35,017 nucleotides of DNA from Coriobacteriia bacterium (GTDB taxonomy: Bacteria; Actinomycetota; Coriobacteriia; Anaerosomatales; Anaerosomataceae): NCBI GenBank assembly GCA_016926975.1, contig JAFGNP010000060.1:1-35017 (forward strand), given 5' to 3'. A program made the translations under genes and the position numbers. How positions within the stretch are numbered: the stretch's first letter is position 1; each line of letters starts with the position of its first letter. Positions 1 to 35,017 of the stretch are shown here, one piece after another. Under the pieces are notes generated by a model. The model saw nothing but the letters and a program-made list of their open reading frames with translations. It was not told where the DNA came from and did no database searches.

Positions 1-823
1 CGGGCCATTTCGCGATCACCGTGTAGCGCTCGGCCTCGGACATCGTGTAGAAGTGGCTGCCGTTCTGCTTGTTGTAGAAGCGGTAGACGGGGGTCTTCCC
101 CGGTTCTCCAACGGGCGACACCGAGTATGTCGGTCCTTCGTAGTTGTAGATGTATCCCCACTTCGAGATGACGTTGTCCCGCTCTTCCGCCGACACCGTG
201 TAGAAGTGGCTGCCGTTCTGCTTGTTGTAGAAACGGTACAGCTGCAGGTAGTTCCTGCTCGCCTTCGTGTAGTAGGCGATTCCTTCGAACGCGAACGTGT
301 CCGACCATTTCGCGATCACGGCATTGGCTTCATCGAGTGATGCCGTGTAGAAGTGCGTGCCGGCGCGGCTGTTGTAGAAGCGGTATACCGGCAGTAGTGG
401 CTCGGGAACTACCGACCAGGTCAGGATGCTCGGACCGGAACCTTCTGCGGCGTATGCCTCGACGTAGTAGACCCCACTGGCCGGGACCTGATAGATGATC
501 GTTTCAGGATAGTAGAGAGGCAACACGGCTCTGGCAATCGCATAAGGGTGGTTGCCGACCAGGGAGGTAGGACCGTACAGGTAGAGGTCGAGATCGCAGT
601 CCGAGGTGGCGAGCCCTGCGTTCGTGGACAGGCTGAGCACCAGTGTTTCGCCTGCAGTGAGAGAAATATGGTAGAGCGCCTGGGCGGATCCGGCTTCATC
701 GAGATCGGCTGTCACCGGTGAAGTGGTGAGCGGTACGGAGGGCACGGCGCTCGCGGTTGCAGGGAACATCGAAGTGGTGAATGCTACCAACACTGCTGCC
801 AACCACGGGAAGGTGCGCTTCAT
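1..823 (-). CDS. Secreted protein with DUF5648-like repeats (partial, C-terminus runs off the window)
   Basis: Minus strand from cat at 821-823 reads MKRTFPWLAAVLVAFTTSMFPATASAVPSVPLTTSP (signal peptide), then three repeats of the form PVYRFYN(K/S)(Q/R)(N/A)G(S/T)HFYT(A/V/M)S..E....VI(A/S)KW. No stop before the window edge, so it is missing from the ORF track. Confidence 0.85.
   Translation of the reverse strand, partial: MKRTFPWLAAVLVAFTTSMFPATASAVPSVPLTTSPVTADLDEAGSAQALYHISLTAGETLVLSLSTNAGLATSDCDLDLYLYGPTSLVGNHPYAIARAVLPLYYPETIIYQVPASGVYYVEAYAAEGSGPSILTWSVVPEPLLPVYRFYNSRAGTHFYTASLDEANAVIAKWSDTFAFEGIAYYTKASRNYLQLYRFYNKQNGSHFYTVSAEERDNVISKWGYIYNYEGPTYSVSPVGEPGKTPVYRFYNKQNGSHFYTMSEAERYTVIAKWP
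45..385 (-). repeat. Tandem ~49-51-codon repeat units within the DUF5648-like protein
   Basis: gtgtagaagtggctgccgttctgcttgttgtagaa[g/a]cggta at 45-85 and 198-238 (1 mismatch in 41), with a diverged copy at 345-385. Confidence 0.85.
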
Positions 824-986
824 CTGCAGGGCCTTTCGTCCGTTCGGTCGAAGCAGCTTTCAAGGGCGAGAGCAGGAGAACCCTACCGGAACCATCGTAG
901 AGTGTTCCGCGGTTGTGGGCAACGTGCAGCAGGGCTTGGATGCACTGGGCGGGCGCTGCCGCGCGTGTGCGTGAGCTCGGTCGTCC

Positions 987-1016
987 TTGACACCTCGCCC
1001 CTAACCCCCGTATCGT
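987..1016 (+). promoter_or_regulatory. Sigma70/SigA-like promoter upstream of the T-box leader
   Basis: TTGACA (987-992), 18-bp spacer, TATCGT (1011-1016), just upstream of the T-box leader. Confidence 0.6.
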
Positions 1017-1022
1017 CGTGCA

Positions 1023-1356
1023 GAACTTCACAGTCGCCTGTGATGGGGATGAGTACGCGCACTCGAGTAGGGCAACAGAGAGCCGGGGCAGCTGAGAGCC
1101 GGCGCCTGAAAGAACGCGGAACATGGCCCCGGAGGCATCCGGAGGAAACGCGCGAGCGGAGTAATACCGGACGGCAGCCCCCGTTACCTTAGGCTTGAGA
1201 GCATCGGACTTCCCGGCGAAGAACTCCCGCCCGTCGGATCCACCACCGTCCCGTGCTCGAGATGAGGCCACGAACTCGTGGTGAAGTCGGGTGGTACCGC
1301 GAAGGACGTTCAGCGCCTTTCGCCCTGGCGAACAAGTCCGGGCGGGAGGTGTTTTT
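1023..1356 (+). ncRNA. T-box leader (tRNA-sensing riboswitch), transcriptional type, likely Met specifier
   Basis: T-box GGGTGGTACCGCG at 1289-1301; Stem I-like GAGAGCC...GAGAGCC...GGAACATGG with candidate specifier ATG at 1123-1125; Stem III-like CCGGACGGC...CCGTTA; antiterminator pairing GCGAAGG (1299-1305) with CCTTTCGC (1316-1323); competing terminator; methionine biosynthesis genes downstream. The 5' end is approximate. Confidence 0.92.
1315..1356 (+). terminator. Intrinsic terminator of the T-box leader
   Basis: GCCTTTCGCCC (1315-1325) pairs with GGGCGGGAGGT (1340-1350), 11 bp including G-U pairs, followed by GTTTTT. The 5' arm is shared with the antiterminator. Confidence 0.85.
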
Positions 1357-1374
1357 CATGTTCGGAGGTAGCAC

Positions 1375-2547
1375 ATGGCGAAAAGTTGGGAAGAGATCAA
1401 CGCCCGCATCGCTAGCGGCGAAGCGGTGGTGTTCACCGCCGAGGAGTTCGCCTTGCTCGCTGCAGATGAGGGCGTGAGTGAGGCCGCGAGGCGCGTGGAT
1501 GTCGTGACGACCGGCACCTTCGGCCCGATGTGCTCCTCGGGTGTGGTGCTTAACTTCGGGCACTCCGATCCTCCGATACGCATGGCCGAGATCTGGCTGA
1601 ACGACGTAGCCGCTTACGGCGGACTTGCCGCGGTGGACACCTACCTGGGTGTGACGCAGCCGAGCAGGTCGCGGGGCATCGAATACGGCGGGGCCCACGT
1701 CATCGAGGATCTTCTGAGGGGCCGAGCGGTGCGTCTTCGGGCTACCAGCCAGGGGACCGACTGCTATCCGCGGACAGAGATCGACACCTGGGTGACGCTC
1801 GAAGACCTGAATCAGGCGTACTTCTTCAATCCGCGTAATGCCTACCAGAACTACTCGGTGGCGGTGAACTCGACAGACCGGGCGCTGCACACCTACCTCG
1901 GCACGTTGCTGCCTCGTTTCGGCAACGCCACATACTGCTCGGCCGGCGCGCTCTCGCCGCTGCTCAACGATCCGACGTACCGCACCGTCGGTGTCGGGTC
2001 GCGCATCTTCGTGGCCGGTGCGCCCGGCTACGTGGCGTGGGAGGGCACCCAGCACAATCCCAACACGAACCGCGACGAGAACGGCGTGCCGGTGAGCGGG
2101 GCCGGGACGCTTGCCGTGATAGCAGATCTGAAGAAGGCGAGTCCCGAGTACTTCTCGGCGGCCACCTTCACGGGGTACGGGGTGTCGAGCTTCGTCGGGA
2201 TCGGTGTGCCGATACCCGTCCTCGATGAGGACATCGCCGCCACACTGGCGCTTACAGACGCCGACTTGACGGCCACGGTGTACGACTACGGTGTCCAGCA
2301 CCGGTCGAAACCGGCGCTCGGTCAGGTGACTTACGCGGAGTTGCGCAGTGGCTCGATCGAGCTGGATGGCAAGACCGTTCCGACAGGCCCGGTCTCATCA
2401 CTGCCGCTTGCGCGGAGTATCGCGGCCGAACTGAAGCGTTGGATCGCCGAGGAGCGCTTCGAGCTCACGCAGCCGGTGCAGCTGCTTCCACAGATAGGGA
2501 GCCAGAGCGTCGGGCCGCTGGAGATCAAGACGGGGGAGGCGATATAG
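1375..2547 (+). CDS. Homocysteine biosynthesis protein, COG1900/DUF39 family (aspartate-semialdehyde sulfurtransferase component)
   Basis: 390 aa, MAKSWEEINARIASGEAVVFTAEEFALLAADEG..., SD ggagg upstream; followed by a NIL-ferredoxin gene as in the Methanosarcina MA1821-MA1822 pair. Confidence 0.85.
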   Translation: MAKSWEEINARIASGEAVVFTAEEFALLAADEGVSEAARRVDVVTTGTFGPMCSSGVVLNFGHSDPPIRMAEIWLNDVAAYGGLAAVDTYLGVTQPSRSRGIEYGGAHVIEDLLRGRAVRLRATSQGTDCYPRTEIDTWVTLEDLNQAYFFNPRNAYQNYSVAVNSTDRALHTYLGTLLPRFGNATYCSAGALSPLLNDPTYRTVGVGSRIFVAGAPGYVAWEGTQHNPNTNRDENGVPVSGAGTLAVIADLKKASPEYFSAATFTGYGVSSFVGIGVPIPVLDEDIAATLALTDADLTATVYDYGVQHRSKPALGQVTYAELRSGSIELDGKTVPTGPVSSLPLARSIAAELKRWIAEERFELTQPVQLLPQIGSQSVGPLEIKTGEAI

Positions 2548-2955
2548 ATGGCGCGCAAGAGACTGGATCTCGTCTTCCCGCCGCAGCTGTCTTTGAAGCC
2601 GATCATCTACCACCTCGTCAAGGACTACGATCTGGTGCCGAACATCCTGCGCGCGCAGATCCATCCGGCGCAGGAGGGCCGGATGGTGCTGGAGGTCACG
2701 GGTGCGAAGGAGAGCTACGACGCCGGTGTCGCCTTCCTGGAAGCTCAAGGCCTTACGGTCAGTGAAGCGGCCAGTGACATCGTGTTGGACGAGGAGCGCT
2801 GCGTGAACTGCGGGTTGTGTACGGCTGTCTGCAGGCCCGGCGCGCTGGCTCTCGACCGAAAGACTCAGACTCTGACGTTTGACAAGGACAAGTGCGTGTA
2901 CTGCGAGGCGTGCGTGATCGCCTGCCCCCGCCGCGCGATCACGCTGAGCTTCTGA
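2548..2955 (+). CDS. NIL domain plus 2x[4Fe-4S] ferredoxin (MA1822-like partner)
   Basis: N-terminal NIL-like region, then CVNCGLCTAVCRPGAL and CVYCEACVIACPRRAI. Confidence 0.88.
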   Translation: MARKRLDLVFPPQLSLKPIIYHLVKDYDLVPNILRAQIHPAQEGRMVLEVTGAKESYDAGVAFLEAQGLTVSEAASDIVLDEERCVNCGLCTAVCRPGALALDRKTQTLTFDKDKCVYCEACVIACPRRAITLSF

Positions 2956-2973
2956 GGCTTGAGGAGGCGACCG

Positions 2974-5382
2974 ATGCCTGACATAGCATTGCGGCTCGGC
3001 CGCGACATACTGGTCCTCGACGGCGCCATGGGTACGATGCTCCAACGCCACGACCTGCCCGCCGAACAGTCGCTCGTCCAGCTCAACGTCACCGCGCCCG
3101 AGCTGGTCGAGGAGGTGCACCGCCTGTATCACCTGGCGGGCGCCGACTGCGCGACCACCAACTCCTTCGGCGGGACTCGCCACAAGCTCGATGCGTACGG
3201 GCTAGGCGATCAGCTGGTTGAGCTCAATCGCGCTGCGGTGCGCGTTGCGCGAGCGGGTGGGGCACCGCACATCCTTGCCGAAATGGGGCCTAGTGGGCTC
3301 GTGCTCGAGCCCCTGGGTACCGCCGCGTTCGAGCACGTCTTCGACTTCTTCGCCGAGCAAGCGTCCGCGCTCGCGGCGGAGGGTCCGGATGCCATCAACA
3401 TCGCCACGATGACCGACATAGCCGAGGCGCGCTGCGCGGTTCTCGCGGCACGCTCGGTCACGGACTTGCCGGTCTTCGTTACCTGCACCTTCGGGTTGAA
3501 CGGTCGGATGGACCTCTCGGGGACCGACCCGGAGACAGCCGCAGTGGTCCTGGAAGCTGCAGGCGCCTCGGTCGTCGGGATGAACTGCGGGCTCGGACCG
3601 GAGCAGATGCTGCCGCTGGTGGAGCGTATGGCCCTTGCCACGGAGCTGCCGATCATAGTGCGTCCGAACGCGGGGCTGCCGAGGCTGGTGGACGGGAAGA
3701 CGGTGTTCCCGGGTACTGCCCTCGAGATGGGCGAATACGCTTCGCGCTTCGTGGACGCGGGGGCCGCGCTGGTCGGTTCGTGCTGCGGTTCCACGCCGGA
3801 GTTCACCGGTGCGATCGCGGATGCTGTGGCGGGGCGAGAGCCTGCGCCGCGCAGTACGGCTCCCGCCGGCGTGACGCTCGCCGGGCCGCGTGGTCTGGTG
3901 CGCATCGGCGCGGGGAAGCCGCTGGCAACAGTCGGCGAGCGGATCAACCCCACCGGCAAAAAGCGGCTGGCGGAGAGTCTGCGTGCGAGCACTCTCGACG
4001 TGGTGCGCGCGTACGCTGTCGAGCAGCAGGATGCCGGAGCCGACCTTCTTGACGTGAACGTGGGCGCTGCCGGAGTATCGCAGGCTGACTTGCTGCCAAG
4101 AGCGGTGCTGGCGCTGTCGGGTCTTGTGGATCTACCGCTCTCCATCGACACGACTGATCATGAGGCATTGGAGGCGGCGCTAAGGATCTATCCGGGGCGC
4201 GCGCTCATCAACAGCGTCAGCGGAGAGAAGTCCTCGCTCGAAGCGGTGCTGCCCTTGGCGGTTCGATACGGCGCGGCCGTGGTCGTGCTTGCACTGGACG
4301 ACGACGGCATACCTCACAGCGCGGATGCCAGGGTGGAAGTTGTGCACAGGGTGCGGGCGGCTGCGCACGCCGCCGGGCTGGACGACGGCGATCTCCTCGT
4401 GGACGCGCTGGTCCTGGCGGCCGCCACAGAAGACGGCGGAGCCTCCGCAACACTTGAGGCCATTCACACCGTAAGCGCCGATCTGGGGCTTGCTACTATC
4501 GCGGGCGTCAGCAACGTCAGCCACGGCCTCCCGGGTAGACCTGAACTCAACGCGCAGTTTCTCAAGATGGCCGTCCAAGCGGGCTTGACCGCCGCGATCG
4601 TCAATCCCTCTGAACACCTTGAGCTCGATTCGGCTACCGCCGCCGCTGCGGCCGACGTGCTGCTGGGGCGCGATGTCCATGCGGAGCGCTGGATTGCCAG
4701 GGTGGCCGTGTCCCAGGGTGCGGTCGAGGCCAGCGAGCCCTCCGTCGGCAGTACTACGGCCGAGCGGCTGGCGCTGGCGGTCGAGCGCGGCGACGCAGAC
4801 TCGGCGCCGGCGCTGGTCGAAGAGCTGCTGAGAGGCGGCGCTGATCCCCAGTCGGTGATTGCCGACGTACTCACGCCGGCGATCCAGCGTCTTGGCGATG
4901 CGTACGGGCGCGGGGACGCCTTCCTGCCGCAGCTGATCGCTGCAGCGGACGCGATGAGGACGGCGGTGGAGCGTGCGAAGTCGCATCTGCCGGAGGGTTC
5001 TGACGACCACGAGGGCTGCGTCGTGTTCGGCACGGTCAAGGGCGATATCCACTCCATCGGCAAGGACATATGCGTGAGTATGCTGGAGAGCCAGGGCTAT
5101 CTTGTGGACGACCTCGGCGTGGACGTGTCCGCAGAGGCTTTCGCCGAAGCGGCAGCGACAGCCGACGCAGTGTGTCTCTCGGCACTCATGACGACCACGC
5201 TCGCCAACATGGAGAAGGCGGTGTCGGCCGTGCGCGAAGTGGCCGAGGTGCCGGTGTTCGTGGGCGGTGCGGTAGTGACGCGCGATTTCGCCGATGGGCT
5301 GGGTGCGGGTTATTCTGAAGACGCACCCGGCTGCGTGCGCGCGGTCCGTAGTGCCTTGAGCGCACCCAAGGGGAACGCATGA
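2974..5382 (+). CDS. metH: Cobalamin-dependent methionine synthase (Hcy, pterin-binding and B12-binding domains; no reactivation domain)
   Basis: ILVLDGAMGTMLQ; VGSCCGSTPEF zinc-type Hcy motif; GERINPTGKKRLAE pterin domain; GDIHSIGKDI B12 DxHxxG motif. ATG at 2974 follows GGAGG; the listed ORF start at 2959 is a TTG overlapping the SD. Confidence 0.92.
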   Translation: MPDIALRLGRDILVLDGAMGTMLQRHDLPAEQSLVQLNVTAPELVEEVHRLYHLAGADCATTNSFGGTRHKLDAYGLGDQLVELNRAAVRVARAGGAPHILAEMGPSGLVLEPLGTAAFEHVFDFFAEQASALAAEGPDAINIATMTDIAEARCAVLAARSVTDLPVFVTCTFGLNGRMDLSGTDPETAAVVLEAAGASVVGMNCGLGPEQMLPLVERMALATELPIIVRPNAGLPRLVDGKTVFPGTALEMGEYASRFVDAGAALVGSCCGSTPEFTGAIADAVAGREPAPRSTAPAGVTLAGPRGLVRIGAGKPLATVGERINPTGKKRLAESLRASTLDVVRAYAVEQQDAGADLLDVNVGAAGVSQADLLPRAVLALSGLVDLPLSIDTTDHEALEAALRIYPGRALINSVSGEKSSLEAVLPLAVRYGAAVVVLALDDDGIPHSADARVEVVHRVRAAAHAAGLDDGDLLVDALVLAAATEDGGASATLEAIHTVSADLGLATIAGVSNVSHGLPGRPELNAQFLKMAVQAGLTAAIVNPSEHLELDSATAAAAADVLLGRDVHAERWIARVAVSQGAVEASEPSVGSTTAERLALAVERGDADSAPALVEELLRGGADPQSVIADVLTPAIQRLGDAYGRGDAFLPQLIAAADAMRTAVERAKSHLPEGSDDHEGCVVFGTVKGDIHSIGKDICVSMLESQGYLVDDLGVDVSAEAFAEAAATADAVCLSALMTTTLANMEKAVSAVREVAEVPVFVGGAVVTRDFADGLGAGYSEDAPGCVRAVRSALSAPKGNA

Positions 5383-6041
5383 TAATCACGAAGCCGCGCG
5401 AGTGGGCGCGCATACAAGAGAATCTGGCAGGGATCGGCGCCAGGCGTGTGTTCCTGATCGGCTGCGGACAGTGCGCGACGGTTGCGCACACGGGTGGAGA
5501 GAAGGAAGTCGCGGAAATGGCCGTGCGCCTGGAGACCGAGGGTGTGGAGGTCACCGGTTGGACGGTAGCCGAAGTCACCTGCCATCTGAACGGCACCAAG
5601 CTCGAGTGCCGCAAGCACCAGGAGGCTATCGACGCCGCGGACGCCGTTGTCGTGCTGGCGTGCGGCGCCGGCGTGCAGACGGTGGCCGACTCGATCCCGA
5701 AGCCGGTCTTTCCCGGACTGGAGTCTCTCTTCCTCGGCACGGTCATCAGAAACGGCATCTTCGAAGAGCGGTGCCAGACGTGCGGCGACTGCGTTCTCGA
5801 CAAGACGGCGGGCATCTGCCCGGTCACGACCTGCCCGAAGGGGCTGCTGAACGGTCCGTGCGGAGGCATGTGGAACGGCATGTGTGAGGTGCTCACTGAT
5901 CGAGAATGCACGCACGTGCGCATACGCAGACGCTTGGATGAGCAGAACCGTGCCGGCAAAGGCACGCTTGCTCCAAAGGACTTCAGCACCGCCCTGAAAC
6001 CCGGCGGCGTCAACATCCGCGGACAGGGAGGTGGCCGATGA
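5379..6041 (+). CDS. metV: MetV-like protein (methylenetetrahydrofolate reductase C-terminal-domain family)
   Basis: CGQCATVAHTGGEKEV and CPVTTCPKGLLNGPCGGMWNGMCEV; overlaps the metH stop (ATGA). Confidence 0.85.
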   Translation: MIITKPREWARIQENLAGIGARRVFLIGCGQCATVAHTGGEKEVAEMAVRLETEGVEVTGWTVAEVTCHLNGTKLECRKHQEAIDAADAVVVLACGAGVQTVADSIPKPVFPGLESLFLGTVIRNGIFEERCQTCGDCVLDKTAGICPVTTCPKGLLNGPCGGMWNGMCEVLTDRECTHVRIRRRLDEQNRAGKGTLAPKDFSTALKPGGVNIRGQGGGR

Positions 6042-6904
6042 GCCGCCTTCGCGCGCTGCTGGAGAGAGGCGAGTTCGTCGTCACGGGCGAGGTGGCCCCG
6101 CCAAGAGGCTCGGACATGGCAGGCATGCACGCCGCCGTGGACCTTCTGGCGCCGCACTGCCATGCGCTCAATGTGACCGACAACCAGGGCGCGAGCCTGC
6201 ACCTGTCGAGTCTCGCCGCTTCGAAGGCCATTCTGGATCGGGGTATCGAGCCGATCTTCCAACAGACGTGTCGCGACCGTAACCGGCTTGCGCTCCAGTC
6301 CGATTTGTTGGCGGCCTGGACGCTGGGTCTGGAGAACGTGCTGGTGGTGACCGGAGACGACCCGCGCGCCGGCGACCATCCGAACGCCAAGGGTGTGTTC
6401 GACCTGGACTCGACGCAGCTGGCGCAGATCGCGAGTGCCATGAACGAGGGGCATGACATGATGGGCCGCGAGCTCATGGGCGGCACAGGCTTCTTCATCG
6501 GAGCGGCCATGTTCCCCGAGGCCGAGCCCTGGGATGTGCAACTCGCGCGGGTAGAGCAGAAGATGGAGGCGGGCGTCCGCTTCTTCCAGACCCAGGCGGT
6601 CTTCGACATCGCCAAGCTGGAGCGTGCCGTGGAGGCGCTCCGTCCTCTTGGAGCGAAGATAATCGCCGGCGTCCTGGTGTTGAGGAGTCCTCGTGTCATC
6701 GAGTTCGTCAACGGGCATCTGGCGGGACTGATGGTGCCCGACGCCATAGCCGACCGGATCCGGGATGCGCAGGACCCCGCCGAGGAGGCGGTCCGGCTTG
6801 CCGCCGAGCAGGTCAAGGCGATCCGCGACATCGCAGACGGCGTGCACGTGATGCCGCTGGGGCTGGACAGCGCCATCGGCCGCATCCTGGGCGAGCCGGA
6901 GTAG
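6038..6904 (+). CDS. metF: 5,10-methylenetetrahydrofolate reductase
   Basis: FVVTGEVAPPRGSD, LNVTDNQGA, VLVVTGDDPRAGDHPNAKGVFDLDS, FFQTQAVFD; overlaps metV by ATGA. Confidence 0.92.
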   Translation: MSRLRALLERGEFVVTGEVAPPRGSDMAGMHAAVDLLAPHCHALNVTDNQGASLHLSSLAASKAILDRGIEPIFQQTCRDRNRLALQSDLLAAWTLGLENVLVVTGDDPRAGDHPNAKGVFDLDSTQLAQIASAMNEGHDMMGRELMGGTGFFIGAAMFPEAEPWDVQLARVEQKMEAGVRFFQTQAVFDIAKLERAVEALRPLGAKIIAGVLVLRSPRVIEFVNGHLAGLMVPDAIADRIRDAQDPAEEAVRLAAEQVKAIRDIADGVHVMPLGLDSAIGRILGEPE

Positions 6905-6909
6905 TCCGC

Positions 6910-8484
6910 ATGCGCCGCATCGCAATCTACAGCGATGTGCACGGCAACGTTTCCGCGATGGAGGCCGTTGCAGCTTCCATGGAGGCCGAGGGGTTGTCAG
7001 AGCGCTACTGCCTGGGCGACCTGGTAGGCCTCGGACCGCGTCCTGACGAAGCAGTCGCGCTGGTGCGCTCTTACGGCGACAAGGTTATTCAGGGCAACTA
7101 CGACAGGGCGATCGGGGCTCATCTGTGCAGTCCGGGCAGCGAGTTCCCTACAACGCAAGAGGCGCTCGACGGTGCGGAGTCATACGCGTACACGATCGCC
7201 GAGACGAGTCGTGAAGCCGCGGACTACCTGTTCGTCCTTCCTCGCGACCTTCGTCTCGAGGAGGGCGGGGCGAGCATCCTTCTGTGCCACGGGACTCCTC
7301 GGCTCATCAGCGGGCTTTTGGGTCCGGACACCGCGGGTCCGCATCTGGTGTCACTCGCACGGGCCGCAGAGGCTGACGTCGTGTGTTGCGGTCACCTACA
7401 CGTGCCTTTCCACCGCTCCATTCCAACAGAGGCTGGCGTGGTGCACTGGGTGAACGTCGGCTCGGTCGGTCGTCCGCGCGACGGAGATCCCCGCGCGGCC
7501 TGGGTCGAGCTGGTCATCGGCACCCAGGGCGAGGTGGTCGAGCACGCTCCTGCGGACACTGCATGCAGGCGGATCGCAGACCTGGATCTCTGGCTCGGCG
7601 TGACGGTGCATCGTGTCGCTTACAACATCGACGCTGTCGTGCGTGAGATGACGCAAAAGGGACTCCCTGCGACGCTTGCCCACGGGTTGAAGCTGGGCCT
7701 GGAAGAGCACGACGTGGCAGCGGACGGCTCGATCCAGGTGGTCGACGTCGGCGCCTTGGAGAATGAGATCGCGGAGCCGGTCGGAACGGCTCTCACATTC
7801 GCCGAGTCCACAACGCCCTGCACGTGCTTCATGGAGGACCGTATCGCTGCGTACGAGGCGCTTGTGCGGATACTCCGAGGTGAGATCTCCGAGGTGTCGA
7901 TCGCGGTGCGTCGACTTCGCATAGCGATGCGCAGCTGTCGGGTGCACCTGCACGTGGACGAGGCGGCGATCGTGGCTTCGTTCGAGGCCGCCGATCGCGC
8001 GCTGCTCACTGCGGCAGGTCGGGCGGCCTTCGAAGAGGAGCGGGACCGACTCTACGGGTTGAGGACCGGCTTCGACCCATTCGCGAACGTGCTGTCGCCC
8101 GACGAGGTCACTTACCTGTCCGGCGAGGTCGAGGAGCATCGTGAGGCGCTGGAGAGGATGTACCGCGAGGCGGCGTTCACAGTACCGATCCTTCCAGGGT
8201 CCTTGCGCAGCTCGGGTCACATCGCGACAGAGCTTGCGTTCCTGGCACACTGCTTGCGTGGAGCCGAGGCAGGCGTCACGCAAGCGCCGGAGCGCGCACA
8301 GGAGTTCTTCGCGCAGCACCTGTCGGAATGGGGTGTGCTCTTCGCGGTTGTCGTTGGTCAGCAGACTTCCGAGCCGGTCATGCGCTATGCGGGGCTTGCT
8401 CTCGATAAGTTCCTGGCCTGCGAAGCGGGCATCTTCAGGCATGCGTTCTCGGAGATGTGCAGCTTCCGGATCCGGAGGGGGTGA
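6910..8484 (+). CDS. Metallophosphoesterase fused to a TorD/DmsD-like chaperone domain
   Basis: N-terminus IYSDVHGN, CLGDLVGLGPRPDE, QGNYDRA, LCHGTPR, CGHLHVPF (calcineurin-like metallophosphoesterase). C-terminus from ~7831 resembles the TorD fold: LPGSLRSSGHIATELAFLAHC...FFAQHLSEWGVLFAVVV. Confidence 0.75.
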   Translation: MRRIAIYSDVHGNVSAMEAVAASMEAEGLSERYCLGDLVGLGPRPDEAVALVRSYGDKVIQGNYDRAIGAHLCSPGSEFPTTQEALDGAESYAYTIAETSREAADYLFVLPRDLRLEEGGASILLCHGTPRLISGLLGPDTAGPHLVSLARAAEADVVCCGHLHVPFHRSIPTEAGVVHWVNVGSVGRPRDGDPRAAWVELVIGTQGEVVEHAPADTACRRIADLDLWLGVTVHRVAYNIDAVVREMTQKGLPATLAHGLKLGLEEHDVAADGSIQVVDVGALENEIAEPVGTALTFAESTTPCTCFMEDRIAAYEALVRILRGEISEVSIAVRRLRIAMRSCRVHLHVDEAAIVASFEAADRALLTAAGRAAFEEERDRLYGLRTGFDPFANVLSPDEVTYLSGEVEEHREALERMYREAAFTVPILPGSLRSSGHIATELAFLAHCLRGAEAGVTQAPERAQEFFAQHLSEWGVLFAVVVGQQTSEPVMRYAGLALDKFLACEAGIFRHAFSEMCSFRIRRG

Positions 8485-8543
8485 GCGGTGCCCCGGGTGC
8501 TATCATTCCGCCATGCTCTACCGCCGAGCGAAGGGTCCAATCG

Positions 8544-8924
8544 ATGAGCGATCTCGCACGTCCCGATATCAATGAGTGGCTCGCTGAGGCCAAGCGTGGA
8601 ATCGGCGCGAAGGACACGGGGATGTACCTCTGCCACAACGGCGTCGTGAGGTCGTATTCGCGGGATGGCCGTCCTGTGGAGAGCATGGATCTGTCGGTGG
8701 ATCGCGAGCGTCTGGAAGAGATCCTTTCCACCGCGGCCCTGATGGATGGCATCAGTGTGGTTCGCGCCTGGGTCAACGAAGGTCATCTTGAGGTCGGCGA
8801 TGACATAATGTACGTGCTGGTCGGCGGTGACATACGTCCGAACGTGCTGGAGGCCCTGACTGCGTTGGTGGGCATGATCAAGTCGGAGGTAGTCACTGAG
8901 ACGGAGCTCCGGCCGGAGATCTAG
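8544..8924 (+). CDS. Divergent MoaE-like (molybdopterin synthase catalytic subunit-like) protein
   Basis: 126 aa: YLCHNGVVRSYSRDG, VRAWVNEGHLEVGDDIMYVLVGGDIRPNVLEALTALVGMIKSEV resembles the MoaE architecture, but terminal catalytic residues appear altered. Confidence 0.6.
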   Translation: MSDLARPDINEWLAEAKRGIGAKDTGMYLCHNGVVRSYSRDGRPVESMDLSVDRERLEEILSTAALMDGISVVRAWVNEGHLEVGDDIMYVLVGGDIRPNVLEALTALVGMIKSEVVTETELRPEI

Positions 8925-8966
8925 GCACGAGAGCGGTTGGTTGCACTTCGGGGAGGGGCGCAAAGC

Positions 8967-10340
8967 ATGCACATCGTCATTCTAGGTGGAGGTCCCGGCG
9001 GCTACGGGGCGGCCTTCGAGGCCGCCAGGCTCGGCGCCGAAGTCACACTGGTCGAGCGGGAGCGGCTGGGTGGCACGTGCCTGAACTGGGGATGCATACC
9101 GACCAAGACGATACTTCGTTCGGCACGTATAGTCGCCGATACGCGAGACGCGGCGACGTTCGGCCTAAGCGCGACGATCGCCAGCGTGGATGTCGATGCC
9201 CTTCGCCTCCGCAAGGAGGGCGTGGTCGACGAGCTGGTGGGGCAGGTCGAGGCTTCGGCGAAGCGTCTCAAGATCCGCGTGGTCAAGGGCACCGGCAAGT
9301 TCGTCGGTCCGAAGTCGGTGGAAGTCGCGCTTGCCGATGGAGGCAGCGAGACGGTCTCCGGAGATTCAGTGATTCTCGCCACGGGTTCGGTTCCGTTCAA
9401 GCTGTCCAACATCGATCACGATCTCGAAGGCGTGTGGACGAGCGATGATGCGGTGTCGCTCCGGGAGATCCCCAAGGACATAGTCATCATCGGTGGTGGC
9501 GTGATAGGGCTCGAGTTCGCGTGCGCGTATGCGGCATTCGGCAGCGTGGTGACTGTGGTCGAGCTGATGGAGCAGGTGCTGCCGGGCAGTGACAAGCGTG
9601 TCGTGAGACAGGTGCAGTCCGCCCTCGAGGAACTGGGAGTGGGATTCCACCTGGGGGATGCCGTCGAGAGCGTCGAGAGAGTCGACGGGCGCATGCGAGC
9701 GATTCTGCGCAGCGGGGCCGTTCTGGAGAGCGACATCGTGATGAGCGCCGTCGGGCGGATCCCCAACTCGGCAGGCTTCGGCTACGCGGAGGCCGGCATC
9801 GAGATGGACCGCGCGGCCGTGAAGGTGGACGAGCACTTACGCACCAACCTGGAAGGCGTCTTTGCGGTGGGCGACCTGATCGGCGGCATGATGTTGGCGC
9901 ACGTGGCCGAGGAGGAGGGCGCGGTGGCCGCCCGGAACGCTGTGGCCGAGGCGCACATGGAGCGCGTTCGCTACGATTGCATCCCGGCTTGCGTGTACAC
10001 GTTTCCCGAGGTGGCGACGGTCGGCAGCGGTCGCGATGTCGCCAGAGAGCTCGGAATCGACGCGGTGCTTGCTGTCGCGAAGTCCGCAGCCAACGGCAAG
10101 GCGCTGGGCGAGGGGGAGATTGACGGCTTCGTCCAGATCGTGGCCGAGAAGGGTACCGGCCGGATCGTGGGCTGCGAGATCGTCGGGCCCCATGCCGTTG
10201 AGACCATCCATGAGGTCGCGGTGGCCATGAGACATGACCTGTGCGTGTGCGATCTGGCCGAGACGGTGCACGCGCACCCGACAGTGTCCGAGGTCATCAG
10301 GATGGCCTGTGTGGATGCGGCCGGGAAGTGCAGCTGCTGA
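8967..10340 (+). CDS. lpdA: Dihydrolipoyl dehydrogenase
   Basis: GGGPGGYGAAFEAARLGAEVTLVE, GGTCLNWGCIPTKT redox-active CxxxxC, C-terminal HAHPTVSEV motif. Confidence 0.93.
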   Translation: MHIVILGGGPGGYGAAFEAARLGAEVTLVERERLGGTCLNWGCIPTKTILRSARIVADTRDAATFGLSATIASVDVDALRLRKEGVVDELVGQVEASAKRLKIRVVKGTGKFVGPKSVEVALADGGSETVSGDSVILATGSVPFKLSNIDHDLEGVWTSDDAVSLREIPKDIVIIGGGVIGLEFACAYAAFGSVVTVVELMEQVLPGSDKRVVRQVQSALEELGVGFHLGDAVESVERVDGRMRAILRSGAVLESDIVMSAVGRIPNSAGFGYAEAGIEMDRAAVKVDEHLRTNLEGVFAVGDLIGGMMLAHVAEEEGAVAARNAVAEAHMERVRYDCIPACVYTFPEVATVGSGRDVARELGIDAVLAVAKSAANGKALGEGEIDGFVQIVAEKGTGRIVGCEIVGPHAVETIHEVAVAMRHDLCVCDLAETVHAHPTVSEVIRMACVDAAGKCSC

Positions 10341-10342
10341 CT

Positions 10343-11215
10343 GTGGCGTACGAGCACGGCGAATCCGCAAAGCGCTTACCGGGCTGGCTCAGGCGGCCTG
10401 TCGCGCACTCGGGCGGGTACACCGCTGTGGAGAACCTTCTCGAGGAGCTGCACCTGTCCACCGTGTGTCGCGAGGCCAAGTGTCCGAACCGCGGCGAGTG
10501 CTATGCGAGCGGCACCGCCACGTTCCTCGTAGCGGGAGACGTTTGCACGCGCGGTTGCCGCTTCTGCGCGATCGAGACGCGAACCCCTTCGCCGCTCGAC
10601 GAAGACGAGCCCGTCAGGGTCGCCGAGGCTGTCGCCCGGATGGGGTTGCGCCATGCAGTGGTCACGATGGTCACGCGCGACGACCTTCCCGACGGCGCGT
10701 CGGCGCACATCGTCGCAACGATAGAAGCGATAAGAGCGGCCGCTCCGAGTGCCGCAGTCGAGGTCCTTGTGAGCGATTTCGGCGGAGATCCTGACGCCAT
10801 CGATGCGGTTGCCGGGGCGAGGCCGGACGTCTTCAACCATAACCTCGAGACGGTCCCGCGCCTGTACGAGAGCGTGCGGCCGGGCGCGGACTACACGCGC
10901 AGCCTGCGTGTTCTTGCCCGCGCGAAGGAGCGTGCGGCGGGGATGCCCATCAAGTCGGGGCTGATGCTCGGACTCGGCGAGACGCACGATGAGGTCGTGC
11001 AGGTCATGCGCGATCTGCGCGCGGTCGGTTGCGAGCTGCTGACACTCGGCCAGTACCTGAGGCCTAGCCCTGCGCACCTTGAGGTGGCCGAGTTCGTGGA
11101 GCCCTCGGAGTTCGCCTCGCTCGCGCGGGAGGGGCGAGAGCTCGGGTTCTCGGGTGTGGCCAGCGCGCCGTTCGTGCGTTCGAGCTACCATGCGGCGGAG
11201 CTGGCCAGAGGGTAG
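10343..11215 (+). CDS. lipA: Lipoyl synthase (radical SAM)
   Basis: CREAKCPNRGEC and radical SAM CTRGCRFC; MVTRDDLPDGA; FNHNLETVPRLY; SGLMLGLGET. Start taken as GTG 10343 after the lpdA stop. Confidence 0.94.
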   Translation: MAYEHGESAKRLPGWLRRPVAHSGGYTAVENLLEELHLSTVCREAKCPNRGECYASGTATFLVAGDVCTRGCRFCAIETRTPSPLDEDEPVRVAEAVARMGLRHAVVTMVTRDDLPDGASAHIVATIEAIRAAAPSAAVEVLVSDFGGDPDAIDAVAGARPDVFNHNLETVPRLYESVRPGADYTRSLRVLARAKERAAGMPIKSGLMLGLGETHDEVVQVMRDLRAVGCELLTLGQYLRPSPAHLEVAEFVEPSEFASLAREGRELGFSGVASAPFVRSSYHAAELARG

Positions 11216-11234
11216 GCGCTTGCAGCGCCGGTTG

Positions 11235-12269
11235 CTAGCCTGTCACCGGTGGCGCCGCATGGTCCCTGCCGCTCGCCTTCGCGCTGTGCAGCGACTGGTC
11301 GGCGGCCGCAAGCAGCGCTTCTATCCGGCGTGGCGGTGATCCGGCCGGGTCTGTGGCGATCGTCCCGCCGATGCTGACCGAAAGCGGGACCGGTGTTCCG
11401 TCAGAGGTACTGAATCCAAGTCCGCGGATGGTCTCGACGATCCGTGCGCACAGGTCGCTGTACTCATCGGCTGCGGTTTCGGGAGCGATAACGGCGAACT
11501 CGTCGCCTCCGTAGCGGACGACGAGGTCCGATGCTCGGGTCGCCCGTCGGAGGGCGTGCGCTATCGCCTGCAGCGCCCTGTCGCCCTCGGCATGTCCGAA
11601 GGTGTCGTTGACGGTCTTGAAGCGGTCGACATCGATCAGCAGCACCGTGAGCGAATGGCCGTAACGAGCCGACCATGCGGCCCACTGTGGCAGGTGCGTC
11701 TGGAGCGCGCGGCGGTTGTACAGACCGGTGAGCATATCGTGGGTGGCGAAGACGGCGAGGCGCAGGTTGTCCCGCCAGGTGCGCGAGAGAGTCGTAGCCA
11801 GCAGTCCCGCCAATGAGTCAGTGGCGTAGTGCTCTCCGATGGCATCGATCAGCCGCTGAAGGTGCGCCTGGTAGGCGGTCTGCCGCTGCTCGGCGCGTGC
11901 GGGTTCGGTAAGGTCCATGAGCTCGCTGAACACCGGGTCTATCATGTAGAACTCGAGCCGCGCTGCCAGCGCCAGCATCCCGTCGAGGGTCAGACTCTCG
12001 AGATGGCTCAAGTCGATAGCGGCCATCTCGAGCTGGAGTGTTCGAAGGCGCTCCATCAGCGCATCGGTGTCGTTCACCACGTCAGGGAGCAAGCCCTGCT
12101 CCCATGCGTCCAGCAGTCCCTGCCACCAGCCGGTATGTTCGACCTCGTCTTCACGAAGTCTCTCGAACGTCTCGGAGAGGGCCTTGTCGGGGCAGGCTAC
12201 CGTCAGGCCTGCGTACAGGCGCTCGGCATGCTCGTCCATCCTCACACAGAACTCGAGGATCTCGCGCAC
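11235..12269 (-). CDS. Diguanylate cyclase (GGDEF) with N-terminal ferritin/rubrerythrin-like domain
   Basis: C-terminal HDMLTGLYNRRAL...LIDVDRFKTVNDTFGHAEGD...VVRYGGDEFAVIAPE. N-terminal FCVRMDEHAERLYAGL...EDEVEHTGWW carries ferritin-like E/H spacing. Confidence 0.85.
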   Translation of the reverse strand: MREILEFCVRMDEHAERLYAGLTVACPDKALSETFERLREDEVEHTGWWQGLLDAWEQGLLPDVVNDTDALMERLRTLQLEMAAIDLSHLESLTLDGMLALAARLEFYMIDPVFSELMDLTEPARAEQRQTAYQAHLQRLIDAIGEHYATDSLAGLLATTLSRTWRDNLRLAVFATHDMLTGLYNRRALQTHLPQWAAWSARYGHSLTVLLIDVDRFKTVNDTFGHAEGDRALQAIAHALRRATRASDLVVRYGGDEFAVIAPETAADEYSDLCARIVETIRGLGFSTSDGTPVPLSVSIGGTIATDPAGSPPRRIEALLAAADQSLHSAKASGRDHAAPPVTG

Positions 12270-12330
12270 GGCGTGCTCCTCTCACCGTGTTCCCGGGTAT
12301 TCGAGCTCCCCGGACTGCTACCATGACCAT

Positions 12331-13062
12331 ATGGTATGGGAGCCTCGGGAATATCGCCAGCAGACGGCCGCTGAGGGTCTTGTCACGTTCGAGGTCGTGC
12401 AGGACGAGACCGACCTGCAGGTGAGCGCGCAACGCGATCTCGCACTGGAGGCCGCGGGCCTCGTAGCGTCCGTAAGGGCGGATCTTCAGGGCTACATCGG
12501 CTCACACCCGTTCTTCGAGGAGAGCTTCGTTCCGGTCGACGTGGAGCCGGATTCCCCGGAGATCGTCCTGGCGATGGCTGCCGCAGGTAGGGCGGCCGGG
12601 GTGGGACCGATGGCGGCGGTGGCCGGGGCGATAGCCGAGCGTGTCGCGCGGGGTCTGGCGGCACTCTCGGCCGAGGTGATAGTCGAGAACGGCGGCGATC
12701 TCTACGTGGTGGGCGCGACAGCGAGGCGCATCCTGCTGCTCGCGGGTGACTCGCCCCTGTCCGGGCGGGTGGCGATCGCGTTGGGTCCGGAGTCGCTGCC
12801 GATCGCGGTGTGCACGTCTTCGGGCAAAGTAGGGCATAGTGTGAGCCTCGGCATCGCGCACGGCGTCACGGTACTGGCGACAGACGGGGCGGTGGCCGAT
12901 GCGACAGCGACGGCTGCGGGCAACATGGTTCACGGTGTGGAGGACGTCGAGAAGGCGCTGGAGTTCGCGCTCGGTGTGTCGGGGGTGTCCGGGGCCGTTG
13001 TGATAGCCGAGGACAGGATCGGAGCTCTCGGCGATGTCACGCTTGTCCCGGTCGAGGCGTGA
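12331..13062 (+). CDS. UPF0280/COG2122 family protein
   Basis: MVWEPREYRQQT...SHPFFEESFVPV, MAAVAGAIAERVARGL, VENGGDLYV, GHSVSLGIAHGVTVLA. The listed ORF start 12067 lies inside an antisense gene; ATG 12331 is preferred. Confidence 0.85.
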   Translation: MVWEPREYRQQTAAEGLVTFEVVQDETDLQVSAQRDLALEAAGLVASVRADLQGYIGSHPFFEESFVPVDVEPDSPEIVLAMAAAGRAAGVGPMAAVAGAIAERVARGLAALSAEVIVENGGDLYVVGATARRILLLAGDSPLSGRVAIALGPESLPIAVCTSSGKVGHSVSLGIAHGVTVLATDGAVADATATAAGNMVHGVEDVEKALEFALGVSGVSGAVVIAEDRIGALGDVTLVPVEA

Positions 13063-13138
13063 AGCCGGCGCGCAGAGCGCTATCGCGTGAGATCGGCGAA
13101 TGATCACGACGATGGGTCTGTGAAGGGAAGGGGAACGC

Positions 13139-13432
13139 ATGGACAGCATCGATGAACTGGACATGTTCGAAGCGGATCGGCGACTCGCGCTGTACAACGA
13201 GTACCGCGAGGCCGCCAAGCTCTTCAAGTACTACATAGAGACCGAACTCAGGGCCTATCTCGCGAACAGCGTCGATGTCGAGCCTGTGGCCGGGTCGGGG
13301 GGCATCTACTTCAAGGTCACGCTCACGGACGTCTGGATCTACGAGGCCGAGAGGATGAACCGCTTCGTGCCCGAGACCGTCATCTACTCGGTGAACGATG
13401 TTCACGTGCAGACGCTGAAAGACGAGGAGTAG
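13139..13432 (+). CDS. DUF2469 family protein
   Basis: 97 aa, ALYNEYREAAKLFKYYIETELRAYLANSVDVE...IYFKVTLTDVWIYEAERMNRFVPETVIYSVNDVHVQTL; SD ggaaggg upstream. Confidence 0.7.
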   Translation: MDSIDELDMFEADRRLALYNEYREAAKLFKYYIETELRAYLANSVDVEPVAGSGGIYFKVTLTDVWIYEAERMNRFVPETVIYSVNDVHVQTLKDEE

Positions 13433-15541
<2,109 letters not shown>

Positions 15542-15581
15542 CCCCGGTGCGCGCAACACCCTGGGTGAGGATCCGCTTGCG

Positions 15582-16649
15582 ATGAAGAAAGGGCCGCCAC
15601 TCAAACTCGATCCGCGCGCGTGCGACGGTTGCGGTAGCTGTCTGATAGCTTGCGACCGCGACGCCCTCAAGGTGGGCCGCACGTTCCTCAAGGTGGACTG
15701 GCAACGCTGCAACGGTTGCGGTGCCTGTGCGCGCGCCTGCGGACGCAAGGCGATCGTTCTGCGCAAAGTGGAAGGCGCCGGTTCGAATACCATCGCGGCT
15801 CAAGAGGCGCGTCCGCGCCCGGTTGCGCGCCGGTCCACCGGCGCGGGCAAGGGTGGGGGCCGCACCGATGGCTTCGCACAGGCAGCGACCGGGGAGCCCG
15901 ATAGAGTCGTGCAGGTTCCGAAGACGGGGAAGCGGGGAGGGTTCCAGTGGACGCTGCTCGAGGCCGCCGCGATGCTCTCGGTGACGTTCTCGGCCTTCAC
16001 GGCCAAAGAGACTCTGGCTCTGTGGTCGCCCATCGCTTCAGTACCTGCAGAGCTCGAGATCCCCGCGAGAGTGGGTGTGCTGGCTCTTTACTACGTCATC
16101 CAGGTGGCGGTGCTGGTGTGGCTCGTACGTCGCAGGGGCGGTGAGCCCGCGGCTGCACTCGGCCTGCGTATTGCGGGAACGACCGCGAAGCATGCGATTC
16201 AGTCCTCAGGTCTTGTGGTGGCAGGGCTTGTTGCCACTCGCCTCGTGGCCTCTCTCTATGCATACGTCACCAGCGAGATGGGCCTAATGCCCTCCACCAG
16301 CACGGATCTTCCCGCGCTGTTCGGAAGCAACACATCCGGCGTGATTCTTGCCGTTGTCATGGTGGTGCTCGTCGGGCCGCTGGTTGAAGAAGCGGTCTTC
16401 CGCGGAGCGCTTCTCGAGGGGCTGGCGGCTCGCTTAGGGGTCTGGCCTGCCATAGTCACGCAGGCGCTGCTCTTCGCGGCGTTTCATCGAAGCCTGTGGC
16501 TGTTCTTCCCGACGTTTGTACTCGGGGCCGTGCTGGGTTGGCTCGCGCATACGCGCGAGAGCCTGTGGCCGCCGATCGCCCTGCACGCACTGTACAACGC
16601 GATGACAGTCGCGGCCGCATTCTTCGTGGCAATGGCTCCCGTGGGGTAG
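15582..16649 (+). CDS. 2x[4Fe-4S] ferredoxin domain fused to a CPBP-family intramembrane protease
   Basis: CDGCGSCLIACDRDAL and CNGCGACARACGRKAI, linker, then membrane helices with EEAVFRGAL, FAAFHRS and HALYNAM CPBP motifs. ATG 15582. Confidence 0.85.
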   Translation: MKKGPPLKLDPRACDGCGSCLIACDRDALKVGRTFLKVDWQRCNGCGACARACGRKAIVLRKVEGAGSNTIAAQEARPRPVARRSTGAGKGGGRTDGFAQAATGEPDRVVQVPKTGKRGGFQWTLLEAAAMLSVTFSAFTAKETLALWSPIASVPAELEIPARVGVLALYYVIQVAVLVWLVRRRGGEPAAALGLRIAGTTAKHAIQSSGLVVAGLVATRLVASLYAYVTSEMGLMPSTSTDLPALFGSNTSGVILAVVMVVLVGPLVEEAVFRGALLEGLAARLGVWPAIVTQALLFAAFHRSLWLFFPTFVLGAVLGWLAHTRESLWPPIALHALYNAMTVAAAFFVAMAPVG

Positions 16650-16714
16650 AGACTAACGGAGTGGTGTGTTCGGCAGCTCCCGATTTCGCACTACCGGAAG
16701 AATCGGACGGCGTA

Positions 16715-18481
16715 ATGGCCCAATGGGAGTCTCGCCCGGAATCGAGAAGCACGGCATCCGATCGTAGTTGTCCGACGGTCGGTCCACTGTGGCGGTTGGT
16801 GCTGACACTCGTTGTCGTGTCCACGCTGGTTATCGCAAGCGGCGTGGCTGTCGTTCGCGACTACGTTGACCGCCAGCAAGAGTTGGCTGATGAGAGGCTT
16901 TCGGCATCCGCTTCCGACGCAGCTTTCGATATGCGGATGTGGCTGGACTCCGGGTATGCTGATGCCAGCGTGATGAAGGCCCAGACCGGGATGACTCAAC
17001 GGTATGTCCGCTGGTTAGCCGGGGAGGACCCGGCGTTCCCATCCTCGGGTCTTGACCGGATGGAATCCGAACGATCGATTCTCGGCTATGACTACGCGGG
17101 CATGTTCGCGCCTGATGGAAGCGTGATACTTGCGAGTGAGCTTGACGTCTCGGCTGCAGTCTCGGACTTGTGCCCGGGCTTGGTTGCCCAGGCGGCTTCA
17201 TCAGATGAGGTGGTGTTCGCGGATCGGCTCTGCTGCGAGGGGAGTCGTTGGTTTGTTGCATGGGGCTCGCCCATGCGAGCAGCGGCTGGCGGTCCGGTGG
17301 TCGCAGTGATGGTGCGTGCTGTGGATGTAAGCGGTCCTGCCCAGGATCTGCTGTTTTCCGCGAGTAGGCCCTATCGGTCCGGTCTGTTGGAGCTGGTGCG
17401 ACCTGAGGCCGACGGGTTGGGGCTGCTCTCGGAAGCGGATGACTTCCGGGTGTTCTCAGAACCCGAGAGCGCTGAGCTGTACACCAATCTGGTCGAAAGC
17501 GCCGACGGCGGCGAGGCGGGCGTCCGGAGCGGAAGCACGGCGGCCGGGGTTCCTGCTGTAGCCGTGGCGTGTCCTGTGGAGGGAACAGACTGGCTCGTTG
17601 TATCCAGCGCTCCTATCGATGAGATCGACGCGCCCATCAGGTCTTTCACGCTCTGGGTGACATTCGCCTGCGCTTTGCTCGTAGGACTGGGGATGTCTCT
17701 CGGAGTCGGGATCCGTCGCATCCGGATGAGCCGTTACCGCGAGCACGTTGTGAACCAGGATTTGCAGGAAGCGCTTGGCGTGCGTGAGCGCTTGCTTGCC
17801 AACGTGAGTCACGAGTTGCGTACGCCGCTGCACTCGATCATGGGTTTCACCGACGTTCTGCTGGGGGGTCTTGCCGGACCACTGAACGACGAACAGAAAC
17901 ACCAGCTCATAATGGTAAGCGAGTCGTCGAAGCGGCTCCTTGCGCTGGTCGACGATCTCCTCGATTTGAGCAAGCTGCGTGCCGGTCGGTTCCTGGTTTC
18001 GGTGAGTGAATTCACTGCCGTTGAGGTCATGGACGTCGTACGCAGGACGATGTGCCCTTTGGCGGAGCGCAAGGCTCTAGCATGCGAGTACGTGTGCCAG
18101 GTCCCGGATCTTGCGTTCAATACGGACCGCGACATGCTCGAGCGCATAATGCTGAATCTAATGTCCAACGCGGTGAAGTTCACGGACGAGGGACTCGTGC
18201 GACTGACTGTGATGGAAGACGGCGCAGATCACGCCGTCATCGAGGTGCTCGACACGGGCCAGGGGATCCCGGTAGAGAAGATCGGGCTCGTGATGGAGGA
18301 GTTCTACCAGGTCGTCGAGCCTGAGTACGCGAGACGGATGGGAACGGGGCTAGGTCTCGCCATCAGCTCGCGAATGGCCAGAGAACTTGGCGGCACGATC
18401 ACCGTCGAGAGTCAGTCGGGTGTGGGTTCGAAGTTCTCGCTTCGCATTCCGCGCGTCCACCCTGAGGCCGGATGCGCCTAG
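16715..18481 (+). CDS. Membrane sensor histidine kinase
   Basis: Two TM segments flanking an extracytoplasmic sensor region; VSHELRTPLHSIMGF H-box, NLMSNAVKFTDEG N-box, VLDTGQGIP, GTGLGLAIS. ATG 16715 preferred over the listed 16496 start. Confidence 0.88.
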   Translation: MAQWESRPESRSTASDRSCPTVGPLWRLVLTLVVVSTLVIASGVAVVRDYVDRQQELADERLSASASDAAFDMRMWLDSGYADASVMKAQTGMTQRYVRWLAGEDPAFPSSGLDRMESERSILGYDYAGMFAPDGSVILASELDVSAAVSDLCPGLVAQAASSDEVVFADRLCCEGSRWFVAWGSPMRAAAGGPVVAVMVRAVDVSGPAQDLLFSASRPYRSGLLELVRPEADGLGLLSEADDFRVFSEPESAELYTNLVESADGGEAGVRSGSTAAGVPAVAVACPVEGTDWLVVSSAPIDEIDAPIRSFTLWVTFACALLVGLGMSLGVGIRRIRMSRYREHVVNQDLQEALGVRERLLANVSHELRTPLHSIMGFTDVLLGGLAGPLNDEQKHQLIMVSESSKRLLALVDDLLDLSKLRAGRFLVSVSEFTAVEVMDVVRRTMCPLAERKALACEYVCQVPDLAFNTDRDMLERIMLNLMSNAVKFTDEGLVRLTVMEDGADHAVIEVLDTGQGIPVEKIGLVMEEFYQVVEPEYARRMGTGLGLAISSRMARELGGTITVESQSGVGSKFSLRIPRVHPEAGCA

Positions 18482-18584
18482 GCTCGGCCGGCTGCGGCAT
18501 GCTCGGCCGGACTGTCCTCGGGTATGATGTTACGCGTCCCTGCTCGGCGTTCGATGACCCCACCGCTTCCGGGAGGAATTCCGC

Positions 18585-18887
18585 ATGGCAATCACCGAGT
18601 CCGACGTACGCCACGTAGCCATGCTCGCGCGTCTTGCGCTTACCGAAGAGCAGGTCACTACGCTGACCGCGGAGCTCGGGGCGGTCCTCGACCATATCGA
18701 CGAGCTGCAGCGGCTGGACCTGGCCGGAGTGCAACCTACCGCACACCCTCTGGATATAACCAACAGCACCCGACCGGACGCGGTGAAGCCGGGCCTTTCG
18801 CGCGAGATGGCACTCAAGAACGCGCCCGATACCGATGGGAGCGCCTTCCTCATCCCGACGATCACGGGTGGAGGTGAGGAGTCGTGA
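18585..18887 (+). CDS. gatC: Asp-tRNA(Asn)/Glu-tRNA(Gln) amidotransferase subunit C
   Basis: MAITESDVRHVAMLARLALTEEQ; SD ggagga; overlaps gatA. Confidence 0.95.
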   Translation: MAITESDVRHVAMLARLALTEEQVTTLTAELGAVLDHIDELQRLDLAGVQPTAHPLDITNSTRPDAVKPGLSREMALKNAPDTDGSAFLIPTITGGGEES

Positions 18888-20392
18888 CCTCGCCCTTCGA
18901 CCTGTCGTCACTGACGGCCCGTCAGGTCCGCGATGGATTCATCGCGGGAGAGTTCTCGGCTCGCGAGGTCGCCGAGAGCGCCTTCGTGCGGATCGAAGCG
19001 TTAGACGGCGAGGTGCACGCATTCCTGCAGCTGACGCCTGAACTCGCGTTCGATGCTGCGGATCGCGTGGACACTGCCCGCGCCTGCGGTGAGCAGCTGC
19101 CGCCGCTCGCGGGAGTGCCCGCAGGTATCAAGGACAACATGAACCTCATCGGGACGCGCACCACTTGCGCGAGCCGCATCCTCGCAGAGTACGAGAGCGT
19201 ATACGACTGCACTGCCGTCCGTCGACTGCTGGACGCGGGGGCCCTGCCTGTCGGCAAGTGCAACATGGACGAGTTCGCGTTCGGATCCTCCACCGAGAAC
19301 TCGGCCTACGGCCCCACTCACAATCCCTGGGACCTCGAACGGGTGCCAGGCGGTTCGAGCGGCGGCAGCGCGGCGTGCGTGGCTGCAGGCATGGCGAGCA
19401 TCTCGCTCGGTAGCGATACGGGCGGCTCCATCCGCCAGCCCGGTGCGCTCACCGGCACCGTCGGGCTCAAGCCGACCTACGGGCGCGTTAGCCGTTACGG
19501 CGTGGTCGCATTCGGCTCGTCCCTCGACCAGATCGGGCCGTTCGGCAAGACGGTGGACGACGTAGCGCTCGTGCTCGAAGCGATCGCCGGAGCAGATGCG
19601 ATGGATGCCACATCTTCCCGCGAGCCGGTGGAGCCCTACACCGGCGCTCTGGGTCGCGGCGCGCAGGGCCTGCGTGTGGGCGTGGTCCGCGACATGCTGG
19701 AGACGGAGGGCTGCGGCGAGGAGATCCGCCGGGTTGTGGATTCTGCGGCCGAGACGTTCGCAGCTCTGGGTGCCGAGGTGGGCGACGTAGATCTGCCGAA
19801 CGCAGCGCACGGGCTCGCCGCCTACTACATAATCGGGCCCGCCGAGGCGTCCTCGAACCTCGCGCGCTTCGACGGCATCCGTTACGGCTACCGAGCCGCC
19901 GATGCCGATGACGTACTGGACCTGTACATGCGCTCCCGTGCGGATGGCTTCGGCCCGGAGACCATCCGGCGAGTTATGCTCGGCACCTACGCGCTCTCGG
20001 CCGGCTACTACGACGCTTACTACGGGCAGGCGCAGAAGGCCCGCACGCGCATCATCGAGGACTTCCGTGCTGCATTCGAGCACTTCGATGTTCTTCTCAC
20101 GCCTACCACTCCCGAGGTGGCGTTCCGCTTCGGTGAGAAGGTGGACGATCCGTACACGATGTACCTGAACGACTACTACACGATCCCGGTGAACCTGGCG
20201 GGCAACTGCGCGGTGAGCGTGCCGTCCGGGTTGTGCAGCACGACCGGCATGCCGATGGGTCTGCAGATCATAGGTGACTACTTCGCCGAGTCGACGCTCC
20301 TGCGTGCCGCCGCCGCCTTTGAGGAGGCCACCTGCTTCGAGCCGGTGCCGCCGCTCGTGCGACGGCTCACCGGTGACAGGGGTGGTGAGTAG
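18884..20392 (+). CDS. gatA: Asp-tRNA(Asn)/Glu-tRNA(Gln) amidotransferase subunit A
   Basis: Amidase signature GGSSGGSAACVAAGMASISLGSDTGGSIRQPG. Confidence 0.97.
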   Translation: MTSPFDLSSLTARQVRDGFIAGEFSAREVAESAFVRIEALDGEVHAFLQLTPELAFDAADRVDTARACGEQLPPLAGVPAGIKDNMNLIGTRTTCASRILAEYESVYDCTAVRRLLDAGALPVGKCNMDEFAFGSSTENSAYGPTHNPWDLERVPGGSSGGSAACVAAGMASISLGSDTGGSIRQPGALTGTVGLKPTYGRVSRYGVVAFGSSLDQIGPFGKTVDDVALVLEAIAGADAMDATSSREPVEPYTGALGRGAQGLRVGVVRDMLETEGCGEEIRRVVDSAAETFAALGAEVGDVDLPNAAHGLAAYYIIGPAEASSNLARFDGIRYGYRAADADDVLDLYMRSRADGFGPETIRRVMLGTYALSAGYYDAYYGQAQKARTRIIEDFRAAFEHFDVLLTPTTPEVAFRFGEKVDDPYTMYLNDYYTIPVNLAGNCAVSVPSGLCSTTGMPMGLQIIGDYFAESTLLRAAAAFEEATCFEPVPPLVRRLTGDRGGE

Positions 20393-20393
20393 C

Positions 20394-21962
20394 ATGGCCG
20401 AAGACCGGCTCACCGAGGTGCTCGAGCGGTACGAGGCTGTCATTGGTCTGGAGATCCACACGGAGATAACCGCAACGAACACCAAGATGTTCTGCGGTTG
20501 CCCGGTGGCTTTCGGTGGAGAGCCCAACACCCGGGTGTGTCCCGTGTGCCTCGGCCTGCCGGGCGCGCTTCCGGTTCCCAATGAGGCCGCCATCGAGTGG
20601 ACCGTGCTCGCGGGTTTGGCCACCGACTGCGATATCGCGCTGTGGAGCCAGTTCCACCGCAAGCAGTACTTCTACCCTGACATGCCCAAGGACTACCAGA
20701 TCTCGCAGTACGACCTGCCCTTCTGTTCCGGCGGGGAGATCGAGGTGGAGGTCGATGGCCAAGGCGTGGCCGAGCGGATCGATCTGGACGGCCGAGTGGC
20801 GTTCGAGGGGCCGACGCCTGTTCCCGAGGACGGCGGGTACCGCACGCGCATCGGCATCACCCGGATACATCTTGAGGAAGACACTGGCAAGATGATCCAC
20901 GTCGGAGGAAGCGAGGGGCGGATCTCCGGCGCCACACATTCCCTGGTGGATTTCAACCGCGCCGGTACGCCGCTGATGGAACTCGTGAGCGAGCCGGATA
21001 TGCGCACGCCCGAGGAGGCACGCCGATTCGCGCAGAAGCTGCGTAGCATCTGGCTTGCACTCGGGATAAGCGATTGCAGCATGGAAGAGGGATCCATGCG
21101 GGTGGACGCAAACGTCTCCGTCCGCCCTCGTGGGGCAAGCGAGCTGGGGACGAAGAGCGAGGTCAAGAACATGAACTCGTTCAAGGCGCTGCACGATGCG
21201 CTCGCCTACGAGATCGTGCGCCAGGCCGAGGCGCTCGATGCCGGTGGATGCGTGGTGCAGGAGACGCGCCACTGGGATGCCACGGCCCGTCGTACCAGTA
21301 CGCTTCGTTCGAAGGAAGAGGCGCACGACTACCGCTACTTCCCGGAGCCCGACATGGTCCCGTTCAGCTTCGATCCCGAGTGGATCGATGGTCTGGCGGA
21401 TCGTCTGCCGGAGTTGCCCGATGCCAGGCGGGACCGGTACATGGCGGAGTTCGGCCTGCCCAAGCACGACGCGTCGATTCTGAGCGCCGATCTTCAGATG
21501 GCATGCTTCTTCGAGGAGGCGGTGGGCATCGCGGGCGCCGATCGCGCCAGGCAGGTCGCCAACTGGATGCTGGGTGAACTTGCGGCCCGGCTGAATGCGG
21601 ACTCGGTGGAGATCGGCGAATCGCGCGTCACGTCTGCGATGGTCGCCGAGCTCGTCGGCCTTGTCGAGGAGGGTGCGATCTCGAGCAAGCAGGCCAAGGA
21701 GGTCTTTGCCGAGATGGCAGACAGTGGCGATGCCCCGGGCGCGATCGTCGAGGCTCGCGGCATGAAGCAGGTATCAGATGCGTCCGCCATAGAGGAGGTC
21801 GTGCGCAGGGTTCTGGAGGCCAGCCCGGACAAGGTGGCCAGCTACCGGGCCGGGAAGACCGGACTTCTGGGGTTCTTCGTGGGTCAGGTAATGCGAGAGA
21901 TGCGCGGTCAGGGAAACCCGCAAGTTGTCAGTGAGACCGTCGTGCGGATCCTGAGCGAGTAG
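20394..21962 (+). CDS. gatB: Asp-tRNA(Asn)/Glu-tRNA(Gln) amidotransferase subunit B
   Basis: EAVIGLEIHTEITATNTKMFCGC, CPVCLGLPGALPVPN, RKQYFYPDMPKDYQISQYD, C-terminal YqeY-like region. ATG 20394. Confidence 0.97.
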   Translation: MAEDRLTEVLERYEAVIGLEIHTEITATNTKMFCGCPVAFGGEPNTRVCPVCLGLPGALPVPNEAAIEWTVLAGLATDCDIALWSQFHRKQYFYPDMPKDYQISQYDLPFCSGGEIEVEVDGQGVAERIDLDGRVAFEGPTPVPEDGGYRTRIGITRIHLEEDTGKMIHVGGSEGRISGATHSLVDFNRAGTPLMELVSEPDMRTPEEARRFAQKLRSIWLALGISDCSMEEGSMRVDANVSVRPRGASELGTKSEVKNMNSFKALHDALAYEIVRQAEALDAGGCVVQETRHWDATARRTSTLRSKEEAHDYRYFPEPDMVPFSFDPEWIDGLADRLPELPDARRDRYMAEFGLPKHDASILSADLQMACFFEEAVGIAGADRARQVANWMLGELAARLNADSVEIGESRVTSAMVAELVGLVEEGAISSKQAKEVFAEMADSGDAPGAIVEARGMKQVSDASAIEEVVRRVLEASPDKVASYRAGKTGLLGFFVGQVMREMRGQGNPQVVSETVVRILSE

Positions 21963-21965
21963 CGG

Positions 21966-21999
21966 CCTTCCTCCACTCGGCTAGATGGAGGACGGGCTT
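21966..21999. terminator. Candidate bidirectional terminator between convergent genes
   Basis: TCCTCCA (21969-21975) / TGGAGGA (21986-21992) inverted repeat, flanked by cc/gg and followed by cgggcttt; overlaps the stop of the minus-strand gene. Confidence 0.5.
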
Positions 22000-22934
22000 T
22001 CCGTAGTGCCGTCGGCGGAAACGTACTCCCAGCTCACGAGCGACCACTCTCCGCCTACGTTCTTGTAGGTGAGCCAGACCGCAGGGTAAGAGCCGTCTAC
22101 GACGTAGAGGGACCACTTCGTGATATCCACTTCGAAGTAGTTGGGTCCATCGGCGCCTTCCCGAGCTTCGACCACCACGGCGTCTGGCCAGTCTCGGCCG
22201 ATCTGCTTCCAGAGGGCGACATCGTCGTCTGTAGCCAGAGTGAAGCCTGCCGCGCCCCACTGAGGTACGTACTCCAGCACTCGGGCGCCGCCATCGACTG
22301 TGGTCGTCGAGTTGCCTTCGTTCGATGCGTAGTCTATGTCGAGGGGAGCCATCTCATCGCTCTCGATGCAGAACTCCACGGCTGCAGTGACGTCGTCGCT
22401 CGACGGGTGACTCGCACGCACATAGAACCAGTCCGGGTAGTACCAGTCGTCCGTCTCGTCGTAGTAGCCTTCCCACCAGACCGCTTCCTGATAGGTGAAG
22501 CCGGGCGCAGCTACTGACAGGCCCTCTAGGATCAGAGCTTCCTTCGCGACAGGAGCCTCGGCAAGTAGCGGACTCGTGCTGGTGGGGTTCCAATCGGACC
22601 ACTCGTCCAGGCGTGCATCATCGGCGGCATCGGATTCATCGGGGAGCTCAGGAATAACGTCTTCTACGGACGGTTCGGAGGTAAGAGTCGTATCATCCTC
22701 GCCCTTGAACACGAGAAACGTCAGCAGGGCGGCACTGGTGCAACAGCACAGCAAGACGACTGCGACGATGGCTCCGATAATGATCGCGGTCTTCTTCTTA
22801 TTGGGGGATGCCGACTGCCCGGCAGTTGTCTGCGGTTGGGCTGAGCCGCCGAACGTATCCGGCCCGTAGTTGTCTGGAGCGGGCGTGGGTGAGTAGTCGG
22901 GTGTGGGGCTGAAGACTGGCTGCTCGTCGCTCAC
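21981..22934 (-). CDS. Single-pass membrane-anchored hypothetical protein with Pro-rich N-terminus
   Basis: GTG start at 22934 preceded by gaaggagg; PTPDYSPTPAPDNYGP then KKKTAIIIGAIVAVVLLCCCTSAALLTFLVF, acidic linker and a ~220-aa C-terminal domain. Confidence 0.75.
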   Translation of the reverse strand: MSDEQPVFSPTPDYSPTPAPDNYGPDTFGGSAQPQTTAGQSASPNKKKTAIIIGAIVAVVLLCCCTSAALLTFLVFKGEDDTTLTSEPSVEDVIPELPDESDAADDARLDEWSDWNPTSTSPLLAEAPVAKEALILEGLSVAAPGFTYQEAVWWEGYYDETDDWYYPDWFYVRASHPSSDDVTAAVEFCIESDEMAPLDIDYASNEGNSTTTVDGGARVLEYVPQWGAAGFTLATDDDVALWKQIGRDWPDAVVVEAREGADGPNYFEVDITKWSLYVVDGSYPAVWLTYKNVGGEWSLVSWEYVSADGTTESPSSI

Positions 22935-23081
22935 GATGCCTCCTTCATGTGGGTCGTGAGCCAAGTATACGGTCTTGCGAACCGGGAGTGTGAGCCGCAG
23001 ACGCCCCGCCGCGTGTCTTCCGCTGCCGCCAGTCCCCATTGGATTCCTTTAGGCGGGGCAGGAGCACCGTTTAGCAGCATA

Positions 23082-23120
23082 TTGACGCCGTTCAGCGACA
23101 AGTATGACATTTCCGGAAAT
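23082..23120 (+). promoter_or_regulatory. Putative promoter with overlapping 12-bp palindrome
   Basis: TTGACG (23082-23087), 15-bp spacer, TATGAC (23103-23108); perfect palindrome ATTTCCGGAAAT at 23109-23120. Confidence 0.35.
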
Positions 23121-23149
23121 GGCTATTGCGCATGCCGAGCGCAGGGACT

Positions 23150-23390
23150 AGAGTGGTTCTTGTCCCGAGAGGTCGAACCGGGAGAACCGCGAAAGGTAGC
23201 GTACCAGTAGCTGCCGGCGGGGTGTGTAGGTGAAAGGCTTCGCGCAAGCTGGCCGGAAGCCCGCAGGGCCCCAAAGGTGTGAAACGGGAAGCTATTGACT
23301 ACCGGATCTCCGCAGGAACGGTTTCTCGGGACACCTGTATTCTCCGGACTCTGGTGCGACGTGAGCGCCAGAGTCCGGAGAATGTCCGAG
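23150..23390 (+). ncRNA. Candidate structured RNA (class unknown)
   Basis: CDS-free interval with nested pairings: GTGGTTCT 23153-23160/AGAACCGC 23183-23190; CCCG 23164-23167/CGGG 23179-23182; GGTAGC 23195-23200/GCTGCC 23210-23215; GGCTTC 23236-23241/GAAGCC 23256-23261; AGGTGT 23275-23280/ACACCT 23331-23336 enclosing GAAAC 23281-23285/GTTTC 23321-23325; then a 19-bp-stem hairpin. Strand uncertain. Confidence 0.4.
23339..23383. repeat. 19-bp near-perfect inverted repeat (hairpin)
   Basis: ATTCTCCGGACTCTGGTGC (23339-23357) / GCGCCAGAGTCCGGAGAAT (23365-23383), loop gacgtga; one G-U wobble. Confidence 0.95.
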
Positions 23391-23426
23391 GGTTTGTAGC
23401 GAGTCTCGATCGAGCGCTCTGCGGGT

Positions 23427-23765
23427 CTATCCGCGACCAGGCATGAACGCTTCCACCTGACGCTCGCCGATGCTCTTCAGCACCTGCGCGCGCGCGATCG
23501 GGTCCAGTGCCTCGAGCTCGGACTCTATGAGGTCCGCGGTCTCTTCGATCCGTTCGGTCCGTACGTCGAGCAGTACGTCGGCCAGCATGACCAGGCCGGC
23601 TCCCAGTATGGCTCCGGGTATTGCCCATGCGAGGAATCCGCGCCTGCCACGCAGTAGTGTGAATGCGCCCACCGCGAGGGCCACTCCGACGAGCGCCGCC
23701 CCCGCTCCGGTCTCCACGCGCGACTCTTCGGGTATCGATTCGCGCCACCTGTCCACCGTGTCCAT
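23427..23765 (-). CDS. Small membrane protein of unknown function
   Basis: 112 aa, MDTVDRWRESIPEESRVETGAGAALVGVALAVGAFTLLRGRRGFLAWAIPGAILGAGLVMLADVLLD; two hydrophobic segments, charged C-terminal helix. Confidence 0.65.
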   Translation of the reverse strand: MDTVDRWRESIPEESRVETGAGAALVGVALAVGAFTLLRGRRGFLAWAIPGAILGAGLVMLADVLLDVRTERIEETADLIESELEALDPIARAQVLKSIGERQVEAFMPGRG

Positions 23766-23862
23766 CTTGTCGTCCCTTCGTCAGGCATCCATACGAGTTA
23801 TGTTCCCGAAGCGGGACGCAGTGTGCCACACTCGTTCGGACGCACAGACCGAAAGGGGCCGG

Positions 23863-25122
23863 GTGGGACCGACTGCAGAGGAGAGCGGCTGGATTCCCAG
23901 GCGGAGCAGCGTGATCGCATGGGTGCTCTACGACCTGGCGAACACGACGTTTGCCCTTGGTGTGGGCAGCAGGTACTTCGGTCCGTGGCTGATCGAGGAC
24001 CGGGGCGGCGCGGACTGGCAACTGAGCGCCACGATAGTGGCGGCGATGATAGCCGTGATAATCCTTGGTCCGTGGATCGGCGCATTGAGCGATCACCACG
24101 GCACCCGGAGGCCGTACCTTGTCGGGTCCACCCTGGTGTGTGTGGGCGCGACGGCGCTACTTGCGACATGGGGCATCGTCCCCTCGCTGGTCTTCTACGC
24201 GATCGGAACGGTCGGGTTCCACAGCGGCGCGGTTGTCTACGACGCGCTGCTGCCGGATGTCAGTACCCCCGAATCGGCCGGCCGCATCTCCGGTCTGGGT
24301 GTTGCGATAGGCTACACCGGTTCGGCGCTGGCGCTGGGTATCGGAATGTACCTTCTCCCGAGAGCGGGCTACGCGGCGGTGTTCCGGTGTCTGGCGCTGG
24401 CATTCCTGCTCTTCGCGTTGCCGGCTTTTTTCGGCATCCGGGAGCGGCCGCGTCCTCGCCGGGAGGGCCGTCCGCCCGGGCTGCTGGACTCTCCCGGGAC
24501 TATGGTGCGCGCCTGGCGGACCGCAGCGCGCTACCCCGGTGTGATCCGGTTCCTGATAGGTCGCTTTCTCTACACCGATGCGATCAATACGGTGTTTCTG
24601 TTCAACGCCGTCTTCGCGAAGCTGGAGCTCGGGTTCACCGACTCGCAGACCGATCGCCTGGCGTTGCTCGGCATAGTCTGCGCCGGCCTCGGGGCAGTGG
24701 TGGCCGGCCGGGCGGTCGATTCTGTCGGGCCGAAGCGAGTTCTCGAAGCTGCCCTGTATTCGCAACTGGCGGGCCTGGTCGCCGCTATCACTGCAGCTTT
24801 GACGGGAGTGCAGGGGATCGGATGGCTTGTAGCTGTAGGCGGGGGGGTTGGCATAGGTGCGGCGTGGGCGTCCGATCGCGTGCTCATGACGCGTCTTGCG
24901 CCTGAGCACCTGATGGGGGAGTTCTTCGGCCTGTATGCGACCGTCGGCAGGTTCGCGACAGTACTCGGACCGCTGGTATGGGCCCTGATCACCGATGGCC
25001 TCGACTGGGGTAGAACGGCGGCACTGGCGTTTCTCGGGCTGTCCATATTGCTGGCGCGCGTCGTGATACGGGGGGTAGACGATTCGCGTGGGGTAGGTAA
25101 TACGGGTACGGCAGGGGTGTGA
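23863..25122 (+). CDS. MFS transporter, UMF1/Atg22-like
   Basis: WVLYDLANTTFALGV...GPWIGALSDHHGTRRPYLVGS...; ~12 TM segments; GTG 23863 with upstream aaagggg. Confidence 0.8.
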   Translation: MGPTAEESGWIPRRSSVIAWVLYDLANTTFALGVGSRYFGPWLIEDRGGADWQLSATIVAAMIAVIILGPWIGALSDHHGTRRPYLVGSTLVCVGATALLATWGIVPSLVFYAIGTVGFHSGAVVYDALLPDVSTPESAGRISGLGVAIGYTGSALALGIGMYLLPRAGYAAVFRCLALAFLLFALPAFFGIRERPRPRREGRPPGLLDSPGTMVRAWRTAARYPGVIRFLIGRFLYTDAINTVFLFNAVFAKLELGFTDSQTDRLALLGIVCAGLGAVVAGRAVDSVGPKRVLEAALYSQLAGLVAAITAALTGVQGIGWLVAVGGGVGIGAAWASDRVLMTRLAPEHLMGEFFGLYATVGRFATVLGPLVWALITDGLDWGRTAALAFLGLSILLARVVIRGVDDSRGVGNTGTAGV

Positions 25123-25133
25123 AGGGGGAAGCG

Positions 25134-26600
25134 ATGTTCTCGCTCAGGTGTCGTTCGCTCTCGGCGCTTGCATTGTGCCTGGCTCTTGTGGTGGCGATCC
25201 CGATCGGCCGTTCTTCGGCCGCCGAGTCGGTGCCCCTTCCCGAGCACGTCACGTTCGTGCACGGGGGGGCGCTCGAACAGACGCTTGCGGGTGACGACGC
25301 TGCCACGGTGCTGGTGGATCCGGCCTTGCTGCCTGCCGGGGAGCCCGGGTTCGAGGGCCCGCTCGAGGTGGTGGCCCACTGGTGGGCCCCGGACGGTACG
25401 CACGTTCTCGTGGGCGTCAGCAGCACGGTCACAGGAGCAAGACGTCTGTTCATCTGCGATCACAATGGTACCGATCCCGTACCGGTCGAAGTGGCATCCG
25501 GGCTCTTCCTCGAGCGCGGTGACGGTGGGTATCAGCTGTGGGACAACCCTGTGCCGGCCTGGTCGCCCGACGGACAGTCCCTCGCGCTCACGGTATTCGA
25601 CGGAGACGCGGCTTTCGGAGACATCTACGTCGTGTCGCTCGAAGGTGTCGGCGAGTTGGTGGGCAGCGGGATCGAGCCTGCATGGTCTCCTGACGCCACC
25701 CAGATCGCGTACACGCGCGCGGTTGCGGGCGCCACGTCGGTCGACGACAGTCGTCCCTACGTGGTAGTCGGCAGTCTCGGAGGAGCCGATAGCGAACTCG
25801 GCATCGGTCGCGCTCCGCTCTTCTCGCCGGACGGTACCGAAGTGCTCTATCGCACCTGGTCCGAGAGCGCCGGTGAGGGGGGCAGCTCGGAGCAGCTAGT
25901 GGTCACCCCTGTGGACGGAGGCGCCACTCGGCAACTCACTGCGTACGGACCGATGGACGACATGGGCGGTCCCGCCGCGATACTGGACTACCGCTACTCG
26001 CCTGACGGAACCAGGGCCTACTACCTGTTCGGCAGGCGCAGTGACGGTCGGGGCGTGTGGGAGGTCGCCGCGGACGGGTCCTCGGCACCGGTCGACGCCT
26101 CCGGTCTGGCAAGCGAGTTCGTGCTGTCCATCGACGGAACGCAGCTCGTCTACACGCGCGGGGAAGTCTACGAGGCGAGCTACCAGACGCGACAGCAGAT
26201 CTACGCCAGGGACCTGGCGTCCTCGGCCGAATGGCAGCTTACGGGCGACGAGCTGGCGGGATTCGCGTGCTCGAACCTCAGCGTCTCGCACCAGGACCGC
26301 TACGTGGCCTTCGATGCCGCCGTGATTCCGGCAGGCAGTCTGCCCGGTTCTGCAACCAGCCGCGAGGTGTGGGTCGCGACGCTCGACGGTTCGCATGCCT
26401 GGCGGTGCGCTGTAGACGCGTGGGATGTGGCCTCGCAGCCGATGTACAGCCCCTCGGTCGCCGGCGATGGTGGGCCGCCTTCCGAGGACGACCTAGATTC
26501 GATGGACGACGACTATGACCCGACGCGCAAGGGTTTCTTCGAGATGATCGGCGATGCCATAGCTGCGTTCTTCGATTGGCTGGCAGGCCTGTTCTCCTGA
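25134..26600 (+). CDS. Secreted TolB/PD40-like beta-propeller protein
   Basis: Signal peptide MFSLRCRSLSALALCLALVVAIPIGRSSAAES; repeated WSPDGQSLALT, WSPDATQIAYTRA, FSPDGTEVLYRT, YSPDGTRAYYL; hydrophobic C-terminus FFEMIGDAIAAFFDWLAGLFS. Confidence 0.8.
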   Translation: MFSLRCRSLSALALCLALVVAIPIGRSSAAESVPLPEHVTFVHGGALEQTLAGDDAATVLVDPALLPAGEPGFEGPLEVVAHWWAPDGTHVLVGVSSTVTGARRLFICDHNGTDPVPVEVASGLFLERGDGGYQLWDNPVPAWSPDGQSLALTVFDGDAAFGDIYVVSLEGVGELVGSGIEPAWSPDATQIAYTRAVAGATSVDDSRPYVVVGSLGGADSELGIGRAPLFSPDGTEVLYRTWSESAGEGGSSEQLVVTPVDGGATRQLTAYGPMDDMGGPAAILDYRYSPDGTRAYYLFGRRSDGRGVWEVAADGSSAPVDASGLASEFVLSIDGTQLVYTRGEVYEASYQTRQQIYARDLASSAEWQLTGDELAGFACSNLSVSHQDRYVAFDAAVIPAGSLPGSATSREVWVATLDGSHAWRCAVDAWDVASQPMYSPSVAGDGGPPSEDDLDSMDDDYDPTRKGFFEMIGDAIAAFFDWLAGLFS

Positions 26601-26639
26601 TGTTGCAGATCGCGTGCGCTACACTCGGCGAGGTGCGGC

Positions 26640-27485
26640 GTGTTCCCGGAGAGGCCTACTGAAATGTGCGGTTATCCACTCGCAGACTCGGGGTTGGCGC
26701 GCAGGATAGAGCGCGCGGGTGTCGGCGACATGATCGCCTGGGTGCATGAAGCGCGAGAGGGCCGCATCTATCCGGAGGCAGCTTCTCTGAAGGTGGGCGG
26801 CGGCGTCGCCGTATGGTTCGAGCCTGACAACATCGTGAACGGGTCCTTAGGCCTGGGCATGGACCGCCGGGTCGAGCGCGAGGAGATCGCCGCGATGGTC
26901 GCCTTCTTCGCCGAGCGCGGGGCATCGGCCAGCACCAATGTCTGCCCCCATGCCGATAGCTCGCTCATGCGCTGGCTTGCCGAGTACGGTTTTCTGGCCG
27001 CTGACTTCGAGATGGTGCTCTACCAGCCCCTTCCCGCTGCATCCGCCGCATGTGTGGCAGATGGAGTAGAGGTACGCATAGCCGTCACCCCAGAGGAGCG
27101 CGGTATCTGGGCCGATCTGGAGGCGCGAGGCTTCACCGACGACAAGGCAAGTGAGGGCCACCACACGCTGTCCCGATCGATCTCCCTGAGGGCAGACGGC
27201 GTTCACTTCATCGGATACCTGGAGGGCGAGCCGGTGGGTACGGGGATGCTCAACATCGTGGACGGTGTCGCGATGTTCAACGGCGATTCGACACTGCCCT
27301 GCGCTCGGGGCCGTGGCGTGCAGACATCGATACTGGCCGAGCGTCTTCGCTACGCGGCAGACGCCGGGTGCGACATCGGCGTGATCGAAGCTACTCCCGG
27401 TGGAGTCTCACAGCGCAATCAGGAGCGGGCCGGCTTCCGTCATGCGTACACCCGGGTAGGGTTGGAGTTGCCGCACCGGTCGTGA
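26640..27485 (+). CDS. GNAT-family acetyltransferase
   Basis: FIGYLEGEPVGTGMLNIVDGVAMFNGDSTLPCARGRGVQTSILAERLRYAADAGCDIGVIEATPGGVSQRNQERAGFRHAYTR. The start could be 26664. Confidence 0.78.
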   Translation: MFPERPTEMCGYPLADSGLARRIERAGVGDMIAWVHEAREGRIYPEAASLKVGGGVAVWFEPDNIVNGSLGLGMDRRVEREEIAAMVAFFAERGASASTNVCPHADSSLMRWLAEYGFLAADFEMVLYQPLPAASAACVADGVEVRIAVTPEERGIWADLEARGFTDDKASEGHHTLSRSISLRADGVHFIGYLEGEPVGTGMLNIVDGVAMFNGDSTLPCARGRGVQTSILAERLRYAADAGCDIGVIEATPGGVSQRNQERAGFRHAYTRVGLELPHRS

Positions 27486-27631
27486 CGCCGGATTCTCCAG
27501 GCAAGTCGGCTTGCCGGTGTTCCTGCTGCAGTGCGATGGGGGAGAACTATTCTAGTGCGACGCAGCGAGTGCGGTGTCGCGACAACCCGGCGATCGCGGG
27601 CGCAAGCTCGCCGAAGACACAGGAGGCAGCT

Positions 27632-28345
27632 ATGGGTGACAGTGTTGGCTCGGGGGTTGCCACGAGGCTCGGGGAATTCGTGGCCGCGCATGCGCAGACC
27701 GACACCGGTGGTACCTGGCAGCTCGAGAGCAAGAAGATGCTAGAGATCCACTTGAGCGGAGGGACGGTGTTCACCAAGCTCGGCGCTATGGTCGCCTACT
27801 ACGGTGACCTGGGCTTCGAGCGGGCGGGCGCAGGCAGCGCGGGCAAGTTCCTCAAGACGATGGCGACCGGTGAGAAGGCTGCGACCACCAAGGTGACGGG
27901 TTCCGGGATCCTGTACTGCGCCGATCAGGGCAAGGAGATCTCGATTCTGTACCTTGAGAACGAGTCGATATTCGTGAACGGCAGCGACTGCCTGGCGTAC
28001 TCCGACTCGCTTGCCTGGGACATCGTCTTTACGGGCGGCGCGAGCATGATGGCCGGCGGTCTGTTCAGCCTGAAGCTCAGCGGCACCGGTTACGTCGCTA
28101 TCACCACGAACGGCAAGCCGTTGGTGCTCGGTGTGGTGTCCGGTTCTTCGCTGTTCACAGATCCGAACGCTACTGTGGCGTGGTCCGACGGGCTGCAGAC
28201 TTCGGTCAAAGCCGATGTGAACCTGAAGACGATCATGGGTCGGGCGAGCGGCGAAACGTTCCAGATGCGCTTCGACGGCCAGGGTTTCGTCGTCGTGCAG
28301 CCCTATGAGGAGATCGTGGTCGCGAGTGGCGGCGGCAGTAGCTAG
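27632..28345 (+). CDS. AIM24 family protein
   Basis: LEIHLSGGTVFTKLGAMVAYYGDLGFE...GSGILYCADQGKEISILYLENESIFVNGSDCLAY...SLKLSGTGYVAITTNGKPLVL; SD aggagg. Confidence 0.8.
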   Translation: MGDSVGSGVATRLGEFVAAHAQTDTGGTWQLESKKMLEIHLSGGTVFTKLGAMVAYYGDLGFERAGAGSAGKFLKTMATGEKAATTKVTGSGILYCADQGKEISILYLENESIFVNGSDCLAYSDSLAWDIVFTGGASMMAGGLFSLKLSGTGYVAITTNGKPLVLGVVSGSSLFTDPNATVAWSDGLQTSVKADVNLKTIMGRASGETFQMRFDGQGFVVVQPYEEIVVASGGGSS

Positions 28346-28366
28346 TTGCTGTAGCTCGGCAGGACG

Positions 28367-28400
28367 GGGAGACCTTCGCTGTGGCGGAGGCCTCCCTTGT
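28367..28400 (+). terminator. Intrinsic terminator after the AIM24 gene
   Basis: GGGAGaCCTTCGC tgtg GCGGAGGcCTCCC (12 of 13 pairs) followed by ttgttgt, between convergent genes. Confidence 0.65.
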
Positions 28401-28411
28401 TGTCTGCCTGT

Positions 28412-31400
28412 CTACTGTTCCAGGTAGCGGAGCGGCGCCATGTACAGATCGCCCGGGGCGATCAGTCCGATCATCTCCCTCGTACCCGGCTCGAATATTA
28501 CGACCTGCTTCTCGCGCTGGCTGAAGCAGGTGCCATGAGGTGCTCCCTGAGAGTACTTCTGGATGGTGATCCAAACGAAGACCTTCACCTTGCCGATCTC
28601 GACGTCCGGAGTGTTGAAGTCGAAGTGCTTCGCGTTGCGATGAGGTATGTCGCCCGTGCCCTCGTGCGAGTACCAGACGGAGTCGGAGAGGGTGTAGACA
28701 TCGCCGGTCTCGGTGTTCATCACGTCTACACGGTCCACGCGCACGTCGGTGATCTGAGATGATGAGCCCGCGAACACCAGTGGGATGGAGAAGTCGAGCG
28801 GGATCTGGTCGAACTGGTTCTGCATGTACTTCTCCGGATCGTCGGAGTGATAGTCGGGGAGTATAAGCAGGTCGCCCGTGGCCTCCTTCCAGGTGAGCAG
28901 CTCGGGTCCCTGCCCGGTGATCACGTAGTCATTGCCCTCACCTGTCACCCATGCCTCGACGTTGTCGACGATTCCCTCACCGATCTCGATCAGGTCCTCG
29001 GTGTGCTCGTCGACGAGGTTCTCGAACAGCTTGCCCCAAGCCTCGATCCCCTCGCCCTCGAAGTCCTCGGTCTCGTAGAGTTCCATCGGATCGTCGGCCA
29101 TCGAAGAGAAGTCGATCTCGGTTTGGGTGGCGTGAGACTCGTAGTTGTCCGCTTCGATCGACACGTCCACGCCGCCGAGTTCGTCAGTGCCGGTGAAGTG
29201 CGTTGTGGAGACCGAGATCGTGTAGTTCCCGTACCACACAAACATGTCGGCGGCGGCGATTTCCATGAAGCCCGGGAACCCTGCACTGATCATCCAGGAG
29301 CAGTAGCCCTCTACCGCCTGTCGGAGCCGGAGGTCGCCGCGCTCGGGTGCGAGCACAATGCCGATCGAGGATCGGTCGCCTCCCATTACGTCCAGCAGCT
29401 CTGTCGTGGTCAGGCCGTTGCCGGCTGCCTCGAACCTGTAGGTCTGGCTTGGCTTGGCGGTGAGTTCGAGTTCGGCGAAACGTCCTTCGGCATCAAGAGC
29501 CGGTTGAGCGACGACTTCGTTCTTGCTGTTGCGCACGACGAGCGTTGCGCCAGGGATAGGGCGGCCGTACTTGTCTGTGACTCGGCCGGTGACGAATGCT
29601 GTGGTCGCTTCGCGCATGGTGACGGACGCGGAGCTTTCTTCGCCCAGGATGACCGTGGCCTCCTGTAGCGGCACAGCGTAGTACCCGCGCTTCTGAAGTG
29701 CGAATGCGTAGTCGCCTTTGGACAGGCTGTAGGTGAGGGTTCCGTTCTCCCCGGTCACGTCGTGACGGTTGTAGCCCTGGAGCCACACGTCCACACCGGG
29801 GAGCGGCGCACCTGCTTCGTCGGTGACCACTAGAGTGAGCGTACCGTGGTCATCGAGCTGTACCGACAGACCTCTGAGGGGCCTGGTGCGGGTAAGCTCG
29901 ATAGTCGTGGCCTTCGGGTTGTAACCTTCCTTGGTGATCTCGACCTCGTACTCGCCGAACTCGATATCCTCGACCGTGAACTCACCGCTGCTCCCGGTCA
30001 GGACGGTGCGATCGCCGATGCGCACCCTGGCTCCCGGGAGTCCGGGCAGCGGTCCTGCTTCCGGGTCCCGGCCGCGCGATACGTCGTAGACTCGGCCGAA
30101 CACGACGCCCTTCTGGCGGACCTCGGCTTCGAACGACGCCGAATCGTTGTCTACCGTGTACTGCTCGGTCTCGGTGTGTACCTCGTAGACGACCTCTACC
30201 TGCTCGGCTTCAAGATCCGGCGGGACCTGCCAACCCTGGGCAAAGGAGCGCCGCTGGCCCTCCTCGATGCTTCCGAGTTCGATGGTGTCCAGCTCCTTGC
30301 CGTCCACCGAGACGGTGACGGTCACATCGCGCGCTATCCGCGATCCCCGATTAAGAACCGCGCCCTCGAAGACGGCTTGCGCGCCACAGATCGCCTTGTT
30401 CGGCACGGTGCGGAACGCGTTGAGTTCGGGCAGCACGTCAGCAAGAACCGGCTGGCCGCCCTCGAGAACGGTGTCCTCCGGTCCGAAGCCGTCGCGGGTG
30501 ACCGGCCAGAGAACGAACCGAGGATCGACATCGTCTTCGCCGCCGTAGGGTTGAGCATCCGCGTAGAGGAGCTGCAGACCATCGGGGGTGGATACGAGTG
30601 CGGTGCCGAACCAACCGACTACGCGTGGCGTGCCGCTTCCGGCCATCCCGGCCCACGTGTCGAGCACGCGGGCTTCATCGATGTCCACCCATGTCAGGCG
30701 GAGTGACTCGTCGCCCGGGCCGCTCCAGAAAGTGGTGGCGATGCCATCCTCGCACGCCACGTTCCCGGTTGCCGGATAGCCGACCAGGCCCAAGGCCTCG
30801 CCTTCGAGCGCGATGTCCGAGAGCACTTCAAGCGAGTCCGCGTCGACTATGGCGAGCCTGGGGTCGGCGTTGCCCGCCCCATTCGTTTCGCGACCGTACA
30901 GGATGACCAGCGTGCCGGTCTTCTCGTCGTATGCGATGTCCTGGGTGATGTCTTTTTGCCTGTCGCCGGGCAGGGTGATCCCCACGAGCTGCCGTCCTGC
31001 CCCTGCGGCACCCATCTCGGAGATGACCACGGCCTGTCCGCCGCCCGTGGTGACGTAGGTGGCATTGGGGTACCCGGTCGCGGCAAGCCAAACGCGCTCG
31101 CCGTCAGCGGCCAGCGCCGGATAGTTCAGGCCCTCGCCTTCGAACGACGAACCGATGGTGGTCGAGCGCTCGTTGAACGATGTCAGCTGGACGCCGTGCA
31201 TGGAGATGTAGGCGAGCATCGCGCTGCCATCGGGCATGCCCACGGCGTCGGCGAACTCGCCGATCTCGCCATACGCAGTGCGCGCAAGGCGTCCTGCGCC
31301 GAGTGCCGGCGAGGTTACCTGAGTACCGTCGGGGCTGTAAATCTCCCACTGGTACGCGCGGAGGTCGCCGCACACGTAGAAGAGCATGTACGTGCCGTCC

Positions 31401-31876
31401 GGCCGTACGATGAGCGAGGGGTCTGTCTCGTAGAACTGGCGGATCTTGTACGGAGCGAGTCCGCCGAAGGTCTCGAAGTTCGATTCGTCCCAGGTGCGAT
31501 ACTCGGGAGCCGAGATGGTGACCGAGGCCGAGTCGGTGCCCACCTTGTTGGCGGTGAGCACTGCATCCGCAATGGAGTCTTCATCCAGGTCGGCGTCGGC
31601 TTGCTGACCTTCGGTGAGCGTGTAGGGCGTAGGGGACGAGGAGATCACGATCTGCGCAGACTCCCCAATGCACTCGATGAGTTCGGCGCTGTGCTCCTCT
31701 CCGCCGAAGGTGAAGTCCGCGGTCTCGCCGACAGTCAAGTCGAGAGAGATCTCCTCGGCCGATCCGGTGTTACCGCCATCGCCGCCCTGTGGCAGCAAGC
31801 GTAGCGCTACGACAGCGGCGATTATCGCGACCACGATCACCGCGCCGATCGCGATCAGTATGGTATTGCGCTTCAC
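28412..31876 (-). CDS. Large membrane-anchored extracellular protein with CARDB-like and carboxypeptidase-regulatory-like domains
   Basis: GTG start; N-terminal TM MKRNTILIAIGAVIVVAIIAAVVALRLL; CARDB-like NRGSRIARDVTVTVSVDGKEL; tandem CarboxypepD_reg-like units (GVVFGRVYDVSRG..., TLTLVVTDEAGAPLPGVDVWL..., AFVTGRVTDKYGRPIPGATLVV...). Confidence 0.78.
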   Translation of the reverse strand: MKRNTILIAIGAVIVVAIIAAVVALRLLPQGGDGGNTGSAEEISLDLTVGETADFTFGGEEHSAELIECIGESAQIVISSSPTPYTLTEGQQADADLDEDSIADAVLTANKVGTDSASVTISAPEYRTWDESNFETFGGLAPYKIRQFYETDPSLIVRPDGTYMLFYVCGDLRAYQWEIYSPDGTQVTSPALGAGRLARTAYGEIGEFADAVGMPDGSAMLAYISMHGVQLTSFNERSTTIGSSFEGEGLNYPALAADGERVWLAATGYPNATYVTTGGGQAVVISEMGAAGAGRQLVGITLPGDRQKDITQDIAYDEKTGTLVILYGRETNGAGNADPRLAIVDADSLEVLSDIALEGEALGLVGYPATGNVACEDGIATTFWSGPGDESLRLTWVDIDEARVLDTWAGMAGSGTPRVVGWFGTALVSTPDGLQLLYADAQPYGGEDDVDPRFVLWPVTRDGFGPEDTVLEGGQPVLADVLPELNAFRTVPNKAICGAQAVFEGAVLNRGSRIARDVTVTVSVDGKELDTIELGSIEEGQRRSFAQGWQVPPDLEAEQVEVVYEVHTETEQYTVDNDSASFEAEVRQKGVVFGRVYDVSRGRDPEAGPLPGLPGARVRIGDRTVLTGSSGEFTVEDIEFGEYEVEITKEGYNPKATTIELTRTRPLRGLSVQLDDHGTLTLVVTDEAGAPLPGVDVWLQGYNRHDVTGENGTLTYSLSKGDYAFALQKRGYYAVPLQEATVILGEESSASVTMREATTAFVTGRVTDKYGRPIPGATLVVRNSKNEVVAQPALDAEGRFAELELTAKPSQTYRFEAAGNGLTTTELLDVMGGDRSSIGIVLAPERGDLRLRQAVEGYCSWMISAGFPGFMEIAAADMFVWYGNYTISVSTTHFTGTDELGGVDVSIEADNYESHATQTEIDFSSMADDPMELYETEDFEGEGIEAWGKLFENLVDEHTEDLIEIGEGIVDNVEAWVTGEGNDYVITGQGPELLTWKEATGDLLILPDYHSDDPEKYMQNQFDQIPLDFSIPLVFAGSSSQITDVRVDRVDVMNTETGDVYTLSDSVWYSHEGTGDIPHRNAKHFDFNTPDVEIGKVKVFVWITIQKYSQGAPHGTCFSQREKQVVIFEPGTREMIGLIAPGDLYMAPLRYLEQ

Positions 31877-31980
31877 GAGGCCCCCTCCGCTCGCGTGGCG
31901 TTTCCACTAGTCTACCCGTCAGCGAGTGCGGACTGTCGCGCTATCATCAGGACGACTTGTACTGCGAAGGGGGAGGGCTG

Positions 31981-32259
31981 ATGAGCACAGCAGACGATGG
32001 CCGCCGGGTGACCATCGAGATCGTCGAGATCCAGGGCACGGGCGCGTGTTCTGTCGGTCACGTCGTCGGCGATACGTGGGAAGTCGACTCGGAACTCGTG
32101 CCGACCGGCATATGCGGGTGGGCGTACGGAGCTATCCTGCCGTTCCTTCAGCCACTGCGCTTCGGCGGCTCCTTTCCGTGGGAGGCAGAGGGTGAGGCAG
32201 TCGTGTGCTGCCCGGATCCGGCGAACCCGGTCGTCTTCAGACTGCGCGTCTGCGAGTAG
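31981..32259 (+). CDS. TIGR04076-like small protein
   Basis: 92 aa, VTIEIVEIQGTGACSVGHVVGDTWEV...TGICGWAYGAILPFLQPLRFGGSFPWE...AVVCCPDPANPVVFRLRV; internal ATG 31981 with upstream ggggagg. Confidence 0.7.
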   Translation: MSTADDGRRVTIEIVEIQGTGACSVGHVVGDTWEVDSELVPTGICGWAYGAILPFLQPLRFGGSFPWEAEGEAVVCCPDPANPVVFRLRVCE

Positions 32260-32279
32260 CCGAGTCTCGGTCTGCTCCA

Positions 32280-32316
32280 GGGCACACGTCCGTCGACACC
32301 CTAGGTGCGTGTCCCC
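32280..32316. terminator. Candidate terminator hairpin between convergent genes
   Basis: GGGCACACG (32280-32288) / CGTGTCCCC (32308-32316), one mismatch in 9; no strong T-tract. Confidence 0.3.
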
Positions 32317-34955
32317 CTGTTGACTTTGAAGCGGCGCAGCATCAGCGAACTCGTCACGACGCTGACGCTCGAGAGCGCCATCGCTGCTCCGGCAAGCTCC
32401 GGCTTGAGCAGTCCCAGCGCAGCCACAGGTATGCCCAGGGAGTTGTAGCCGAGCGCCCAGAAGAAGTTCTGGTGGATCTTGCGGATCGTGGCACGCGATA
32501 GTTCGATAGCGGTCACCACATCGCGGAGGTCGTTCCTGATCAGGACGATGCCGCCCGTCTCGATAGCGATGTCGGTGCCGGCGCCCATCGCGATGCCCAC
32601 GTCGGCCCGAGCCAGCGCAGGCGTATCGTTGATTCCGTCGCCGACCATCGCAACCGTCAAACCGCGGCTCTGGAGCCTCACTACCTCTGCGGCCTTGTTC
32701 TCCGGGAGGACCTCGGCCAGCACCCGGTCGGCCGGTATGCCCGCCTTTGCTGCGATCGCCTCCGCGGTGCGGCGGTTGTCGCCGGTGATCATGTAGACTT
32801 CGATGCCCATGTCCGACAGGCGCGTCACTGCTTCTGCCGAGTCCTCCTTCAGCGTGTCGGCCACAGCGATGATCCCGGCCAGCTTGGCCTTGCCCACGCC
32901 CACGAGCATCACGGTCTTGCCCTCGCCCTCAAGTGCGGCGATCTGCCGCTCGAAGCGCGAGATGTCGATGCCCGCGTTCTTCATCAGCAGCCGGTTGCCG
33001 AATGCGACGTGAGCGCCCTCGCAGGTCCCCTCCACTCCTTGGCCCGGTATGGCGCTGAAGTCGTCGACCGAAGGCAGGTCGAGGCCTTCTTCCCGGGCGC
33101 GTGCGAGCAGCGCGTCGGCGAGCGGGTGTTCGCTTCCGCGCTCCAGGGCGGCGGCGAGCACCAAGATCCGCTCTGGGTCGTGGCCTTCGGCCAGCTCGAT
33201 GTCGGTCACGACCGGCTTGCCGTAAGTGAGAGTACCGGTCTTGTCGAATACGATGGCTGTCACCTTGTATGCGGTCTCGAGCGCCTCGCCGCTCTTGATG
33301 AGTATCCCGTTCTCCGCGCCTTTGCCGGTGCCGACCATGATCGCAGTAGGTGTTGCGAGGCCGAGCGCGCAAGGGCATGCGATCACGATGACCGCGGTAC
33401 CGGCGAGGAGCGCCTTCACGAACGGCGTGACCTCGGCGTAGAAAGCGGCGCCGACGAAGCGCGGCACAACGAGCAGCCATGCGAGGAACGTGAGCACCGC
33501 CAGGCCCACGACGACGGGCACGAACACCGCGCTTATACGGTCTGCGAAGCGCTGCACGGGCGCCTTCGAGCCCTGCGCGTCCTCCACGAGCTTCACGATG
33601 CGTGCGAGAGCGGTGTCGGCTCCCACCTTCGTGGCACGGAAGCGGAAAGTGCCCAGCTTGTTGAGAGATGCTCCCACAACGGTGTCCCCGGCCTGTTTCT
33701 CCACCGGGATGGATTCACCGGTCAGCATCGATTCGTCGACTGCAGAGGTTCCCTCGAGCACGATGCCGTCCACCGGGATCTTCTCGCCAGGACGCACCAC
33801 GACCGTATCGCCCACGGATACCTGTTCCACGGGCACGTCCAGTTCGGCACCGTTACGTATGACGCGGGCCGTCTTGGGGGTGAGCCCCATGAGCCGCTTG
33901 ATAGCGTCGGAGGTCTTGCCTTTGGCGTGGGCCTCGAGCAGCTTGCCGAGGATCACGAACGTGAGAAGGAGGGCGCTCGTCTCGAAGAAGACCGGCTCGG
34001 CGTGAAGCGCAGGCACGAACGTTGCGGTCACGCTGTACAGGTATGCCGACGACGTGCCGATCGCCACCAGCGTGTCCATGTTGCCGGCACGCTGCTTGAG
34101 CGCATGCCAGAAGCCACGGTAGAACTGCGCGCCGGCCACGAACTGCACGGGAGTGGAGAGCGCGAACCCGATGTACTTCAGGGCCATCATCGGTTCCCAC
34201 GTTCCGCCGAACGTGTCCGCCAGCCATCCAGCAGATGCCGTCGATACCGACTCCATGAGAGACGGGATCATTAGCAGGAGTAGCGGCGTCGAGAGTGCCA
34301 GGGAGAAGAAGAACAACAAGCGCTTCTCCTTGGCGATGTGTGCTCGTTGGGCCCTGCTCTGGGCGTCATCGCCGCTGCCGGGCGCGCGGTCTTCGAGGCG
34401 CGGTACGGCGTCGTACCCGGCGGTGCGCACGGCCGCGATGATGTCGTCGATGCCGAGCGCGTGCGGGTCGAACGTCACCGTGGCAGTTTCGGCAGCGAGG
34501 TTCACTGTGGCACTGCCTATCCCCGGTGTGGCCGACAGCGTTCTCTCTATCACGGCCTGACAGGACGAGCAGGTCATGCCGATGATGCCGACTGTAGCGC
34601 TGGCGGTGGCCGCCTCGCTGCGCGCAACGGCGGGTTCGGACGGCGTGGGGACGATTGGGCAGGCGCCGGCAGGGCTGGGTGCCGGGTCGTTGCAGGGCTC
34701 CGGGTCTTCCGCGGGTTCCAGTGGTAAGAGGCTTCCCATCGGCTTGAACCCGGCGGCCTCGATGGCTGCTGCGACGGAGCCGGCGTCGGGTTCGGAATCG
34801 GAGGAGATCACGGCCAGGCCGTCCTGCGCGCTGACGTTGACTACCGTGACTCCCTGGATCTCGGAGAGCTTCGCCGAGACGTTGCGCTCGCATGAGCCGC
34901 AGTGCATGCCTTCGATGGCGATTGTGTAGGACTTGGACACTGTCGTCTCCGTCAT
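32301..34955 (-). CDS. copA: Copper-translocating P-type ATPase with two N-terminal HMA domains
   Basis: GMHCGSC and GMTCSSC metal-binding motifs, [48 protein letters not shown] start at 34955 preferred over the listed GTG. Confidence 0.94.
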
Positions 34956-34969
34956 CGGCCGTGCGAGTG

Positions 34970-35017
34970 TCAGTTGCCGCAGCCCTCCCACAGAGGTGTG
35001 GACAGGTAGCGCTCGCC
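34970..35017 (-). CDS. Possible C-terminal end of an upstream gene (partial)
   Basis: Minus strand reads ...[15 protein letters not shown] to a stop at 34970-34972, 14 bp before the copA start; too short to assign. Confidence 0.3.

Follow-up and report, generated by a model that had tools for sequence, protein, structure and literature searches.

Results

The locus and its leader

Near the start of the window, by which we mean the whole 35,017-nucleotide stretch of DNA that was analysed, a structured leader lies directly upstream of genes encoding HcyBio, a NIL-ferredoxin protein, MetH, MetV and MetF (Table 1), whose homocysteine and methionine synthesis pathway has been described previously (PMC5764234). 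In the MetH-like protein the C-terminal activation domain is missing, and MetV and MetF come next; the following gene (6910-8484) encodes a metallophosphoesterase domain fused to a weak nitrate-reductase-delta-like region. The position of a promoter-like site fits the transcript start expected near 1023.

Table 1. Elements of the leader and genes of the operon, in window coordinates
Feature	Position	Strand	Basis
Promoter-like TTGACA-18-TATCGT	987-1016	+	Predicted; consensus scan, 10/12 matches, 0.1 expected by shuffling
Stem I: K-turn region, AGUA/GAAC specifier loop, distal AGAGAG/loop elements	1036-1136	+	RF00230 alignment
Specifier triplet AUG (Met), in the loop AUGAGUA / GAAC-AUG-G	1123-1125	+	RF00230 alignment, same-lineage controls, invariant in 41/41
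Stem II with S-turn (AGGAAA / GAGUAAUA)	1138-1171	+	Comparative
Stem IIA/B pseudoknot, CGG/CCG, loop AGCC pairing with GGCU	1172-1195	+	Comparative
Extra helical domain X: GAGCAU/GUGCUC, GGAC/GUCC, inner hairpin	1199-1258	+	Comparative; RF00230 insertion
Domain X loop CUCCCGCCC	1224-1232	+	Perfect 9-nt complement of terminator 3' arm, 1340-1348
Domain X ACCACC	1242-1247	+	Complementary to GGUGGU, 1290-1295 (T-box bulge)
Stem III	1268-1281	+	Pairing with compensatory changes; alignment ragged
Antiterminator: A1 GUCGGG/CCUGGC, bulge UGGUACC (1292-1298), A2 GCGAA/UUCGC	1286-1329	+	Comparative; -16.5 kcal/mol predicted
Intrinsic terminator, 12-bp stem (1314-1351), then UUUUU (1352-1356)	1314-1356	+	Comparative; -27.7 kcal/mol predicted
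Shine-Dalgarno GGAGGU, beyond the terminator stem	1364-1369	+	Sequence
HcyBio start codon	1375	+	Sequence
HcyBio (COG1900/DUF39), homocysteine biosynthesis protein	1375-2547	+	PF01837, E 1.8e-145
NIL domain-ferredoxin protein	2548-2955	+	PF09383, E 1.9e-15; Fer4, E 1.7e-14
MetH-type cobalamin methionine synthase without activation domain	2959-5382	+	PF02574, PF00809, PF02310, PF02607
MetV-like (DUF5981)	5379-6041	+	PF12225, E 6.8e-29
MetF, methylenetetrahydrofolate reductase	6038-6904	+	PF02219, E 1e-31

The T-box covariance model RF00230 aligned to the leader over its full length (model positions 1-219 of 219 to 1031-1330) with 77.4 bits and an E-value of 4.7e-17 in an Rfam scan run at an E-value threshold, though this score lies below the RF00230 gathering score of 93, and a scan of the window at gathering thresholds gave no hit. 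Among the hcy T-boxes listed in relatives, none scores above 93 bits, and other T-boxes in the same genomes do; our guess is that the low score stems from an insertion of 60-70 bases, here termed domain X, together with high GC content. Minimum-free-energy folding of the region was uninformative (z = 0.19, no better than shuffled sequence), and the assignment is based instead on the covariance model and on comparative data.

An earlier, sequence-only reading of this DNA had proposed a T-box, and had pointed to a T-box core, to a Stem I-like segment with ATG as the specifier, and to a segment shared by mutually exclusive antiterminator and terminator hairpins. All of these are present: GGGTGGTACCGCG is found at 1289-1301, GGAACATGG carries ATG at 1123-1125, and CCTTTCGCCC (1316-1325) is common to the antiterminator (1286-1329) and the terminator stem (1314-1351). 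The match to RF00230 that it had anticipated was likewise found, below the gathering score but with the E-value given above. The two hairpins compete for CCUUUCGCCC, both are conserved, and the second ends in a U-run, as in transcriptional (class I) T-boxes. The hairpin at 1314-1356, the stem mismatch and loop of which fall outside the pattern of a generic terminator scanner, was missed by that program.

Conservation and covariation across the Anaerosomatales

Close relatives that carry names, among them Anaerosomatales bacterium Yes46-06 and several Coriobacteriia MAGs, place the window in the Anaerosomatales (Coriobacteriia, Actinomycetota), an order with cultured isolates (PMC9686372). The HcyBio gene is present in 47 of 69 Anaerosomatales genomes, and a T-box precedes it in 42 of the 45 cases for which upstream sequence is available. 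The motif GAACATGGCC occurs in every leader whose Stem I/specifier region is on the contig (41/41). The presence of the same leader before the orthologous gene in these genomes, together with the invariance of this motif, places the RF00230 match far beyond chance. Across 301 Coriobacteriia genomes, one weak partial match fell outside the order, and no other did.

When 30 leaders were aligned, 92.6% of the cells of the T-box fold were paired, compared with 36-46% when the partners were slid by 1-3 columns, and 20 pairs had changed on both sides, compared with 8.8 in shuffles. Stem I helices 1-5 are paired and covary, with the mid-stem helix 4 partly misaligned. The structures that follow, the Stem II S-turn and the stem IIA/B pseudoknot, are also supported by covariation: the upper stem of Stem II shows compensatory C-G to G-C (or G-U) changes in 10 sequences, and the conserved inner pairs of IIB show C-G to G-C changes in three, the outermost A-U pair being unsupported. 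Compensatory changes are seen in both alternative structures. Antiterminator helix A1 (GUCGGG/CCUGRC) is paired in all 30 leaders, its sole variation being U-A/U-G, and in A2 the inner three pairs are kept, with G-C to A-U in two leaders. Pairing in the terminator stem reaches 95.8%, compensatory change is seen in 11 cells, and a T-rich tail follows the stem in all but one (G057) of 42 leaders.

The G057 leader (L192) has kept the T-box and an AUG-bearing Stem I, but Stem II, pseudoknot and domain X are all missing and its hairpin is not followed by a T-run; it may be a T-box in decay or one that acts in a different way. In G066 (L195/L093) the leader is reduced to a remnant, and in G056 and G042 (L189, L194), both genomes of family f2, no leader was found, the gene being immediately preceded by a Nudix-like coding sequence. 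G066, G056 and G042 represent apparent losses of the T-box, and these cases, with the reduced leader of G057, indicate that the leader is dispensable in some lineages.

The specifier and its cognate tRNA

The position of the specifier was calibrated on T-boxes with known targets in the same genome and its relatives, in which the triplet that precedes a purine and the Stem I CC strand matches the downstream gene: AUC for ileS, UUC for pheS, UGG for trpE, and CUC or CUG for ilvD, the ileS and pheS identities having been checked and trpE and ilvD having been named from N-terminal sequences rather than by family search. At this position HcyBio leaders give AUG, in a Stem I loop of the form GAAC-AUG-G, so that, as the sequence-only reading had supposed, AUG sits opposite the anticodon. 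An AUG specifier is thus joined to methionine-related target genes.

Three tRNAs with a CAU anticodon are encoded in the genome, two of them elongator-like and one an initiator; all end in A73-CCA, so that the ACCA ends complement the UGGU of the antiterminator bulge (1292-1295), a complementarity that the sequence-only reading had suggested looking for. Two of the three have identical acceptor stems. The initiator tRNA-Met gene (L026:1501-1577) has U1 opposite G72 instead of the usual C1-A72 mismatch, and three other genomes of the family carry an identical copy of this 77-base gene. Attenuation through tRNA-Met, as first proposed, is supported, with the refinement that AUG and UGGU would fit initiator and elongator tRNA-Met alike and cannot separate them. 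The met T-box of Staphylococcus aureus prefers the initiator tRNA for reasons other than the specifier, and a change of specifier did not abolish initiator binding (PMC3771891). That result suggests that specificity in the Anaerosomatales leader may not rest on AUG alone.

An additional conserved helical domain

Domain X, which is absent from the RF00230 model, lies between the IIA/B pseudoknot and Stem III. In 27 sequences 95.6% of its cells are paired, and five pairs have changed on both sides. The stem of its inner hairpin is variable and the loop, UCCCGCC, is conserved: CC[CU]GCC or CCCACC is found in 34 of the 37 leaders that have the domain, and CCACCG is kept in 31 of the 37. The domain is absent in G052, G044 and G067. 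The trpE T-boxes (UGG) of relatives, for example L151, L152 and L159, have an insertion of their own, of a different kind, between the pseudoknot and Stem III, and the ilvD T-boxes (Leu codons) of the lineage have none there.

Two complementarities (Table 1) point to what the domain may do. In many genomes, though not in every one, the duplex between loop and terminator arm had a better energy than those from dinucleotide-shuffled versions of the leader concerned (p between 0 and approximately 0.5), a comparison in which the loop is one conserved motif and the genomes are not independent. Two leaders have candidate compensatory changes in loop and arm (G053, CCCCACC/GGUGGGG; G038, CCCCGCC/GGCGGGG), and the match is weak or missing in G029, G048, G061 and G034. 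It is conceivable, though we regard it as rather unlikely, that domain X is an accessory switch whose loop CUCCCGCCC captures the terminator 3' arm GGGCGGGAG, whose ACCACC mimics the tRNA acceptor end on GGUGGU, or both; if so, the domain would adjust how terminator and antiterminator are balanced in a leader rich in GC. We know of no such arrangement in any described T-box, and the extra conserved helix is the most novel point of the leader.

SAM-I riboswitches at the equivalent position

No match to the SAM-I riboswitch (RF00162) was found in the window, the region upstream of HcyBio included, at gathering thresholds. Elsewhere, among 30 scanned HcyBio loci without a recognisable T-box core, a SAM-I riboswitch lies directly upstream of HcyBio in 15, mostly in Firmicutes and once in Nitrospirae; the choice of loci was partly guided by an AGAGAG motif, and 15/30 is not an unbiased frequency. 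None of the 30 has an Rfam T-box match at the gathering threshold. The same place on the same operon is therefore occupied by SAM-I in Firmicutes and one Nitrospirae and by a T-box in Anaerosomatales.

The Anaerosomatales have SAM-I elements at another location. A single match occurs in 38 of 41 genomes; the match at G000:C61:22676-22781 (minus strand; L179), the only one in the window's genome, scores 39.6 bits, which is below gathering, and lies approximately 120 bases upstream of metK, and some of the single sites in relatives score above the cut-off. The Anaerosomatales thus seem to retain a SAM riboswitch for metK while sensing tRNA-Met for homocysteine synthesis, separating the two signals. 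Exchange of SAM riboswitches and T-boxes is already known within Firmicutes (PMC3771891, PMC3766115), and the HcyBio operon provides an independent case in which the two occupy the same position.

Discussion

We observe at this locus the sequence elements of a T-box, their conservation and covariation, a specifier, complementarity to tRNA, and target genes. These features make it very probable that the leader is a methionine-specific, transcription-attenuating T-box riboswitch, which most likely senses uncharged tRNA-Met and halts transcription when methionine is plentiful. The nascent leader would bind tRNA(CAU) through AUG in Stem I, with distal Stem I contacting the tRNA elbow. With an uncharged tRNA, the ACCA end would pair with the UGGU bulge and hold the antiterminator (GUCGGG...GCGAA / UUCGC...CCUGGC), making CCUUUCGCCC unavailable to the terminator and allowing RNA polymerase to read into HcyBio, NIL-ferredoxin, metH, metV and metF. 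With a charged tRNA or none, the terminator, expected to be the default because its predicted energy is well below that of the antiterminator, would form and transcription would stop at about 1356. By analogy with the established T-box mechanism, we infer that the leader binds tRNA, that it acts as a switch and that methionine starvation derepresses the operon.

Translational control is the common mode of T-boxes in Actinobacteria (PMC1262725, PMC7583486), and the terminator 3' arm holds a Shine-Dalgarno-like GGGAGGU; a class II T-box of the kind found on actinobacterial ileS, in which the 3' hairpin hides the ribosome-binding site, is nonetheless improbable at this locus. The real Shine-Dalgarno sequence is unpaired and lies downstream of both the hairpin and the U-run, the T-rich tail is conserved as described above, and the long Stem I has distal elements, in contrast to the generally shorter Stem I of translational T-boxes (PMC7778990). 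That the Shine-Dalgarno sequence is free of the terminator stem argues for transcriptional rather than translational control. The register of the specifier, set by the RF00230 alignment and by T-boxes whose targets are known, and the methionine-synthesis function of the target genes make it highly improbable that the leader responds to another codon in a shifted register or to another tRNA, such as the minor tRNA-Ile with a CAU anticodon; tRNA-Ile(CAU) genes do share this anticodon, and two of the genome's three CAU tRNAs are alike in their acceptor stems, but lysidine-modified tRNA-Ile reads AUA, not AUG. The sub-gathering RF00230 score could also be taken as the mark of a degenerate or non-functional T-box fossil, an idea that is scarcely credible when functional motifs are invariant and compensatory changes extend across many families of the order.

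Earlier work had already described the T-box family, its methionine members and transcriptional examples in Actinobacteria; the lineage and the pathway are new. The description of the Anaerosomatales makes no mention of methionine, and in the open-licence literature we found no paper on a T-box in OPB41 and no earlier report of a methionine T-box in this lineage or on the HcyBio pathway. Taxid 1760 we take to be the class Actinomycetes, hence without Coriobacteriia. It was this taxid that the TBDB translational search used (PMC7778990), and the Actinobacteria studied by Seliverstov et al. yielded no RNA structures on their methionine operons (PMC1262725).

The sequence-only reading had described actinobacterial T-boxes as mostly translational and attached to ileS. 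The ileS T-boxes (PMC1262725, PMC7583486) do belong to the same family and phylum, and one is present in this genome, but they sense isoleucine tRNA and control translation; the statement needs refinement in that the his operon T-box of Corynebacterium glutamicum (PMC9413887) is a transcriptional precedent in Actinobacteria, although with histidine specificity and in a different class of Actinomycetota. The methionine T-boxes of Lactobacillales (PMC2494555, PMC3766115), which expanded where SAM riboswitches were lost, belong to another phylum and target transporters, methionine synthase and other methionine genes. The S. aureus metICFE-mdh leader (PMC3771891) resembles the Anaerosomatales leader in being a methionine T-box with an AUG specifier and an overlapping terminator on a methionine biosynthesis operon, and in standing in for the SAM (S-box) riboswitch of relatives. 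It differs in its low-GC Firmicutes host, its metICFE genes and its demonstrated initiator preference, whereas the leader described here belongs to Actinomycetota, controls the HcyBio reductive sulfur route if it acts as proposed, and contains domain X. The link between leader and operon supports a role for HcyBio and NIL-ferredoxin in methionine supply, and the range of methionine T-boxes now takes in a deep actinobacterial lineage and a route whose regulation is little described.
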